Below are positions 1 to 64,000 of a stretch of DNA of 64,000 nt, piece after piece. The DNA is from Spirosoma validum. GTDB taxonomy: Bacteria; Bacteroidota; Bacteroidia; Cytophagales; Spirosomataceae. The position numbers were made by a program, and so were the translations under genes. The first letter of the stretch is position 1. Every line of letters starts with the position of its first letter. The DNA is taken from positions 186,001 to 250,000 of the forward strand of contig NZ_JACXAA010000001.1 of NCBI RefSeq assembly GCF_014699035.1, written 5' to 3'. The notes below the pieces were generated by a model. It was given only the letters and a program-made list of their open reading frames with translations. It did no database searches and was not told the origin of the DNA.

Positions 1-1
1 T

Positions 2-2461
2 GGAGCAGTTACCTTGATTAACGTGCCGGCTTTACCCGCTGCTGTTTACACAGCTGGCGATGCTGGACCTGATGGCAACCTGTATCTCTACGTAACAGGC
101 ACGCTCGCGATGCAGAAGGTCAACCTGGCAACCCTGGCTGTTACCAGTATCAATTTAGGCGCTGGCTCTGCTCTGTCGGATTTTTCGGTTAGCGCGGATG
201 GGAATTCGATCTATGGCATTTCGACCAATACCGGCGATCTGGTACGATACGCTACCACTGGTGGAACGCCCACGACAACGAACGTGGGGTTTGGCGGATT
301 TTATAATTCTGCCTATCTGGATAATACAGGGAACTTATACGTAATAGAAGATGCGAATTCCTTTGTTTTTGAGGTAGTCGGTCCCACTATCCCTACCGAA
401 AAAAGTGCCGTACTACGTACTACTACCTTTACGCCAATAACCAATACCGACGGTGCCCGGTGCGTTACTTCTTCAGCTACCCTACAAACTCCGTTGACTT
501 GTACGGCCGGACAGGCATTTGTCGTGACCGGGGAGCAGGGCTATAGCACGGGTGAGTGTACAGAAGCTGGCAACAGCATTCTTGCTGAGTATAATCTTCA
601 AACTGGAGCGCTGATTGCGCAGACGGACGAACTCATCAATAGTTTTAATGCCAGAACCACTATCAACAACCTGGGCTATAATGTTACGGATAACTATTTA
701 TGGGGTTACCGCAACGGCACCAACCAGTTAATACGTATTGGCTCAGAAAAAACCGTCGATTTCTTCGCGATTTCTGGCCTTTCGAGCGATTGCAGTTATT
801 CATTTGGTACAATCAACAATACAGTTTTTAAAGCAGGTGATATTAGCCTGAACGGAATTCTTTATCTGCTAAATGGATTCGATGGTGACCGGTTTATCCG
901 GGTTGACGTTAACCCCAGTTCACCCACGTATCTGCAAAAATTAAGCGATATACCCCTGAGCCTTTCGCCGGGCGCAGGCACGTTGGCCATTATGGCTGAT
1001 CTGGCGTTTAATCCGATTGATGGGAATCTATATGGAGTCGGTACAGACAAGAATCTCGTCCGAATCAATCCAACAACCGGCGTGGTGTCTGTTCTGGGAG
1101 CACTTGCAGGCCTGGAAGACGATTCCAGCAATTTTCTGATCGCTTTTTTTGATCAGGCAGGTTCGCTGTATGTGCAGCAGAGCAACGCTGTGGTTTATAA
1201 AATCAGCAACGTGGCCGGCAACAACCTCATAGCAACGATCCACATTGCGAATGGCCTGAATGTCGGTTTGAATGGGGATGGAGCCAGTTGTCCATTTAAC
1301 GCCCAGTTGTCTTATAGTATTTCAGGTAAGCTTCTTAATGATGCGAACGGCTTGGTGGATGGCACGGTTAACGGCAACACCGTCAGCAGTTTGAGTGGCA
1401 ACACCTTCTCGGCCAATCTGGTCGGTTCGGCTGGAACTGTAGTGGCTACGACTCCGTTGGTCAGCGGTACATACACCTTCACGGGACTCTCAGCCAATAG
1501 TTCCTATTCAGTCGTTCTGAGTAATACGCCCGGTACACCAGGCGCGGCTCCACCAAATACTACGTTAGTGGGGGGCGTGGTCAATACGGGCGAGTATATT
1601 GGTACTGGCGTTGGCAGTGATGGGCTACCGGATGGCGTGCTCTCAATCTCCGTTGCCACTAGTCAGGTTGTTGATGCTAACTTTGGTATAGAACGTTTGC
1701 CAACGGCTAACCCCAAAACGCTTGTCAATCAGTCTAATCCTGGAGGTACTGCTACAATTAACGTACCAACCCTAACTGGCTCAGATCCCGAAGACGGCGA
1801 CTATATCGGTAGCACGTTCAATAACATGATCGTTATTCAACAGTTACCAACCAATGCTACGCTTTATTACGATGGTATCCTTGTCACGGAAGGACAGGTA
1901 ATTCCAAATTACGAACCTGATCTATTAACGTTGGATCCAATCGATGGCCCGGTGAGTGTGACGTTCACCTACTCCGAACGCGATGCTGCCGGACTTGACA
2001 GCCCACCGGCCCAGGTGTCTATCTCCTTCATCGTTTTACCTGACCTTTCCTTACTGATGTATGCACGCCCTACTTCTGTCTACGGCACTGCACCGGTAAC
2101 GGTTGTTGTCGATGTTGTTGAACTGAATTCTGTACCTACCACCGGGCTTATTACGCTTAAAATTACCCGAGACGCTAAATATAGCTTGACATTTCCATCC
2201 TCAGCGACCAGCGTTGGCTCCCGCACAGTGCAAAACAGCCTATGGCAGTTTAATGGCTCGGATCCAAGTTACTACGTACTGACAACAAATTCGGCTGTGC
2301 CAGCCGGGGATAGACTTTCGGTTGGTTTGACTGGTGTGCTAACCGCCGGTGCTACCTCTGGTAGTATTGCGGTCAGTTCGGTATTAGTAGGAGTTAGTGG
2401 CAGTGAAAGCAGAGTTACCAATAATGCAGATGCTGATAAGATCGATTATTTCCAGCAGTAA
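2..2461 (+). CDS. Secreted multidomain repeat protein, 5' end outside the window
   Basis: The frame is open from base 2 (GGA GCA GTT ACC TTG), so the true start lies upstream and about 819 residues are visible. The first ~415 residues are beta-rich with recurring GNLY and LYxV phrases, resembling DUF6923-type propellers. Residues ~430-560 look like an SdrD B-like segment (LNDANGLVDG, then TYTFTGL) and ~570-670 like a further Ig-like segment. The last ~140 residues (from PDLSLLMYARP to DADKIDYFQQ) match the C-terminus of the protein ending at 6134. Cell-surface or secreted location is inferred from composition, and the function is unknown. The domain names are recalled by eye and are not certain. 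Confidence 0.8.
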   Translation, partial: GAVTLINVPALPAAVYTAGDAGPDGNLYLYVTGTLAMQKVNLATLAVTSINLGAGSALSDFSVSADGNSIYGISTNTGDLVRYATTGGTPTTTNVGFGGFYNSAYLDNTGNLYVIEDANSFVFEVVGPTIPTEKSAVLRTTTFTPITNTDGARCVTSSATLQTPLTCTAGQAFVVTGEQGYSTGECTEAGNSILAEYNLQTGALIAQTDELINSFNARTTINNLGYNVTDNYLWGYRNGTNQLIRIGSEKTVDFFAISGLSSDCSYSFGTINNTVFKAGDISLNGILYLLNGFDGDRFIRVDVNPSSPTYLQKLSDIPLSLSPGAGTLAIMADLAFNPIDGNLYGVGTDKNLVRINPTTGVVSVLGALAGLEDDSSNFLIAFFDQAGSLYVQQSNAVVYKISNVAGNNLIATIHIANGLNVGLNGDGASCPFNAQLSYSISGKLLNDANGLVDGTVNGNTVSSLSGNTFSANLVGSAGTVVATTPLVSGTYTFTGLSANSSYSVVLSNTPGTPGAAPPNTTLVGGVVNTGEYIGTGVGSDGLPDGVLSISVATSQVVDANFGIERLPTANPKTLVNQSNPGGTATINVPTLTGSDPEDGDYIGSTFNNMIVIQQLPTNATLYYDGILVTEGQVIPNYEPDLLTLDPIDGPVSVTFTYSERDAAGLDSPPAQVSISFIVLPDLSLLMYARPTSVYGTAPVTVVVDVVELNSVPTTGLITLKITRDAKYSLTFPSSATSVGSRTVQNSLWQFNGSDPSYYVLTTNSAVPAGDRLSVGLTGVLTAGATSGSIAVSSVLVGVSGSESRVTNNADADKIDYFQQ

Positions 2462-2549
2462 TTGATCTATTGACGGCGACCACTATGGAACCACTTAGCT
2501 TCAGATAAGGCAAAAATTTAAGGTTATTAACCTACTATTTATCTAAAAA

Positions 2550-3224
2550 ATGAGAAGACAAAAGCACCCAGATAAACAAATAGAGCAGAATCAACGGATT
2601 ATAAAAGCACTGGAGGAGGTAATTAGCGAACGGGGTGTTGTGGGTGTTAATGTAAATCTAATTGCCAGCAAATCTGGAATAGGCAAGGGAATCATTTATC
2701 GTAATTTTGGCGGAGAAGCGGAATTGTTGATGTATTACGTTTGTACAAGTCCTGCGTTTCCTCATCTTACGATGGACCCGCTTAACCCACCTCGCTCACT
2801 ACAACAGGAGCGCATTTCTCAGAGTATGTTTGGCCAGATGTTTCAATCGTTTCGGGAGTTACGCAGTTCTAAAGCCAGTCGTCAGATCATTAAAGCTATG
2901 TTGATCGGTGATGAGCCAGCAATTGATTTTATAAGTCAAAATAATGAACAGAAATTAGCAGAAGCGGTTCAGCAACTTTCTCTACCAAAAGGGACAGATG
3001 GTCAGGCTGCTATGGCTATTCTCTTGGGAGGTATGTATTACATGACAATAATGGCTCATAACAATCATCCATTCCTTGGAATTGATCTACGTAGCGACTC
3101 TGGCTGGTTACGAATAGAACAAGCCTTAAAAAACTTTTACAAGCAGTTGAATAAGTCAGCAAACCAAACTCGTACGTCGAAGAAATCGCTATCAACTGTT
3201 ATCCCAGAACTAGTTGAAAGTTGA
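2550..3224 (+). CDS. TetR/AcrR-family transcriptional regulator
   Basis: This is a 224-residue protein. Residues ~15-60 form the TetR helix-turn-helix: a helix ending in SERGVVGVNVNLIA, then SKSGIGKGIIYRNFGGEAELL, the usual place for the recognition helix and the Y/F-NF pair. The rest is helical and divergent, as expected of a ligand-binding domain. The ATG at 2550 sits 88 bp after the preceding stop, in an AT-rich gap. The target is unknown. The nearest genes are the surface protein upstream and a small secreted protein downstream on the other strand. Confidence 0.85.
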   Translation: MRRQKHPDKQIEQNQRIIKALEEVISERGVVGVNVNLIASKSGIGKGIIYRNFGGEAELLMYYVCTSPAFPHLTMDPLNPPRSLQQERISQSMFGQMFQSFRELRSSKASRQIIKAMLIGDEPAIDFISQNNEQKLAEAVQQLSLPKGTDGQAAMAILLGGMYYMTIMAHNNHPFLGIDLRSDSGWLRIEQALKNFYKQLNKSANQTRTSKKSLSTVIPELVES

Positions 3225-3575
3225 ACCGCCAATTTAATTGAGTCTATAAATTTACTTTATGCCGTATAGTGAAATGGATAAGTTGAGGTCTTACTCATCT
3301 ACAGGAAAAGTATCTAAAAGTAAAAAAGTCAACTACACTATTGTAAAATAAGCTTTAACGCATGTAGTTTAGAAATCACTGCGTTTAAAATTTCCTAAAT
3401 TTTTTAGATAAATCTATTCAGTTATACTTTAATCAGATGCTTATCAACTAAATTAAATAAATAAGTAATGTACTTGTCGAGCATTAGCCGTTAAATATCA
3501 CTGCACTTAGGGTCTATGTCGCTTATCTTATGAAGCGTTGGCTTGTCTGTTAATTACCACAAATGTCAGGGTTTT
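3225..3575. other. AT-rich intergenic stretch without a recognisable gene
   Basis: The sequence after the TetR stop is strongly AT-rich and has stop codons in all frames at short intervals. I see no RNA gene or repeat in it before the palindrome that begins at 3576. Confidence 0.6.
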
Positions 3576-3641
3576 CAAGAGCTTTGTATGTAAAAGGCCT
3601 TCTCATTATCTTGAGAAGGCCTTTTACATACAAAGCTCTTG
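3576..3641. repeat. 30-bp perfect inverted repeat, probable terminator
   Basis: The arms 3576-3605 and 3612-3641 are perfect reverse complements around the 6-nt loop TTATCT. The right arm ends 8 bp from the stop codon of the minus-strand gene at 3649, so a hairpin in that transcript would form immediately after the coding region. There is no clear U-tract beyond the stem, so termination is inferred and a dispersed palindrome is the alternative. Confidence 0.75.
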
Positions 3642-3648
3642 TTGAGAC

Positions 3649-3879
3649 TTATCGACCGGCGGGATCCGCTTTCCGGTCTTCTTTTTTCAATTCTTTATTT
3701 ATGTTTTTCACATTTTTATCATCGTTCAGTTTTGTATTGTCACCGGCTTTTTTTAGCTCTTTCGTCGCTTTCTTAACTTCATATTTTGTCTCTTTTTGAG
3801 CTTTTTTCACATCATCCTGAGCGAAAAGGGTCACAGAGATTGCCATAAAGGCAATCATAGAAATAAGCATTTTTTTCAT
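3649..3879 (-). CDS. Small secreted lysine-rich protein
   Basis: This is a 76-residue protein. Its signal peptide (MKKMLISMIAFMAISVTLFA, then QDD) is followed by ~55 residues rich in Lys, Asp and Glu (KKAQKETKYEVKKATKELKKAG), probably helical. It ends just before a strong palindrome. There is no known family that I recognise. Similar small export-signal plus charged-tail proteins occur in this window at 51182-51463 and 50801-51136. The plus-strand frame across the same bases is an overlap artefact. Confidence 0.75.
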   Translation of the reverse strand: MKKMLISMIAFMAISVTLFAQDDVKKAQKETKYEVKKATKELKKAGDNTKLNDDKNVKNINKELKKEDRKADPAGR

Positions 3880-4631
3880 GATCTATTTGGTTTAATGTGT
3901 GTATACGTTTTTAGATTTTACATTAATCAGCTAAAGTTCTTTTAGGTCTCATGTAATTTTCGTTTTCAAAGATAATAATAATAGTATTTAGTACCAATTA
4001 GATTTCACCCTACTTGATCATTAAATTCAGGTTATTCTTTTTCAATTATAGGTGCTTCGTTGCTGACCTACCCATTACTCGTTGTAGTCAATATGATGAA
4101 GCCAATTGTTCTAATTAGTAAACTGTGTAGAGTCAATTTTACAAGGAGTTTTGTGAACGAATTCACGAAATGATCTAATTTCATTTACCTAAGAATTCGA
4201 TTGAAAAATTACTGATAAACCCGAACAACTTGTATTGTATATCTTTACTATTTTCATCCATCTAAAAATTGGCTAATCAACATTTACGAAGTCTGCAAAC
4301 AGTAGGTGATGGGTTAGTTTGTTTCTGGTTTACTTTATTGTCGTTGGGAGTGAAATCAATCCGTAGTGCACCAGATTATCTCCGAGCTAGCCATCGATTG
4401 GACTAACTCAATCGGTCAAAAGATAGTAGGCATTCTTGACTATCGATAGTTAACGTTGACCGCCCCGATACCACTGGGCGAATACCAAAGTCCCCAGCTT
4501 CAGGAGCTTTGCCTGTTGGCTATTTATAGCACAAAACCTATAAGCGGCTTTTTTATTTGCAAACGTTGCCCCAAAAGGTAAGGTCATCAAGCCAATCAAT
4601 TGAAGAGGTCAACTAAGCGCTGAAGCGGTTC
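3880..4631. other. Intergenic stretch of about 750 bp, no supported gene
   Basis: It is AT-rich up to about 4260 and nearer average composition after that. A TTG-initiated frame of 45 codons (about 4269-4405) exists, but I do not recognise its product. It could be the remnant of a decayed gene or chance. No long palindrome or tRNA was seen. Confidence 0.5.
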
Positions 4632-6134
4632 TCACTGCTGGAAGTACTCCACCTTGTCGGCATCAATATTATTGGTCAGTTTTGCTTCTACTACCGTCGC
4701 AGGCAGCACCGTCGAGCTGACGGTTATGACGCCCGTCGATGCCCCTGGACTCAAATTACCTGTTAAGCCAAAGGATAGCCGATCGCCAGCGGCTACACTC
4801 TGCGAGGTTGTTAAGATGTAATAGTTCGGATTCGAATTGCTGAAGTTCCACACATTGTTCTGCACCGACCGGCCATTAACCTGGGTTAAGCTTGGATCAA
4901 AGGTCAGGTCGATTTTCTGATCTTTGGTTACCCTCACCGAGAAACTGCCGCTGGTAGCTACTGAATTCAATTCCACCACATCGACCACTACGCTGAAAAT
5001 AGAACCGCCATACACCAGTGCAGGACGAGCGTAGAGAAGTGGGGTCAAATCCGAACCAAGACAAAAAGAAATCCCCCCACTCCTTGTACCGGCATAAATG
5101 GCTTTATCGGTGGCATATACAGACGCTACTGGTAGAGCTCCGAGGCCATTAAGCGTGGTGTAATTGGTAAAGCTATTACCGCCGTCGGTTGAAATACTTA
5201 GGCCACCTTCAGTTGCGGCATAGACCGTATTGCCAATGGCCGATACACTATTTACCCGATCATTGCCTAACCCATTCACGGTGGTTTTATTAACAAAGCT
5301 ATTACCCCCATCGGTCGAGATACTTAACCCACCATACGTAGCCGCATAGATCGTATTACCGACAGCGTGTACCTTATTTACTACATTGCTCCCTAATCCA
5401 TCAGTCGTCGTTTTCGTAAAGAATGTATTTCCTCCGTCTGCGGAAATACTCACTCCGCCGGTGGTGGCAACATACAGCATGCCATCAATCGAAGTTACGC
5501 CAAGCAAAAAATTATTGCCTAAACCGTCCGCGATAGTTTTATTGACAAAACTGTTACCGCCATCCATAGAGATGCTTAGGCCGCCACCGGTAGCGGCATA
5601 AACGACACTATCGGCTACATATACGCCAGAAATATAACCGTCTCCCAGGCCATTCTCAGTCGTCTTGTTGCTAAAACTAAGCCCCCCATCGGTCGATATA
5701 CTTAGTCCACCATCAGTAGCCGCAAAGATGGTGTTGTCCGTAACATAAATCCCTAGTACAAAACTTCCGCCTAAGCCGCTATTCATATAGTTACGGCTGG
5801 CGAACGTCCCCCCCCCATCAGTCGAGATAGCGATGCCTCCTAATGACCCTCCTGTTCCAGCATAGATGGTGTTACCAACGGCGTATGTACTAATCACCAG
5901 ATCGGTTCCTAACCCGTTAGCCACTGTTCGACTGGTATAGGTATTGCAGGCAGGTCCGTTCACCGGCGCTTTTGCGTAGGTAGTTTTTGAATCCACATAG
6001 GCGGAAGCAAGGTGGGGGCCAGCTTGACCACTAGCGAACATAGATTGTAATATTATCGGACAAATCAGCCAACAGTGTCGAACGGGCTTCACGAGTCGAA
6101 GCCAGGATGGGCATAAAGTAGAGTAAAACTTCAC
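4632..6134 (-). CDS. Secreted seven-repeat beta-propeller protein with shared C-terminal domain
   Basis: This is a 500-residue protein with an N-terminal hydrophobic export segment. From about residue 60 to 360 it has seven copies of a 42-residue repeat of the form (I/V)YAAT-x-GGLSIS-T-DGG-NSF-x-NKTT-x-NGLG, the last one partial. The N-terminal half-repeat would complete the first blade, as in a velcro-closed seven-bladed propeller (BNR/Vps10-like or regulator-propeller class). Residues ~363-500 (from DLTPLLYARP to DADKVEYFQQ) match the C-terminus of the gene at the left window edge. Surface location is inferred. Ligand and role are unknown. Confidence 0.85.
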   Translation of the reverse strand: MKFYSTLCPSWLRLVKPVRHCWLICPIILQSMFASGQAGPHLASAYVDSKTTYAKAPVNGPACNTYTSRTVANGLGTDLVISTYAVGNTIYAGTGGSLGGIAISTDGGGTFASRNYMNSGLGGSFVLGIYVTDNTIFAATDGGLSISTDGGLSFSNKTTENGLGDGYISGVYVADSVVYAATGGGLSISMDGGNSFVNKTIADGLGNNFLLGVTSIDGMLYVATTGGVSISADGGNTFFTKTTTDGLGSNVVNKVHAVGNTIYAATYGGLSISTDGGNSFVNKTTVNGLGNDRVNSVSAIGNTVYAATEGGLSISTDGGNSFTNYTTLNGLGALPVASVYATDKAIYAGTRSGGISFCLGSDLTPLLYARPALVYGGSIFSVVVDVVELNSVATSGSFSVRVTKDQKIDLTFDPSLTQVNGRSVQNNVWNFSNSNPNYYILTTSQSVAAGDRLSFGLTGNLSPGASTGVITVSSTVLPATVVEAKLTNNIDADKVEYFQQ

Positions 6135-6548
6135 AGAATATAGACGTTAATAAGGTTGTATACTAAAATAGCAATATTAGAGTCTCGTTGCTCACCAATA
6201 CTACATAAGTATACCTTATTAGTCAACCCTATCTTCTTTTAATTAATATAATGCAACTTAAATAAACAAAAAGACTCATTATCGGAATAGTTGAACTTCT
6301 CTCTTCTCTTCCTGTTACTGCACACAGCTAGGCCGACCTTGCTAGTAAAGCCGGTTGGTTTAGTCTATCGATAAAAGAAGGGTAGTGTCGAAATTATATC
6401 GTATAATTCCCTCTACTCAGATAGGTGGATTATCTCTGGCAGTGATTCTACTAGTAGAGACTGTTGGATTGATAAAAAGTGTACAAAAACGATCAGCTAC
6501 ACCGTGGGTTTCAGGTTTTCGGCAATCCCAGAAAAGCTGGTTTCACAA
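6135..6548. other. Intergenic region, no supported gene
   Basis: This is the upstream region of the propeller gene. A plus-strand frame of 67 codons (6385-6588) starts inside it but has no recognisable features and overlaps the better minus-strand candidate at 6549-6713. The promoter could not be assigned. Confidence 0.4.
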
Positions 6549-6713
6549 CTATAGATTAAGCAGCATCGAAATGGGATTTTCGGCTTGATGAATCGATTCA
6601 TAGACGGCTCGTTTGTACTGAGCCAGCAGTTGAGTGAACTGAGTGTAGCTGAGAGGCTCTTCGAGAGTCTCGGACTGCGTTGAACCAACTGAATTAGTTT
6701 TATCTAGTTTCAT
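6549..6713 (-). CDS. Possible small acidic protein, 54 residues
   Basis: ATG at 6713 opens a 54-codon frame ending in TAG at 6549. The product (MKLDKTNSVG..., then YTQFTQLLAQYKRAVYESIH) looks like a soluble helical protein with normal codon choice. A 63-codon frame overlaps it in another phase, but its Cys- and Ser-rich product is less protein-like. No homologue is recognised. It is listed because it is the only credible coding frame in a 900-bp gap. It could still be chance. Confidence 0.35.
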   Translation of the reverse strand: MKLDKTNSVGSTQSETLEEPLSYTQFTQLLAQYKRAVYESIHQAENPISMLLNL

Positions 6714-6965
6714 AAGCAGTAAAGGACGTGACCTGTTTAACGACAGGTTAAACTGAAATCAGCCATTAGTCAGGCTGGGTAAAACTAATTACTCAAACAT
6801 ATGATTTGTTCGCCTTTTCGATGAAGCGTACGTTTTAGCCGGTTTTCGGTAGTAATCAAGCTACTTAAAGAGTCTAGCTAATCACCCGCAACGAAATTTC
6901 AGCCGAGTCGAGTAAATATGCCCTACGTTTTTAGGTGAGCTAGGGCTTAACCGAGCAATTATGCA
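6714..6965. other. Intergenic region, nothing recognised
   Basis: It lies between the possible small gene and the ggt terminator. Both strands are broken by stops, and no repeat or RNA signature was seen. Confidence 0.4.
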
Positions 6966-6967
6966 TG

Positions 6968-7010
6968 AAAAAAGCAACAGCCCCAAATCGCATGATTTGG
7001 GGCTGTTGCT
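6968..7010 (-). terminator. Rho-independent terminator of ggt
   Basis: The 17-bp perfect stem (6973-6989 with 6994-7010) has a 4-nt loop, GCAT. On the minus strand it is followed by a run of six T. It lies 26 bp downstream of the ggt stop. Confidence 0.9.
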
Positions 7011-7035
7011 GTGTCAACTACCTAGCCAGGCGAGA

Positions 7036-8844
7036 CTAGTATCCTCTCGCCGTATTATCCGCTCTGGGGTCCGAAGCCCCTTCGTACGTACCGTCAGGAC
7101 GTATCAATACACAGTCCATACGGCCCAGCGTGTTGGTTAGTTTTTCCAGAATGTAGCCCCGGTTTTGCAGAGCCTGGGTGGTCGCTTCGGAGAATGCACC
7201 GTTTTCAAAGATGGTTTTGTCAGGCAGCCACTGGTGGTGAAACTTGAGCGCGTTGACCGCCTGCTGCATCGTCATTCCGTGTTCCACTACGTTGAGGATG
7301 GTCTGATAGACCGAGGTCATAATGGTCGAACCGCCTGGTGTGCCCACAACCATAAACAGCTTCCCGTCTTTTTCCAGAATGGTCGGCGTCATCGAGGAGA
7401 GCATCCGTTTGTTGGGCGCAATGGCATTGGCATGATTGCCGACTAAGCCATACATGTTCGGAGTTCCCGGCTTCACACTGAAATCGTCCATTTCGTTGTT
7501 CATAAAGAATCCGGCTCCCCCTACCACGACCCGGCTCCCGTAGCCGCCATTCAGCGTTGTTGTGATGCTGACGGCATTGCCGTCTTTGTCGACCACCGAA
7601 AAATGCGTCGTTTCCAGGCTTTCGTAACCGGGAATATTACCGCCTTTTACGTTTCGGCTATCGGTGGCTTTGGCCCAGGAGAAATCCGTCCAGCGGGTAC
7701 GCAGGTAATCGGGCGAGATCAGTTGAGCAACAGGTACCTTAACAAAATCAGGATCGCCGAGGAATTTGGCCCGGTCGGCATATACGCGCCGTTCCGCTTC
7801 AATCATGACCTGCACTGTACTGTCGCGATTCCAGCCCCACTTACGTAACGGAAAGGGTTCGGTAAAGCGCATCATCTGCAACAGAGCAACGCCCCCGCTG
7901 GAGGTTGGCGGCATGGTAATCACGTTATATTCTTTGTATTTCGCCTGAAGAGGATCACGCCAGACTGCGTGGTAATTTTTCAGATCTTCTTCCGTAATCA
8001 ATCCCTTGCCCTGTACCATTTCCTGAGCCAGCAATCGCGCGGTTTCGCCTTCGTAAAAACCCGCCCGTCCCTGCGTCTGAATTCGTTGCAGCGTTTTTCC
8101 CAAATCGGTTTGTACCATCAACTCACCTTTGTGCCAGGTAACGGTATCGGTTGGAACCGTACTCCTCAGGAAATACGTTTTGCCCGGATTTATGGTATTG
8201 AGATCGTTTTTAATTCGGTTCAGGCCCAGCGCATCGCGTTCGGTGAGCGCAAAACCTTTAGTGGCCAGATCAATGGCGGGTTGTAGTACCTGAGCCCACG
8301 TCAGTTTTCCAAATCGTTTATGCGCTTCGACCATCCCATCCACGGATCCCGGCACACCACTCGCCAAATGGCCACTAATACTCAGACCCGGCCGGACATT
8401 TCCAATAGAATCAAGGTACATGTTCTGGCTGGCCCGACCCGGCGCTTTTTCTCGGTAGTCGAGCGTATACGCTTTACCCGCATTGTCGCGGTACACCATG
8501 AAACCACCACCGCCAATATTCCCGGCGCCGGGATAAACAACAGCCAGCGCAAACTGCACAGCCACAGCCGCATCGACGGCATTCCCGCCAGCTTTCAAAA
8601 TAGTCAGCCCCACCTGCGACGCTTCAGGATGCGCCGAGGCTACCATTCCGTTCCGGCCAATGACGCCAACCCGATCAGAGAAGAAAGGCTTAACAGTAGG
8701 ATCTTCGTCGCGATACTGATAAACGCCCTGGCTTTGCGTTACGCCCTTATCGGTCGAAGTCGTCGAGGGCGATTGAGTTTTACAGGCGAGAAAACCGACC
8801 GTTAGGAGCAGACAAGTGGAATAAGACGTGATACGTTGTTTCAT
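7036..8844 (-). CDS. ggt: Gamma-glutamyltransferase
   Basis: This 602-residue protein hydrolyses or transfers the gamma-glutamyl group of glutathione and related peptides in the periplasm. The N-terminus has a lipoprotein signal (LLLTVGFLAC). The large-subunit start TTHFSVVDKDGNAVS is near residue 411, where autocleavage creates the catalytic N-terminal Thr. Substrate-binding GSRVVVGGAGFFMNNEMDDF and the LSSMTPTI / VGTPGGSTI loops follow. Length and motifs are those of the family. It is a single gene with its own terminator and diverges from the permease gene at 9073. Confidence 0.95.
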   Translation of the reverse strand: MKQRITSYSTCLLLTVGFLACKTQSPSTTSTDKGVTQSQGVYQYRDEDPTVKPFFSDRVGVIGRNGMVASAHPEASQVGLTILKAGGNAVDAAVAVQFALAVVYPGAGNIGGGGFMVYRDNAGKAYTLDYREKAPGRASQNMYLDSIGNVRPGLSISGHLASGVPGSVDGMVEAHKRFGKLTWAQVLQPAIDLATKGFALTERDALGLNRIKNDLNTINPGKTYFLRSTVPTDTVTWHKGELMVQTDLGKTLQRIQTQGRAGFYEGETARLLAQEMVQGKGLITEEDLKNYHAVWRDPLQAKYKEYNVITMPPTSSGGVALLQMMRFTEPFPLRKWGWNRDSTVQVMIEAERRVYADRAKFLGDPDFVKVPVAQLISPDYLRTRWTDFSWAKATDSRNVKGGNIPGYESLETTHFSVVDKDGNAVSITTTLNGGYGSRVVVGGAGFFMNNEMDDFSVKPGTPNMYGLVGNHANAIAPNKRMLSSMTPTILEKDGKLFMVVGTPGGSTIMTSVYQTILNVVEHGMTMQQAVNALKFHHQWLPDKTIFENGAFSEATTQALQNRGYILEKLTNTLGRMDCVLIRPDGTYEGASDPRADNTARGY

Positions 8845-9072
8845 AGGTTATATTCTGCAAGGGATATAAGTCACTAAACTACAAAATTTGCTGTTTCAAC
8901 CAATACAGTCGGTAGCCACTTATCCGCCCGAAAGCGGAACTTGTCCAAAACAGTTTGGCGAAGAAGCCCAAATAGCGTACCTTCATTATTGGAGCGTTAC
9001 CCCAGCGAACCATTAGTCAGACTTTCGCCCTCTCACCGCACCGGCGGCCCGGCCTTTCGCTCTTTACTATAT

Positions 9073-10314
9073 ATGAAGTTTCTTCGTCAGACGTTTGAAA
9101 GTTTCCGATTTGCATGGCAGGCGTTACGTTCGAATCTGCTACGTACCTTACTATCGCTGCTGGGCGTAACGGTGGGCATTTTCGCCATTATTGCCGTTTT
9201 CACCCTGGTCGATTCGCTGGAACGTAACATCCGGGATAGTCTGAATTTCATCGGCGATAAAGTCGTGTATGTTCAAAAATGGCCCTGGACGTTCGAAGCA
9301 CAGGCACAGTGGTGGAAGTATTTTCAATGGCCCGAACCCTCGTACAAAGAGTATCGCTTTCTGAGTGAGCGACTCGAAAATGCACAGGCTGTGGTGGCTA
9401 CAGACGGTAAAGGACGCGTGACGGTCAAAAACGGAAACAACAGCATGGCCGCGCTCATCATAGGCACTACGTTCGACTACGACAAGATTTCGGATGTTCC
9501 TCTTGAAAAAGGACGCTATTTTACTCAACAGGAAGTCGATAATGCCCGTAACGTGACAATCATCGGGTCAGACATTGCAGAAAATCTGTTTCCCGGTCAG
9601 GACCCGGTTGGTAAGGCGCTAAAGATCAAGAACATGAATTTTATGGTGATTGGGCTTCAGCAGAAACAAGGAGAGAGTCTGATTAATGTAAGTGGTAATC
9701 CGGATGTCAAATGCCTGATTCCGTATGGCGCGTTTGCCAAGATGTTTCAGTCTATTAACCCGAGTATTGATATCGCCATAAAAGGCTATGACTCCGATGA
9801 AGGGCTGGTCGAGCTTGAAAGCGAAATTCGGGGACTGCTACGTACCCGGCGTGGATTACGGCCTGTTCAGGACGATAATTTTTCCATCAACCGTCCCGAA
9901 GCGCTGGCATCAGCGATCAGCGGTATTTTTTCGGTGCTGACCATAGCGGGTTGGGTGATCGGCGGGTTTTCGATTCTGATCGGTGGTTTTGGTATTGCCA
10001 ACATCATGTTTGTCAGCGTTAAAGAACGGACTAACCTGATCGGGATTCAGAAATCACTGGGCGCGAAGAATTATTTCATTCTGTTCCAGTTTCTGTTCGA
10101 AGCCGTTCTGTTGAGCCTGGTGGGTGGAATGGCTGGTATTTTCCTGGTTTATCTCTTATCGTTTATGAATCTGGGGAGCTTAGATCTTCAATTAACAACC
10201 GCCAATGTTATGCTCGGTCTCGGCGTTTCGAGCGTCATTGGTATTCTGTCAGGTATCATTCCCGCTTTTACCGCTTCCCGTCTCGACCCCGTCATCGCTA
10301 TCCGGGCGAAATAG
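9073..10314 (+). CDS. MacB/FtsX-type ABC transporter permease
   Basis: This is a 413-residue membrane protein. I start it at the ATG at 9073 (MKFLRQTFESFRFAWQALR). The frame is open from 8941, but the extra 44 residues are not membrane-protein-like. One transmembrane segment follows at ~20-45, then a periplasmic MacB-like domain (~50-280), then three C-terminal segments (~285-405) containing NIMFVSVKERTNLIGIQKSLGA, typical of the FtsX domain. Family members work with an ATPase in efflux or lipoprotein transport. No ATPase gene is in this window, so the partner is elsewhere or encoded separately. Confidence 0.88.
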   Translation: MKFLRQTFESFRFAWQALRSNLLRTLLSLLGVTVGIFAIIAVFTLVDSLERNIRDSLNFIGDKVVYVQKWPWTFEAQAQWWKYFQWPEPSYKEYRFLSERLENAQAVVATDGKGRVTVKNGNNSMAALIIGTTFDYDKISDVPLEKGRYFTQQEVDNARNVTIIGSDIAENLFPGQDPVGKALKIKNMNFMVIGLQQKQGESLINVSGNPDVKCLIPYGAFAKMFQSINPSIDIAIKGYDSDEGLVELESEIRGLLRTRRGLRPVQDDNFSINRPEALASAISGIFSVLTIAGWVIGGFSILIGGFGIANIMFVSVKERTNLIGIQKSLGAKNYFILFQFLFEAVLLSLVGGMAGIFLVYLLSFMNLGSLDLQLTTANVMLGLGVSSVIGILSGIIPAFTASRLDPVIAIRAK

Positions 10315-10381
10315 CAGAGGGCATAGGGTAAAAAAGGTCAATTTTCATTTATCCTATGCCCTTACCCCTATGCCCTCTGCC
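10314..10381. repeat. G-rich dispersed inverted repeat, copy 1
   Basis: The left arm reads GCAGAGGGCATAGGGTA (10314-10330). The right arm, near 10362-10380, is its complement with one extra base, and a second CCTATGCCC phrase lies between. It fills the space between the permease stop and the glgE stop. The same words recur at 11975, 45741, 46184 and 47982. Confidence 0.8.
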
Positions 10382-12415
10382 CTACACCTCAATCTTAAAC
10401 AAGTGCATCGGCAGTGCGTAGGGGTCCAGTTCAACGTAATTTTGTTCACCCTGCCAGATATACTGGGCGCCCGTCAGCAAATCACGAACGGTATACTGTT
10501 GATCGTGTCCCATACCTAACTGCCAGACAGGAACTTGTACTACCCCTACCCGCCGGTTATAGGCATCTGTATTGACAATGATCAGCAATCGATTATCGCC
10601 CGATACTTTTAGATAAGCCATAATCGCGTCATCGTTTACGTTGCAAAACGTCAGGTTATTTGTTGTTTGCAACGCTGGATTTTCGTGACGAATACGATTA
10701 ACAAGCGTAATCAGGTACGTCATCCTGTTAGTTTTCTCCCAGTCCCAATATCGGATTTCGTATTTCTCGGAGTTCAGGTATTCTTCTTTATTCGGGAACG
10801 GTACGTGTTCCATCAGTTCAAACGATGGACCATAAATACCATAATTACTCGACAACGTAGCAGCCATGAAGTAGCGAATCAGGAACTGCGGTTCGTGGCC
10901 ACCCTGTAAACTATAGGGATTAATGTCATGTGTCGTTGGCCAGAAGTTCGGGCGATAATAGTACTTCATTTCGCTCTGGGTCAATTCGGTCATGTATTGT
11001 TCCAGTTCGTATTTCGTGTTACGCCAGGTGTAGTACGTATACGAGTGCGCGAAGCCCCGTTTGCCTAACTCCTGCATCACCTTCGGCTTCGTGAAGGCTT
11101 CTGCCAGAAACAGCATATCCGGAAACTCTTTCTTCACTTCCGCAATGATCCATTCCCAGAAGCTGAACGGCTTCGTATGTGGATTATCGACCCGAACAAT
11201 GCGTACACCCCACGATGCCCACACCAGCAGAACGCGCTTCAGTTCTTCCCAGAGATTCTGCCAGTCGTCCGTCTCGAAATAAACCGGGTAAATATCCTGA
11301 TACTTTTTAGGGGGATTTTCAGCATACTGGATGGTTCCGTCGGGACGTTTCTTAAACCACTCAGGATGTTCTTTGGCCCAGGGGTGGTCAGGAGAGCACT
11401 GGATGGCGAGGTCCATGGCCACTTCCATGCCATAATTGGCTGCAATGGCAACCAAATGCTTAAAATCATCGACCGTACCGAGCTTAGGATGAATAGCATC
11501 ATGCCCACCCTCTTCCGAACCAATGCCATACGGGACACCGGGCTCACCGGGCTGGCAAATGACCGAGTTGTTCTTACCCTTGCGATGGGCCATGCCAATC
11601 GGGTGAATCGGGGGTAGATACAGTACGTCAAACCCCATTCCGGAAATGCGGGGCAGCAGCGCTTCTACATCCCGGAAGGTACCGTGCTGACCCTCTTCCC
11701 GAGCGGCTGAACGTGGGAAAAGGCAATACCACGTACTGAATCCAGCACGAGCCCGATCAACTTCTACGCCTAACTCATTCGCATAGCGGGTAACATGTTG
11801 ACGTTCAGGATGGCGATCGGCATAAAACGTGAACTGATCACTTTCGGCTACAGATACCGCTTCGTCGTAACGACTCTCAGCAGATACATCTGCCCCGGCC
11901 CGAAATAGCGCGGCCATTTCCCGCAACGCCTTCACATCCGCACTTTCCTCAACGGGTTCACTCTTTGCTTTTTTCCCTTTACCCTTTACCCCATGCCCTA
12001 TGCCCCCTGCCCTTGCCAGCATGCCGTCTACGTATTGCGCGCCAGCCAGTAATTCGCTCGTGATCCGTTGACCGTCGGCGACTTTGAGATGGATTTCATG
12101 TTGCCAGGATGCGGGGTGATCAATCCAGGCTTCGATCGTGTATACGTAACGGCCCTGTTTTTCAATCAGAAACGATGCTCCCCAGCGATCGTTCCCCAAC
12201 AACGCCATGGCCATTTCGGTCCACGTAGCATCATCAGTGTGCTTATACAATAGGCGGGCGGCAAGATAATCATGGCCATCGGCAAAAATGTCCGCTTCAA
12301 CCGCCACTACGTCACCGGGAATTGCTTTTATCGGAAATTGGCCTCCATCCAGCTCAGGCGATACGTGCTCGATGACCACGCGCGACTGGCCAGAGAGATT
12401 ATTGGGAAGGTTCAT
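10382..12415 (-). CDS. glgE: Alpha-1,4-glucan:maltose-1-phosphate maltosyltransferase
   Basis: GlgE transfers maltose from maltose-1-phosphate to a growing alpha-glucan in the cytoplasm (trehalose-to-glycogen route). The 677-residue protein is started at the ATG at 12415 (MNLPNNLSGQSRVVIE). A further 14 codons upstream are open but unlikely. The N-terminal domain (~1-200) precedes a GH13_3 barrel: VLYLPPIHPIG, RIVRVDNPHTKP with the nucleophile Asp, LAEAFTKP with the acid/base Glu, and TTHDINPY. Around residues 134-150 the chain contains a Gly/Lys-rich stretch (GGIGHGVKGKGKKAKSE) encoded by a copy of the window's G-rich repeat. No treS, maltokinase or glgB is present here. Confidence 0.93.
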   Translation of the reverse strand: MNLPNNLSGQSRVVIEHVSPELDGGQFPIKAIPGDVVAVEADIFADGHDYLAARLLYKHTDDATWTEMAMALLGNDRWGASFLIEKQGRYVYTIEAWIDHPASWQHEIHLKVADGQRITSELLAGAQYVDGMLARAGGIGHGVKGKGKKAKSEPVEESADVKALREMAALFRAGADVSAESRYDEAVSVAESDQFTFYADRHPERQHVTRYANELGVEVDRARAGFSTWYCLFPRSAAREEGQHGTFRDVEALLPRISGMGFDVLYLPPIHPIGMAHRKGKNNSVICQPGEPGVPYGIGSEEGGHDAIHPKLGTVDDFKHLVAIAANYGMEVAMDLAIQCSPDHPWAKEHPEWFKKRPDGTIQYAENPPKKYQDIYPVYFETDDWQNLWEELKRVLLVWASWGVRIVRVDNPHTKPFSFWEWIIAEVKKEFPDMLFLAEAFTKPKVMQELGKRGFAHSYTYYTWRNTKYELEQYMTELTQSEMKYYYRPNFWPTTHDINPYSLQGGHEPQFLIRYFMAATLSSNYGIYGPSFELMEHVPFPNKEEYLNSEKYEIRYWDWEKTNRMTYLITLVNRIRHENPALQTTNNLTFCNVNDDAIMAYLKVSGDNRLLIIVNTDAYNRRVGVVQVPVWQLGMGHDQQYTVRDLLTGAQYIWQGEQNYVELDPYALPMHLFKIEV
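11975..12014. repeat. G-rich dispersed repeat copy inside the glgE coding region
   Basis: The plus strand reads CCCTTTACCCTTTACCCC, then ATGCCCTATGCCCCCTGCCC, the same vocabulary as the intergenic copies at 10314-10381 and 46184-46276. It stays in frame with glgE and encodes the Gly/Lys-rich linker. Confidence 0.75.
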
Positions 12416-12540
12416 ATAATCAAACGTTAGGTTGACAACTGGCAAACAACAAGGCAATGTTACAAAAAAAGCCGGGTTCTACGGCCCAGCTTATCGATCA
12501 GGCATTCTGGCCAGGCCGACGTATCAACGGCAAGAATGCT

Positions 12541-14052
12541 TCACTTTGCTCCGTCTGTTTTCGCTCCATCGACGGCTAACTGCCCAATGCGATTTCCCCA
12601 GTTGGCACCGGCCTCAATGTCAAACCGATAATTGACCCCACTGTAGAGTCGCGATATACCGGCTTCGATACCCTGCGCATTTAGTTGCGTAGCCTGATCG
12701 GGAAATATGTAAGCCAATACGGTCGATGCGGCTGATGCAATGGTGGCATGATCAGATACGTAGGTGGGGTAATTTGGGATCGTAGTTGCGGTTTTGATAC
12801 TCGCGTCCATTTGCGAAGGGCGCGGCACAAAATAGGTGTAGATCGCGGACCAGGATGCCGTGGCCCCGTCCTGCATAGCCCGATTCAGCAGTGCGTACGT
12901 ACGCGCCGACCGCAGTTCGTTCTGACGGGCATCGCGAATAAGGCCTTCCGCCAGAAAATTCCAGTGGCCCGAAAGCCCATACGTAGCAATGCCGTCATCC
13001 CAATAGCTGGCAATTCGCCATTGTTCACGGGTACGCGTGTTCGCCATATCACGTACTTCGCCTAGCGCTTTCTGAAACTCTGCCGACGTAGTGGCCGGCG
13101 GCAGGCTGGGTTTGGCCTGCAAAACAGCCGTTGAATCGTACCATGTCCTGACCCGTCCGCCCAAAGGCAGCATAGGAGCCAGAACCGGATTTTCTAAGCT
13201 TGTCCACCTTACGTCGTAAGTCGATTTGGCAAGGCCCGTTTGCCAGGTATTGTTCGGGTCATGGGCAGCACTGAACCGATCGTTTTTGGCCCGGTCGATT
13301 ACGGTAGCGGCCACAGTTGCCGCCAGATCTTCGCCCGCTTTGACATCACTCGGAACGCAGGCACCGGCCCATAATCGGCTTTGCTTATGTTCGGCAGCTT
13401 TGGTCTTTAACCAGGCCGTTTCGTTCGGGAATACATAAGCCAGGAGTTGATAGGAGGCTTCAGCTATGGCTGCATCTTCCGATGGGTAGGAAGGTACATT
13501 CAGAACAGGCACACGTGATATCACCCCTTGCGTCTCCAGTGATGGACGATTATACTGGTACTTAGCCCGCCAGGCCACAACCAGCGCATCGTATTGCGCT
13601 ACACTCAACAACGCATAGACCCGGGCTGCAAATGTTGGGCTGGCCATCGGGTTAGCCGGATCGGTGGAGGATAATGTTCCGCTAGTTGGCGTTAAATAAT
13701 TGGGCAACAGATTGTATTTGGCGACCAACTGCCGGGCTATCTGATTCCATCGTCGAACACCGCCGTCGGCCCAGTACGTAACGGCGGTATTCTGTTCAGG
13801 ATTGATACTCAGCAGACCATTTTTTATACCCGTCAGTTCACGCTGATACGTATCCGATGTGGTGGCTGCAGGCTGAGGTACGTTGATATCGGTGGCCGAT
13901 TTAAGCACGATGGTTCGCCAGGCGCCCCCATCCGCATCGACGGTGGCTGCTGATACTAACGGCAAAATTCCTTCGTCGATCGTAGGCTCTTTGCAGGCTA
14001 CTACACTCAGGAACAGGCTACTCAAAATGATGGCTGAAAAAAGCGTTTTCAT
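12541..14052 (-). CDS. Degenerate vanadium haloperoxidase/PAP2-like lipoprotein
   Basis: This 503-residue lipoprotein has the lipobox LSVVAC. It is a paralogue of the protein at 15225-16772 along its whole length (shared WRxIVLKSATDI, TYWADGG, RVYALLSVAQYDALV, PSYPSEDA). The PAP2/vanadium-peroxidase signature is altered. The first-motif Lys is Ile404, SGH is S433-D434-H435, and the vanadate-ligand or nucleophile His is Asn474 in SRLYSGVNYRFD. Arg411, Ser433, His435 and Arg468 remain. It may be inactive, bind another ligand, or use changed chemistry. It lies 36 bp after a beta-barrel gene and is probably co-transcribed with it. Confidence 0.85.
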   Translation of the reverse strand: MKTLFSAIILSSLFLSVVACKEPTIDEGILPLVSAATVDADGGAWRTIVLKSATDINVPQPAATTSDTYQRELTGIKNGLLSINPEQNTAVTYWADGGVRRWNQIARQLVAKYNLLPNYLTPTSGTLSSTDPANPMASPTFAARVYALLSVAQYDALVVAWRAKYQYNRPSLETQGVISRVPVLNVPSYPSEDAAIAEASYQLLAYVFPNETAWLKTKAAEHKQSRLWAGACVPSDVKAGEDLAATVAATVIDRAKNDRFSAAHDPNNTWQTGLAKSTYDVRWTSLENPVLAPMLPLGGRVRTWYDSTAVLQAKPSLPPATTSAEFQKALGEVRDMANTRTREQWRIASYWDDGIATYGLSGHWNFLAEGLIRDARQNELRSARTYALLNRAMQDGATASWSAIYTYFVPRPSQMDASIKTATTIPNYPTYVSDHATIASAASTVLAYIFPDQATQLNAQGIEAGISRLYSGVNYRFDIEAGANWGNRIGQLAVDGAKTDGAK

Positions 14053-14088
14053 AGATTTGTTTATGGCCGTTCAACAACCTCTCTTGAC

Positions 14089-14994
14089 TTATAAACCAAC
14101 GACCAAGCCGCCATCGATCCGGGTGAATTTACCGATATTACGTCCGCTGAGTGTGGCACTATACCCAGCCGTCAGCCCCAATTTACCAACGAGTCGCAGG
14201 TAAGCGGTGGCACCGATCCGCGCAAAGCCAACGGCGTTGGTTGGGAACGGAACACCAGGACCAATATTGGTTCCTTCACTGTGAGGAGTTTGCTGCTGAA
14301 ACCAGGCATCCAGGTAAAACGGTTTCGTTTTGATGCCCGTGCGGATGATCAATTCGGTTACGTCCGGTACGTTAACTTTCGTACCGCTATTCGGATTAAG
14401 TTGACTGGGATCATATGTATTGACGACGTGATCGAGCGAAACCTGCCCGCGCCGGATATAGCCATACTGACCCGTTATAAAGAAAGAACCGGCTTTGTAG
14501 TGTAGCATCGTACGGCCATCCAGGTTCTGCGAACCACGACCAATAGCGACCAGGGCATCGTTCACATAATTCTGCAGCGGCATAGAGTAGCCGACAGCAA
14601 ACAACCACGAAAGTCGTGTTTTGCCAATTTTGTAGTCATAAGCTTCCCAGCGTAACGCAGCCGAAAGATCCTGAAAACCTTCCTGTTTGGGAGTATAGCC
14701 TGCGCTGGCTTCGGTTCGAACGTAGGGAGCCGCTACAATCAGATCCAGGTCGTAGCCCAGTCCATACGAACCGACAAGCGTTACGGCCTGCGTTGTAACC
14801 GTACCCAGATTCGGGTTACGCGTTTCAGTTGTGTTGATGTAGTACATATCATACGTTGCCTGCGACCCAATCAGCGCGAGACTCGCCTTGCGCTGACCGC
14901 GCATGAAGCCATCGATTAATCCCTGAGCACGTATTGATGAGCTGAAGATTGAAATAAGAAACAGAATAACAGCAGTGTAGGCGGTTGATCGCAT
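14089..14994 (-). CDS. Outer-membrane beta-barrel protein, phenol MetA-like
   Basis: This 301-residue protein has a signal peptide (MRSTAYTAVILFLISIFSSSIRA) followed by alternating hydrophobic strands typical of transporter-type barrels. The phrases GTVTTQAVTLVGSYG, APYVRTEASAGYTPKQEGFQD and LSAALRW align well with the barrel at 16784-17680 (GTLTTQSVMVMPAYG, LPYVWTSASAG, GVQDISAWLKV). The fold family is probably the MetA-pathway/DUF transporter class, assigned by eye. A TACTTTTG box upstream (15014-15021) suggests that this gene and the next form their own transcription unit. Confidence 0.75.
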   Translation of the reverse strand: MRSTAYTAVILFLISIFSSSIRAQGLIDGFMRGQRKASLALIGSQATYDMYYINTTETRNPNLGTVTTQAVTLVGSYGLGYDLDLIVAAPYVRTEASAGYTPKQEGFQDLSAALRWEAYDYKIGKTRLSWLFAVGYSMPLQNYVNDALVAIGRGSQNLDGRTMLHYKAGSFFITGQYGYIRRGQVSLDHVVNTYDPSQLNPNSGTKVNVPDVTELIIRTGIKTKPFYLDAWFQQQTPHSEGTNIGPGVPFPTNAVGFARIGATAYLRLVGKLGLTAGYSATLSGRNIGKFTRIDGGLVVGL

Positions 14995-15013
14995 AAGTAC
15001 AAGTTAGCTTGTG

Positions 15014-15021
15014 CAAAAGTA
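15014..15021 (-). promoter_or_regulatory. Possible Bacteroidota -7 element (TACTTTTG)
   Basis: The minus strand reads TACTTTTG 20 bp upstream of the barrel start codon at 14994, matching TAnnTTTG. The -33 element about 20 bp further upstream is not convincing. Confidence 0.4.
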
Positions 15022-15162
15022 GTCGTTGATGATGAGCCTACCTCAGTAACGGTAATTTTCCTCGTAAATGGTACAATTCAGGAATTAAACACAGCACTAC
15101 CGAAAACACGGAGAGGGTCCAGTATGACTTTCTGTATTCTCGGTGGCGTTATGTTTATCCAT

Positions 15163-15198
15163 AAAAAAAGTACCCCGGCCGTAAAACAACCGGGGACT
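15163..15198 (-). terminator. Terminator after the haloperoxidase gene
   Basis: The hairpin has the stem CCCCGG/CCGGGG extended by AGT/ACT with one bulge. A run of seven A on the plus strand (15163-15169) gives a T-tract on the minus strand. It lies 27 bp after the stop at 15225 and separates the two transcription units of the locus. Confidence 0.8.
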
Positions 15199-15224
15199 AT
15201 GGGCAACCTATGAATGGTAAAATC

Positions 15225-16772
15225 TTACAAGCCAGAGCCATCGGCTTTAGCCCGCTCTACGGCATATGCACCAATTTTATTACCGTGTTCCAGACCAGCA
15301 TTTGAATCGAATCGGTAATGAATCAGGCCATATACCCGCGATACCGACGCTTCCGATGCTTCTGCTGCGAATTCGCTGGCCTTATCTGGAAAAATGGCAC
15401 TCAACACCGTAGCGGCCGCAGCCGAGAACGTCGAATGGCCCGACGGATAGGATGGAAAGTTGGGTAGACCCACCGATGTTTTCATACCAAATTGCTGTGG
15501 CCGTGGGTAATAGTAGTAGTACTTCGCGTCCCAACAGCCAACGGCGGCATCCATCGTGGCGGTACCCACCAGCGCCAGCGTCCGGGCCATTCTGACTTCG
15601 CTGTACTGAGCATCGTGAGCGGTATTGGCGGCTGTGCGGTGCCAGTGACCCGGCGGTGTATAACTACCAGCTCCATCCGACCAATAGTTGGCGATACGTG
15701 CCTGATCGCGCGTCTGGCTTTTATTAACTTGACGCAGTTCGTTCATATCTTTCTCGTAATTAGCATCATTGAGGACTGGCGGTGGGCCTGGTCGTAATTT
15801 AATCAGCGTTGTCTTATCGAAATTCCAGGTCTGTACCGCACCGTAGTTGGGCAGCATAGGCGGCCGGGCGGGGCTTTCCTGACTCACCCATACCTCCGCC
15901 AGACCACGATCTTTAGCAGCCTGAATCATCCCAGCCGTAACGGTTTGGTTATTAGCCGCGCTCATGCCATCAGCTCTGGCCCGAGTCATTACCTTCGCAG
16001 CAACGGCACTTCCCAGAGCCTCACCGGCAGCAAGATCACTCTCTACGTTCATGCCTGCCCACAAACGACTGTTACGGTGCTCGGCTAGCTTGGCCTCCAG
16101 ATAGGGAACTTCGCCCGGAAACATGGCTTTCAAAATAACGACAGAAGCCGTTGCAACAACCGCGTCCTCCGACGGGTAGGATGGCAGCGTAGATACCGGT
16201 AATAACGGCTTAAGGGCAGCATCCGTTTTCGCCGGAGCGACCCGATTATACTTATATTTATAGTACCAGGCTGACACCAGTGCATCGTATTGTGCAACAC
16301 TTAGATACGCCAGCGCCCGGGATGCGTAGGGCGGATTCGCAAACGGAAATTTTGGATCAGCCAGCGGGTTAGTGGCATCCGGTACCGGATATTTTCCGTC
16401 GGGCGTTGAAGCAGGCGGAATATTATAGCGGGCGCATAGTTCCCGTCCGATTTCGTTCCAGCGGTAGGCCGCTCCGGCTCCCCAGTACGTAACGGCTGCC
16501 TGCTGATCACTGGTCAGATTCGTCGCTTTCTGTTTCAGACTGGCTACTTCGGCCTGGTATTCGGCAGAGCTTATTGATTTGGGTTCTGCAATCGCAATGT
16601 CCGTGGGCGCTGCCAGTACGTAGGTTTTCCAGTTACCCGCTTTTTCATCTACGTTGGTCGGGGCATAAGCCGACTTTTGGGGCTCATCAATTAATTTACT
16701 ACACGAGACTACTCCAGTGGCTAACCCGGAGAGAATACTGCCTAATGCTAAAAAATAAATATATTTTTTCAT
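15225..16772 (-). CDS. Vanadium-dependent haloperoxidase/PAP2-superfamily lipoprotein
   Basis: This is a 515-residue lipoprotein (signal ending GVVSC). The complete PAP2/vanadium-peroxidase signature is present: K417-x6-R424-P in KYYYYYPRP, P-S444-G445-H446 in YPSGHSTFSAAAATV, and S-R479-x5-H485-x3-D in SRVYGLIHYRFD. Family members bind vanadate for halide oxidation or act as acid phosphatases, and the sequence does not decide which. A periplasmic site is inferred from the lipobox. It is preceded by a barrel gene 11 bp away and is the last gene of a unit starting at 21147. Confidence 0.9.
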   Translation of the reverse strand: MKKYIYFLALGSILSGLATGVVSCSKLIDEPQKSAYAPTNVDEKAGNWKTYVLAAPTDIAIAEPKSISSAEYQAEVASLKQKATNLTSDQQAAVTYWGAGAAYRWNEIGRELCARYNIPPASTPDGKYPVPDATNPLADPKFPFANPPYASRALAYLSVAQYDALVSAWYYKYKYNRVAPAKTDAALKPLLPVSTLPSYPSEDAVVATASVVILKAMFPGEVPYLEAKLAEHRNSRLWAGMNVESDLAAGEALGSAVAAKVMTRARADGMSAANNQTVTAGMIQAAKDRGLAEVWVSQESPARPPMLPNYGAVQTWNFDKTTLIKLRPGPPPVLNDANYEKDMNELRQVNKSQTRDQARIANYWSDGAGSYTPPGHWHRTAANTAHDAQYSEVRMARTLALVGTATMDAAVGCWDAKYYYYYPRPQQFGMKTSVGLPNFPSYPSGHSTFSAAAATVLSAIFPDKASEFAAEASEASVSRVYGLIHYRFDSNAGLEHGNKIGAYAVERAKADGSGL

Positions 16773-16783
16773 GACTCTGATGC

Positions 16784-17680
16784 TTATTTGTTGAAGTTAA
16801 TCTGGTACAATACGCCGACCGTGTAGCTGGTACTCTGACCAACGTTCATTCCATCCACTACGTAACCAACCCGCGCGTTGACACCGATGTGACGAGGCTG
16901 GAATTTACCGTACCAGCCAACCAGGGTCGACTGCATGTTATTCGTGGGGAAAGGCATATCATTCCGGCGAATGTTATCGCCATCGAGACAGGCCGAGCGC
17001 TCGGCAAACACTTCCGTCTGCCATCCTTTCCGCAATACGCCCAGACGAACGGCAGCATCATATACGTTTGGCATACGTACCTGATTCACATTATAAACCC
17101 GGTCGTCGGCCTGGTAAGCGTCCCGGTCGATTTTGATGTTACTACGCCAGCCGTAACTGCCGTGCGCCGTTACGTAGAGACCCGTTGGCGTATGTTTGTA
17201 GTTAGCCAGTAACCGCGCCGTGGCCGTACGGCACTGCATGCCAATCGACATAGGCATAAAATCAGGTACATAGCTCCCGATCGGAATCGAAGCCCCCACG
17301 ATACCGTGAAGCGAAAATCCTCCTACGACTAGTGCTTTTACTTTCAGCCAGGCCGATATATCCTGTACACCGCGCTGACCCATCAGGTTACCGGCGCTGG
17401 CACTGGTCCAGACGTAGGGCAAACTTAGAATGACGTTTACTCGCTTGCTGATACCATAAGCGGGCATAACCATTACGCTCTGTGTCGTTAACGTACCGAT
17501 GTTGAAATTTTCGCGTTTGAACGAATTTTCCCAATACTGGTTCCAGGAGCTGTACCCGTACATACCGGCAACACACAACTGCTTTTTACCCATATAAATG
17601 GCATCATGCGGCATTTGTGCTTTCGCGGCAAAAGGTGTCAGCAGCGCGGCTACGATCAGAAATGTTAAACTTGTTTTCAT
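16784..17680 (-). CDS. Outer-membrane beta-barrel protein, paralogue of 14089-14994
   Basis: This 298-residue protein has the signal peptide MKTSLTFLIVAALLTPFAAKA. It is homologous to the 301-residue barrel downstream over most of its length. Strands alternate in pattern, and it closes with GVLYQINFNK, a typical barrel C-terminus. Its stop is 11 bp before the intact haloperoxidase start and its own start is 28 bp after the TonB-receptor stop, so co-transcription is very likely. Substrate is unknown. Confidence 0.78.
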   Translation of the reverse strand: MKTSLTFLIVAALLTPFAAKAQMPHDAIYMGKKQLCVAGMYGYSSWNQYWENSFKRENFNIGTLTTQSVMVMPAYGISKRVNVILSLPYVWTSASAGNLMGQRGVQDISAWLKVKALVVGGFSLHGIVGASIPIGSYVPDFMPMSIGMQCRTATARLLANYKHTPTGLYVTAHGSYGWRSNIKIDRDAYQADDRVYNVNQVRMPNVYDAAVRLGVLRKGWQTEVFAERSACLDGDNIRRNDMPFPTNNMQSTLVGWYGKFQPRHIGVNARVGYVVDGMNVGQSTSYTVGVLYQINFNK

Positions 17681-17708
17681 TGGTTCACAATAGTTTATTA
17701 CGATGGTA

Positions 17709-19940
17709 TTATAAAGTTAGTCCTACCGTCAGCACGGCGCTACGTCCGTCGGAAGGCCAGATGCCCGGACCCGGATAAAAGGTCGGGCGTTTGGTGAAGT
17801 ATTGTATATTCAGCAGGTTGTTGATACTTCCGCGCACGGACAATCCGCGCCTGATGCGCCAGCTTCCGTTCAGATCCCATAAACTGTAGGCAGGTACAGG
17901 TCCAATAGCGCCATTGACCGACGGAGTGGTTGTGTTCAGAGCATCGGAAAACGTTTCACTAACGTAGCTGTATTGAAGCGTCAGACTAGCTATTCCGTAC
18001 CGGGCTGTCAATCCGTTCCGGCTCGTCCAGCGGGGGGCCGATTCGACCTGGTTTCCCGCAACGGTCCGATTTTCCGTTCCTGCCGAAACGCGGCCATTGA
18101 TATACCGGGCATTGTTGTAAGCCGTTGATGTAAAGCCACTAAGCAAAAGTTTTTCGGTGCGAAACAACTGTGTTTCGAGCAGTGCTTCGACGCCCGTGCT
18201 GCGGCTATCGCCAATATTCGTGCGGAAGATATAACTGGTGCCATCCGGATTAGCCAGCAGCAGCGTACCTAGTCGATTGCGATACAACAGGTCAAACACC
18301 GTTACGTTCAGATGCAGCCCCTGCCAGCGGCCGTCCACCCCAATTTCGGCATTGTAGCCATAAGCATCTTTTAGATTCTTATCGATACGTTCGTAAACCG
18401 ATGTTGGAATAATGTCTTTGAAAATAACGGGTCGGTACGATTGCGACCAGCCTCCATAGACCTTTACGGCATCATTCAGCCGATACTGTGCGTTGATGCC
18501 CAGCAAAGCAAACTTGTGGTTGATGTCGGTAGGCAAATTGACCGGATCGTAGTAATCGATGGTACCCCGAAACTCTGTCTTTCCGTTTTCAATCCGAATC
18601 CCAGGCGAAACGGTCAGCCGATTCATTAGCAAGAACTGGTTTTCCAGAAACACAGCGATGTTTTTGCTGCGAAAATGCATATCCCGCCGGAATGGGCTGA
18701 TGAGCGATAAGTCGAAATCCGTACCGGTTGTTCCTCCGCCTAACTGACGACGATGCAGATCGGTACTGATCAATTGTACGCCCCCGGCTGCCGTAGCCGC
18801 AATACCCGCCAGTTTATAGCGGTGTAAAAGGCGAAGCTCAGAGGTATAGCTGTTAAAATTATCAATATCCACCTGACGAGCCGCATATTGCCCCGTTACG
18901 CGACTAATGGTATCGGGCACCGTAGCCAACCGGTCGAACAGGACGCTGTTCCGATTACCCAATACGGCTGAATTTGTCCAGAGAATGCGTGTGCGGTCTG
19001 ATAGTTGCCAATCGAATTTTATGGATGGAATATAAATGTCAGGATTGAAGTAGTTCCGGCTCCGCGTCGCCTGGCGCGGGTCTTGCGCAAACATCTCGTC
19101 CGTCAACTGTCCCGGAATCCGGTACAAATACGTCGACCGTCCCAGTTCGGCCGTTACTCCTAGTCGTTCTGTCGCCTGAAAATGTAGACGACCGAACTGG
19201 GCTTCCGCTTCCGACCGGCTGTTTTGTCGATAGCCATCTGAATGCCGTCGATAGTAGTACGCGTAATACGTCCATTTACCCACACGTCCGCCAATCGCAT
19301 TATACGTACTTAATAAGCCATACGAACCAACGGAGTTAACCGTCTCGAAACTGAACCGACGCGTGGTATCGGCTCCTTTCGTTACGTAATTGAGCATGCC
19401 GCCAAACTGTGCGCCATATTGCAGCGACGCAGTGCCCCGAACCAGCTCAACCCGGTCAATGCTTTCCATAGGGGGCGAATAATGACTGGCTGGGTATCCA
19501 TACATATCCGAGTTAGTAATAACCCCGTTTTGTCGAATATTATTTTCCCAGGAACGATGCGGGTCCAGGCCACGCGTCGATACGTTAATCTGGTTACCCG
19601 TTCCATCCATGTCGTACACAAACACACCCGGAATTCGGGCAAATATTAAACGTGGCGTCTTTTCAGCCACGTTGGCATCAATGTCCGACAGTCGAATCAC
19701 TTCACTCCGCTTCCCGCCCATCAGGTACGTTCCGTGTACATTTGGCAGAGCTGTAACAACAGTAGAGCGGACACCCTTTACCGTTACCTGATTCAGGGTG
19801 CGGGTACGTAGTGAATCGTCGTCGGTCTTAACCTGACCAAACGCAACTGGTCTTAAGGAACCAACAATAAATAGAAGTAGTAGACTGGCTTTTAGCTGTC
19901 CAGTCTGTTGTCTTTTTACTATAGGTTGGGTTGAATTCAT
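17709..19940 (-). CDS. TonB-dependent receptor, FecA-like
   Basis: This is a 743-residue outer-membrane receptor, started at the ATG at 19940 (MNSTQPIVKRQQTGQ). The frame is open for another 35 codons that overlap the upstream gene. After the signal sequence come a plug domain (RIPGVFVYDMDGTGNQINVSTRG, DRVELVRGTASLQYG, GGMLNYVTKG) and a C-terminal barrel ending SAVLTVGLTL. The RGLDPHRSWENNIRQNG stretch resembles ferric-citrate receptors. No carboxypeptidase-like N-terminal domain and no SusD partner are present, so iron or another small chelate is more likely than glycan. It is the second gene of the cluster. Confidence 0.9.
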   Translation of the reverse strand: MNSTQPIVKRQQTGQLKASLLLLFIVGSLRPVAFGQVKTDDDSLRTRTLNQVTVKGVRSTVVTALPNVHGTYLMGGKRSEVIRLSDIDANVAEKTPRLIFARIPGVFVYDMDGTGNQINVSTRGLDPHRSWENNIRQNGVITNSDMYGYPASHYSPPMESIDRVELVRGTASLQYGAQFGGMLNYVTKGADTTRRFSFETVNSVGSYGLLSTYNAIGGRVGKWTYYAYYYRRHSDGYRQNSRSEAEAQFGRLHFQATERLGVTAELGRSTYLYRIPGQLTDEMFAQDPRQATRSRNYFNPDIYIPSIKFDWQLSDRTRILWTNSAVLGNRNSVLFDRLATVPDTISRVTGQYAARQVDIDNFNSYTSELRLLHRYKLAGIAATAAGGVQLISTDLHRRQLGGGTTGTDFDLSLISPFRRDMHFRSKNIAVFLENQFLLMNRLTVSPGIRIENGKTEFRGTIDYYDPVNLPTDINHKFALLGINAQYRLNDAVKVYGGWSQSYRPVIFKDIIPTSVYERIDKNLKDAYGYNAEIGVDGRWQGLHLNVTVFDLLYRNRLGTLLLANPDGTSYIFRTNIGDSRSTGVEALLETQLFRTEKLLLSGFTSTAYNNARYINGRVSAGTENRTVAGNQVESAPRWTSRNGLTARYGIASLTLQYSYVSETFSDALNTTTPSVNGAIGPVPAYSLWDLNGSWRIRRGLSVRGSINNLLNIQYFTKRPTFYPGPGIWPSDGRSAVLTVGLTL

Positions 19941-20025
19941 AGTAAACAGTTCTCCGTATAGCCTGACCATTGATGAAGGAAGGCAGCACGAAGCCGCCTT
20001 CCGTACGGCTATAATTAATCGAAAC

Positions 20026-21147
20026 TTAGAACCACTTGGCCACATTCAGTGATACCAGATAGTCCGCAAAGGCTGCGTCGCCATGCCGCTGACCGGCTGG
20101 GTCCTGCAAGTCATAATAGCTTTTGATCCGGTTACGATACACAGCAACCGGAACCGTTAATGCAGCCGAGAAACGGCCCTTCATATAAGCCAGTCCTGGT
20201 TCAACGGAAACGATGTATCCTGGACGACGGAACCCGTTGCTACCCCCAATCGCATCGTGAGCGGGTACGCCTTCGACCCGACCACCCAGCATAACTGATA
20301 AACCCGGCAGGAAGGGCAGTGACTGGCTTAACCCCAGCCGGGCCGCAAACTGATCCGCAACCGAAAAATAACCGATGATGGGATCAACCGTTGTAGCCAG
20401 GGGATTACGTAACACACCGTTCGTTTCGCGAGGATTGAACAGGTAGAACCCGTTGGCATAGGCGGTCATCGTTTTGGTCACCTGCGTGTATCCCTGAAGC
20501 TCAACGCTTACGCCAACGCCACCGTCACCCAGTTGAATGGATTGATCCACAGGCAGTTCTACCGTGTAATCTTTTCCTTCTTTATCCAGCTTGTGAAACT
20601 GATCCGTCGCCTGGTAATTACCGGTCGGCAGTTTTACGCCCAGTCCAACGGCCAGGTTCGCTTTGGGCAGTTTAACCGGATTAATTAGCCAATAACTTCC
20701 TGAAATCCGTAGATCACCTATGCCCTGCGAACCCGTATGAAACCGCTTCTGGTCGGGGTTTTGCGCAACGGCATTGCCGTAGTGTTCATAGAGGGATGAG
20801 CGGTCGTTGTATTGGACAGGTAAATTGGCCGAAAAGGATAGCCGCTGGTTAACCAGATACGTAATGCCCAGATCCAGGGCATGCGATACGTTGATGACAT
20901 TGGTACGTTGTTCGACCCGTTGCGTCTGTTCGGCATCGCCAACAAAGTGTTTATAGGATCGAAAAAAGCGATAGCCTGCCGACAACTGCCAGTGACCATT
21001 TCGTTGCTTGAAAAAGTCGGCGGAATTTACACCAGCCGGAGCCGCACAACTCATATGCCGAACGGCAACACATCCCTGAGACGATGCTGATGTATAGGTT
21101 ATAAGGATGGATACTACCGATAGAGCGATAGTAAAAAGTATTTTCAT
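20026..21147 (-). CDS. Outer-membrane beta-barrel protein with N-terminal Cys motif
   Basis: This is a 373-residue protein, started at the ATG at 21147 (MKILFTIALSVVSILITYTSASS). The mature N-terminus carries CVAVRHMSC, a possible metal or disulfide site. The rest is barrel-like (GIGDLRISGSYWL, LAVGLGVKLPTGNY, LRNPLATTVDPIIGYFSVADQFAARLGLSQ) and ends YLVSLNVAKWF. The architecture resembles MetA-type transporters. It is the probable first gene of the receptor/haloperoxidase unit. Role and cargo are not recognisable. Confidence 0.75.
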   Translation of the reverse strand: MKILFTIALSVVSILITYTSASSQGCVAVRHMSCAAPAGVNSADFFKQRNGHWQLSAGYRFFRSYKHFVGDAEQTQRVEQRTNVINVSHALDLGITYLVNQRLSFSANLPVQYNDRSSLYEHYGNAVAQNPDQKRFHTGSQGIGDLRISGSYWLINPVKLPKANLAVGLGVKLPTGNYQATDQFHKLDKEGKDYTVELPVDQSIQLGDGGVGVSVELQGYTQVTKTMTAYANGFYLFNPRETNGVLRNPLATTVDPIIGYFSVADQFAARLGLSQSLPFLPGLSVMLGGRVEGVPAHDAIGGSNGFRRPGYIVSVEPGLAYMKGRFSAALTVPVAVYRNRIKSYYDLQDPAGQRHGDAAFADYLVSLNVAKWF

Positions 21148-21434
21148 GACTGAAATTGTCTGAGATAAAACGTAAATGAATAGCGCATGATTCGTACTGA
21201 TAGCCTTTACCATGGATCATAGTTTATGCGCACATAAACCGGAACCAGGATTGACCCATCAACACCAATTAGGCGGCAGTACAATCATGTAGACAGACGG
21301 GGCCGTAGTCTTGCAGCGCGCTGTAGAGGTTTTTAGAACCATCTCTCAGACTCCGCCCAAAACCGAACGGCTATACAGAAACGCACGACAAAAAGCCATA
21401 CGAACATGTCTTACTACACGATTGAGAATTTACC

Positions 21435-21977
21435 TCAGACTTCGGGAGGGGGCGAATGAACAGGCAGGGCACGGGCAGCAAGCACGAACGTTACGTCGGG
21501 AATGCGAATGGCTTCGCGCCAATTGGGAGGCAGAAAACTAAAAACAGCTCGCGGAGTTGGCGAGTATTCCTTTAAAAGAAACTTCAGGATTTTATTGGCC
21601 TTTTGATGCGAATCATCAGTCGTGCCGGCAATGTGGTCATTCAGGAACGAAAGCAAGTCACTCTGCCAGAAGGAGCGGCTCTCCGATTGAAGCCCGGCAA
21701 TATGCAACGTATTGCCCTGGAGTTCCATACTTACTACCGAGTAATACTGCCCCCGGTAACTGAACCCGTCAGACGTTGTGCTGGCAATGGTGTTCGCATC
21801 GAGCTTGTCTTTCAGGGGGATTTCGAATTCAACGATACTATCTACAGATCTATACACCAAAAGCCGTTCCGATAGATCATGCTCCGCCTGCCACCACGTA
21901 CCAACAAACACCAGCACATACGCCAGCGTGTGATACAGGAACAAGGCAAAAAGCCCGATAGAAACAACTTTCTTCAC
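21435..21977 (-). CDS. Unknown membrane-anchored protein
   Basis: This 180-residue protein has one N-terminal transmembrane helix (IGLFALFLYHTLAYVLVFVG) and a soluble domain of ~150 residues with no recognised motif. The C-terminus is proline-rich (PVHSPPPEV). It lies 287 bp upstream of the outer-membrane cluster on the same strand, so it may be the first gene of that region. The intervening bases hold no convincing frame longer than ~30 codons. Confidence 0.65.
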   Translation of the reverse strand: MKKVVSIGLFALFLYHTLAYVLVFVGTWWQAEHDLSERLLVYRSVDSIVEFEIPLKDKLDANTIASTTSDGFSYRGQYYSVVSMELQGNTLHIAGLQSESRSFWQSDLLSFLNDHIAGTTDDSHQKANKILKFLLKEYSPTPRAVFSFLPPNWREAIRIPDVTFVLAARALPVHSPPPEV

Positions 21978-22107
21978 AGATGAGACCAGTAAATATTCTC
22001 CAAAAATAATATTAATTTATAAACAAATCGCAAATAAACAGGTTTGTTCTCATTTTTAATGAGCACTAATACGTATCGAATTACCTAACTGTCGCAATCA
22101 AAATCCG

Positions 22108-22115
22108 TAATTTTG
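22108..22115 (+). promoter_or_regulatory. Bacteroidota -7 element (TAATTTTG) of moaA
   Basis: TAATTTTG fits TAnnTTTG and lies 17 bp before the moaA ATG. It overlaps a possible GTG start at 22115, which is one reason to choose the ATG at 22133. No clear -33 TTTG is seen. Confidence 0.45.
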
Positions 22116-22132
22116 TGTTAATAGCGTATCGC

Positions 22133-23113
22133 ATGATCTACGACAATCACAATCGCCCCATCTCGTATCTTCGACTAGCTGTAACAGACCGCTGCAACCT
22201 GCGGTGCTTTTACTGCATGCCCGAAGAAGGTATCAAATATTTGCCCAAGCATCAGGTTCTCACATTTGAGGAGATGGAGCGGCTCGTGCGTGTCTTAGCA
22301 CGACTGGGCGTAAATAAGGTACGTATTACGGGCGGAGAACCCTTCGTGCGGTCGGGGCTGATGGCCTTCATGCATCGGCTGGCGGATATAAACGGGCTGA
22401 CCGATCTCTCCATGACGACGAATGGCGTACTAACGGGGCCGCATGTCGCCGAATTAGCCGCGCTGGGAGTTCGATCCGTGAATTTGAGTTTAGACACCCT
22501 GGATCGGGCGCGTTTTCACAAAATTACCCGACGCGATGAGTTACCTGCTGTCCTGAAAACTCTGGATGCACTACTGGAGGCTGGGATTCAAACCAAGATC
22601 AACGCGGTTGTGATGGAGGGGCAGAATACCCAGGATTTGATTCCGCTGACTGATCTGACCCGTACGTTGCCGGTTGATGTGCGCTTTATTGAAGAAATGC
22701 CTTTTAACGGTGAAGGTAGCCATTATCCCATACTCCACTGGACGCACCGACGGATCATCGACGAAATTCGGGCTCATTTTCCAACGCTGGAAAAACTTCC
22801 CGATCCACCGTTTTCAACGTCGGCTAATTACCAGATTCCGAGTCACCAGGGCACAATTGGCGTTATAGCCGCTTTTAGCCGAACGTTTTGTGGCACCTGC
22901 AACCGTATTCGGCTAACGGCACAAGGCACTCTGAAAACCTGCTTATACGACAACGGCGTACTGGATGCTCGGGCTTTGCTCCGATCTGGTGCATCCGATG
23001 AGGAGCTGACTGCGGCCTTTCTGCAAGCCTTCGCCCACCGACCCGCCAACGGCTTCGAGGCCGAACAAGAACGTAGCGTTGTGACCGAATCGATGGCAAC
23101 GATTGGCGGATAA
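22133..23113 (+). CDS. moaA: GTP 3',8-cyclase MoaA
   Basis: This 326-residue radical-SAM enzyme catalyses the first step of molybdenum cofactor synthesis. The N-terminal cluster motif is CNLRCFYC (C-x3-C-x2-C), with TGGEPFVR as the SAM GGE motif. The C-terminal cluster is CGTC-x13-C in FCGTCNRIRLTAQGTLKTC. The protein ends in the conserved Gly-Gly tail (ATIGG). The ATG at 22133 is preferred to a GTG six codons upstream. No other moa genes lie in the window. Confidence 0.96.
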   Translation: MIYDNHNRPISYLRLAVTDRCNLRCFYCMPEEGIKYLPKHQVLTFEEMERLVRVLARLGVNKVRITGGEPFVRSGLMAFMHRLADINGLTDLSMTTNGVLTGPHVAELAALGVRSVNLSLDTLDRARFHKITRRDELPAVLKTLDALLEAGIQTKINAVVMEGQNTQDLIPLTDLTRTLPVDVRFIEEMPFNGEGSHYPILHWTHRRIIDEIRAHFPTLEKLPDPPFSTSANYQIPSHQGTIGVIAAFSRTFCGTCNRIRLTAQGTLKTCLYDNGVLDARALLRSGASDEELTAAFLQAFAHRPANGFEAEQERSVVTESMATIGG

Positions 23114-23156
23114 ACTGTTGGTTGAGTCGATGAGTGTCAGCGGCAGTACGTCCCTG

Positions 23157-24116
23157 CTACCAGCGAATTAGTGCCGGAGTGCCTTCTAAATATTCGTTGG
23201 TGAACAAAGTATCTACATCCAGTTTCTGAATCACTTCGCCGTCTTTATCCGTAAGCATTCGGTTTCGGATCATCCAGCTGACGAAGGACGCCCAAATCGG
23301 TCGGTGCATAAGTCCCCAGTGTCCCTCACCATCCAAATAATAACCGGAAACCATCTGCTGGCTCTGCTCCACGAAGTTTCGGTCGGTTAACGTAGAATGC
23401 TTAGCTGTTTTCATAAGAATTCGGGCGGCCTCATCGGGGTTTTTCATCGCAAACCGGAAGCCAGAAGCCGTTGCTTCAAGAAACTTACGAACCGCATCTC
23501 CGTTCGGTGTGAGCCAATCACGATGTCCCGTCAGGACCGGATTATAGCCATATGGAATTTCATACTCATCGAATAAAAACTGATTAAGCTCAACGCCTTC
23601 TATATCCGCTTTAACGCCCTCCCAGGTCAGCCAAAACCAGGCTGCGTCAACCTCTCGGGTTAGCAGCGCACGCCATATACCCGACCACGGCATCTTATGA
23701 GCTACAAACTGACCTCTTCCCTCATCGTTCTGAATCAATTGCCGGATAAGATCTTCCTCATAACGAGCTCCGTAGGAAGCATATACTTTCCCATCTAACT
23801 CCTTTGGGCGACTAATCCCACTTTCTTTCAGCGTCATAATAGCGCTAATATCGCGGGCCAGTAACGTAGCGACGGCCACGAGCGGAATTCCGTTCGACTG
23901 ATAACTGACAACACTTTCGGAGGGAGTGATGGCCAGATGAGCGTCACTCTGTGCAACACGCCGGGCGGGCATCGTCTGATAATTTTCCTGATCAGGCGCA
24001 ATAAATTCTACCGCAAGCCCGGCTTCTTCGTAAGCGCCTTTCGCCAGGGCGACATAGAATCCGGTGTGGTTTGTATTGGGCGTCCGGTCGAGTGCTAAAC
24101 GAATTGGTGTGTTCAT
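23157..24116 (-). CDS. NMT1/THI5-like substrate-binding-fold protein
   Basis: This 319-residue protein begins MNTPIRLALDRTPNTNHTGFYVALAKGAYEEAGL, the usual opening of NMT1/THI5-family pyrimidine-precursor binding proteins. Residues GRGQFVAHKMPWSGIWRALLTREVDAAWFW follow the two-lobed pattern. No signal peptide or lipobox is visible, which is odd for an ABC binding protein. The His used by fungal Thi5 as nitrogen donor is not evident at the corresponding place (AHLAITPSESVVSYQ). No permease or ATPase is adjacent. A cytoplasmic binding or sensing role is possible. Function is unassigned. Confidence 0.75.
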   Translation of the reverse strand: MNTPIRLALDRTPNTNHTGFYVALAKGAYEEAGLAVEFIAPDQENYQTMPARRVAQSDAHLAITPSESVVSYQSNGIPLVAVATLLARDISAIMTLKESGISRPKELDGKVYASYGARYEEDLIRQLIQNDEGRGQFVAHKMPWSGIWRALLTREVDAAWFWLTWEGVKADIEGVELNQFLFDEYEIPYGYNPVLTGHRDWLTPNGDAVRKFLEATASGFRFAMKNPDEAARILMKTAKHSTLTDRNFVEQSQQMVSGYYLDGEGHWGLMHRPIWASFVSWMIRNRMLTDKDGEVIQKLDVDTLFTNEYLEGTPALIRW

Positions 24117-24238
24117 GCGTCGCGGTAATGTTACGGTTTTTTTAACAACTCAAAAAAGGGAAAGTTTTTCGAGAATAGACAGAGTATGCGTCTAGACTAC
24201 ACGTTACAAGGGTTGGTTTATATGCCTGGCAGAACGTA

Positions 24239-25738
24239 CTACCTGGCCTGGTGCCAAACGGTTTTCCGCAAACCTACATAAGCGCCGATAGCGTTCGCAT
24301 AAAGTTGGCCGAAGTCAGCTGCTGCTGAAGCCGTGAGCAAGGTTCCTCCCAACCAGGACAGCGGTACACCCAGTTGAACCAGCGATGACCATTGTGAAGG
24401 TACCGTTAACAAGGGTCCCGAAGGTATACCATAGTTTTTGCTGTATGAAATTTTCGCTACTATGTTCATTCGTTGTGCTATCGTAGCCTGCATAGCCATA
24501 TGGGCAACCTGTACTCGATTATTGTTAATCGCCCATTGTGTATTCGTCTGATTTTCTGACTTAATGTCCTTTTTTAACGTAATAAAGGGTGTACCAAGAA
24601 TATGATCCTTATAGGACCACCCATCCTGATATTGCTGGTTATTGAAATAATTGTCCGCTCCCGTCTCCGTTTGATTCACGTTTGGGTCAAAAGCTGGTCC
24701 GCTTTGGTTCAGTGTCGATAAAAACTCAATCAGAAAATTCTCCACTCGAAACATAGACGAACCATGCCGTATGGGTTGAATCCGGATGCCACTCAGACCG
24801 TCGGGTGTATTCCTAAATAATATGCCGGACAGATCATCAAAACTATGCTGATGGTACAAGACAACGGCGACAGTTGGAAGGCGTAGCTCAACCCCAAAAT
24901 CATAATTTCCGATATGATTCCCGTACATATTAACGTAGTCGAACGACGTAACGCGTGAGTTATTCAGGCCATCCATCCGAATAGCAAACAGTACATTCGG
25001 GAAATCGCTTAGTTGATTTGGAAGCTGCCCGTTCACGGCATAATGATAATCCAGTGAATCAGAATGACCAGCCCATTGTGCGTTGTGGTTGATACCCGCA
25101 TAAATACGTAGTGCCGACGTTGGTTTACCAACCCGGAAGATTATGGATTTCTGGTGCAGAAAGGAATGCTTCATATAAGCGGTATTGGCAAACCAACCAT
25201 GAGCGATGAAAGCGTTGATAGCCAGCCATTTTTTACGACCAATAGGCGCGAATCCTTTTGTGCCAAACCGAATTTTAGGAATGGGCAGCGCATTCCCCGA
25301 CCAGGAGTATGATCCCGACGAGAGGAGGGTATCAACCAAACCAATTACTTCGCGCCGTCGACCAACCACCAGCTCTAGTTGCCGATGTGCCAGCTTTACG
25401 TAATACTCCGGTACCAGCAACTGGTTTTCTTTACCAGCGTTCCCAACGGCTTCGGCCGAATAGTTCAGTACCCACGCCCGGCTTGGCGCTTTACGAGCGT
25501 AGGCTCCCGCCGTATCCGTCAACAGAACAGAACCGGTTATACCCGCTCGCAACGTACCTACCGGCGCTGAGTTGGGTACTGTCCCAAACTGATTTGCCCG
25601 CAACCAAAAGGGTGTACGATCGGTCGACGAAACTAAACCGCCTACTTCTACGTAGGCTTGATGTTGGCTTTTTGTTTGAGCCCAGACAATTGAAAGAGAG
25701 AAATTAAGTAGCGTAGTAAATAGAAAAAGTTGCTTCAT
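24239..25738 (-). CDS. Wzi-family capsule-assembly-like outer-membrane protein
   Basis: This is a 499-residue protein, started at the ATG at 25738 (MKQLFLFTTLLNFSLSIVWA). The family opening VEVGGLVSSTDRTPFWLRANQFGTVP is present, followed by barrel-type strands and ELVVGRRREVIGLVD. Wzi proteins anchor capsule at the outer membrane. Here it is the last gene of the amino-sugar run, 36 bp after the deacetylase, so a surface-glycan role is inferred. Confidence 0.85.
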   Translation of the reverse strand: MKQLFLFTTLLNFSLSIVWAQTKSQHQAYVEVGGLVSSTDRTPFWLRANQFGTVPNSAPVGTLRAGITGSVLLTDTAGAYARKAPSRAWVLNYSAEAVGNAGKENQLLVPEYYVKLAHRQLELVVGRRREVIGLVDTLLSSGSYSWSGNALPIPKIRFGTKGFAPIGRKKWLAINAFIAHGWFANTAYMKHSFLHQKSIIFRVGKPTSALRIYAGINHNAQWAGHSDSLDYHYAVNGQLPNQLSDFPNVLFAIRMDGLNNSRVTSFDYVNMYGNHIGNYDFGVELRLPTVAVVLYHQHSFDDLSGILFRNTPDGLSGIRIQPIRHGSSMFRVENFLIEFLSTLNQSGPAFDPNVNQTETGADNYFNNQQYQDGWSYKDHILGTPFITLKKDIKSENQTNTQWAINNNRVQVAHMAMQATIAQRMNIVAKISYSKNYGIPSGPLLTVPSQWSSLVQLGVPLSWLGGTLLTASAAADFGQLYANAIGAYVGLRKTVWHQAR

Positions 25739-25774
25739 AGGCAAGGAAAAAATTTCGTACTGATCAATAACATG

Positions 25775-26629
25775 TTATAACTGGTTGTAGCCAATCAACT
25801 GAATCCTTTTGTCCTTGATGAGTTGCTTCACCCGCGGATTTGTCCAGATATCCGTCACACCCTGCCGATCAGCAGCAACGTTCTCGTAGCCAATGTGATG
25901 AATGGCCTGTACTTCGGGCGTATTTAGGCCGGGGTGATCGACAAACAGATACGTTTTTCCGGGCTCGAGGCTTTCAAGCATTTTTGTAAAACTCTGTAGT
26001 TTTTCTTCCGCTGTTACGTGCGCCCCAACATAGCCCGTATACGTAACGCCCGCGTCCCGAAGGCTCATGTCAGTGTGTTTAATGTGGTATTCCTGCGCCA
26101 GCTTCTTTACCAAGTCTTTCACCTCATCATTCAAACTAGTGCAGCCCATATGGCCCGAGAAATGGCTGATCCGGGGAATTTTCTTCATCGCCAGTTCAAT
26201 CTGCGCCCGGAATTCTTTTTCAATATCGGCTAGTTTCCAGTCATTTTCAACGACGGATCGTTTCGGATAATCTTTATTGGGACGTATCATCGGATAAAAA
26301 TAGCCATCCGCATCGCGCAAACTAGGGCAATCCGATAATGGACGCCATTTGATATTATCCCACTCACTGGTCAGTGTTAAATGAACGCCAATATCGGCAT
26401 CCGGAATTTGCTTCAACATCTCAACGGCTTCTGGGAACCAGGGCGACGGAACAAGTACTTCAATCGATTTTTCGATACCTTCTTTATAGCATGTCAAAAT
26501 CGCTTCATTACCTGCGTGTGAATACCCCATATCATCGCCACGAATAATCAGACGGGGCGGGTTAGTTTGAGCAGTCGCAAGACGTAACGTCAGCAGGGTT
26601 GCCCAGAAAAATAAAAGCGATGGTTTCAT
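25775..26629 (-). CDS. Exported ChbG/HpnK (YdjC)-family carbohydrate deacetylase
   Basis: This 284-residue protein has a signal peptide (MKPSLLFFWATLLTLRLATA). YdjC-family metal and catalytic motifs are GDDMGYSHAGNEAI (Asp-Asp), GVHLTLTSEW (His) and SHFSGHMGC (His ligands). The family removes N-acetyl groups from chitin-type oligosaccharides. ChbG itself is cytoplasmic, so export is notable. The gene is 79 bp downstream of the sugar transporter and belongs to the nag cluster. Deacetylation of GlcNAc-containing oligosaccharides in the periplasm is inferred. Confidence 0.87.
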   Translation of the reverse strand: MKPSLLFFWATLLTLRLATAQTNPPRLIIRGDDMGYSHAGNEAILTCYKEGIEKSIEVLVPSPWFPEAVEMLKQIPDADIGVHLTLTSEWDNIKWRPLSDCPSLRDADGYFYPMIRPNKDYPKRSVVENDWKLADIEKEFRAQIELAMKKIPRISHFSGHMGCTSLNDEVKDLVKKLAQEYHIKHTDMSLRDAGVTYTGYVGAHVTAEEKLQSFTKMLESLEPGKTYLFVDHPGLNTPEVQAIHHIGYENVAADRQGVTDIWTNPRVKQLIKDKRIQLIGYNQL

Positions 26630-26708
26630 CCGTTATAAAAGGGTTTTCCTGTTCGACCCCGCAGGAGCCGAACCAAGCCGTTTAAGTTCGTTTGATCATA
26701 TCAACTAT

Positions 26709-28025
26709 TCACCGCCATCGTTTCAAATTATGTCCATACATAGCGTAAAAAAGTAAATAGAGATAACAAGGTACCAAGATCCAGTAAGCCTGACGTAACG
26801 TGAACGCATCTGCCAGGTATCCGTAGATCAGCGGCATGATGGCATTGCCGCACAGGCCCATAATCATCAGGGAAGCACCCGCTTTCGTAAAACGCCCCAA
26901 CCTTGCCAGCGCCAGCGGCCAGATGCCCGCCCATACCAGCGAATTAGCCAGCCCTAAACTAACCAGAAACCAGAGTGATACGTCCGATCGGTGCCCTAGT
27001 AAGCTGACTTCGCCATGCGAAAATAAAATTGCCAGGCTCAACACTAAACCCAGACCTGTACAGATACGTAGTGCGTTTACCTGCTGAATAAATCGGGGAA
27101 TGGTGATGATGCCAACAACGTAGCCACAAATGGTCATGAACAGAATATAAGCCGGAAATCCTTTGGCTTCCAGCAGCGAAATATTCATCGAACTGGCATA
27201 CCCAATGATCGTATCAATCGCAATTACCTGCGAACCAACGTGAAAAAAAATGGCAAGCGCACCCAGTACCAGATGCGGGAAGTGAAGAATACTGGTTTTG
27301 TCAGCATTGGCGGCAGTCAGTTCTTCAGGTTCGTTTTCGGTATCAATTTCGGGCAGTGGCGAAAAGCGGATAAACAGGCCCAGACCAAAGAGCACAGCCC
27401 CTACGCAGGCATAGGGCACAATGACCCGCCGAATCAGTTCATCCAGCGCTACGGCCCGATCACCAGGTGTCATAAGCGGTAACTGCTTAAACAAATCGGC
27501 ATCCGATGCTTTCAGAATAACAGCGGCAAACAGCAATGGGGCGATGATCCCAGCTGTTTTGTTGCAGATACCCATGATGCTCATCCGCTGGGCTGCCCGC
27601 TCGATGGGTCCTAAAATCGTTACGTAGGGATTCGAAGCGGTTTGCAGAACGGCCAGACCCGTGCCGATGGTGAACAATCCCGTCAGAAACAAAAAATACG
27701 TTCGGGTGTAGGCCGCCGGAATAAATAGCAATGCCCCCAGCGACATGATGAAGAAACCCACCATCATCCCCTGCTTGAATCCTACTTTCTTCAACAACAG
27801 CGCTGCGGGCATCGACATAACCAGGTACGAAATGTAGAACGCGAAGGCAACCAGATACGATTGAAAATGCGTCAACTCACAGGCAATTTTGAAATACGGA
27901 ATCAGGATGGAGTTGATCCAGGTAACAAAGCCGAAAATGAAAAACATAACGCCAATAATCACGATAGAACCCGTTGTATTTCGGGGCGGAGCGACCTGGC
28001 TGTCTATGGTGTCTGAAGTGATCAT
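26709..28025 (-). CDS. FucP/NagP-type sugar MFS transporter
   Basis: This 438-residue transporter has 12 predicted membrane segments and family phrases FGFVTWINSILIPYFK, LVMSMPAALLLKKVGFKQG, LQTASNPYVTILGP and the C-terminal GNAIMPLIYGYLAD. FucP-like proton symporters move fucose, glucose or GlcNAc. Placement between nagA and the deacetylase makes GlcNAc (NagP role) the best guess. It lies 70 bp after nagA. Confidence 0.9.
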   Translation of the reverse strand: MITSDTIDSQVAPPRNTTGSIVIIGVMFFIFGFVTWINSILIPYFKIACELTHFQSYLVAFAFYISYLVMSMPAALLLKKVGFKQGMMVGFFIMSLGALLFIPAAYTRTYFLFLTGLFTIGTGLAVLQTASNPYVTILGPIERAAQRMSIMGICNKTAGIIAPLLFAAVILKASDADLFKQLPLMTPGDRAVALDELIRRVIVPYACVGAVLFGLGLFIRFSPLPEIDTENEPEELTAANADKTSILHFPHLVLGALAIFFHVGSQVIAIDTIIGYASSMNISLLEAKGFPAYILFMTICGYVVGIITIPRFIQQVNALRICTGLGLVLSLAILFSHGEVSLLGHRSDVSLWFLVSLGLANSLVWAGIWPLALARLGRFTKAGASLMIMGLCGNAIMPLIYGYLADAFTLRQAYWILVPCYLYLLFYAMYGHNLKRWR

Positions 28026-28095
28026 GTGGGTGTGTTTTTACGGCTTGAGATTTAAGCTTTGACAAAATTTAAAACCGCATCAGCGGCCCGGTTTA

Positions 28096-29280
28096 TCAAA
28101 GTTGATACTGACGCTGATAGACCTTCTGACCAGCTTTATACGTTTCAAGAATCTGCAGTTCCGCATTCGTTTGTTCAAAAACAACTAAATCAGCGGGAGC
28201 ACCTATTGCCAAACCTTGCTGTTGAGGCAAGCCCAGAAAACGGCTAGGTAATACTGAAGCCATATCCCAGGCGGTATCTAATGGACTTAACTGGCGTTGT
28301 CGTAAATGCTGAACACCCCAGATCAGCGGCTGAGCTGAACCCGCCAGTACGTTAGGTTTGCCTGCCAGATGGAGCTTACCTTCCTCCGTTAGTACTACGT
28401 TATCGCCAATGTGCGTGCTGTATTGACCCGGCGGGCAACCGGCCAGACCGACACTGTCGCTGACCAGTAACGTTCGACCCTGCTTTACTCTCATAATCAC
28501 TTTCAACACGGCGTCCGGCAAATGAAAGCCGTCGGCAATTACACAGGCTGTTAGTTCATCCTGCGCCAATTGTTCCCAGATATAATTCGGATGGCGGGGC
28601 AATACCAGATGCGAACCATTTCCTAAATGCGTAGACAGTCGCGCACCAGCCGCAACCGCATCCCGAATTTGTTCCGACGTAGCGGCTGTGTGGCCAATCG
28701 AAACGATAACACCAGCCGCTACACAATTCCGGATAAAATCGGTGGACTCCGGCCATTCCGGGGATACCGTAACTATTCTGATCTGATGCCCCGACGCGTT
28801 CAAAAATTCCTCAAAAAGCGACCAGTCCGGTGCTTTGACGTAGGCTTTGGGGTGTGCACCCACGGGTCCATCCTGGGGCGAAATGAACGGCCCTTCCAGG
28901 TGTATTCCAGCGATGCTCTTCTTAACCATTGGAAAACGCTCGCAGGCTTCCCGAATCGTTTGCAAAGCCGTTTTGATTCGGCTATCAGAATTGGTAATCA
29001 CCGTTGGCAGATAGGACGTAACGCCACAACTCCACAGCGACTGAGTCAGGGCTTCAACATCCTCTACGGCCAGCGTATCACTGTTCACATCCACACCCCG
29101 GAAACCGTTGACCTGTAAATCCGTTAAACCAGGCCCAATGAGCGGCAGATCCGTTTGTGGTTCAGTCAGCGACTCAATCTGACTGATCACACCAGCTTGC
29201 CACGTAATGATCAAAGGCTCACCCGTTTGGTAATGCCTTCCACAGACAAACTGGCTCGGGAGTGTGTGTGCTGATTTCAT
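28096..29280 (-). CDS. nagA: N-acetylglucosamine-6-phosphate deacetylase
   Basis: This 394-residue cytoplasmic enzyme converts GlcNAc-6-phosphate to GlcN-6-phosphate plus acetate. Motifs are HLEGPFISP (metal Glu), SIGHTAATSEQ and STHLGNGS (metal His), and LVSDSVGLAG (catalytic Asp). The ATG at 29280 overlaps the nagB stop by one base (TGATG), indicating translational coupling. A GTG one codon upstream is less likely. Confidence 0.95.
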   Translation of the reverse strand: MKSAHTLPSQFVCGRHYQTGEPLIITWQAGVISQIESLTEPQTDLPLIGPGLTDLQVNGFRGVDVNSDTLAVEDVEALTQSLWSCGVTSYLPTVITNSDSRIKTALQTIREACERFPMVKKSIAGIHLEGPFISPQDGPVGAHPKAYVKAPDWSLFEEFLNASGHQIRIVTVSPEWPESTDFIRNCVAAGVIVSIGHTAATSEQIRDAVAAGARLSTHLGNGSHLVLPRHPNYIWEQLAQDELTACVIADGFHLPDAVLKVIMRVKQGRTLLVSDSVGLAGCPPGQYSTHIGDNVVLTEEGKLHLAGKPNVLAGSAQPLIWGVQHLRQRQLSPLDTAWDMASVLPSRFLGLPQQQGLAIGAPADLVVFEQTNAELQILETYKAGQKVYQRQYQL

Positions 29281-30047
29281 CACGCAACAGGTTGACCATA
29301 AGAATCCTGATCTACGTATAGCGTACAGTCGGGATGCTGGCGCAAAATGGAGGCCGGGCAGGCCGTTGTGATCGGCCCATACAGCGTATTCTGTATTGCG
29401 TCATGCTTCGTTTTTCCAGGCACCACGCAGAATAAATGCTGCCCAGCCAGCAAAGTAGGAATGGTTAACGTCAGCGCTTCTGCTGGTACGTCGTCAAACG
29501 TGGGGAAACAGCCGTCATTCACTTGTTGCTGTCGACAAATCGAATCGAGTTGTACGCGCTTAATGATTTCTGAATCATTAAAATCAGCCACAGGTGGATC
29601 GTTAAAGGCGAGATGACCATTTTCGCCGATACCCAGGCAAACAATATCAATAGGAGCCTGGCTTAACAGGTGTGCATACTGTTCGCAGGCTCTATCAGCC
29701 CCCGCCGAATCATCGATCAGATAAACCGTTCGGGGCTTCACGACCGCGAATAGCTTCTCAGTCAGGAAATGACCAAACCGTTGGGGCGCATCAGCTGACA
29801 GACCAACGTATTCGTCCATGTGAAACACGTCAATGCGAGACCAGTCGATATCCTTAGTAGTGGCTAGATATTCCAGGAGTTCGTTCTGGGAAGGGGCAGC
29901 GGCAAAAACAATCCGAAGGACTTCTTTTTCGCGTAACAGTTCGTTTATTTTAGCCACTACGTCCTGTCCGGCGGCCGTACCCATGGCCTTTCTTGTCTCA
30001 AAAACACGCACTTGCAGGGCATCCACCTGCTGGCTTATTTCACTCAT
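29280..30047 (-). CDS. nagB: Glucosamine-6-phosphate deaminase
   Basis: This 255-residue cytoplasmic enzyme converts GlcN-6-phosphate to fructose-6-phosphate and ammonia. Motifs are FHMDEYVGL (catalytic Asp) and GIGENGHLAFNDPP (ring-opening His). The usual Asp before GH is Asn, and Glu at FNE is Asp, as I recall from a NagB subgroup common in Bacteroidota. It is directly coupled to nagA and preceded by a 24-bp palindrome. Confidence 0.94.
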   Translation of the reverse strand: MSEISQQVDALQVRVFETRKAMGTAAGQDVVAKINELLREKEVLRIVFAAAPSQNELLEYLATTKDIDWSRIDVFHMDEYVGLSADAPQRFGHFLTEKLFAVVKPRTVYLIDDSAGADRACEQYAHLLSQAPIDIVCLGIGENGHLAFNDPPVADFNDSEIIKRVQLDSICRQQQVNDGCFPTFDDVPAEALTLTIPTLLAGQHLFCVVPGKTKHDAIQNTLYGPITTACPASILRQHPDCTLYVDQDSYGQPVA

Positions 30048-30069
30048 GCCTATTCGTTTTGATTTATGC

Positions 30070-30124
30070 AGCGTGGGTCTTCAACCCGCGTAGGGGTAGG
30101 CTACGCGGGTTGAAGACCCACGCT
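30070..30124. repeat. 24-bp perfect REP-like palindrome between nagB and the upstream oxidoreductase
   Basis: The arms 30070-30093 and 30101-30124 are exact reverse complements around a 7-nt loop. The content (GTGGGTCTTCAACCCGCG plus CTAC/GTAG at the edges) resembles REP elements served by RAYT-type transposases. There is no U-tract. It sits within a likely operon, so attenuation or mRNA stabilisation is possible. Confidence 0.8.
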
Positions 30125-30137
30125 ACGTTAACTAGTA

Positions 30138-31490
30138 CTAAACAGTTGGCTCCCAGCCTTTTTGGTACGTTCGCTGCCAATATTTCATAGCCTTTGGATT
30201 ATCCTTGATGTGGCCGTTGGTCGGGTCAATCCGAAGTGCATCACCCGAACGTAGCGCAATGTTGCCCAATTGACACAACAACGTACTCTTGTGACCGCTC
30301 AGAATATCCGATGCCAACGGCGTTCCTTTCTTGATCCCGTCGAAAAAGTTCTGAATGTGGAATGCGTCCAGCTTTTGCGACGGATTCATTCGGTCGCGCG
30401 GGTCGATGGGCAGGTCATTCTTCGTTTCTTTGACCAGCTTATTTTCCAGATCGAAGATTTTATACGAGTTACCGCTTTCAATCAGGAGTGAGCCGGTTTC
30501 TCCGTAAAAAATCACGCCAACACTGTTGCCCTCTACCGTTCGGCCATTGCAACTTCTGCCCTCCCAGGTCATATTAGTATTGTTCGCGAATTCCAGAGTA
30601 ACGACTTGCGTATCGGGGGTTTCCCAGTCGTCCTGATAGCGATAACGCCCACCCGACGACGTAACGCGCGTTGGGTAATCAACGCCCAGTCCCCAGCGCA
30701 TCAGATCAACCATGTGCGTACCGTTGTTGAGGCACTCACCCGTACCCCAGTGCCAGCGCCAATGCCAGTTATAGTGAATCAGGTTATCCTTAAACGCCTG
30801 ACGCGGAGCCGGTCCCTGCCACAGTTCGTAATCCAGCCACGACGGTACCGCCGTTGTCTTGCCGATGCCCATCGACGGCCGGTTGTTGGTATACCAGCCT
30901 TTCGCAAAGTAGGGCCGACCAATCACGCCATTTTTGAGTTCAGTGATGGCCGCAGCTACGTTCGGCCACGTCCGGCGCTGATTTCCCATCTGGATAACAT
31001 TTTTGTACTTGGCAGCCACCTTTACCAGTAACTCCCCTTCATTTGGGTTGTGGCTACAGGGTTTTTCCAGATAAACGTGCTTGCCTGCTTTCGACGCCAG
31101 AATGGCGGCAGGTGCGTGCCAATGATCGGGAGCGGCAATCACCAGCGCGTCCATATCCTTATCTTCCAGCGCTTTCCGAAAATCGGGCTGGGCTTTCGGT
31201 CTCTTTTTCTGAATTCCTTCTACCGTTGACATGCACTTATCGGCCGCCCGCGAATCAACGTCGGAGATGTACATTACCTCGCAATTCGGTTGAAGTGCGT
31301 AATTACTGGCTAAGGCCAACCCACGGCTATTAACCCCCATAACGCCAACCTGTATACGTTCGTTAGCCCCTATAATGTTGGTATAACTTCGGGCGCTGAA
31401 ACCGGGCAGGATACCACCGATCGACAAAGCTGTAGCACTCGTTACCGTTTTCCTGATAAACTCCCGGCGAGAGTCGATTGGCGTTTTCAT
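30138..31490 (-). CDS. Tat-exported Gfo/Idh/MocA-family oxidoreductase
   Basis: This 450-residue protein has a twin-arginine signal (SRREFIRKT, then a hydrophobic stretch). A Rossmann fold follows (VGVMGVNSRGLAL, VMYISDVDSRA), with EKPCSHNPNEGE carrying the catalytic Lys and a C-terminal alpha/beta domain (HWRWHWGTGECLNNGTHMVDLMRW). Such enzymes use NAD(P) tightly bound on export and act on sugars. Its place at the head of the nag run suggests an amino-sugar or derivative substrate, not provable here. Confidence 0.88.
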   Translation of the reverse strand: MKTPIDSRREFIRKTVTSATALSIGGILPGFSARSYTNIIGANERIQVGVMGVNSRGLALASNYALQPNCEVMYISDVDSRAADKCMSTVEGIQKKRPKAQPDFRKALEDKDMDALVIAAPDHWHAPAAILASKAGKHVYLEKPCSHNPNEGELLVKVAAKYKNVIQMGNQRRTWPNVAAAITELKNGVIGRPYFAKGWYTNNRPSMGIGKTTAVPSWLDYELWQGPAPRQAFKDNLIHYNWHWRWHWGTGECLNNGTHMVDLMRWGLGVDYPTRVTSSGGRYRYQDDWETPDTQVVTLEFANNTNMTWEGRSCNGRTVEGNSVGVIFYGETGSLLIESGNSYKIFDLENKLVKETKNDLPIDPRDRMNPSQKLDAFHIQNFFDGIKKGTPLASDILSGHKSTLLCQLGNIALRSGDALRIDPTNGHIKDNPKAMKYWQRTYQKGWEPTV

Positions 31491-31559
31491 TTCCTCAAAA
31501 CTGGTAAAATGAACTGACTATACATAGTACGAATCTATTTCTAATTAAGGCTATCTATC

Positions 31560-32561
31560 CTATAGCCGACCGACTTTACTCATGACGTTCTCCAACTTAA
31601 TCGGAACTCCGCCCTGCCGTTTGCTTTCGTCAGCCGCTTCCATAAACGCAAAAATTTCCAGCGTTTCTTCGGGCGTGACCGGTGTGATTCCCGTGTCAAA
31701 ATAGTGGATGATTTCACGTAGCAACGGTTCGTAACCCATGTATGGCCCTAATACTACGTTGCCGTTTTCGCCGTAGACGGTTCCGCCATATTCCGCTTTG
31801 CCGGTTCGGGTTCCGCGAAAGGTACCAATCCGACCATCCGCCCAGGTGCCAACCACTACGTCTGTGTTCTCGGTGTGAACGCGAACGACTTGCTTACAAC
31901 CCCGACCCATAACGGTAAACAAGGTCTCTACACCATGTATACCATACCAGAAAAGATCCGGGTGGGTCTTCTCCAATTTGGCGGGACTAAACGTATCCGC
32001 GCCAAGCACCTGGCTTTTGTTCAGCCCTTCAACGCCCTTTATATACCGCAGGGACGACGACGTAAAAATGGGAACGTTATATTTTTTTGCCGTTTTGAAA
32101 ATGGCTACGGCATCGGCTAGTGAGGCTGCGATCGGTTTATCGATGAACAGTCGTTTACCCGTTTTCAGAACCTGCGTAGCCTGTTCCAGATGCAATCGCC
32201 CATCGTTGGTTTCCAGCAGCACAACATCAACTTTCCCTAACAATTCATCGATCGAGTTGACTAGTTCTACACCCGCTTTTTTTACCTCTTCGCTATAGCC
32301 AGGAATCCGAGAAGCGCTCGACTCAATGTCTTTGCTACCACATGGATAAGCCGCAACCACCCGATAGCCTTTGTAATCGGCAGGAGCGTCGGAAGCATTG
32401 AGTACTTTCGTGAAAGCGGTACTGTGCGACGTATCGAGCCCGATAATCCCAACGCGTTTACCGGGTGCCAGCATTCGTGGAGGCATGTCCGGCAAACTCA
32501 GGCTTAGCGCTGTGGCAGTTATACTCTTAACGAAAGTTCTTCGTGTATACGATGGATTCAT
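31560..32561 (-). CDS. Tat-exported Gfo/Idh/MocA-like oxidoreductase, short form
   Basis: This 333-residue protein has a twin-arginine-like signal (YTRRTFVKSITATALSLSLP). The Rossmann start GIIGLDTSHSTAF deviates from the usual GxGxxG, so cofactor binding may be altered. FIDKPIAASLADAVA holds the EKP-like Lys. It lies 69 bp upstream of the other oxidoreductase and is the first gene of the run, after a terminator at 32705-32742. Confidence 0.85.
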   Translation of the reverse strand: MNPSYTRRTFVKSITATALSLSLPDMPPRMLAPGKRVGIIGLDTSHSTAFTKVLNASDAPADYKGYRVVAAYPCGSKDIESSASRIPGYSEEVKKAGVELVNSIDELLGKVDVVLLETNDGRLHLEQATQVLKTGKRLFIDKPIAASLADAVAIFKTAKKYNVPIFTSSSLRYIKGVEGLNKSQVLGADTFSPAKLEKTHPDLFWYGIHGVETLFTVMGRGCKQVVRVHTENTDVVVGTWADGRIGTFRGTRTGKAEYGGTVYGENGNVVLGPYMGYEPLLREIIHYFDTGITPVTPEETLEIFAFMEAADESKRQGGVPIKLENVMSKVGRL

Positions 32562-32704
32562 AAAACGAATTTAGGAGGGGTTCACAGCCGTTTTTTATTG
32601 CCTTACCTGGTTGTAGAGATGGGTTTTGGCGAATTATACTCCCAGCAAAGTCAAGTTAAGCAGACTTCTCAAAAAAATACTCAGTAAACCAGCATTTTCT
32701 CCTA

Positions 32705-32742
32705 AAATAAGAAAAGCGACTTTATAGCCGCTTTTCTTATTT
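32705..32742. terminator. Terminator hairpin after the polysaccharide deacetylase
   Basis: The 14-bp perfect stem (32705-32718 with 32729-32742) has A-rich and T-rich flanks, so it can work in both directions. It lies 16 bp after the stop at 32758. Confidence 0.85.
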
Positions 32743-32757
32743 ATCAATAATAACGCA

Positions 32758-33684
32758 TTATTTATCGTCGAAACTCTGAATCATGTTCCGATACATGGTT
32801 GTCGCTTTCCATTGCCCCCCCGCAATGATCCGTCGAACGGTGTAAAGCGGCATTTGATCGTCGCGTTTGTCGGCCAGCGTAAAAGCGGCTGCATACCCAC
32901 GCTTTTGGATCTCAGGCAACGCAGGTTTATTCCATAAACCGAACGGATAAGCGAAATACCGAACGGGTTTACCGGTAATGGTTTCCAGCTTAGCTTTTGG
33001 CTCTTCCAGCTGAATTTTCCAGTCATCGCCCTGGTATTTTTTCACATTGTGATGGTCCCAGGTATGCGCCCCGATGGTATGCCCCCGATCAGCTAAGTCT
33101 TTGATCTGGGTTTTGTCCATATACGGCTGTTTTCCCCGCCGGCCAATCGCTACGGTCATGATGAAGAACGTACCCTTGAAACCGTGTTTTTCAAGCTCGG
33201 GAGCGGCTACTTCGTACTGATCCAGATCGCCATCATCGAAGGTAAGCATAAACGGTTTGGGTGGTAAGGGCGCACCCGTAGTCATATACGCATACAGCTG
33301 GTCAGGCAGAATCGTATGGTAGCCGCTATCGGCCAGCATCTGCATCTGTTCCTTAAAAGCCGCCACGGGAATAATGTAATCCTTGGCGCTTTTGGAATCA
33401 CTGGCGCGCCAATCGCGAACCTGGTGATAGCACAGAATAGGCACCTGCGGACGAGCCAGAATCTTAGCCGCATCGGCAATTTTACTGGCAGGAATCGAAC
33501 TCGGATCGGGCGCTGAAGTGGTGGTTGCAGCTGTTTCTTTAGAAGATGAACTCGCAGCGGCTGAATCAGAAGAAGTCGTGGCCTCTGAAGACGAACCCTT
33601 TGACTGACAACCTGTTAGACCACTAACTACTAAAACAGACAGGCAAATAGCCGCTGCAAAAGATACTGTTTGACGAATGAACAT
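32758..33684 (-). CDS. Polysaccharide deacetylase lipoprotein
   Basis: This 308-residue protein has the lipobox SGLTGC, then a Ser/Ala/Thr-rich linker of ~45 residues. The NodB domain shows ILCYHQVRDW, MLTFDDGDLDQY (Asp-Asp) and GAHTWDHH (metal His pair). It removes acetyl groups from a GlcNAc-type polymer in the periplasm or at the surface. It is a single gene with its own terminator. Confidence 0.92.
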   Translation of the reverse strand: MFIRQTVSFAAAICLSVLVVSGLTGCQSKGSSSEATTSSDSAAASSSSKETAATTTSAPDPSSIPASKIADAAKILARPQVPILCYHQVRDWRASDSKSAKDYIIPVAAFKEQMQMLADSGYHTILPDQLYAYMTTGAPLPPKPFMLTFDDGDLDQYEVAAPELEKHGFKGTFFIMTVAIGRRGKQPYMDKTQIKDLADRGHTIGAHTWDHHNVKKYQGDDWKIQLEEPKAKLETITGKPVRYFAYPFGLWNKPALPEIQKRGYAAAFTLADKRDDQMPLYTVRRIIAGGQWKATTMYRNMIQSFDDK

Positions 33685-33744
33685 AAATCGAAAATATACC
33701 CCAAACTTAAGAAAAAGTGACGACTCGGCATTTAAATGAGAACT

Positions 33745-34521
33745 TTATTTCTCCGGAAACATTGCCCGTAAGTCTACCATTTTCTGATGCATAGCGTCGG
33801 TGGTGATCAGGCCCTGGCGGGGTCGGTCGAGGTCCAGGATCAGGTAAATCGACAGGGCGGTCATAAAAGCAAAACAGATCGTCAGCATCCAGTCTGATTT
33901 CTCAGCCATATAGCCAATGATAAAACTACCCACCAGACATAAGCTTATTAATACATACATAATTGACGCGGGAATCTGGGCAATTAACGCAGCGTCGCGC
34001 GTGGTGACCACATCAATCATGTCGTTTAGCGCCGGAATCATCAGGTTAGCTGGTAGTAGGTTATTTGTTTGGCGAGATAGCCTCGTAGCCCGCGCCCAGA
34101 TGACCGCCGAATACTGGTCAGATTGACGTACAGCCGCCTGAATGCGATCAGAATCAACGCCTGCGGTGTAATAGGAAATCCTGGCTTCGACATACTGCTT
34201 AAAATCAGCCCGAAATTGTTGGCGCGTTGTGTCTGGATACAGATCAGCACGGAGCACGGCTGTACCAATAGCATTCGCTTCCTGAATAATAACGGCTCGC
34301 CGGGTATCGTAGCGCTCATTCGCCATACTAAACGTGAAGGCCAGCAGCAAGGCCAATAACCCTAGTAAAGAGCCTTCGATGCTACCGCCATTTATAGTCT
34401 CATCAGGTCGTTGCCGACGGCGAAGTAAGCGTACTCGTAAACCAGCCCAATGAACGGTTAGCATGAGCAGAAAAAGAACGAAAGCAATCACGATAGCCGA
34501 CGTTCCATTAGCGTAAAGCAT
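33745..34521 (-). CDS. DUF4239 (bestrophin-like) membrane protein
   Basis: This is a 258-residue protein, started at the ATG at 34521 (MLYANGTSAIVIAFVLFLLML). Four membrane segments are expected: two at the N-terminus and two at the C-terminus (IMYVLISLCLVGSFIIGYMA, MLTICFAFMTALSIYLIL). LLALLLAFTFSMANERYDTRR and EANAIGTAVLRADL match the family I know as DUF4239. Transport function is not established. Confidence 0.82.
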   Translation of the reverse strand: MLYANGTSAIVIAFVLFLLMLTVHWAGLRVRLLRRRQRPDETINGGSIEGSLLGLLALLLAFTFSMANERYDTRRAVIIQEANAIGTAVLRADLYPDTTRQQFRADFKQYVEARISYYTAGVDSDRIQAAVRQSDQYSAVIWARATRLSRQTNNLLPANLMIPALNDMIDVVTTRDAALIAQIPASIMYVLISLCLVGSFIIGYMAEKSDWMLTICFAFMTALSIYLILDLDRPRQGLITTDAMHQKMVDLRAMFPEK

Positions 34522-34692
34522 GGTAAAGAATCGGATGGGGTAAGTACAGACCAAAAATAGAAAACTTTTACTCGCCAGAACGTTTTATAACCTCATACGT
34601 ATCAATCCATTATCCGCATTTCGGCACTCCGTTGATGTCGCACACAAGACAAATCGTCTCCTGGAAATACCCAAAATACTATATTAGCCTCT

Positions 34693-35286
34693 ATGAAGGT
34701 CTTACTTTACGTACTTAGCCTGCTGACTGTTGTAGCTTGTTCTGGCAATGAAAAATCAACGCAGAACAAAGCCGCCGACTCGATTAACACCAGCGTAAAT
34801 ACCGCTACACGACCGGTTGACGCTTTACCAGATAAACCAACTCCTCAAAACGGTGCTGTTGCGGGTAGCAATGCGTGGCACTATGAGAAAAAGGTCGATA
34901 AAGAAGGACGTACTGTGTATAAGGCGTCGATCATTTCCCCTACTCTACTCGAGTTCGATTTTCCTTATAACGGAGGTTCTACAGCGACGATGACCATTCG
35001 CAAACGCGAGACGGACACGCATGTATACATCCAGGTATCGAAGGGGCAATTCAATCGAAGTTTTCAGGAGGGCAAAGCCCGCGTTCGTTTTGATGGTGGC
35101 CCACCCATGACGTATGCCTTCTTGGCAGCCGAAAACGGCAGTGCTAACATTGTCTTTTTCAACTCCGAACAAACGCTGATCAACAAAATGAAAGCCGCCC
35201 GAAACATGGTTGTCGACGTTGAGTTTGCAGGACAGGGTAAACGACAGATCACGTTTAAAACAACTGGTCTGAAATGGAATCACTAA
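34693..35286 (+). CDS. Unknown lipoprotein
   Basis: This 197-residue protein has the lipobox LLTVVAC followed by an Asn/Ser/Thr-rich linker and a compact beta-rich domain (TATMTIRKRETDTHVYIQVSKGQF, VRFDGGPPMTYAF). The family is not recognised. It is a monocistronic gene between two minus-strand genes. Confidence 0.75.
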   Translation: MKVLLYVLSLLTVVACSGNEKSTQNKAADSINTSVNTATRPVDALPDKPTPQNGAVAGSNAWHYEKKVDKEGRTVYKASIISPTLLEFDFPYNGGSTATMTIRKRETDTHVYIQVSKGQFNRSFQEGKARVRFDGGPPMTYAFLAAENGSANIVFFNSEQTLINKMKAARNMVVDVEFAGQGKRQITFKTTGLKWNH

Positions 35287-35367
35287 CTACCAGGAATAAC
35301 ACGTTTCTAACGATTCAGCCTGTATAGGAGTATTTGGCTCCGGCGTTGTCCTAAACGAGAACACTTT

Positions 35368-36330
35368 TTATTCTTTAAATCGCTCCCGCATGTGCCACCG
35401 AAAACTCTCTATTTTCGGGTAATGCATTTCTCCAAATGGCAGACGTAACGGCTGACCCTGAAACTGTTTTAGATTGTATGGACTCGCTACGTTGTCAGCC
35501 AATGAGGGCGAGACTACGACACGTAATTGCTCATCTACGCTAATCATGCCCCGGTCGAAGGCGGTGTGTAGATTTGGGCAAAGGGCAATTCCGTTCGTGA
35601 CTTTATCGTCGCCCGCTACGCTGATGGGGACGATGTGACACGCTTCCACCAGTGAGGAGCCATCAACGGCAATCACTTTCATACCCGAAATAGCGCATGT
35701 GAAATCGTATACTTTCGGCACTAATTTCTTGAACAGGCCACCCCGAACAAATCGTGTTTCCTCGTCTTCAGTAACTTGCAGGGGCATGTAGGACGCTTCC
35801 CTCTCATTCAACAAATGCGTTTCCAAATCCTGTAGATAACTACGGCCAGCATTTTTGATACGTAGAAATTCGGTCTTAATATCGGTGAAATAGTAGTCAA
35901 GCAGAGTATTTCTGAGATGCAGTCGAGCGTAGTCATTAGCTAGTAGATCGAATAGATCATCAGCGAAATAGCCGTAGTTAAGCCGATCACTGAGTGTTTG
36001 AACGCTACGGATATACGTATTAAGCAACTCGCCTGTCTTATTTTTTAGAAACCAGAAGCCATCACTCTGTAGGTAGAAAAACGGTTGTGTAAAGTCGTCT
36101 TTGTGAGCTGTTTTGACTAGCAACGAGAAGTTTTCTTTAAACGTAGCGACCAATTCGGGGGTAACTGTTACGTGGTTGTCGGTAATCAGCCGCTTGTCAA
36201 TCAATTCGAGGAGCGTAAGCAGGAAAACGGGTTTATGAGGAGCTTTACCATAGGGCGTACTACCCTGTTTAAGCTTGGTAAATTTTCGAGTGTAAATGGT
36301 TAATTGAGCCTGGTCAAATGAGGTAGACAT
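35368..36330 (-). CDS. HNH endonuclease domain protein
   Basis: This is a 320-residue protein. Residues ~1-150 are a restriction-endonuclease-like N-terminal domain (KLKQGSTPYGKAPHKPVFLLTLLELID). The C-terminal HNH_2-type domain reads CAISGMKV, EACHIVPISVAGDD, NGIALCPNLHTAFDRGMIS with the expected His/Asn/His. Proteins of this class occur singly or as restriction enzymes. No methylase is adjacent, so a solitary nuclease is inferred. Confidence 0.85.
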   Translation of the reverse strand: MSTSFDQAQLTIYTRKFTKLKQGSTPYGKAPHKPVFLLTLLELIDKRLITDNHVTVTPELVATFKENFSLLVKTAHKDDFTQPFFYLQSDGFWFLKNKTGELLNTYIRSVQTLSDRLNYGYFADDLFDLLANDYARLHLRNTLLDYYFTDIKTEFLRIKNAGRSYLQDLETHLLNEREASYMPLQVTEDEETRFVRGGLFKKLVPKVYDFTCAISGMKVIAVDGSSLVEACHIVPISVAGDDKVTNGIALCPNLHTAFDRGMISVDEQLRVVVSPSLADNVASPYNLKQFQGQPLRLPFGEMHYPKIESFRWHMRERFKE

Positions 36331-36374
36331 ACTTTCGGGAATTACGTACTAAAGCAAATCTTGCTTAAATTATA

Positions 36375-36405
36375 TTGCCGACCTGCCCTTTTTGCCCTAT
36401 TTTTA
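36375..36405 (+). promoter_or_regulatory. Possible Bacteroidota promoter of the M20 hydrolase
   Basis: TTG at 36375-36377 and TATTTTTA at 36398-36405 are 20 bp apart. The latter has one mismatch to TAnnTTTG. The start codon at 36441 is 35 bp downstream. Confidence 0.45.
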
Positions 36406-36440
36406 TTGGTTTACAACTCAATTACCCGAATACGACTTAA

Positions 36441-37910
36441 ATGAAAACACAATTCCTCACAGCAGCTCTTCTGCTGCCGTTGCTTGTCGTAGCGCAGCCA
36501 AAAGCAAAGAAAGCAGCTACACCCGCCGTCGACCCCGATAAGAAAACTGTTATTGCTGACCTGGATAAGCGGTTTCCCGAATACGCGGGTATCTCGAAGC
36601 AAATCTGGGATTTTGCTGAACTGGGTTACCAGGAAGAAAAAAGTTCGAACCTGCTGGAAGAACAGTTAAAGAAAGAAGGGTTCGACGTAAAAACGGGCGT
36701 AGCGGGAATTCCAACGGCCTTTGTCGCCACGTATGGATCAGGTAAACCCGTTATCGGGATTCTGGGTGAATACGATGCACTGCCCGGCCTGGCCACAGAA
36801 GCAAAACCTGATTTTACACCTATTGCGGGTCAGAAAGGCGGTCATGGGTGCGGTCATAACCTGTTTGGGACAGCTTCGGTCGCAGCGGCTGTCGAGGTGA
36901 AAGACTGGCTTAAGAGATCGGGGCATACAGGAACGATCAGAATTTACGGTTGCCCTGCCGAAGAAGGGGGGTCGGGAAAAGTATACATGGTGCGTGAAGG
37001 TCTGTTCAACGATGTCGATGTCGTGTTACACTGGCACCCCGGCGCTCAGAATGCGGCCGATGCCAGTTCGTCGCTGGCGAATAAAAATGCCAAGTTTCGC
37101 TTTAAAGGCATTGCGGCCCACGCTGCCGCTTCGCCCGAACGAGGCCGGTCGGCGCTGGACGGTGTCGAAGCCATGGATTATATGGTCAACATGATGCGTG
37201 AACACATTCCGTCGGATACCCGCATTCACTACGTTATTACGCGCGGTGGCGAAGCGCCGAATGTAGTACCGGCTTTTGCAGAAGTCTATTATTATGCTCG
37301 TCACAAAGATCGCGACATACTCCAAAGCGTCTGGAAGCGGATTGAAAATGCCGCCGAAGGAGCTGCTAAAGGAACAGGTACGCAAGTGGAATGGGAAGTA
37401 CTGGGTGGCGTCTATAACCTGCTCCCGAACGTAACACTGGCAGAGGCCATGCATCAGAATCTGCAAACCGTCGGTGGTATCAATTACACACCCGAGGAAA
37501 CAGAGTTTGCTAAAAAGATCAGTGAAACCTTCAACGGTCCGAAGGTACCGATTGAGAGTGCGGCCAAAATAAACGATTTCCGTACGGCGTCCGAAACCAC
37601 AACCAGCAGCGCGTCTACCGATGTTGGTGATGTAAGCTGGGTGGTACCAACGGTTGGTTTATCGACCGCTACGTGGGTACCGGGTTCATCAGCGCATAGC
37701 TGGCAATCAACAGCGGCCAGTGGTATGACCATTGGGCAGAAAGGTATGCTCGTTGCGGCCAAAACCCTGGCTATGACCGCACTGGATCTGTACAAAACGC
37801 CAACGCTCATCGAAAAAGCCCGTGCTGAATGGACTCAGAAACGTGGTGCTGATTTTAAATACGAAGCGCTGCTGGGCAATCGAAAACCAGCGTTGGATTA
37901 TCGGAAGTAA
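36441..37910 (+). CDS. Exported M20-family amidohydrolase, AbgB-like
   Basis: This 489-residue protein has the signal peptide MKTQFLTAALLLPLLVVA. M20D metal-site motifs are GEYDALPGL, GHGCGHNLFG, CPAEEGGSGK and VLHWHPG. The overall layout is that of aminobenzoyl-glutamate hydrolase subunit B. It probably hydrolyses an N-acyl amino acid or dipeptide in the periplasm. The substrate is unknown. It is followed by nested palindromes. Confidence 0.9.
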   Translation: MKTQFLTAALLLPLLVVAQPKAKKAATPAVDPDKKTVIADLDKRFPEYAGISKQIWDFAELGYQEEKSSNLLEEQLKKEGFDVKTGVAGIPTAFVATYGSGKPVIGILGEYDALPGLATEAKPDFTPIAGQKGGHGCGHNLFGTASVAAAVEVKDWLKRSGHTGTIRIYGCPAEEGGSGKVYMVREGLFNDVDVVLHWHPGAQNAADASSSLANKNAKFRFKGIAAHAAASPERGRSALDGVEAMDYMVNMMREHIPSDTRIHYVITRGGEAPNVVPAFAEVYYYARHKDRDILQSVWKRIENAAEGAAKGTGTQVEWEVLGGVYNLLPNVTLAEAMHQNLQTVGGINYTPEETEFAKKISETFNGPKVPIESAAKINDFRTASETTTSSASTDVGDVSWVVPTVGLSTATWVPGSSAHSWQSTAASGMTIGQKGMLVAAKTLAMTALDLYKTPTLIEKARAEWTQKRGADFKYEALLGNRKPALDYRK

Positions 37911-37915
37911 TAGAT

Positions 37916-38192
37916 AAACCCCTAAATCTTCTGGAGGGGCAGGGCTGTTAAGTGCTAATCCCGTAGGGACGAAATCATTGTAGAAATAAGCAGAAAAAGT
38001 AACCACCAATATAGCTAGAACCCCGGAGGGGTGGCATCATGTCATTCCTCCGGGGTTCTAGCTATATTGGTGGTTACTTTTTCTATAAAGATTACACCCT
38101 TTTAGGGTTGACAATCAGAAGTTAACCGCCCTGCCCTTCAGGGAATTTTGCCTAAAAATGAGCAAAGTCCCCTTCGAGGATTTAGGGGGTTT
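37916..38192. repeat. Nested palindromic repeat cluster
   Basis: The inner part is a perfect 38-bp inverted repeat (37992-38029 with 38047-38084) around a 17-nt loop. Outside it, an imperfect pair reads AAACCCCTAAATC plus GGAGGGGCAGGG (37916-37943) on the left and, reversed, ACCGCCCTGCCC plus GAGGATTTAGGGGGTTT on the right (to 38192). The AAACCCCTAAATC word recurs at 39407-39480. The whole 361-bp gap between the hydrolase and the next gene is taken up by this. Confidence 0.8.
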
Positions 38193-38271
38193 CGCTTCTT
38201 TGTTTCCAGTAGAACCCCTTATCTCGACTAACGTATTTACACGTTTAGTCCTCCCTACTGGAATCAAGCTC

Positions 38272-39396
38272 ATGAAAAAGTTCGCGTTTCTGGTTCACCT
38301 CCGCAATAGTTATCGAAAAGACCTTAGGGCACTGGCGACTCCGCTCGGCTGGATTCCGGACGCGGTGTATCGACTGGCACTACGTAACCGTCCACTGGCG
38401 CCGTTTATCTGGAGCGACGTAACCCTGACACCGAATGCTACCGAGCCTGAAGGTCATATCATCATGCTACCGTATACAGGTCAGCAACTGCTGAAGCAGC
38501 AAAACGAAATGGTTCCTTGTATTGAAGAAGCGCTAGCGCTGGCCGCGTCGAAAGGGGCTGAAATTATGGGCTTAAGTGGTCTTATATCATCGATAACGCA
38601 GGATGGCAAGCGAGTGAACGCAAATCCGTATTTACCGGTCACGAATGGAAATACCTACACGTCAGTCATGCTCTGGCAACGACTATCCCAACTGATTCGT
38701 GAGTGTCATAATCCTAAGCCAGTAGTGGCTTTACTAGGGGCTACAGGCAGCGTAGGCAGGTTAGTCAGTACGTTATTGGCTAAACATCAGGACGACGTCA
38801 GGTATTTGCTCATCGATGGCAACAGCCACCGGCTTTATCGTTTGGCGGCTGATATGCGCTCGGTCAACTCATCTGTGGACTACACCGTATCTCAGCAAGT
38901 CGACAAAGTAAAACAGGCGGATATTGTTGTGGTTCTTGCCAGTGCCGTAGAGCACACCCTGCAAGCACATCATCTAAAAGTCGGCGCGGTGGTTCTGGAC
39001 GATACGCAGGTACGTAACACGCAACCGTCGCTGTTGACGAAGCGTCCCGACGTAACGGTCATTGACGGCGGGTTAGTTGCTACCCCGAATCTTCGTTTTC
39101 ACCAGCGGTCAATTGGACTTCCCAATGGCATTTCCTACGCTCGTCTGGCCGAAACGATGCTATTGGCCCAGGCACGTTATCCGGGTAATTTTAGTGTGGA
39201 TACCCCTACATTGGCGCAAGCTGAATACATCAGTACGTTAGCCCACCGCTTTTCGCATCTCGGCTTCGGTCTGGCACCCGATCATAGCTTTGGGAAAGCT
39301 ATTTTCAGACGCGCCATTGTCGCCCGCAAATCCCGTCCGGTTCCAGAACTCAACTTCATCCCTATCAGGGCAACTTCTTCCGTAAGTTTTTCTTAA
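38272..39396 (+). CDS. Acyl-ACP-reductase-like NAD(P)-binding protein
   Basis: This is a 374-residue protein, started at the ATG at 38272 (MKKFAFLVHLRNSY). The 38 open codons upstream are repeat-derived sequence. The order of motifs follows cyanobacterial long-chain acyl-ACP reductase: MGLSGLISSI, TNGNTYTSVM, Rossmann VVALLGATGSVGRLV, IDGGLV, then SYARLAETMLL. The reductase's catalytic Cys (context ACFAE) is Arg291 here. Either another residue serves or the reaction differs. The resemblance is judged from memory. A plain short-chain or shikimate-dehydrogenase-like enzyme is the alternative. Confidence 0.65.
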   Translation: MKKFAFLVHLRNSYRKDLRALATPLGWIPDAVYRLALRNRPLAPFIWSDVTLTPNATEPEGHIIMLPYTGQQLLKQQNEMVPCIEEALALAASKGAEIMGLSGLISSITQDGKRVNANPYLPVTNGNTYTSVMLWQRLSQLIRECHNPKPVVALLGATGSVGRLVSTLLAKHQDDVRYLLIDGNSHRLYRLAADMRSVNSSVDYTVSQQVDKVKQADIVVVLASAVEHTLQAHHLKVGAVVLDDTQVRNTQPSLLTKRPDVTVIDGGLVATPNLRFHQRSIGLPNGISYARLAETMLLAQARYPGNFSVDTPTLAQAEYISTLAHRFSHLGFGLAPDHSFGKAIFRRAIVARKSRPVPELNFIPIRATSSVSFS

Positions 39397-39403
39397 GAAA
39401 CCC

Positions 39404-39480
39404 TTCAAAACCCCTAAATCCCTTAAAGCGAACGTTGTTCAAGAAAGGGCAAAGTTCGCTTTGGGGATTTAGGGGTTTCA
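39404..39480. repeat. Imperfect inverted repeat, AAACCCCTAAATC family
   Basis: The left part reads AAACCCCTAAATCCC-TTAAAGCGAAC (39408-39433). The right part, from 39454, is its complement with one length difference. It is a second copy of the word found at 37916 and 38172. Confidence 0.75.
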
Positions 39481-39505
39481 AGCGACCGGATGTTATTGAG
39501 ATTAC

Positions 39506-39537
39506 TTTGCCCGTTGCGGTCGAAGTCCGTACCTTTG
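39506..39537 (+). promoter_or_regulatory. Bacteroidota promoter of aspS
   Basis: TTTG at 39506-39509 and TACCTTTG at 39530-39537 are separated by exactly 20 bp, matching the -33/-7 consensus. It lies 116 bp before the aspS ATG, so a leader of about 110 nt is expected. Confidence 0.7.
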
Positions 39538-39653
39538 CGGCCAATCTCAATGATTGAATGGTAGAATGTTGACTGCCAGAATAGTTTATAGCTGTTCCCA
39601 TTCGAACATTCACCGCGACGACGGACCGTTCATTCAAAATTCACTCATTAGAA

Positions 39654-41423
39654 ATGCTTCGAACGCACACTTGCGGTGAACTCCGCCTTGCTGACGCTAC
39701 TAAAACTGCTACGTTGACTGGCTGGGTCCAGACGATTCGCGATAAGGGTGGTGTGTTGTGGATTGACCTCCGCGACCGCTACGGCATTACGCAACTTCTT
39801 CTTGAAGATGGCCAAACTGCCCCGGAACTCTTTACAATTGCCCGCTCGCTTGGCCGCGAATTCGTGCTTAAAGCAACGGGAACGATCATCGAGCGGAAAT
39901 CGAAGAACCCAAACCTGCCAACGGGCGATATTGAATTAAAAGTTACGGCACTGGATGTACTGAATCCGGCCAAATTGCCACCATTTTTAATTGAAGACGA
40001 TACCGATGGGGGCGATGACCTGCGCCTGAAATACCGTTACCTCGATCTGCGCCGGAACCCGGTTCGCCGGAATCTGGAACTGCGCCATCGGATGGCGCAG
40101 CAAACGCGGTTGTACATGGACGGTCAGAATTTCATTGAGGTTGAGACGCCGGTATTGATCAAATCGACGCCTGAAGGAGCCCGTGATTTCGTAGTGCCAA
40201 GCCGCATGAATCCGGGTGAATTTTATGCCCTGCCTCAGTCGCCCCAGACCTTTAAACAGTTGTTGATGGTATCGGGATTTGACCGATACTACCAGATTGT
40301 GAAGTGCTTCCGCGACGAAGATCTCCGGGCCGATCGGCAACCCGAATTCACGCAGATCGACTGTGAAATGTCGTTCGTCGAGCAGGAAGACATTCTGAAC
40401 ATGTTCGAGGGACTGATTCGGCATCTGTTCAAAGCTGTCAAGGGAGTGGATCTGGACGAGGTGCCGCGCATGACCTACGCCGACGCCATGAAGTTCTATG
40501 GCTCCGACAAACCCGATACGCGGTTCGACATGAAGTTCACCGAATTGAAAGGTACGTTCGATACGGTTGACATGACGTCAGGCAAAGGCTTCAGCGTATT
40601 CGATTCGGCGGAACTGGTCGTGGGCATTAACGCACCCGGTTGCGCCCACTATACACGTAAGCAGTTGGATGAGCTAACGGAATGGATTAAACGCCCACAG
40701 ATCGGTGCGAAAGGCCTGATTTACGTTCGGTATAACGAAGATGGCTCCTTGAAATCATCGGTCGACAAGTTCTATTCGGAAGAGGATCTAAAAAAGTGGG
40801 CCGCTCATTTCGGTGCAAAGCCCGGCGATTTGATACTCATCATTTCGGGCGATGCAGCTAAGGCGCGTAAACAACTGAGTGAGCTACGTCTGGAGATGGG
40901 CAGCCGCTTAGGCCTACGCGATTCAAATGTCTTCAGTTCGTTGTGGGTGCTTGATTTCCCATTGCTTGAGTACGGCGAGGAAGAGCAACGCTGGTTTGCC
41001 ATGCACCATCCCTTTACGTCACCCAAACCGGAAGATATTCCGCTGCTGGATAGCGATCTGGGAGCCGTTCGAGCCAATGCTTACGATATGGTGATCAACG
41101 GCACTGAAGTTGGTGGAGGATCGATTCGGATTTTCAATCGTGATCTACAGGCCCGGATGTTCAGCATTCTGGGATTCTCGGACGACGAAGCGAAAGCACA
41201 ATTCGGCTTTCTGATGGATGCATTCGAATACGGTGCACCTCCGCACGGTGGGATCGCCTTTGGTTTCGATCGGTTATGTTCCATCTTCGGTGGCGAAAAC
41301 TCCATCCGTGACTTCATTGCATTCCCGAAAAATAACTCTGGTCGCGACGTCATGATTGATTCGCCGTCTGTCATCAGCCAGGCGCAGTTGAATGAGCTGA
41401 AAATTGCGACCGTAGCGAAATAA
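39654..41423 (+). CDS. aspS: Aspartyl-tRNA synthetase
   Basis: This 589-residue class II synthetase charges tRNA-Asp. The N-terminal OB domain ([27 protein letters not shown]), motif 2 ([23 protein letters not shown]), the bacterial GAD insert (~280-420) and motif 3 ([15 protein letters not shown]) are all present. The length is standard for bacterial AspRS. It has its own promoter. The stop codon adjoins a long REP-like palindrome shared with the convergent sulfatase gene. Confidence 0.97.
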
Positions 41424-41534
41424 AGGTAGCCTGGACTTTAGTCCGGGTAGTCGTCAGGCTAAGTTGTAGAGAACGAAAAATATTGATTACAACTTAGCCT
41501 GACGGCTACCCGGACTAAAGTCCAGGCTACCTTT
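41422..41534. repeat. 47-bp inverted repeat between convergent stop codons
   Basis: The arms 41422-41468 and 41488-41534 pair with one mismatch. They contain GGTAGCCTGGACTTTAGTCC and GTCAGGCTAAGTTGTA, each itself partly palindromic, with GTAG/CTAC tetranucleotides as in REP doublets (REPIN-like). The element begins inside the aspS stop codon and ends one base before the sulfatase stop, so it may terminate both transcripts. Confidence 0.88.
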
Positions 41535-43067
41535 TTATTCAAAATCCCACTTACTTACCCATGGATCGCGGGTTTGTTGCTGGAAGCGCTTTAGTTTCTC
41601 CTGCATTCGTTTCAGCGTCGCCTGGTACTTTAGATTCGTGGCCAGATTATGCACTTCGTCGGGATCAGCCTGAAGGTCGTATAGTTCAAAGCGAGGCCGG
41701 TGCAGAAAAGCGGTTACTGTTCGTTTGCCGTATACATTCTGCTTTGTCCTAAGGATGTCCTGCCATGTAAAGGAATTGTACAGATCGAGCGCCATTGGAT
41801 ACGGCAACGCATGAGCAATGTTGTAAATCAATTTGTATCGTCGTTCACGTAGCACGCGCATCGGGTAATACATGGTCACCTCATGCAGCGAATGCGACGC
41901 GTAGACTTCATCCCAGCCCGTTATGTTCTCCTGCTCAATAATAGCCTTAAATGAACGACCTTGTCGGGGTACGTTACCGGCCGAAACGCCCGCAAAATCC
42001 AGCAGTGTAGGCGTTACGTCAAGCCACGAGATCATAGCATCCTGTATAAAGCCCCGTTTCTGTGGTTTGGGTAATTTGACAATGCAAGGCAATTTCATTC
42101 CAGGCTCATACAAAGTTGTTTTTGAACCGGGAAACGGAGCGCCGTTGTCTGACAGATAAATAATCAGCGTATTGTCGTACTGACCGGCATCTTTCAAATA
42201 CTCGACCAATCGCCCCACGCCCTGATCGAGTCGGCTAACCGACTCATAATACTGCGCTAGTTCAGCCCGACAGGCTTTTGTATCCTGTAAATAAGGCGGC
42301 ACTTTTACCTCGCGCGGTTGATAAAAATGATCGCCTACCTGCGGATACCCACCGGGCTTGTTTCCAAAGACATTCGGCTTCGATCCATCGAAAATAGGCT
42401 TCCCATCAGGGCCAACCGTATTACTGCGATGAGGGTCGTCAGTAGCGAAATACAGGAAAAAAGGTTGGGCGTCGCTACGTTGACCTGACTTTTCATGAAT
42501 AAAATCATAACAAAATCGCGCCATCTCCACCGGACTACGCCCTATCGATGCCGGATCATTAACGCCACCGCCTTTTAATACCTGCTGAAAATGATACGTA
42601 CGTTCCGGTGCTACGTGAAATTTTCCGATACGAGCCGTTCGGTAGCCAGCCTGTTCCAGCAAAACGGGTAAGGAACGTACTGTATCGAACGAGCTGAAAT
42701 GATGCACCTGGTGTTCCAGCCCATACATACCGTTGGCGTGATTATGCAAGCCCGTTAGCAAGACCGACCGACTGGGGCTACAACTAGCCGTTGTGCAAAA
42801 CGCATTCGAGAAGCGCGTACCATCAGCAGCTAGTTTGTCGATGTTTGGCGTTCGGATGGCCGTGTTGCCATAGCAGCCAACCGCTTCCCGCCCATGATCA
42901 TCTGCCACAATCAGAACAATGTTTGGCCGCGAATCCGCGCTGAATCGTCTGAACGTCTCTGTTCTGGATGGATGTGTTACGCCATACTCGCCCTGTGGAA
43001 CCAGCCAGGCACAAATCCCAATTAAGCAACCGATCAGAATGCCACTAAACGTATAGTTCGTATACAT
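41535..43067 (-). CDS. Sulfatase, heparan N-sulfatase (sulfamidase)-like
   Basis: This 510-residue protein has an N-terminal hydrophobic export segment. The metal site is NIVLIVADDHGREAVGCYG. The formylglycine motif is C96-S-P-S-R with LLTG following, which needs a maturase not seen here. The phrases HANGMYGLEHQVHHFSSFD and HEVTMYYPMRVL, and the end TRDPWVSKWDFE, run closely parallel to animal sulfamidase, which removes N-sulfate from glucosamine. Substrate is inferred from this. It would link heparan-type glycans to the nag genes of this window. Confidence 0.9.
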   Translation of the reverse strand: MYTNYTFSGILIGCLIGICAWLVPQGEYGVTHPSRTETFRRFSADSRPNIVLIVADDHGREAVGCYGNTAIRTPNIDKLAADGTRFSNAFCTTASCSPSRSVLLTGLHNHANGMYGLEHQVHHFSSFDTVRSLPVLLEQAGYRTARIGKFHVAPERTYHFQQVLKGGGVNDPASIGRSPVEMARFCYDFIHEKSGQRSDAQPFFLYFATDDPHRSNTVGPDGKPIFDGSKPNVFGNKPGGYPQVGDHFYQPREVKVPPYLQDTKACRAELAQYYESVSRLDQGVGRLVEYLKDAGQYDNTLIIYLSDNGAPFPGSKTTLYEPGMKLPCIVKLPKPQKRGFIQDAMISWLDVTPTLLDFAGVSAGNVPRQGRSFKAIIEQENITGWDEVYASHSLHEVTMYYPMRVLRERRYKLIYNIAHALPYPMALDLYNSFTWQDILRTKQNVYGKRTVTAFLHRPRFELYDLQADPDEVHNLATNLKYQATLKRMQEKLKRFQQQTRDPWVSKWDFE

Positions 43068-43084
43068 GGCTGTCTGGAGTCTGT

Positions 43085-43951
43085 TTATTCTTTTTTGACA
43101 ATCTCTTCCAGAAACGCCCGGAACTTATCCGCAAATTCGGGACGCTTTAGGGCAAACTCGACCGTTGTTTTCAAAAAATCGAGCTTATTACCGATATCGT
43201 GCCGTTTGCCTTCAATGCGATGTGCGTAGAGATTTTCACGCTTGAGCAGCATCAGCATGGCATCCGTCAACTGAATTTCGTTATTCTTCCCAACAGGCGT
43301 TTGCTCCAGCATGGCAAAAATCTCCGGCGTCAATACGTAGCGCCCAGCAATGGCCAGGTTCGACGGAGCTTCATTGAGGGCGGGCTTCTCCACCAGTTTA
43401 TCCAGTTCCAGAATACGATCACTCAAGACTTTACCGCCAACAATGCCGTAGCGGTTCACTTTATCGTGAGGCACTTCCTCGACGCCAATCACCGAACAGC
43501 CATATTGGGCATACGTATCGATCAATTGCTGGGTTACGGGAATCACCGAATCCATGATCGTATCGCCCAGAAGAACGGCAAACGGCTCATTGCCAACGTG
43601 GTGACGAGCATACCGAATTGCATCACCCAGGCCGTTTAGCTCGCGCTGGCGAACGTAGTGCAGGTTAGCCATATCCGAAAGTCGACGCATTTCGTCCAGC
43701 AACAACTGGTCTTCTTTCTCTTCGAGCCGGGTTTCGAGTTCGAAATTCCGGTCGAAGTGGTCTTCGATGGCACGCTTACCTTTACCGGTAATGATCAGAA
43801 TATCTTCGATACCCGAATCAACCGCTTCCTGCACGACGTACTGAATCGTTGGGCGGTCGATGATGGGCAACATTTCTTTAGGCTGGGCCTTCGTGGCAGG
43901 CAGGAACCGGGTTCCAAGTCCGGCAGCGGGGATAACGGCTTTTTTGATCAT
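43085..43951 (-). CDS. galU: UTP-glucose-1-phosphate uridylyltransferase
   Basis: This is a 288-residue protein, started at the ATG at 43951 (MIKKAVIPAAGLGTRFLPATKA). The upstream 19 codons are a Ser/Leu translation of a purine/pyrimidine tract. Nucleotide-binding and sugar-site motifs are AAGLGTRFLP, KEMLPIIDRPTIQY, VLLGDTI and VEKPALNEAPSNLAIAGRY. It makes UDP-glucose in the cytoplasm. It lies directly downstream of a glucuronokinase-like gene on the same strand, so it may also use another sugar-1-phosphate. Confidence 0.93.
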   Translation of the reverse strand: MIKKAVIPAAGLGTRFLPATKAQPKEMLPIIDRPTIQYVVQEAVDSGIEDILIITGKGKRAIEDHFDRNFELETRLEEKEDQLLLDEMRRLSDMANLHYVRQRELNGLGDAIRYARHHVGNEPFAVLLGDTIMDSVIPVTQQLIDTYAQYGCSVIGVEEVPHDKVNRYGIVGGKVLSDRILELDKLVEKPALNEAPSNLAIAGRYVLTPEIFAMLEQTPVGKNNEIQLTDAMLMLLKRENLYAHRIEGKRHDIGNKLDFLKTTVEFALKRPEFADKFRAFLEEIVKKE

Positions 43952-43952
43952 A

Positions 43953-44041
43953 AGGAGGAGGGAGGAGAGGGAGGAGAGGGAGGAAAAGGACGAGGAGAAA
44001 AATCCCATTGTCCCTTTCTTCCCTCCTCCCCTTTCTCCTTT
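43953..44041. repeat. Polypurine then polypyrimidine tract between galU and the kinase
   Basis: The plus strand holds GGAGGAGGGAGGAGAGGGAG repeats up to ~43990, then from ~44010 CCCTTTCTTCCCTCCTCCCC. The two halves can pair imperfectly. Related in composition to the G-rich repeats elsewhere, but without the GGGCATAGGGG word. Confidence 0.7.
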
Positions 44042-45090
44042 TAAACTACATATGGCTTTATAACGCGGGCGTTTATTTTTTTGAGTTCAACAAACAGGCG
44101 GTTCAGCATGGCATCATCGCGGTAGAGGCCAATAATAGAGCCGCCCGAACCGGTGAAGGAAGCGGATGCACCACAGGAACGCGCTTTTTCGATCAGGCTC
44201 CGGTTTCGATCACTGATGTTGTAAATGGTGGACCGCAAATTAAAATTACGGTTGACCAGTTCATTCAGAGCCTCCGTATCCTGCCGAAGAATGGCATCGT
44301 GCCCTTCCCGCGCTACGTTGGCAATGGCGTTCATCGTTTCGATAACCAGCGGTTCCCCTTTCAGCCATCGGCCTTTGACATCGTTATGTACGCGGCCCGA
44401 TTGTTTGCCCAGGTCGGTATTGTAAGCAATGTATAGTTTGGGCAACAGACGGGGCTCAATGGGTTCATACTGACCGTGTCCCTGACTTTCCATAATGGTC
44501 CGGTCGAAATTCATGTACACGCAACCCTCGTAACACTGAATCACGCGATCCTGCAAACCAGCCGTAATTCCCAGTTCTTCGGCTTCGGTAGCAAGCACCA
44601 GATTAGGCAGGATAGGCTGCGGAATCTCTACGTTATAGAACTGCATGAGCGCCCGGAACGTAGCAACAATAATGGCGCTGGAACCTGATAAACCCACCTG
44701 TCGGGGAATCGACGTACTATACCGAATCGAAAAGTTTTTGTTGGGCAACCGGATCTGTTCAGCTTCACAGTATTCAGCAAATTTTTTGATGGCCGCTTTT
44801 AACAGAGGTACTCCCCCATGATAACCAAGGGTACTGACGGAATCACGCAGATGATACAAACTTCTGAACACGTTCGTATCCTGAGGCTGGGGTTCAATGT
44901 GGAGTTCGGGCGATCGGTACAGGGTTACGGATGCGCCAAAATTACGAACACTGATGGCAATCGTTTTACCAAAAAAGCCGTCGGACGGGTTACCGAGAAG
45001 ACCCGCCCGGGCATATGCACGGGTTTCGATGAGCAACGTACTGAGTGCGGAGTAGCTGTCCGCTGGTTTAGCTGAACAATTAAACGACAA
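44041..45090 (-). CDS. GHMP kinase, glucuronokinase-like
   Basis: This protein of about 349 residues matches plant glucuronokinase in many places: RAYARAGLLGNPSDGFFGKTI, GYHGGVPLLKAAIKKF, the ATP loop IPRQVGLSGSSAI, ELGITAGLQDRV and FTGSGGSIIGLY. Glucuronokinase makes glucuronate-1-phosphate. With the adjoining uridylyltransferase this could yield UDP-glucuronate. No ATG precedes the core in frame, and the TTG at 45090 is a provisional start. The bacterial substrate is unproven. Confidence 0.82.
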   Translation of the reverse strand: MSFNCSAKPADSYSALSTLLIETRAYARAGLLGNPSDGFFGKTIAISVRNFGASVTLYRSPELHIEPQPQDTNVFRSLYHLRDSVSTLGYHGGVPLLKAAIKKFAEYCEAEQIRLPNKNFSIRYSTSIPRQVGLSGSSAIIVATFRALMQFYNVEIPQPILPNLVLATEAEELGITAGLQDRVIQCYEGCVYMNFDRTIMESQGHGQYEPIEPRLLPKLYIAYNTDLGKQSGRVHNDVKGRWLKGEPLVIETMNAIANVAREGHDAILRQDTEALNELVNRNFNLRSTIYNISDRNRSLIEKARSCGASASFTGSGGSIIGLYRDDAMLNRLFVELKKINARVIKPYVV

Positions 45091-45138
45091 GTTTACGAAA
45101 GAATCGTCAGCATAAGGAGGTGTAAACGAAATCCATCC

Positions 45139-45178
45139 AATAAAAAGCGACCGGGATCGTTCCCGGTCGCTTTTTATT
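45139..45178. terminator. Bidirectional terminator hairpin
   Basis: The 18-bp perfect stem (45139-45156 with 45161-45178) has loop TCGT, with A5 and T5 inside the arm ends. It lies 22 bp after the stop at 45200 (minus strand) and upstream of the kinase. Confidence 0.92.
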
Positions 45179-45199
45179 CTATTGCTGATTTTATTTTTG

Positions 45200-45685
45200 T
45201 TAATCTACGTCGTTTTTCTGGACATCTTCTTTGTCTTTGCCCTTGTAGCCTACATTGTGCGGATCATAACCAGCATTCGGGTCATCGCCCTCCTCCAGAT
45301 ACGTAGCATCAGCACGATGGAACAGCGCATCGTCAGACGGGTTTTCGGCGACTTCGCTTAGTTTCTTCGCAGCGTCGTCGCTCATCATCTGTCCCTTAGG
45401 TTGGTCGGAGATAGCGTCAGCGTCGACGTCCCACTCCTGCGTGCCGCCCAGGCTTTCGCCTTTTGGCTCACCTACACGGCCTACACCCAGATTGTCCTCA
45501 CGAACATCGTGAGTTACCTGCATATTTTCGTCGTCCATATCCATGCCTGACGTCGAATCTTTATAAACGTTCGTCCCAACACCCTCCGATTCTCGACCGA
45601 AATCGGACGTACCATGCTGGTTTGGGTCTTTTGAATAAAACTCAGGATCTACTTTATCGGGGTCGAATGGTGATGTCGTCGCCAT
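45200..45685 (-). CDS. Acidic, probably disordered protein of unknown function
   Basis: This 161-residue protein has no hydrophobic segment. It is rich in Asp, Glu, Gly and Asn (SGMDMDDENMQVTHDVRED, EEGDDPNAGYDPHNVGYKG). The family is not recognised. The composition resembles stress-type hydrophilic proteins. It is followed closely by a strong terminator, which argues for a real, separately expressed gene. Confidence 0.7.
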   Translation of the reverse strand: MATTSPFDPDKVDPEFYSKDPNQHGTSDFGRESEGVGTNVYKDSTSGMDMDDENMQVTHDVREDNLGVGRVGEPKGESLGGTQEWDVDADAISDQPKGQMMSDDAAKKLSEVAENPSDDALFHRADATYLEEGDDPNAGYDPHNVGYKGKDKEDVQKNDVD

Positions 45686-45740
45686 AGCATTACGGGTTTT
45701 TTCAAGCTATAACCTGCAAATGTGTTGAGTTGTTTTTTGA

Positions 45741-45825
45741 CAGAGGGCAAGGGGTATGAGGCAGAGGGTAAGAACAAAAGAATTTTTAGTATTACATCCC
45801 AGGCCCCATGCCTTCTGCCCCACGC
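45741..45825. repeat. G-rich dispersed inverted repeat, copy 3
   Basis: CAGAGGGCAAGGGGTATGAG then GCAGAGGGTAAG (45741-45772) pair imperfectly with CCCAGGCCCCATGCCTTCTGCCCC (45798-45822). The right half lies inside the end of the XRE gene and supplies its stop and last residues (GAEGMGPGM). Confidence 0.7.
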
Positions 45826-46175
45826 TGTTTTAATTCTGCCAGCAGTTGATCGTTGGTTTGTTGCAGCAACGCCACCCGCTCATTAAGCTGGAAGAGCAAA
45901 TACTCTACGTTACGAAGGCGTTCCTCCGTCGTAATGGCAGCTGATGGTGAATCCAGCACTTTGAACATGAGTCCTTCCCCCCGAAGTAGCCAGTCGGCGT
46001 TGACCTGGGGATAGGCAACCAGAATCTTTTCGAGCGTATCGTAACGAGGTTTTAGCCGACCATGCAGAATATGATACACTTTTTCACCCCGATGCTCGCC
46101 TAATTGTCGGGCAAATTCAAGGACACTAATATTGAGCGTGTCGATCAGTTGTTGCAGACGAAAATGAATAGTCAT
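45792..46175 (-). CDS. XRE-type helix-turn-helix regulator with coiled-coil tail
   Basis: This is a 127-residue protein, started at the ATG at 46175 (MTIHFRLQQLIDTLNISVLEFA). Residues ~5-65 form a helix-turn-helix (FARQLGEHRGEKVYHILHGRLKPRYDTLEKIL, then VNADWLLRGEG as in phage-type repressors). Residues ~85-120 form a leucine-heptad coiled coil (RLRNVEYLLFQLNERVALLQQ). The C-terminus is encoded by a G-rich repeat. It diverges from the unknown gene at 46436 and probably controls the three plus-strand genes. Confidence 0.83.
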   Translation of the reverse strand: MTIHFRLQQLIDTLNISVLEFARQLGEHRGEKVYHILHGRLKPRYDTLEKILVAYPQVNADWLLRGEGLMFKVLDSPSAAITTEERLRNVEYLLFQLNERVALLQQTNDQLLAELKQRGAEGMGPGM

Positions 46176-46183
46176 AAATGGCC

Positions 46184-46276
46184 AAGGGCGGAGGGCAGGG
46201 GGCAAAGGGGTAAGGGCATAGGGAAACCCGCTCAATAGCTCCACCCCTATGCCCCTACCCCTTTACCCCCTGCCAT
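46184..46276. repeat. G-rich dispersed inverted repeat, copy 4, in the divergent promoter region
   Basis: The left part GGGCAGGGGGCAAAGGGG then TAAGGGCATAGGG (to 46223) pairs with CCCCTATGCCCCTACCCC then TTTACCCCCTGCC (46244-46274). Its four or more G-runs could also form a quadruplex. It starts 9 bp upstream of the XRE start codon. Confidence 0.82.
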
Positions 46277-46435
46277 TTTACACAAAACTCCGTAAAATTA
46301 GTTTATGTTAACCAGCAAAAGACTTTGTTTTCTACAGGAAACTGTGTATTTTTAAACCTGTAAACAGGGCCTTTTTAAAAGGCAAAAGGGACCTCAATAT
46401 GGGCCCCCTGCTTGAACAGTAAACAACAAATACTA

Positions 46436-47089
46436 ATGAACACACAAAACAAAAGCCAACTTTCGACAATTCAAAGCGGCAACGTACTGAATCCTGATCA
46501 AAAGATTAACGAGTTGACTGGTGAGGTGGTCAATAACGGGGCCGCCCGGCGGTACAAATATCTGGAGGGTCACCCCCGTCAGTATCGGTTCGATGCAAAA
46601 GAGGGTGTGTTCAATATCAATGGCTCAGAGAAGATGGGCCGTACCCTTACGTTCCAGCCAATTGCCTGGCGGATCTTCACGGATAACATCCTGAACATGG
46701 GTACCAAAAACTGGGCAGAAATTTTCTTCATCGATGAGAAAAACTGTGTTTCGGCAGTGTTGTTTCACGGCTATTCTGTCGATAATATTTTTCGACTCAT
46801 CGAACCACTTTATTACGATGACCTGACATTGGCCGACGTAGTAATCACGGCAGTGGCGGAAAAGAAAGAAAACGCAAAAATTCAGCCGAAAGGTATTTAC
46901 TACATCGCTACGTTTTCCTACAAAATGGCCGATGTGGAGAAGACTAATGAACTGAAACAGTTTTCGCAGGATGTAAAAATCTTCCGTCAGGAAACCCTTA
47001 CCGACATCGCCAACATCAAAACTGCGATGAACTATTATAATCCATTCATCAATCTGACCGAAGAGCCCGAACTCTTAGCAGCCGGTTGA
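46436..47089 (+). CDS. Unknown protein, first gene of the RecE-like module
   Basis: This is a 217-residue protein, started at the ATG at 46436 (MNTQNKSQLSTIQSG). A TTG eight codons upstream is also open. The protein is soluble and mixed alpha/beta, with ITFQPIAWRIF-like and AEIFFIDEKNCVSAVLFHGYSVDN segments. It does not match RecT or Red-beta by eye. It lies 104 bp upstream of the nuclease gene, and a role in DNA annealing or nuclease assistance is only inferred from that position. Confidence 0.72.
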   Translation: MNTQNKSQLSTIQSGNVLNPDQKINELTGEVVNNGAARRYKYLEGHPRQYRFDAKEGVFNINGSEKMGRTLTFQPIAWRIFTDNILNMGTKNWAEIFFIDEKNCVSAVLFHGYSVDNIFRLIEPLYYDDLTLADVVITAVAEKKENAKIQPKGIYYIATFSYKMADVEKTNELKQFSQDVKIFRQETLTDIANIKTAMNYYNPFINLTEEPELLAAG

Positions 47090-47193
47090 TTGACAGGATC
47101 GATTAGATTCCAGGATTCAGTCTCTACGTTTGACAGCAGCAGAGACTGAATCCTGAAGCTTTTTCATGTTTATCGTTCTAACTCGTTCATGCG

Positions 47194-47976
47194 ATGTTAC
47201 TAACTTCATCTGGTTCCATACAGCCTCCCCTTTTACCGAATGTCAACGACGATTATCGCTCGCTGACGCGGGTGTCAAACTCAGATCTGACACGACTGAA
47301 AGAAGAACACCTGGGTTACTGGTCAGTGCCATCCGCCCGGTTTATCCCAGAAACGACAAAAGTGTTTGGCCGGGCGTTTCATCAGCACCTGCTCGAACCC
47401 GAAACCGTGGGGACCGTTCTGAATCAGTTGCTGCCCGATCTGGTACCCGGATACCCTATCCTGGCTCCCAAACAGGCTCAACAACTCGATACGTTAACCC
47501 AAACCATTCGTCAGGACGCTTTCTGTCGGCGCTACCTGCGTTTGTCAGAGCGGGAACGGATTGTTTTGTCGACTGAGCCAACGACGGGCATCGCCTGTAA
47601 AGCGCGCCTGGACATGGTTTACACCAGCCCGAAACGCCGAAACGCACTGATTATTGATCTAAAAACAACGTCGGCCCGAACACAGGCTCAGTTTTTGGAG
47701 TCGTGCTACACCTATGATTATGACCGGCAGGCAGCCTTTTATGTCGACAGCCTGCGCCATGCCGATACGAACGAATGGGATTCGACCCGTCAGGTTCGAT
47801 TTATTTTCATTGGCGTGATGAAGCAACGCCCGCATCGCTTATTTGCCGTTGACGCTACGTCGATTCCGGGCTTTATCGAGTATGGTCGGAAGAAGTACCG
47901 GTTCTGGCTCCGCAAATGGCGTGAAGAGCAGGAAACGAATGTCAGTTTGGTTCCGGCCTGGAGTATGAGTGCTTAA
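47194..47976 (+). CDS. RecE-like PD-(D/E)XK nuclease
   Basis: This 260-residue protein has the motif series of phage exonucleases of the RecE/lambda-exonuclease group: H63 in FGRAFHQHLLEP, E128, D140 in CKARLDMVY, D155-L-K157 in LIIDLKTT, and Q179-xxx-Y183 in DRQAAFY. It would digest one strand of double-stranded ends. Length agrees with the nuclease domain alone. A strand-annealing partner is expected. Only unknown genes flank it. Confidence 0.85.
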   Translation: MLLTSSGSIQPPLLPNVNDDYRSLTRVSNSDLTRLKEEHLGYWSVPSARFIPETTKVFGRAFHQHLLEPETVGTVLNQLLPDLVPGYPILAPKQAQQLDTLTQTIRQDAFCRRYLRLSERERIVLSTEPTTGIACKARLDMVYTSPKRRNALIIDLKTTSARTQAQFLESCYTYDYDRQAAFYVDSLRHADTNEWDSTRQVRFIFIGVMKQRPHRLFAVDATSIPGFIEYGRKKYRFWLRKWREEQETNVSLVPAWSMSA

Positions 47977-47981
47977 TGATA

Positions 47982-48057
47982 GCGGAGGGCATGGGGGTAA
48001 AGGGCAGAGGGTTAAAACCCATTAACGTCGCTCTAGGCTCCATGCCCTCTGTCCCAT
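47982..48057. repeat. G-rich dispersed inverted repeat, copy 5
   Basis: GCGGAGGGCATGGGGG then TAAAGGGCAGAGGG (47982-48011) and, on the other side, GGCTCCATGCCCTCTGTCCC (48036-48055) form an imperfect pair. It fills the gap between the nuclease and the next gene. Confidence 0.75.
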
Positions 48058-48077
48058 ACTTTTAAACACAAATCGTT

Positions 48078-48425
48078 ATGAACGCGTCAATAATCAACCT
48101 GAGCCCGGCTCCGCTTAACTTCGATTGGGGGACTGACGGACTTGTGCTTTGGATTGAAGAATTAGATGGGGCCGACAGTTTGTCGGGTCAGATGAATGAA
48201 GTGATGGATCGAATTGCTTTTGCTATCGAGCTGCAAACCGGATGGGACCATCGTACGGATGGTAATACGCTGCATCCGCTCTATGGCTATCGGCTTTTGC
48301 TACGTGACGCGTCGGGCTGCTGGAACGCTGTTCAGACCGACGAAACCGGTCACTACACTGGGTTGACGCCTTTACAGGAAATGGATTATGAGATTGCTTA
48401 TGAGAAAGTAATGTGGATGGATTAG
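48078..48425 (+). CDS. Small acidic protein of unknown function
   Basis: This 115-residue protein (NLSPAPLNFDWGTDGLVLWI, YGYRLLLRDASGCWNAV) has no signal peptide or membrane segment. The family is not recognised. It is the last gene of the XRE/nuclease module, with a hairpin 36 bp after its stop. Confidence 0.68.
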   Translation: MNASIINLSPAPLNFDWGTDGLVLWIEELDGADSLSGQMNEVMDRIAFAIELQTGWDHRTDGNTLHPLYGYRLLLRDASGCWNAVQTDETGHYTGLTPLQEMDYEIAYEKVMWMD

Positions 48426-48460
48426 CCATGTTACGCCTTTCTACTTCTATTTATAGAGCA

Positions 48461-48496
48461 TAAATCGCCGGATTCTTAATAGGATCCGGCGATTTA
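48461..48496 (+). terminator. Terminator-like hairpin after the module
   Basis: The 13-bp perfect stem (48461-48473 with 48484-48496) has a 10-nt loop, then TTTT. Confidence 0.8.
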
Positions 48497-48565
48497 TTTT
48501 GAGCGGCTACGCAACCTCCCTGGCTTAGTCTGCATCTTTCAGGAAACAACGACTAAACAGCCATT

Positions 48566-49342
48566 ATGAAACCCTTCACTACGTTCTTACTTTTTTCCGT
48601 TGTGGCTTTAGCGCCTGCGCTTGCTCAAACCACTATCGACGCCAAAGAGATCATTGCTAAAATAAACCGTAAAGAAGCTATTACGTTACAGAACACAACC
48701 ATTATAGGAGACCTTGATTTGACCAGCTTAGCCAACCGAAAAGAGGTTCGGGACGGAGGCTTGGGCAGTCAGGAAAATTACCTGAGCACGGTTGACGTTT
48801 CCTTATCGTTCAAAAACTGCACGTTCAGAGGGAAAGTGCTGGGGTATCGCACCGAAGACCAGGACAAAAAACTGCTGAGAACAAACAACATCGTTTACAA
48901 CACCGACTTTACCGAATCCGTGACGATGGAGGGGTGCCAGTTCGAAGACGATGCGGCCTTTAAATACTCACACTTCGACCAGCGGGCAATTTTTACCGAC
49001 AATACGTTCCGTAGAGAAGCGCTGTTCAAATACAGCAAATTCCGTAATGCAGCTACTTTTAGCGGCTCGACGTTCCGGGGATACGCCGATTTCAAGTACA
49101 CTCAGTTCGATGAATCATCAGCATTTCAGAGCGCCCGTTTTGAACGCTATGCGGATTTTAAATACACTAAATTTGATGAAGGTGTTGATTTCCAGAAAGC
49201 TAATTTCTCGGGCAATGCCGATTTCAAATACACGAACTTTCCGCGTGGTACAAAATTCGACGATGCTCGTTTTAATGGCTCTACCGACTTTAAATACACA
49301 AAGCTTGACGGACGGAAGTTTGCGCCGAACGGTCGATACTAG
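48566..49342 (+). CDS. Secreted pentapeptide-like repeat protein
   Basis: This 258-residue protein has the signal peptide MKPFTTFLLFSVVALAPALA. From about residue 110 a Phe recurs every five residues (TFRREALFKYSKF, ADFKYTQF, ADFKYTKF), with FKY(S/T) repeated seven times at a 20-residue interval. That predicts a right-handed quadrilateral beta-helix as in pentapeptide-repeat proteins, here with Phe instead of Leu at the centre. Partner unknown. Confidence 0.85.
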   Translation: MKPFTTFLLFSVVALAPALAQTTIDAKEIIAKINRKEAITLQNTTIIGDLDLTSLANRKEVRDGGLGSQENYLSTVDVSLSFKNCTFRGKVLGYRTEDQDKKLLRTNNIVYNTDFTESVTMEGCQFEDDAAFKYSHFDQRAIFTDNTFRREALFKYSKFRNAATFSGSTFRGYADFKYTQFDESSAFQSARFERYADFKYTKFDEGVDFQKANFSGNADFKYTNFPRGTKFDDARFNGSTDFKYTKLDGRKFAPNGRY

Positions 49343-49428
49343 TCTTTACGTAGATTAAACCTACTGCGGGCGCCGGGGGATACCCTGGCGCACTTTTTGT
49401 TTCTGCCTTAACCCCACGCCTGTTTTTT

Positions 49429-50664
49429 GTGTTAATCAGACGTTATCACCATTCACGCAACGTTTTGAAACGCACAACAAAAATCCTGATTGCATTTGTC
49501 GTTCTGCTGATTATTGGCCGGTTGCTCCTGCCTTATTTTGTGCTACGCTACGTTAACAAGACATTAGCCGACATGGGCGACTATACAGGTCATGTTGAAG
49601 ACATTACGATACAGCTCATTCGGGGCGCTTACCAGATTGAGGATATGCGCATCCGTAAAGTCAATGGCAAAATCAAAGAACCGTTCATTTTTATTCCTAA
49701 AACGGATTTGTCCGTTGAATGGAAATCGCTGTTTAAAGGAAAGCTGGTCAGCGAAGTTGAATGCTACGAGCCGGAGATCAACTTTGCCTTCAGCGAGAAT
49801 GAAGCCAGCAGCCAGACAGGCGCCGAAGTTGACTGGACAGCTTTTTTGAAGAAACTATTGCCAATTAGCATCAACCGGTTTGCGGTTATTAACGGCAAAG
49901 TCGAGCTGACGAACTTAGTATCGCAACCACGAGCGGATCTATCACTGCAAAAAATTCAGGGTGAAATCCGGAACATTCGTAACGTAGAAGATAAAGCAAA
50001 CCCACTTCCATCGCCGGTAACGGCTTCGGGAGACGTACCGGGTTATGGCGGCACGATGAATTTCAGTGCCAACATGAACCTTCTAAAAGTGACGCCGGAC
50101 TTTGACTACAACATGCGTTTTAGCAATCTTCAGCTGGTCAAGCTTAATAGCCTTGCCCGCGAGTACGCTAACCTCGATTTTGAGCAGGGAACGGTAAGTG
50201 TCTACAGTGAGATGGCTATGCTCAATAAAAAGCTGAATGGTTATATAAAGCCGCTTACGAAAGGCATGAAAATTTTCAAGCTCAACGAACACGAAGGCCG
50301 ATCGGTTGGTAAGTTTTTCACGGAATTGGCGGCTCAGGCAGGAACGGCTGTTCTCAAAAATCAGAAACACGATCAGGTTGCTACGCGTATTCCACTCAAT
50401 GGCACTATCGAAGCTATCGAAACCGCTGTTTGGCCAACTATTTTCGGGGTATTACGTAACGCTTATATTGAGGCTTTCCGGGGCGAGTTTGATAACAGCA
50501 TTACGCTAAAAGATGCGTTCAAAAACCTCAAAGATGACTTCAAAGAAAAACGGGAAGAACGCAAAGCCAAACGAAAAGAAGCACGCGCCGAGCGGAAAGC
50601 TGACCGTAAAGAGAAACGTGCTGAACGAAAGGCAGCCCGTAAGGCTAAACGAGAAAAGAAATAA
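49429..50664 (+). CDS. AsmA/DUF748-like membrane-anchored protein with basic tail
   Basis: This is a 411-residue protein (GTG at 49429; a TTG at 49465 is possible). One N-terminal transmembrane helix (ILIAFVVLLIIGRLLLPYF) is followed by the DUF748-type domain (GHVEDITIQLIRGAYQIEDMRI, NGKVELTN). The last ~38 residues are almost entirely Lys, Arg, Glu and Ala (EERKAKRKEARAERKADRK). AsmA-like proteins act in envelope lipid transport. The topology would place the basic tail in the periplasm. A 25-bp palindrome follows. Confidence 0.75.
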   Translation: MLIRRYHHSRNVLKRTTKILIAFVVLLIIGRLLLPYFVLRYVNKTLADMGDYTGHVEDITIQLIRGAYQIEDMRIRKVNGKIKEPFIFIPKTDLSVEWKSLFKGKLVSEVECYEPEINFAFSENEASSQTGAEVDWTAFLKKLLPISINRFAVINGKVELTNLVSQPRADLSLQKIQGEIRNIRNVEDKANPLPSPVTASGDVPGYGGTMNFSANMNLLKVTPDFDYNMRFSNLQLVKLNSLAREYANLDFEQGTVSVYSEMAMLNKKLNGYIKPLTKGMKIFKLNEHEGRSVGKFFTELAAQAGTAVLKNQKHDQVATRIPLNGTIEAIETAVWPTIFGVLRNAYIEAFRGEFDNSITLKDAFKNLKDDFKEKREERKAKRKEARAERKADRKEKRAERKAARKAKREKK

Positions 50665-50680
50665 TAAGCCATTACGTTAG

Positions 50681-50751
50681 TTGACCTCGCTGGGGTCAGA
50701 TGTTTGTAGTCAATTATGCTTTCTATAAACATCTGACCCCAGCGAGGTCAA
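50681..50751. repeat. 25-bp perfect inverted repeat
   Basis: The arms 50681-50705 and 50727-50751 are exact complements (TTGACCTCGCTGGGGTCAGA...) with a 21-nt loop. There is no U-tract. It lies between the AsmA-like gene and the small secreted protein, two convergent genes. Confidence 0.85.
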
Positions 50752-50800
50752 ACAAGGTTTCAAACCGATAGTCGAGAAAAACTCCCGAGACACCAATACG

Positions 50801-51136
50801 TTAAAGCTTTGTTGACTTCATGGTATCTTTTCTTGCTCCGGATTCGGTTCGACGTGGCGAATACTTCGCTTTCCCTTTGTGAATACCGGCATCCTTTTCC
50901 TGTTTGTACGAAGGAATGGCTCTATCGCCACTTTCCAGCTTCTCTTTCAGGGATGGTTGCGGCAACGGTTTAGTCGATGCCGCTACGGCCGTTTTTGATT
51001 TAGATCGGGTTGTTGATTCCGTTGAACCCGATGGTTTGTCTTTTACGCCAGCTCGTCTTTGGTCTTCTGGAGATGAGGTGGTTTGGGCTAATGTTGTCGT
51101 TGCGACAAACAGGGCACCAATGAATAGCTTAATCAT
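50801..51136 (-). CDS. Small secreted basic protein
   Basis: This 111-residue protein has the signal peptide MIKLFIGALFVATTTLA, then a Ser/Thr/Lys-rich, probably disordered chain (TTRSKSKTAVAASTKPLPQP). No family is recognised. It resembles the neighbour at 51182-51463 in character. Confidence 0.68.
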   Translation of the reverse strand: MIKLFIGALFVATTTLAQTTSSPEDQRRAGVKDKPSGSTESTTRSKSKTAVAASTKPLPQPSLKEKLESGDRAIPSYKQEKDAGIHKGKAKYSPRRTESGARKDTMKSTKL

Positions 51137-51181
51137 AACGTTACGTTGTTTTTGTTGAGTTTATGCTGGTTTCGTGATTTA

Positions 51182-51463
51182 TCATCGAACTGTATCGACG
51201 CGGGTTGCTCCACCCCGACGTAATGAATCAGGATTTAATCGTCGTTGTTTACGATTTTTAGGCAATGTTGAGTCCATTCCTGCTTCCATTCGCTTCTGGT
51301 TACTTTTATCGGACTTTTTCAGTTTAGGCCTGAGCGGATTTGCCTGACGCGTATCGGTCGTTGAGGTCGACTGCTGGATTGCCGGCGACTGGCCGCTTTG
51401 CGCTAATGCGCCCGTTGCGAGCGTAAGGCTTAGCAGACTAAGGAATAAGAACGTTCGTTTCAT
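51182..51463 (-). CDS. Small secreted basic protein
   Basis: This 93-residue protein starts at the ATG at 51463 (MKRTFLFLSLLSLTLATGALA). The frame extends another 60 codons upstream without export character. The mature part is Gln/Ser/Thr-rich, then Lys/Arg-rich (PKLKKSDKSNQKRMEAGMD). It diverges from the ECF sigma gene, so it may be under its control. Confidence 0.68.
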   Translation of the reverse strand: MKRTFLFLSLLSLTLATGALAQSGQSPAIQQSTSTTDTRQANPLRPKLKKSDKSNQKRMEAGMDSTLPKNRKQRRLNPDSLRRGGATRVDTVR

Positions 51464-51605
51464 AACGTCGATAAGTTTGTATGGATACGTAACGTCCAGC
51501 GGTCCCATTAGGTTATAATACAAACACGTTTGAGAAAATGAATCAGAAGTCTTATGGAATTTTAGCCTTTCATGCATCTTATCGACGTAGGTAGTCAGGC
51601 AGCGT

Positions 51606-52190
51606 ATGTTTCTGAAACGATTTCGTAAATCCAAACCCACCAACGACCTGGAGTACGTAGCGGCTTACCGCGTTACGGGCGATCTGGCCATTTTGGGTGA
51701 ACTCTACGAACAGCATATGGAGCTGGTTTACGCCGTCTGTTACAATTATCTGCGCGACGAAGAAGAGGCCAAAGATGCTGTCATGAATCTGTTCGAGCAG
51801 TTGGTTACGGATCTGCGCCGACATGATGTCCAGCAGTTTGGCCCCTGGCTTCACAGCGTAGCCCGAAATTACTGTCTGATGCAGTTACGAAAAAGTCAGA
51901 CGCATCCGACCACCAGCTTAGTAACCGAGACGGGTAACGATACAGAAGACGAGCCGTTGAACCGATTGCTCAGTGAAGAAACGGACACGTTAGAGTTGGA
52001 AGAAGATCTGACTCGGATGGAAACTTTCCTGAAAACGTTACCGCCTGAGCAGCAAACCTGCCTGACGTTGTTTTACCTGGAACGAAAATCCTACACCGAG
52101 GTAGCCGACCTGACAGGCTACGATCTAAAACAGGTTAAAAGTTATTTGCAAAATGGCCGCCGAAATTTGAAAATTTGTATGCAGAAGTAA
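51606..52190 (+). CDS. ECF-type sigma-70 factor
   Basis: This is a 194-residue protein. Region 2 spans ~25-90 (ILGELYEQHMELVYAVCYNYLRDEEEAKDAVMNLF), followed by an acidic linker (~105-140). Region 4 is at ~145-190 (LPPEQQTCLTLFYLERKSYTEVADLTG, then VKSYLQNGRRNL). It recruits RNA polymerase to its own promoter set. An anti-sigma-like gene begins 24 bp downstream. Confidence 0.92.
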   Translation: MFLKRFRKSKPTNDLEYVAAYRVTGDLAILGELYEQHMELVYAVCYNYLRDEEEAKDAVMNLFEQLVTDLRRHDVQQFGPWLHSVARNYCLMQLRKSQTHPTTSLVTETGNDTEDEPLNRLLSEETDTLELEEDLTRMETFLKTLPPEQQTCLTLFYLERKSYTEVADLTGYDLKQVKSYLQNGRRNLKICMQK

Positions 52191-52214
52191 AGCGACCGAC
52201 CTGCATTACGTATT

Positions 52215-52691
52215 ATGAACGATCAATTGACTTTCAACGATTTGCGAGCTTACCAGGCCGGAAAATTAAGCGGTCCGGCACGGCACCGGGTCGAGCGGAT
52301 TTTGCTGGAAAATCCATTCTACGCCGATGCGCTGGCGGGTCTGGAAGCGATGCAGCAAACCGCCACGCCCACTGCTGAGCAACTAGCCGATCTACGTACG
52401 ACACTTCATCAGCGTATTCACGAGTCAGCTACGAAAAAACGGCTCTGGCCGCTCTGGATCGCCACGACAACAGCCGCTATTCTGTTCATGCTGGCAATCG
52501 CTATCTATTTAATATTCTTTGCTACCAAACAACCGGTCAAGCCCACGCCAAAACCTGCGAATTCGGCAACGAGTTTACGGTTCGACAATTTACAGAATCA
52601 ACAAATCAGCCCGAGCCATCAGGGCAATTTCAGGGTCGGTTTCAGCAACGAAATTGGCACAGGCTCCCAGACATTTCTACGGATTTTGTAA
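52215..52691 (+). CDS. Membrane anti-sigma-like protein
   Basis: This 158-residue protein has a cytoplasmic N-terminal ~70 residues (LRAYQAGKLSGPARHRVERI, ADALAGLEAM) that match the start of Bacteroidota anti-sigma proteins. A transmembrane helix (WIATTTAAILFMLAIAIYLIFF) and a short periplasmic tail follow. No zinc-binding HxxxC motif is seen. Position right after the sigma gene supports the role. Confidence 0.82.
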   Translation: MNDQLTFNDLRAYQAGKLSGPARHRVERILLENPFYADALAGLEAMQQTATPTAEQLADLRTTLHQRIHESATKKRLWPLWIATTTAAILFMLAIAIYLIFFATKQPVKPTPKPANSATSLRFDNLQNQQISPSHQGNFRVGFSNEIGTGSQTFLRIL

Positions 52692-52744
52692 AACATTTGC
52701 CGACCGCAAACGTTAACGGGGCATAACTACTTATCAAAGTCTTT

Positions 52745-53431
52745 ATGTTTCACAAAATTTCGCTACGTTCTACACTCCTATCATTTATTCTCGTTTCCTG
52801 CTGTTTATCAGGCAGTTTTGCGCAACAACGTTTCAGTGCCGGACCACGTATTGGGTTAAATATGTCTAATTATTGGGGCAATGCCGATAACATGAGTTTC
52901 AAACCGGGATTTACGGCCGGCGCTTTTTTAATGTATAGTTCACTGAATCATTTTGGCATCTCGGCTGATGTGCTCTATTCACAGCGCGGCACCAAATTCA
53001 ACGATGGCCGGTATAAGTTTACGCAGCATGTCAACTATTTGGAAATCCCGGTAGTAGCCCGTTACTTTTTAACGCTGTCGGGTAATTTCAGACCCAATGT
53101 GTTCATCGGTCCTTCGCTGGGAATTAAACTTAACGCCAAGCGCACAGATGGCGAAGTTTTGGCCGGTCCTGCCACCCAAGTCAATATTGACAATACGGGT
53201 GATTTTCACAGTTTAGATTTGGGCGCTACGGGTGGTTTTCAGTTGAACTGGGGCGTCGGTCCCCGGCAACGCTTTTTGCTGGATGCCCGGTATAACCTGG
53301 GATTGAGCAACGTACAGGCGCTACCTAATTTATGGGGCGCTAATAATAACATTCATAATTCGGTTATTACCGTTACGCTCGGCTATGGTTTCGGCGTTGG
53401 TCGTGAACACCCAAGTCGCTTCCGCCGGTAG
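52745..53431 (+). CDS. PorT-type outer-membrane beta-barrel protein
   Basis: This 228-residue protein has the export signal ending SGSFA. The domain of ~200 residues (RFSAGPRIGLNMSNYWG, GFTAGAFLMYSSLNHFGISADVLYSQRG, VNYLEIPVVARYFL) is the outer-membrane beta-barrel type common in Bacteroidota. It ends with a terminator. It is the likely third gene of the sigma/anti-sigma unit. Confidence 0.88.
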   Translation: MFHKISLRSTLLSFILVSCCLSGSFAQQRFSAGPRIGLNMSNYWGNADNMSFKPGFTAGAFLMYSSLNHFGISADVLYSQRGTKFNDGRYKFTQHVNYLEIPVVARYFLTLSGNFRPNVFIGPSLGIKLNAKRTDGEVLAGPATQVNIDNTGDFHSLDLGATGGFQLNWGVGPRQRFLLDARYNLGLSNVQALPNLWGANNNIHNSVITVTLGYGFGVGREHPSRFRR

Positions 53432-53455
53432 GTATAGTTAGTTCGCTACGTGACT

Positions 53456-53496
53456 AAAAAACCCTTGCTACATCTCAAACGTAGCAAGGGTTTTTT
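53456..53496. terminator. Bidirectional terminator
   Basis: The 16-bp perfect stem (53456-53471 with 53481-53496) has A6 and T6 ends. It separates the convergent porin and OmpA genes. Confidence 0.93.
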
Positions 53497-53527
53497 ATAA
53501 AGTTTTCTTCGCTTCTTGCATTTGTAG

Positions 53528-54190
53528 TTAGGCCTTCCCGGCTCGCTCTTTGGCTTGTTTCAGCATTTTATTCGTATCCGGGTATTTTACTACAGAGAGT
53601 GTCACGCGACGATTTTTCTGTCGGTTTACTGGATTATCGCTCCCATCTGAGTTATTGTTAGGTACCAGCGGCTCTTTTTCACCCCGCCCGATCGCCATAA
53701 TCAACCCCTTCACACTGATCTGCTTTTTGAGCCAGTCAGCTAACGCTACAGCCCGCTTCTGACTCAAGACGGCATTGTACTGATCGCTGCCTTTTGAATC
53801 GGTATGCCCCCAAACATGAAGTTGATCAGCCCCGTGCTGGGCAAAGTGTTTCCTCACTTTCTCAAGCAGCGCAATTCCGTCGGGGCGCAGGTTCGACTTA
53901 TAGAAATCGAACAGTACGTCGGTTGGCAAAATAATATCGTATTTGTTTTCGGTTCCAACGATCTGTAGCGAATCAGTAGAAGGCGTAAAGGAATAATTCT
54001 GACTGGAGTCCGTTTTGGTGGCTACCGAACCAGATGCCGTATCACGGATAGAAACCGACTCGGCAGATTCGGTAGACGAATTCACAGCACTAGTCTTTCC
54101 CTGCTGATGATCACCGCCACTGTTACAGGCTGCTAACAAACTGACCGTTAGCGCAATAGACAGATATGTGCGCATCATAGGCGTTCTCAT
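53528..54190 (-). CDS. OmpA-family lipoprotein
   Basis: This is a 220-residue protein, started at 54190 (MRTPMMRTYLSIALTVSLLAAC), with the lipobox LLAAC. The C-terminal OmpA domain (VLFDFYKSNLRPDG, VWGHTDSKGSDQYNAVLSQKRA, NRQKNRRVTLSV) binds peptidoglycan. The 60-residue linker is Ser/Thr-rich. Confidence 0.92.
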   Translation of the reverse strand: MRTPMMRTYLSIALTVSLLAACNSGGDHQQGKTSAVNSSTESAESVSIRDTASGSVATKTDSSQNYSFTPSTDSLQIVGTENKYDIILPTDVLFDFYKSNLRPDGIALLEKVRKHFAQHGADQLHVWGHTDSKGSDQYNAVLSQKRAVALADWLKKQISVKGLIMAIGRGEKEPLVPNNNSDGSDNPVNRQKNRRVTLSVVKYPDTNKMLKQAKERAGKA

Positions 54191-54339
54191 AGAAAACGAA
54201 TAGTGTACATCCAACTAACCAAGCTAACGGCGAATTGTTAACCCTGAATTACTTACGTTGTTACGTATTAGTGCTGGTCTATTTTACCCTAACTCAATTC
54301 TCAAAGTACCTTTAGCACAGACGCAGGCAATAGTTTTCG

Positions 54340-54347
54340 TATTTTTG
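54340..54347 (+). promoter_or_regulatory. Possible Bacteroidota -7 element (TATTTTTG)
   Basis: TATTTTTG fits TAnnTTTG and lies 27 bp before the GH3 ATG at 54375. No clear -33 element is seen. Confidence 0.4.
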
Positions 54348-54374
54348 GCACCTCACGACCCAATTCATTGTTTT

Positions 54375-57300
54375 ATGCCCTTTTGCCGGTCTATCCTCTT
54401 CGGTATCGTTAGTGTTCTGATTTTCTCAACGGCTTTCGCGCAAACGACCACACCAACCTTTCTTCAACTCAATGCCCGTCAGAATTGCTGGGTCGATTCG
54501 ATCTTTACGAATATGTCGCCCGACGACCGCATTGCGCAACTGATCATGGTAGCCGGTTATTCGAACCGCAAACCCGCTTACGAAGATTCACTGCTGACGC
54601 TGGTGCGAACGAATAAATTGGGAGGTGTCGTGATGTTTCAGGGTGGTCCGGTTCGGCAGGCCCGGCTTACCAATCGCCTGCAAGCCATTTCGCCCGTGCC
54701 GCTGCTGATTGCGATGGATGCCGAATGGGGCATTGCGATGCGTTTAGACAGCACGGTTCGCTATCCGTATCAGATGACACTGGGCGCTATGCAGGGAAAT
54801 GATACGTTGCTATACCAGATGGGTAAAAATCTGGCCTGGCAAGCGCGCCGGCTGGGTATGCATGTCAATTTCGCGCCAACAGTCGATGTCAATAACAACC
54901 CGAACAATCCGGTTATTAACTTCCGGTCATTCGGCGAAGATAAATACGCCGTTACGCGCAAGGCCCTCGCCTACATGCGGGGTATGCAGGATAATCAACT
55001 GCTAACCAGCCTAAAGCATTTCCCCGGCCACGGCGATACAGGCACCGATTCTCACTACGATCTGCCGCTCATTGGGAAAAGCCGCGCCCAGCTTGACTCG
55101 CTCGAACTGTATCCGTTTCGGCAGTTGATTAACGCCGGAGCAGCGGGGGTGATGGTTGCCCACCTAAGCATTCCGGCGTTAGACACAACGCGGAACCGAC
55201 CTTCTACCCTATCACCCGCTATCGTTACTAATCTTCTCAAAAATGAGCTGGGTTTTAAGGGATTAGTTTTTTCGGACGCCATGAACATGAAAGGCGTAAC
55301 CAAGTTCTACGCATCGGGCCAGGCCGATGAGCTTGGTATCGAAGCGGGGATGGACGTACTGGAGTTTACAGAGAACGTACCAGCAGCGCTGGCGCAGATC
55401 AAACTGGCCGTTTCTTTGGGACGTATTTCCCAGGCGTCGTTAGACGAGCGATGCCTGAAAGTGCTACGTGCCAAAGCATGGGTCGGGCTGGATCAGTACA
55501 AGCCCATCGTGCTGGATAATTTAGTGAGCGATCTTAACCCTCCGAAGGACGACCTTCTGAACCGCAAGCTTACCGAAGCCAGCCTGACGGTTCTGAAAAA
55601 TGAGGGTGGCCTGTTACCCCTCCAGCGCCTGGACACGCTACGTATCGCGTCCGTCGCCATCGAAAGTGATAAAATTACGGCCTTCCAGCAAATGGCGGGT
55701 AATTATACGCAGGTCGACCACTTCAAACTAACCTCTAAAACTCCCGATTCCACGCTGGCCGCTATCCGGGATTCCCTCAAAAACTACAACCTGATTCTGG
55801 TCGACGTTCATCTGAACAACATCCGCCCCACAGCTAAATACGGCATGCAACCCCGGACAGCGGCCTTGGTGAGTGAACTAGTCGCGACGAAAAAAGCGGT
55901 TGTAACGGTATTTGGCAATCCTTACGTATTGGATAAACTCACGTTCCCGATGGATACGGCCCAACCCAGCCGCAGCATTGAGCAGGCGCGGGCCATCGTC
56001 ATGCCATATCAGCTCACCAATTACACCGAAGAATTATCGGCGCAATTGATTTTTGGTGCCATTGGTGCGTCGGGTAAATTGCCCGTAACGGTCAATCAAC
56101 GGTTTCGGCTGGGCGACGGGGTACAGGTTCAGCCGAACGGGCGCATGAAATACACGATTCCTGAAGAAGCGGGGGTCGATGGTCGATTCCTGACGCAACA
56201 GATTGACTCATTGGTGAACGTGGGAATAACGGAACAGGCGTTTCCGGGGTGCGTAGTGCAGCTGGCTAAAGATGGCAAAGTAATTTTCCGGAAAGCCTAC
56301 GGTACCCATACGTACGATGCCTCACTCGGTGCCGAACCCAAACCCACACAGGTAGATGATCTGTTCGATATGGCCTCCGTGACGAAGGTAAGCACCTCGA
56401 CGCCTGCGCTGATGCGCCTGGTCGATGAAGGGAAATTTAATCTGAACGGCAAGATGGTCGATTACCTACCCTTTCTCAAAAAATCGAACAAGGCCGATCT
56501 GGTCTGGCGCGACGTATTGACTCACCAAGCCCGGCTAAAAGCCTCCATTGCCTTCTGGACGGATACGAAAAATCCGGATGGGTCGTGGAAACCGAAAACC
56601 TTTAAATTCGAAGAATCCGGGCGGTATCCAATTGAAATAACCGACAGTCTTTACGAATTTAGAAAGTATCCCACGACTATTTTTGAGCAGCTCCGGGATT
56701 CTCCGCTGAACCCAAAGAAAGAGTACGTTTATTCTGATTTGTCGTTTATGCTCTATCCTCAGGTTGTGAAACGACTGACAGGAGAAAATTTCGAAGACTA
56801 CTTGAAAACAACATTTTACCAGCCATTGGGAGCCAGTACGTTAACGTTCAATCCATTACGCTTTTACATGCGGAATCAGATTCCTCCCACGGAATACGAC
56901 TCCCTGTTCCGGAAAACGCTCGTGTGGGGGCACGTTCACGACGAGACCGCGGCCATGCTCGATGGGGTATCGGGCCACGCGGGTTTGTTCGGTACGGCCA
57001 ATGACTTAATGAAAGTATACGAAATGTATCGTCAGAAAGGCAGCTATGGCGGACAACGGTTTATTTCGACCAAGACGGTTGAGGAATTTACGCGCTATCA
57101 GTTTCCGGAGTTGGGCAACCGTCGCGGCCTGGCTTTCGACAAGCCGTCCTTCAAGTATTCGGGCAACGCGCCCCAATCGGCAACCAAAGCCAGTTACGGA
57201 CACTCAGGTTTTACAGGCACATTTGTTTGGGTCGATCCAGATCCGGCCTATAATCTGACCTACGTATTTTTATCGAACCGGGTGTATCCGAACCGAAGCC

Positions 57301-57380
57301 ACAATAAAATTATTACCTTGAACACCCGAACGAACATTGTTGAAGCTCTTTATCAGGCAACTAAGCGTGGGATACAATGA
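54375..57380 (+). CDS. GH3 beta-N-acetylhexosaminidase fused to a serine beta-lactamase-fold domain
   Basis: This is a 1001-residue protein, started at 54375 (MPFCRSILFGIVSVLIFSTAFA, signal peptide). Residues ~40-600 form a GH3 (NagZ-type) enzyme, with the catalytic loop KHFPGHGDTGTDSHYD at ~212 and the nucleophile Asp in LVFSDAMNMKG at ~298. Residues ~630-1000 form a serine-hydrolase domain: SVTK as SxxK (~668), YSD and HSG (YGHSGFTGTF). Both act on cell-wall-like sugars or peptides in the periplasm by inference. It overlaps dinB by 4 bp (ATGA). Confidence 0.9.
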   Translation: MPFCRSILFGIVSVLIFSTAFAQTTTPTFLQLNARQNCWVDSIFTNMSPDDRIAQLIMVAGYSNRKPAYEDSLLTLVRTNKLGGVVMFQGGPVRQARLTNRLQAISPVPLLIAMDAEWGIAMRLDSTVRYPYQMTLGAMQGNDTLLYQMGKNLAWQARRLGMHVNFAPTVDVNNNPNNPVINFRSFGEDKYAVTRKALAYMRGMQDNQLLTSLKHFPGHGDTGTDSHYDLPLIGKSRAQLDSLELYPFRQLINAGAAGVMVAHLSIPALDTTRNRPSTLSPAIVTNLLKNELGFKGLVFSDAMNMKGVTKFYASGQADELGIEAGMDVLEFTENVPAALAQIKLAVSLGRISQASLDERCLKVLRAKAWVGLDQYKPIVLDNLVSDLNPPKDDLLNRKLTEASLTVLKNEGGLLPLQRLDTLRIASVAIESDKITAFQQMAGNYTQVDHFKLTSKTPDSTLAAIRDSLKNYNLILVDVHLNNIRPTAKYGMQPRTAALVSELVATKKAVVTVFGNPYVLDKLTFPMDTAQPSRSIEQARAIVMPYQLTNYTEELSAQLIFGAIGASGKLPVTVNQRFRLGDGVQVQPNGRMKYTIPEEAGVDGRFLTQQIDSLVNVGITEQAFPGCVVQLAKDGKVIFRKAYGTHTYDASLGAEPKPTQVDDLFDMASVTKVSTSTPALMRLVDEGKFNLNGKMVDYLPFLKKSNKADLVWRDVLTHQARLKASIAFWTDTKNPDGSWKPKTFKFEESGRYPIEITDSLYEFRKYPTTIFEQLRDSPLNPKKEYVYSDLSFMLYPQVVKRLTGENFEDYLKTTFYQPLGASTLTFNPLRFYMRNQIPPTEYDSLFRKTLVWGHVHDETAAMLDGVSGHAGLFGTANDLMKVYEMYRQKGSYGGQRFISTKTVEEFTRYQFPELGNRRGLAFDKPSFKYSGNAPQSATKASYGHSGFTGTFVWVDPDPAYNLTYVFLSNRVYPNRSHNKIITLNTRTNIVEALYQATKRGIQ

Positions 57381-57832
57381 AAAATTATCTGATTCAATTA
57401 CTCGACTACGAACTCTGGGCGAACCTCCGGGTCATTAACGCCCTCGACTCCGTTGACAATCCCCCCGCGCGGGCTATAGCCGTTATGGGTCACGTGCTGG
57501 CTGCGCAACACGTATGGTACGGGCGTATAGCTCATGAGTCGGTATTTGTGTCAATCTGGGAGGAAATTCCCGTTAGCTGGATGATTGAAACGGCCGAACG
57601 ACAGCATCGCCAGGTTGTCAGTTACGTAGACGGATTGACCGAAGAACAACTAAACCAGTCCATCAGCTACGTAAACTCCAAGGGTATACCTTTTCAGGAC
57701 AGACGCCTTGACATGCTGACGCAGATGAGCCACCATGCCGCCTACCACCGGGGACAGGTCGTACAACTCATCCGCCCGATGCTCAGCGAAGCGCCCGTAA
57801 CGGACTACATCGTCTGGAAACGGGGCGGTTGA
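57377..57832 (+). CDS. DinB-family protein
   Basis: This 151-residue four-helix protein has the family's metal-site His: HVLAAQHVWYGR near 40, then HHAAYHRGQV near 120. The function of DinB-like proteins is mostly thiol-dependent transfer or unknown. Its coupling by overlap to a glycosidase gene is unexpected. GH97 follows after 45 bp. Confidence 0.9.
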   Translation: MKNYLIQLLDYELWANLRVINALDSVDNPPARAIAVMGHVLAAQHVWYGRIAHESVFVSIWEEIPVSWMIETAERQHRQVVSYVDGLTEEQLNQSISYVNSKGIPFQDRRLDMLTQMSHHAAYHRGQVVQLIRPMLSEAPVTDYIVWKRGG

Positions 57833-57877
57833 CACAACCGAAAAGTAGTGCAGTGCCTTACCTAAACCTATGATGAA

Positions 57878-59959
57878 ATGTTACTTACCCGTTTTTTCCA
57901 ATCGGTACTCGCACTCGTGTGTCAGGTATCGCTGCTGTACGCGCAGCAGGCAATCTCTATTTCGTCGCCCGATAAAACGGTATTGCTCACAATCGGCAAT
58001 ACCAGTACTGGCAACGTAACGTATCGGATTTCGTACAAAGGCAAAAAAGTTATTGAGCCGTCTGGTCTTGGGTTTGTCTTCAGTAAACCGCAGGTGTCCC
58101 TGACAACTTTTTCAATTACCGCAACGGATTCGTCTACCGTCGATGAAACCTGGAAGCCCGTCTGGGGCGAGGTGAGTCAGATCCGAAATCACTACAAGGA
58201 GCTGGCTCTTATGCTGACCGACAAAGCCAGTTCGGGTATTTCAATACGTGTCAGGTTTCGTGTGTTTAATGACGGCGTAGGCTTTCGTTATGAATTTCCG
58301 CAGCAAAAAGCGCTTAGTCATTTTGTCGTTGACGATGAGAAAACACAGTTTACGGTAGCGGCTGATCACAAAACCTTCTGGATACCCGGCGATTACGACA
58401 CAAACGAATACCTCTACAACACGACCAAACTAAGTGAAGTCAATGCACCGGCCGCGCTCGATAAAGAGAAAGACATTGCGCTGAAATCACCGATTGGCCC
58501 GGACGCGATTCAATCACCGGTTCTGTTCAAAACCGCCGACGGATTGTACATCAGCCTTTACGAAGCCGCTTTGATTAATTACCCCGTTATGCATTTTCGG
58601 CTGGATAAAAAGGCACTACGTCTGACGACGCAGTTGGTCCCCGACGCAGTAGGCAACAAAGCATACCTGCAAACGCCTACTCAAACGCCCTGGCGAACCA
58701 TTATTGTTAGTGATAAAGCAACGGAACTGCTTTCCTCCAAACTCATTCTCAACCTCAACGAACCATCAACAATTGCGGATCCGTCGTGGATAAAACCGCA
58801 AAAGTTTATGGGCATGTGGTGGGAAATGCACATTGGCAAAGCGACCTGGGAGAAAGCGGGCGGCAAACACGGAGCTAATACACAGAACGTCAAAAAGTAC
58901 ATCGACTTTGCGGCTAAATACGGTTTCGACGGCGTACTGGTCGAAGGGTGGAACGTAGGTTGGGAAGACTGGTTTGGCAACTGGAAAGAGAACGTATTCG
59001 ATTTCGTTACGCCCTACCCCGATTACAACCTCGATTCGCTCACGAAATATGCCCAGCAAAAAGGCGTTCGGATCATCATGCACCATGAAACGTCTGGATC
59101 TGTAACGAACTACGAACGCCGGATGGATGCGGCTTTTCAGTACATGGTAAAAGAAGGCATCAATACCGTAAAGACTGGCTACGTTGGCCGGATCATTCCA
59201 AGGGGCGAACATCACGACGGCCAATGGATGGTGGGGCATTACCAGCGGGTCGCCGAGAAAGCGGCTCAGTACAAAATCATGCTCGATTCGCACGAGTCGT
59301 CGCATCCGACTGGCCTGCACCGTACGTATCCGAATTGGATGGCCAGCGAAGCCGCCCGAGGGAGTGAATTCAACAATGCGCCAACACTCGGAATCATTCC
59401 CGAACACACGACCATTTTGCCCTTTACCCGACTGCTGGGCGGACCCATGGATTTCACACCGGGTTTGTTTCGCTTCAAGCTGAACCAGTTCGACAGCACC
59501 CGAACGACGCGAGTCCGCACAACACTGACTAAACAGTTAGCGTTGTACATTACCATCTATGGTCCTTTGCAAATGGCGGCCGATCTGCCCGAAAACTACG
59601 AAAAGCACATGGATGCGTTTCAGTTCATCCGCGACGTAGCAGTCGACTGGGACGACACGAAAATACTGGCGGCCGAACCAGGTGATTACGTAACGATTGC
59701 CCGCAAAGCAAAAGGGAAAAATGAGTGGTTTATAGGATCAATTACCGACGAAAACAGTCGTGATCAGACGCTACCATTAGACTTTTTAGAACCCAGCAAG
59801 ACCTATGAAGCCACGCTTTACCGCGATGCGGACAACGCCGATTGGGATACGAACCCGGAAGCGTACGTAATTGAAAAAAAACAGGTGACTAACAAAACGA
59901 AACTACCCATTCGTTTAGCCAAAGGGGGCGGATGCGCCATTCGTATCGTCAGGCAATAA
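57878..59959 (+). CDS. Glycoside hydrolase family 97 enzyme
   Basis: This 693-residue protein has a signal peptide (LVCQVSLLYA). The N-terminal beta-super-sandwich spans ~20-280 and the barrel ~290-580, with FDGVLVEGWNVGWEDWFG, IMHHETSGSVTNYE (Glu ~403), DSHESSHPTG (Glu ~472) and RGSEF (Glu ~495). These acidic residues match the inverting, SusB-like group. An alpha-glucosidase activity is expected. The C-terminal beta-domain ends GCAIRIVRQ. Confidence 0.93.
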   Translation: MLLTRFFQSVLALVCQVSLLYAQQAISISSPDKTVLLTIGNTSTGNVTYRISYKGKKVIEPSGLGFVFSKPQVSLTTFSITATDSSTVDETWKPVWGEVSQIRNHYKELALMLTDKASSGISIRVRFRVFNDGVGFRYEFPQQKALSHFVVDDEKTQFTVAADHKTFWIPGDYDTNEYLYNTTKLSEVNAPAALDKEKDIALKSPIGPDAIQSPVLFKTADGLYISLYEAALINYPVMHFRLDKKALRLTTQLVPDAVGNKAYLQTPTQTPWRTIIVSDKATELLSSKLILNLNEPSTIADPSWIKPQKFMGMWWEMHIGKATWEKAGGKHGANTQNVKKYIDFAAKYGFDGVLVEGWNVGWEDWFGNWKENVFDFVTPYPDYNLDSLTKYAQQKGVRIIMHHETSGSVTNYERRMDAAFQYMVKEGINTVKTGYVGRIIPRGEHHDGQWMVGHYQRVAEKAAQYKIMLDSHESSHPTGLHRTYPNWMASEAARGSEFNNAPTLGIIPEHTTILPFTRLLGGPMDFTPGLFRFKLNQFDSTRTTRVRTTLTKQLALYITIYGPLQMAADLPENYEKHMDAFQFIRDVAVDWDDTKILAAEPGDYVTIARKAKGKNEWFIGSITDENSRDQTLPLDFLEPSKTYEATLYRDADNADWDTNPEAYVIEKKQVTNKTKLPIRLAKGGGCAIRIVRQ

Positions 59960-59969
59960 GCATCTGGCG

Positions 59970-60569
59970 TTGAACGTACTACTGATCAGACCACTGCTTT
60001 ATTCAAAAGAATTTATCCCGACATTAACTATTGTGAACTACGTATTTCTGCTTTTATTTTTCTGCTCATCTACGGCTTTAGCCCAAGTCAAATTACCTGT
60101 CAACGATATAGGTCAGGTTCAGTATCAGGAAGTTGTACGCGTACCCGATAGCAAACGACCCGCCCGCCAGATTATGGAGCAAGTACGCGCGTGGGCCGGG
60201 CAACACTATCAGCCGAGTGTGACAACCGAGCAGCAGTATGATCAGGAGCATAATATTCTGTTCGTCCGGTCATCTTACGACATTGATAACCAGCTCATCC
60301 GGTATACCCTTACAATTGAGCCAAAGTTCGGGCGTTACCGCGCTACGTTAACCGATTTAGTGGCCGAGAACAAGGGTATGCATTTACCGATCCAGGCTTC
60401 CAGCCCTACGGTAGCCGAAATAAACCAGTCAGTAACCGACACGACTAAAAACCAAACGCTGGCAGAGCAGATGGCCCAGCAACAAGCGGGTCTGTATCAG
60501 CAACTGGATCAATCGTGCCGCGCTACGTTAGTCAGTCTGAAAGAAGCCATGATGGCTATTAAACCATAA
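59970..60569 (+). CDS. DUF4468 protein, exported
   Basis: This 199-residue protein starts with TTG at 59970. A GTG at 60033 would give a shorter signal peptide (VNYVFLLLFFCSSTALA). The DUF4468 domain follows: QYQEVVRVPDSKRPARQIMEQVRAWAG and VRSSYDIDNQLIRYTLTIEPKFGRYRATLTDL. It is widespread in Bacteroidota and of unknown role. It is the last gene of the GH3-dinB-GH97 run. Confidence 0.85.
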   Translation: MNVLLIRPLLYSKEFIPTLTIVNYVFLLLFFCSSTALAQVKLPVNDIGQVQYQEVVRVPDSKRPARQIMEQVRAWAGQHYQPSVTTEQQYDQEHNILFVRSSYDIDNQLIRYTLTIEPKFGRYRATLTDLVAENKGMHLPIQASSPTVAEINQSVTDTTKNQTLAEQMAQQQAGLYQQLDQSCRATLVSLKEAMMAIKP

Positions 60570-60578
60570 TCCATCTGC

Positions 60579-61241
60579 TCAGCGGTGCCGGTCAACGCCT
60601 ACCTGTTCACACCATTCCAATACGGAACAGGTTGAGCAGTGCGGAAGCGTGCCCGTGCATATATGTTTTCCGAAAGGCATCAGTAACCGATTGATATTCA
60701 CCCACTGGTCGTGCGGCACTTTTGTTTCCAGCATTTTCAGTGTTTGCTCAGGCTGTTTGGTCTGCACGTAGCCCCAGCGGTTCACGACCCGATGGACATG
60801 AATATCGACGCTAATGGCCGCTTGCCCCGTTGCTACTCCTAATGCCAGATTCGCGCATTTCGGCCCGACGCCTTTCAGTGAGGTGAGGGTAACATAATCC
60901 GCTGGCAATTCGCCATCAAATTCATGAATGATACGTTCGGCAATGCCGCGCATGGTATAGGCTTTCTGATCGGGATACGTAGTGCCGTAGAGCAGGTTTG
61001 TTAGCGTAGGAATATCTAACTGGAGAAGTTGCTCGGGCGTCCGGGCCTGTTCGAATAGCCGTAACGAGACGGGAATGGTCGTTTCATCGAGCGTTCGGAT
61101 GGATACAATACACGAAATCAATTGCTCGAACAGCGTAGTATAGCCACGTTCAAACAGATCGAACATAGCCGCTTTTGGATACGGCCGAATGGCTTCTTCG
61201 ATACGGGAAAGAACAACGTTGAGGTCAAAGTCAGGTTTCAT
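60579..61241 (-). CDS. nth: Endonuclease III
   Basis: This 220-residue DNA glycosylase/AP lyase removes oxidised pyrimidines. The HhH motif LKGVGPKCANLAL carries the catalytic Lys and SVDIHVHRV the catalytic Asp. The [4Fe-4S] loop is C-x6-C-x2-C-x5-C (CTGTLPHCSTCSVLEWC). All active residues are present. It stands alone and convergent with the DUF4468 gene. Confidence 0.95.
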   Translation of the reverse strand: MKPDFDLNVVLSRIEEAIRPYPKAAMFDLFERGYTTLFEQLISCIVSIRTLDETTIPVSLRLFEQARTPEQLLQLDIPTLTNLLYGTTYPDQKAYTMRGIAERIIHEFDGELPADYVTLTSLKGVGPKCANLALGVATGQAAISVDIHVHRVVNRWGYVQTKQPEQTLKMLETKVPHDQWVNINRLLMPFGKHICTGTLPHCSTCSVLEWCEQVGVDRHR

Positions 61242-61364
61242 GTACTCTTAAACATAAAGGATGCAAAGATGGCCCAGCGTTCGCCAGAATTTTTTCCCGG
61301 CATACGCTGCGATTATCTCTGCGCCTTTGCCAGTGCGCGGGGCCGCCCGTGCGGTTCAGTCAAC

Positions 61365-62657
61365 TTACACCTTTACGATCACCATTTCAACCCGCCGGTT
61401 TTCGGGTCGTTCTTTCAGGCTCTTATTTGTGTTAATGGGTCGCGAAGGACCATAACCGACAGTCTCGATTCGACCGGTGCTGATTCCTTTATCGACCAGA
61501 TACCGCTTCACCTCATTGACCCGGTTCCGCGACAGTTCGACATTTGCATCGAACTCACCAACCGTATCGGTATGCCCTTCCAGCCGAATCTGCATGGTCG
61601 GGTTCGATTGCATAACGGTTACCAGCCGATCCAGTTCAGGAAACGATTCGGGTTTGAGGTCGTATTTCGATACGTTGAAATAAATATTTTTTAACGTGAT
61701 TTTTGCCCCTGCTTCAATCGGAACCAGATTGAAATCGCGCGCTACGTCGACCCGATTTGTTGCCAGCGTGTCACTCTGGCTAAAGTACCCTTTGGCCGAA
61801 GCCGTTACCGCATAAACGCCCCGACGATCAATCGGAATTCGATAGGTACCGGTGGGGATTGCGCTCTTCACTGAATCGGCCGGATCGTCGCCCGACGCTT
61901 CGGCACCTGATAACAACCGATACGTAACGGTGGCTGCAATAGGTTGTTTTGTTTTGACATCCCGCGTTACGCCATTGATTGCAACGACTGTTTCCCGCGC
62001 TGGTGCAGGCTCTGCGGACTTCGGTGTTTTGTCTGGAATACCAACGCCGGGCGTCGTACGAGGGGTATAGCGGGGCTGCTGTGTTTTCGGCTGAACCGGC
62101 GCTGGAGCTTTGGGCGTACGCTGTGCATAAGTGTCTTTCTTACGAGGATTGATGATGTGTACGCCCCAGAAATTGAAGCAAACAACTTTACCCGTTTTCG
62201 TTTGGTAGTCTTTACATTCAAATAAATCAAAAACTGTATAGCCAGGGTCAATACGGTCGAAATAAGCCGCGAAATCAACGCGCTCACCCGGTTGTACATT
62301 CCGGCGCATTTCTGCCGGAATATTTTCCGTCCGAATCAGCTTGTACGACCGTTCGCCCTGATTTACATACAAGCGAGCAGTTGATTGAAAACCTATATTA
62401 TTACCTGGTTCCTCTATACTACCGTTCCTTGGCATTGGAATTGGGAAAGGCCAGGATCGACCAGACGACCGCTGCTGAGGAGACTGAAACTTCATGTAGA
62501 TAATTGTGTATTGGTCTGTCAATTCGACACGCTTGATAATCACGTCGGTGTCGTTCACATCGTCTACCCGTGGGCTTTCGGTGGTATACTGCACCTGCGC
62601 GCGTAATCCCGATAGGGTCAGGAGCCAGATCAGACAGGGAAGTAATAGGCGGTTCAT
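61365..62657 (-). CDS. OmpA-family outer-membrane protein
   Basis: This 430-residue protein has the signal peptide MNRLLLPCLIWLLTLSGLRA. N-terminal beta domain (~25-170; FDLFECKDYQTKTGKVVCFNFWG) is followed by a Pro-rich linker, then a carboxypeptidase-regulatory-like segment (~225-310; TGTYRIPIDRRGVYAVTASAKGY). The OmpA peptidoglycan-binding domain (~320-430) carries IRLEGHTDTVGEFDANVELSRNR and ends VEMVIVKV. Confidence 0.92.
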   Translation of the reverse strand: MNRLLLPCLIWLLTLSGLRAQVQYTTESPRVDDVNDTDVIIKRVELTDQYTIIYMKFQSPQQRSSGRSWPFPIPMPRNGSIEEPGNNIGFQSTARLYVNQGERSYKLIRTENIPAEMRRNVQPGERVDFAAYFDRIDPGYTVFDLFECKDYQTKTGKVVCFNFWGVHIINPRKKDTYAQRTPKAPAPVQPKTQQPRYTPRTTPGVGIPDKTPKSAEPAPARETVVAINGVTRDVKTKQPIAATVTYRLLSGAEASGDDPADSVKSAIPTGTYRIPIDRRGVYAVTASAKGYFSQSDTLATNRVDVARDFNLVPIEAGAKITLKNIYFNVSKYDLKPESFPELDRLVTVMQSNPTMQIRLEGHTDTVGEFDANVELSRNRVNEVKRYLVDKGISTGRIETVGYGPSRPINTNKSLKERPENRRVEMVIVKV

Positions 62658-62742
62658 GGTCGTTGTTTACAAAAGATTATACACTATAAACGTTTGATGA
62701 GACCCGCTAGTTTATGGTTTAATCGAATACGCTAAAAACAAA

Positions 62743-62784
62743 AATGTCCTGAAGATTAGCCTAGCAACTAATCTTCAGGACATT
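62743..62784 (-). terminator. Terminator of the T9SS-sorted gene
   Basis: The 17-bp perfect stem (62743-62759 with 62768-62784) has an 8-nt loop. It is followed on the minus strand by a T-rich run and lies 16 bp after the stop at 62801. Confidence 0.9.
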
Positions 62785-62800
62785 GTATAATTGGTTGTCT

Positions 62801-64000
62801 TTACTGCTTCACCACCCGTTTTCGAAATACCTGCTCACCGATTCGGATTTCTACGAAGTAAACCCCGGCGGGTGAGGATTTTAGGTCGAGCGGTTGCTGG
62901 AAAAGATCCGCAGTTTTCTGGTGTTTCTGCTGAATCAGCTCAATGCCGTTTACGTTACGGACACCCAGCGTCAGTGCTCCCCGTTGCGAACCACTAAATG
63001 ACACCATCATCTGCCCATCGCTGGGGTTGGGCGTCACCTGTAAAGCCTGCTCCGCCAAGGGCGTTGTGGACGTAACAGTACCCGCCCGGACATTCACCGT
63101 CACAACTGCCGTTGTGCTGCATAAATCGAGCCCTGAACCGGCGACGGTATACGATGTGGTCTGGGTTGGCTGGACGACTACCTGTGCACCCAGAGTTGTA
63201 TTTAGTCCGGCACCGGCCCAGGTAAAGATACTTGCTCCTCTCGCGTTCAGGGTTACGGTCTGGCCCGGATCGATAAAGATAGCCGAAGAAGCCACCTGCA
63301 CCGACGCTTTTTGACCCACTCGGGCAGCTATGTTGTGCGCTACGTTTACGCCTAAGCTGTCGGCATACCGAAGCCAGTTGCCCTGTTGATTTTGCCGCCA
63401 GGATGTCGCCAGAAGCGATTCTCCATTGCGAGTCGTTACCAGCGCAACCGTATCGCCTGCTACGTAGGGTAACGTAATGCCGATGTGGAACGGTAGACTG
63501 TTGACCGGAATATTCCGATCGAAGGTAACGGTGGTCGCCCGATTGTTAGCGACGTCGTTAAGAATATCGCGTAGTGGAACGTCTTTCTGCGTTAGAATGG
63601 CCCCCGGTCCGTTCTGAAAACCCCGCCCATTCCATACCGTTACGGTCACTACCGCTTCCGTAGCCGTTCCTCTGGCGGCTTTCGCGACGCCAAACTTTAA
63701 TGAAGCCCCCGCTAAGTTCGTGTAGCCCAGCTTGTTTTGAAAAAATTCGGATACAGCCTGCGATCTACGACTGTTTTGCCCAGCCAGATAGCCCGTTCCA
63801 TTGGCTTCTCTAATTACGGTAGGCGTACCATTGAAGTTCGTCATATCACTACAGAGACCCGCATTGAGCACTTCAACGTAGGCAGTGCGTACCAAGGGGT
63901 CAGACTGGCCAATAGCATTCGAGGTAACTAGTGTGACTTTGAAGGTACCAGGCTGGCTATACGTAACCGTGGGGTTTTGTTCGGTTGATGTAGACGGTGT
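62801..64000 (-). CDS. T9SS-sorted surface protein, 5' end outside the window
   Basis: The frame stays open from 62801 to the window edge, so the start lies beyond 64000. At least 399 residues are visible. The first visible residues (NPTVTYSQPGTFKVTLVTSNAIG) look like a PKD domain, followed by an adhesion-like beta domain, an Ig-like segment (FIDPGQTVTLNARGASIFTW), and the type IX secretion C-terminal domain (VTPNPSDGQMMVSFSG, PAGVYFVEIRIGEQVFRKRVVKQ). It is expected at the cell surface or released. Confidence 0.88.
   Translation of the reverse strand, partial: TPSTSTEQNPTVTYSQPGTFKVTLVTSNAIGQSDPLVRTAYVEVLNAGLCSDMTNFNGTPTVIREANGTGYLAGQNSRRSQAVSEFFQNKLGYTNLAGASLKFGVAKAARGTATEAVVTVTVWNGRGFQNGPGAILTQKDVPLRDILNDVANNRATTVTFDRNIPVNSLPFHIGITLPYVAGDTVALVTTRNGESLLATSWRQNQQGNWLRYADSLGVNVAHNIAARVGQKASVQVASSAIFIDPGQTVTLNARGASIFTWAGAGLNTTLGAQVVVQPTQTTSYTVAGSGLDLCSTTAVVTVNVRAGTVTSTTPLAEQALQVTPNPSDGQMMVSFSGSQRGALTLGVRNVNGIELIQQKHQKTADLFQQPLDLKSSPAGVYFVEIRIGEQVFRKRVVKQ

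Follow-up and report, generated by a model that had tools for sequence, protein, structure and literature searches.

Three described systems stand closest to the locus reported here. In RecET of the Rac prophage and in lambda Red, as in this locus, a RecE-type PD-(D/E)XK nuclease is found beside a small, presumed DNA-binding partner. The gp32 proteins of phages T4 and RB69 are of the OB type, as is predicted for the partner in this locus, and gp32 represses its own translation, as described in the available text of PMC535899. Bacterial SSB (PF00436) binds single strands, as the partner would do. No publication naming the locus was found in open-licence PubMed Central text, judged from titles and abstract openings. 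Here, we propose, with a probability of about 0.5, that the locus is a domesticated DNA end-processing module formed by a nuclease (N) and its partner (B), with B controlled by a repressor (X) and an RNA leader.

The locus lies in the window, the whole stretch of 64,000 nucleotides of Spirosoma validum DNA that was analysed. All four open reading frames (ORFs) were confirmed in the window in the order X<B>N>D>:

45792..46175, minus strand: X, XRE-type helix-turn-helix (HTH) protein, 127 amino acids; putative local repressor
46436..47089, plus strand: B, 217 amino acids; family without a Pfam model; predicted OB-like order; putative single-stranded DNA (ssDNA)-binding or annealing partner
47194..47976, plus strand: N, RecE-type PD-(D/E)XK nuclease, 260 amino acids (Pfam, PHROG and kept residues)
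48078..48425, plus strand: D, acidic protein, 115 amino acids; family without a Pfam model

The reading frames are real, with an XRE-type gene diverging from three plus-strand genes as a preliminary description of this DNA had it, and the coiled coil that it assigned to X was seen by eye. As read from their translations, the flanking ORFs include galU, a kinase gene, aspS and a sulfatase gene. Visual inspection of the ORFs between 38 and 56 kb revealed no integrase or phage structural gene, and a Pfam scan covered 6 of the proteins. The reported absence of phage structural, integrase and recT genes agrees with the flanking ORFs, in which none was seen, and with a genome-wide lack of RecT.

N matched Pfam DUF3799 with 56 bits (cut-off, 26) and also PDDEXK_1, and it matched the PHROG exonuclease VIII with an E value of 2.5e-29. 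Among the motif residues proposed earlier, D140, D155, K157, Q179 and Y183 were identical in all 81 core loci, a set in which some genomes are counted twice, and H63 was kept in 80 of the 81, whereas position 128, E in 32 loci but D in the other 49, is acidic without a fixed glutamate. By its DUF3799 and exonuclease VIII matches and by these residues, N is a nuclease of the RecE/lambda-exo class with an intact active site. By analogy, N would cleave in the 5'-3' direction.

The genome search for annealing proteins covered the RecT family (PF03837), which was found in none of 39 genomes (25 Spirosoma and 14 of other families), while 5 of 14 control genomes were positive. Since RecT is absent from all 39 genomes, B occupies the partner's place. 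The suggestion that the first plus-strand gene fills the slot of an annealing protein gains weight from this absence, but the predicted OB-like order makes an SSB-like protein at least as likely.

In agreement with the description of the 217-residue protein as an unknown, an HMM search of 53 B members returned no convincing match to any Pfam family, including none to SSB. The AF2 model of B (pLDDT 82) has a secondary-structure order like that of an OB fold. Among the 50 PDB chains listed by the fold search, 14 were SSBs, with RPA and PrgE besides, and about 23 were DNA polymerase epsilon entries; these matches were not significant (best PDB E value, 0.024; highest probability among those listed, 0.85). 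The host has its own ssb elsewhere in the genome. An hhalign comparison of B with 18 SSBs of the clade found no profile similarity (probability about 0.3%), which ruled out a canonical SSB (PF00436). Assignment to the PHROG "DNA repair protein" phrog_5429, matched by 4 of 53 members with a best E value of 0.0087, was too weak to keep. B is predicted to have an OB fold, and it would bind ssDNA in recombination or repair.

Alternatively, B may go beyond an SSB-like role and be a genuine annealing recombinase (SSAP) with a new class of fold. Its position, that of RecT beside a RecE-type nuclease, fits this, as do the lack of RecT in the 39 genomes and the relative of N downstream of many mobile B copies, but the predicted OB-like order and the 53 members without a convincing Pfam family do not, and we consider it a possible though doubtful reading. 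The gp2.5 protein of phage T7 is an OB protein that may also anneal, and therefore the SSAP and SSB-like readings overlap.

All 36 Spirosoma genomes contained B, N and D. An X homologue of at least 80% was found in 34 of them; the remaining genomes, G021 and G033, have a core contig that stops within B. A survey of the co-occurrence of the four genes covered core stretches of 58 genomes in seven genera. All share one gene order, complete as X<B>N>D> in 49 and with X or D missing or past the contig end in the other 9. At least one flanking gene was common to 10 of the 11 non-Spirosoma loci (L102-L112). The ratios of dN/dS were 0-0.066 for B in ten pairs and, in nine pairs (one saturated), 0-0.065 for D, 0.039-0.144 for N and 0.028-0.257 for X, which at the sequence level shows purifying selection. 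In the B tree, a single clade of 59 rows (support 99/97) held all 56 leader-bearing B sequences and 3 mobile rows and was nested inside mobile B, the tree being midpoint-rooted with long branches and the "core" state requiring 3 changes on it, not 1. Judged from sequence, the order and place of X<B>N>D> are fixed, and the locus appears to belong to the core genome and to be inherited vertically. The one gene order, the shared flanks, the purifying selection, the intact nuclease residues and the single leader-bearing B clade fit the domesticated recombination unit suggested at the outset.

The preliminary description had also raised a decayed prophage, and a defective one may be considered with it. 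B has relatives in IMG/VR contigs, in 15 plasmid records and in many genomes, and the relatives of B and the RecE-like N in viral contigs and plasmid-like loci speak for such a remnant. The B profile was found in 4 of 395 genomes of a phylum sample, and B had zero matches in the phage collection. A remnant is contradicted, however, by the presence in all 36 Spirosoma genomes, by seven genera sharing these genes and their order, by purifying selection, by the lack of other phage genes seen nearby, and by D, which had no match in phage or plasmid collections. The four genes were adjacent in other genomes and were not confined to prophages, and we regard a prophage remnant as hardly credible.

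D has a pI of 4.1, with 19 acidic and 5 basic residues, and is without a Pfam model, as expected of the acidic unknown described earlier. It was found in 57 of 222 family genomes from six genera, with a single match in each except one (G011, on two contigs). The fold search with D gave nothing usable (best E value, 0.48). XhoI-type Pfam matches were seen in 11 of 52 D members (best E value, 0.05).

A nuclease, a small unknown protein and a repressor together form a common layout of defence systems, which are usually patchy in distribution. An anti-phage defence unit, the other early suggestion, would share this layout, and D had a weak restriction-enzyme match (E value, 0.015) in PADLOC. But this was the only PADLOC match among X, B, N and D, and all 36 Spirosoma genomes carry the latter three, so that a defence unit appears quite improbable. 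Within the domesticated module, D would be an acidic accessory inherited together with the other genes and might act as a brake or an adaptor.

X matched HTH_19 with an E value of 2.5e-4 and 21.3 bits, under the curated cut-off of 30.2, and a PHROG transcriptional regulator with an E value of 2.2e-5. The gap between X and B contains the following elements:

46278..46295, no strand: second palindrome resembling the X operator, TTACACAAAACTCCGTAA, in the part of the gap towards X
46324..46327, plus strand: -33 element TTTG of the putative B promoter
46332..46349, no strand: X-operator-like palindrome, degenerate in S. validum, between the -33 and -7 elements
46347..46354, plus strand: -7 element TATTTTTA of the putative B promoter

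Of the 43 distinct X-B gaps, 42 had the promoter pattern TT(T)G-spacer-TANNTTTA, and the distance from the end of the -7 element to the ATG of B was 80-81 nt in 41 gaps and 78 nt in one. The X operator overlaps this promoter: at least 10 of 14 half-site letters were found at the promoter position in 52 of 58 loci, and the other six have no X beside B. Five of the genomes, from Fibrella/Fibrivirga, have neither X beside B nor the operator and keep the leader, which shows by comparison of sequences that the operator was lost together with X in one lineage. Larkinella soli also has no X beside B and keeps a half-decayed operator (10/14 letters, 3/7 symmetric, 14 nt further upstream), and it is therefore not a clean second co-loss. 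We infer that X represses B.

In a relaxed operator search, 15 of 15 Spirosoma matches (in 13 of 19 Spirosoma genomes) fell in the X-B gap, and one further match was in a genome of another order. Since the Spirosoma matches are confined to the X-B gap, X looks local, not SOS-wide. A wider regulon was rejected, as the exact symmetric operator had zero matches in its own genome. In the same genomes, a gene for a Y-family polymerase diverges from one for an XRE-S24 regulator (S24 type confirmed in L134, L137, L174 and L176), the HTH region of which is 38-51% identical to X. This regulator has an S24 domain, whereas X has none, and its own gap carries a different palindrome, TAATACAAG...CTTGTATTA (L134 and L137), which rules out a shared operator.

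Downstream of the promoter lies the leader of B:

46361..46435, plus strand: B leader RNA (putative 5' UTR); covariance-model match extends to 46468 within B
46380..46413, plus strand: leader helices, P1 (46380-46384/46409-46413) and P2 (46388-46393/46402-46407)
46414..46468, plus strand: A/C-rich stretch spanning the B start codon, predicted from folds to be mostly unpaired

Neither this leader nor the operators figured in the preliminary description. Among 34 Spirosoma loci, 60 nt of the leader had a mean identity of 95%, whereas the values ahead of X, N and D were 23-28%. Of 222 family genomes, 57 had the leader at core B, and none of 47 mobile or divergent B loci had it. The 23 letters ACAGTAAACAACAAATACTAATG are shared by 57 of the 58 core stretches, and the remaining one is truncated within B. 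The sequences thus show a leader that is hyperconserved at core B only. The covariance model R1 matched the S. validum leader with 125.8 bits (E value, 4.9e-29), this locus being itself among the model-building sequences. Rfam 15 gave no known family at the leader: none of 41 matches up to an E value of 5 reached the gathering score, nearly all were of the miRNA type on a G-rich palindrome, and one of the lncRNA type (E value, 0.35) touched 46437-46469.

With nested helices only, the leader is predicted to form a hairpin with modest covariation. Changes on both sides of the helices amounted to 11 cells, and 0 of 500 shuffles were as high. On the other hand, 2 of 11 pairs changed on both sides, which 399 of 500 shuffles reached, and for pair types and the covariation score, shuffles were equal or better in 500 and 259 of 500, respectively. 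RNAalifold's own structure had 1 of 10 pairs with changes on both sides. P2 has an A.C mismatch at 46391/46404 in S. validum. In 40 of 45 leaders, AAAAGG was preceded by CCU, compared with a mean of 12 and a maximum of 23 in 500 shuffles; this may point to another hairpin that would compete with P1.

Bacteroidetes have no Shine-Dalgarno sequences, and A-rich, unpaired starts are favoured. The leader may be, without a specific ligand, a region of strong translation initiation for a protein made in abundance, as its start region is A-rich and predicted to be unpaired; in Flavobacterium johnsoniae, mRNA structure and an A at -3 tune initiation, as described in the available text of PMC6847099. 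However, such preferences would fix few letters, not about 60. The region upstream of ssb, also a gene for a DNA-binding protein, had 56% identity in the same 13 genomes in which the B leader had 96%, and the kept hairpin is left unaccounted for. We consider this explanation rather unlikely.

Alternatively, the conserved stretch may act as DNA and, from its place past the promoter, bind a different regulator or a host factor. The near-perfect conservation of letters predicted to be unpaired and the modest covariation would be expected of such a site. Yet two P2 pairs have changed on both sides and still pair, the stretch spans from about the putative transcript start through the start codon, and it persists where X and its operator are lost, all of which makes a DNA site unlikely. 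The leader would rather control the translation of B, possibly autogenously.

The G-rich palindromes that were thought to border the module do exist (inverted repeat at 46194-46274, 93%), but they are a dispersed repeat. The G-rich word has 20 copies in the window, versus 3.2 expected, with two clusters far from the locus, and among 34 Spirosoma loci it lies in the X-B gap in 3 and in the N-D gap in 3, including S. validum. As the repeat is nearly confined to S. validum, its role as a border was rejected. One further element lies between B and N:

47111..47164, plus strand: hairpin and T-run, folding at -26.2 kcal/mol; possible attenuator

The B-N gaps of many, not all, orthologues contain a strong hairpin, with unrelated sequences.

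In the domesticated end-processing module that we propose, genes of phage or plasmid origin would have been domesticated in a single event that preceded the split of Spirosoma, Fibrisoma, Fibrella/Fibrivirga, Larkinella and Rudanella. N would expose single strands, and B would coat and possibly anneal them in RecT's stead. X would repress transcription of B at the palindrome between the -33 and -7 elements, and the leader, a hairpin followed by the unpaired A/C-rich start region, would control its translation. In the simplest mechanism, surplus B would bind the leader, as gp32 of phage T4 does. More tentatively, and with considerable doubt, the locus may be a cellular version of the gp32 circuit, in which B gauges its own free level via a dedicated leader, so that ssDNA drawing B off would switch on the operon of the exonuclease and its partner.

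The locus appears to be a clear example of phage-type recombination genes becoming fixed in a bacterial clade, and it brings with it two Pfam-less protein families, a RecE-type nuclease with a non-RecT partner, and an uncatalogued RNA leader better conserved than its own gene. If the leader responds to B, it would be a natural sensor of ssDNA level outside phages, in a bacterial core genome. The positions of repressor, operator and leader are now precise enough for direct tests, and the hosts are harmless soil bacteria.

Compared with RecET and lambda Red, the locus is without RecT, and its partner B is of a Pfam-less family with predicted OB-like order. It is also fixed in the chromosome, with its own repressor, an RNA leader and the extra gene D. 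Bacterial SSB and B share no sequence or profile similarity. In the gp32 mRNA and, by prediction, in the B mRNA, a 5' element is folded, and a long unpaired stretch rich in A then covers the start codon. The T4 gp32 operator, however, has a pseudoknot and UUAAA/UAAA repeats, whereas the B leader has a plain hairpin (in the nested-helix model) and A/C-rich letters. Autogenous repression has been shown for gp32, a phage protein, and is proposed here for B, the protein of a cellular system.

Reading the open reading frames of the window recovered the four genes of the preliminary description, listed here along with the leader (the RNA inferred 5' of B):

45792-46175, minus strand: X, XRE-type helix-turn-helix protein, 127 aa
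46361-46435, plus strand: leader, with predicted helices P1 and P2
46436-47089, plus strand: B, 217 aa
47194-47976, plus strand: N, putative RecE-type nuclease, 260 aa
48078-48425, plus strand: D, acidic protein, 115 aa

Judged by its sequence, N is a RecE-type PD-(D/E)XK nuclease, matching Pfam DUF3799 with 56 bits (cut-off, 26) and the PHROG exonuclease VIII family with an E value of 2.5e-29. The motif residues listed in the preliminary description held in part: the catalytic residues were kept in 81/81 core loci (fixed chromosomal X<B>N>D> loci, some genomes being counted twice), except that position 128 was either E or D and H63 was changed once. For D, comparison of 52 members with Pfam gave weak matches only, the phage and plasmid collections gave no match, and the only second copy was on another contig of one MAG.

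B, N, and D were present in 36/36 genomes of Spirosoma, the window's genus, and a close X was present in 34 of the 36; in G021 and G033, the core contig stops within B. In the family sample, D was found in 57/222 genomes from six genera. The named records with D belonged to Spirosoma, Fibrisoma, Fibrella/Fibrivirga, Larkinella, and Rudanella; a further record carried the label Flavobacterium sp. SUN052, and for two MAGs the name went no lower than family or order. The survey of gene co-occurrence proposed earlier, made here with one core stretch from each of 58 genomes, found the same order, X<B>N>D>, in 49. B>N>D> without X was found in five Fibrella/Fibrivirga genomes and in Larkinella soli, one Spirosoma stretch ended inside B, and D was missing from the stretch examined in one genome of g194 and one of g216. 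One or more of the genes that flank the module in the window recurred at 10 of the 11 loci examined outside Spirosoma (L102-L112). The dN/dS values were 0-0.066 for B (ten pairs) and, for the nine pairs used after one proved saturated, 0-0.065 for D, 0.039-0.144 for N, and 0.028-0.257 for X. Comparative genomics points to a core locus and not a prophage for X, B, N, and D, and the decayed-prophage option of the preliminary description is not supported, given the presence of B, N, and D throughout Spirosoma, the shared order and flanks, and the low dN/dS.

The X gene of G015 (L007, 2395-2771) was matched as two overlapping pieces and may be frameshifted, with B, N, and D intact. At L113 (6396-11092), L115, L116, L118, L119, and L120, which come from further Spirosomaceae genera, a divergent B (36-43%) lay close to an X-like XRE protein (31-43%). 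Several of these loci also encoded a protein of roughly 200 aa and, in our reading, a PIN-like protein. These genera may have a related locus that uses a different nuclease.

Relatives of B also occurred outside the core loci, for example in IMG/VR contigs and plasmid records, often with a relative of N downstream. In the ten loci among L031-L045 that had both genes, B was 71-85% identical to the window's B and N just 30-38%. In a midpoint-rooted tree of 102 B proteins, which contained long branches and in which "core" meant a locus bearing the leader, all 56 core rows and three mobile rows (B copies in phage- or plasmid-like loci) formed one clade (99/97) nested in mobile B. Since the core label required three changes on this tree, for example one gain and two losses, the simplest reading is a single domestication, after which some copies escaped to mobile elements. 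The B proteins of L073 (5' end) and L050 (9543-10211), one core and one mobile, shared a short insertion, GGPSHG.

Comparison of 53 B members with Pfam gave no convincing match. An AlphaFold model of B (53 sequences; pLDDT, 82; pTM, 0.75) predicted strands followed by a helix and further strands, an arrangement that, in our reading, fits an OB fold. Among the 50 PDB chains listed for this model were 14 SSBs, PrgE, RPA, and about 23 chains of DNA polymerase epsilon, none significant (best E value, 0.024); in BFVD, 22 matches passed an E value of 0.001, every one unnamed or uncharacterised. Profile comparison with 18 SSBs of the clade revealed no relationship, and the window's own genome had one SSB match. 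A search for RecT was negative in 39 genomes, including 25 of Spirosoma, and the identical search was positive in 5/14 control genomes. Because RecT was absent from 39/39 genomes, B appears to occupy the partner's position beside N, as had been proposed for an annealing protein at this place. There, B may either coat strands alone or anneal them as well.

The 60 nt upstream of core B had a mean identity of 95% in 34 Spirosoma loci, compared with 75% in the first 300 nt of B and 23-28% in the stretches before X, N, and D, whose starts were set by alignment. The inferred B promoter (-33 and -7 elements; TT(T)G, TANNTTTA), a pattern written post hoc after the loci were inspected, was found in 42/43 distinct X-B gaps. 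Since the -7 element ended 80-81 nt before the ATG of B in 41 gaps and 78 nt in one, the leader probably represents about the entire 5' UTR. The 23 letters ending with this ATG were in 57/58 core stretches, the 58th being cut within B. A leader covariance model, built from these core loci themselves, matched 57/222 family genomes at E < 1e-19, once each and always at core B; the 15 other matches had E values above 0.001 and were chance-like. Over 47 mobile or divergent loci plus the window, the model found the window only, plus one match at an E value of 0.75, and no Rfam family attained its threshold at the leader.

The predicted helices P1 and P2 paired in 90.9% of cells, far exceeding slid versions, and 11 cells were altered on both sides, a number as high in 0/500 shuffles; yet the pairs changing on both sides (2), the pair types, and the covariation score did not beat shuffles. 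The hairpin is therefore likely but not proven. The main rival is that the leader is a plain strong initiation region, which would suit the lack of Shine-Dalgarno sequences in Bacteroidetes (PMC6847099), but the 60 nt before ssb were 56% identical in 13 shared genomes versus 96% before B, and this control and the predicted hairpin both make it less likely.

A palindrome near TTACACA-N4-TGTGTAA lay between the -33 and -7 elements, with a second palindrome closer to X. The first scored at least 10/14 in 52/58 loci and 6-8 in the remaining six, which were the six genomes without X beside B. It was plainly lost in the five Fibrella/Fibrivirga genomes; in Larkinella soli it was half decayed and displaced upstream (10/14 letters, 3/7 symmetric). 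The leader was kept in all six in the absence of X. A relaxed operator pattern had 15/15 of its Spirosoma matches in the X-B gap (13/19 genomes) and occurred outside Spirosoma at one place, in another order; it had no match in the window's own genome, where the operator is degenerate. With operator matches confined to the X-B gap in Spirosoma and X missing beside B in six genomes, X looks like a dedicated, dispensable repressor.

X-like matches further downstream in two Fibrella/Fibrivirga genomes were XRE-S24 proteins, not X. The paralogue of X, an XRE-S24 regulator, diverges from a gene that we read as a Y-family DNA polymerase (L134, 3972-6065; L137, 4634-6726) and has its own palindrome, TAATACAAG...CTTGTATTA; the pair looks like an SOS-type switch.

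The G-rich palindromic repeat around the module is a dispersed repeat of the window's genome, with more clusters at 10317-10384 and 11975-12014. Long near-perfect inverted repeats were also found at 41422-41534, 37992-38084, and 3576-3641 (arms of 47, 46, and 30 nt).

In the mechanism that we propose, N and B would form a domesticated end-processing pair under dual control, with X regulating transcription and the leader regulating translation, and B would bind its own leader. The nearest known design is that of T4 gp32, in whose operator a folded 5' element precedes a longer region that is less structured and contains UUAAA repeats as well as the ribosome site (PMC535899); the B leader would resemble it in layout.
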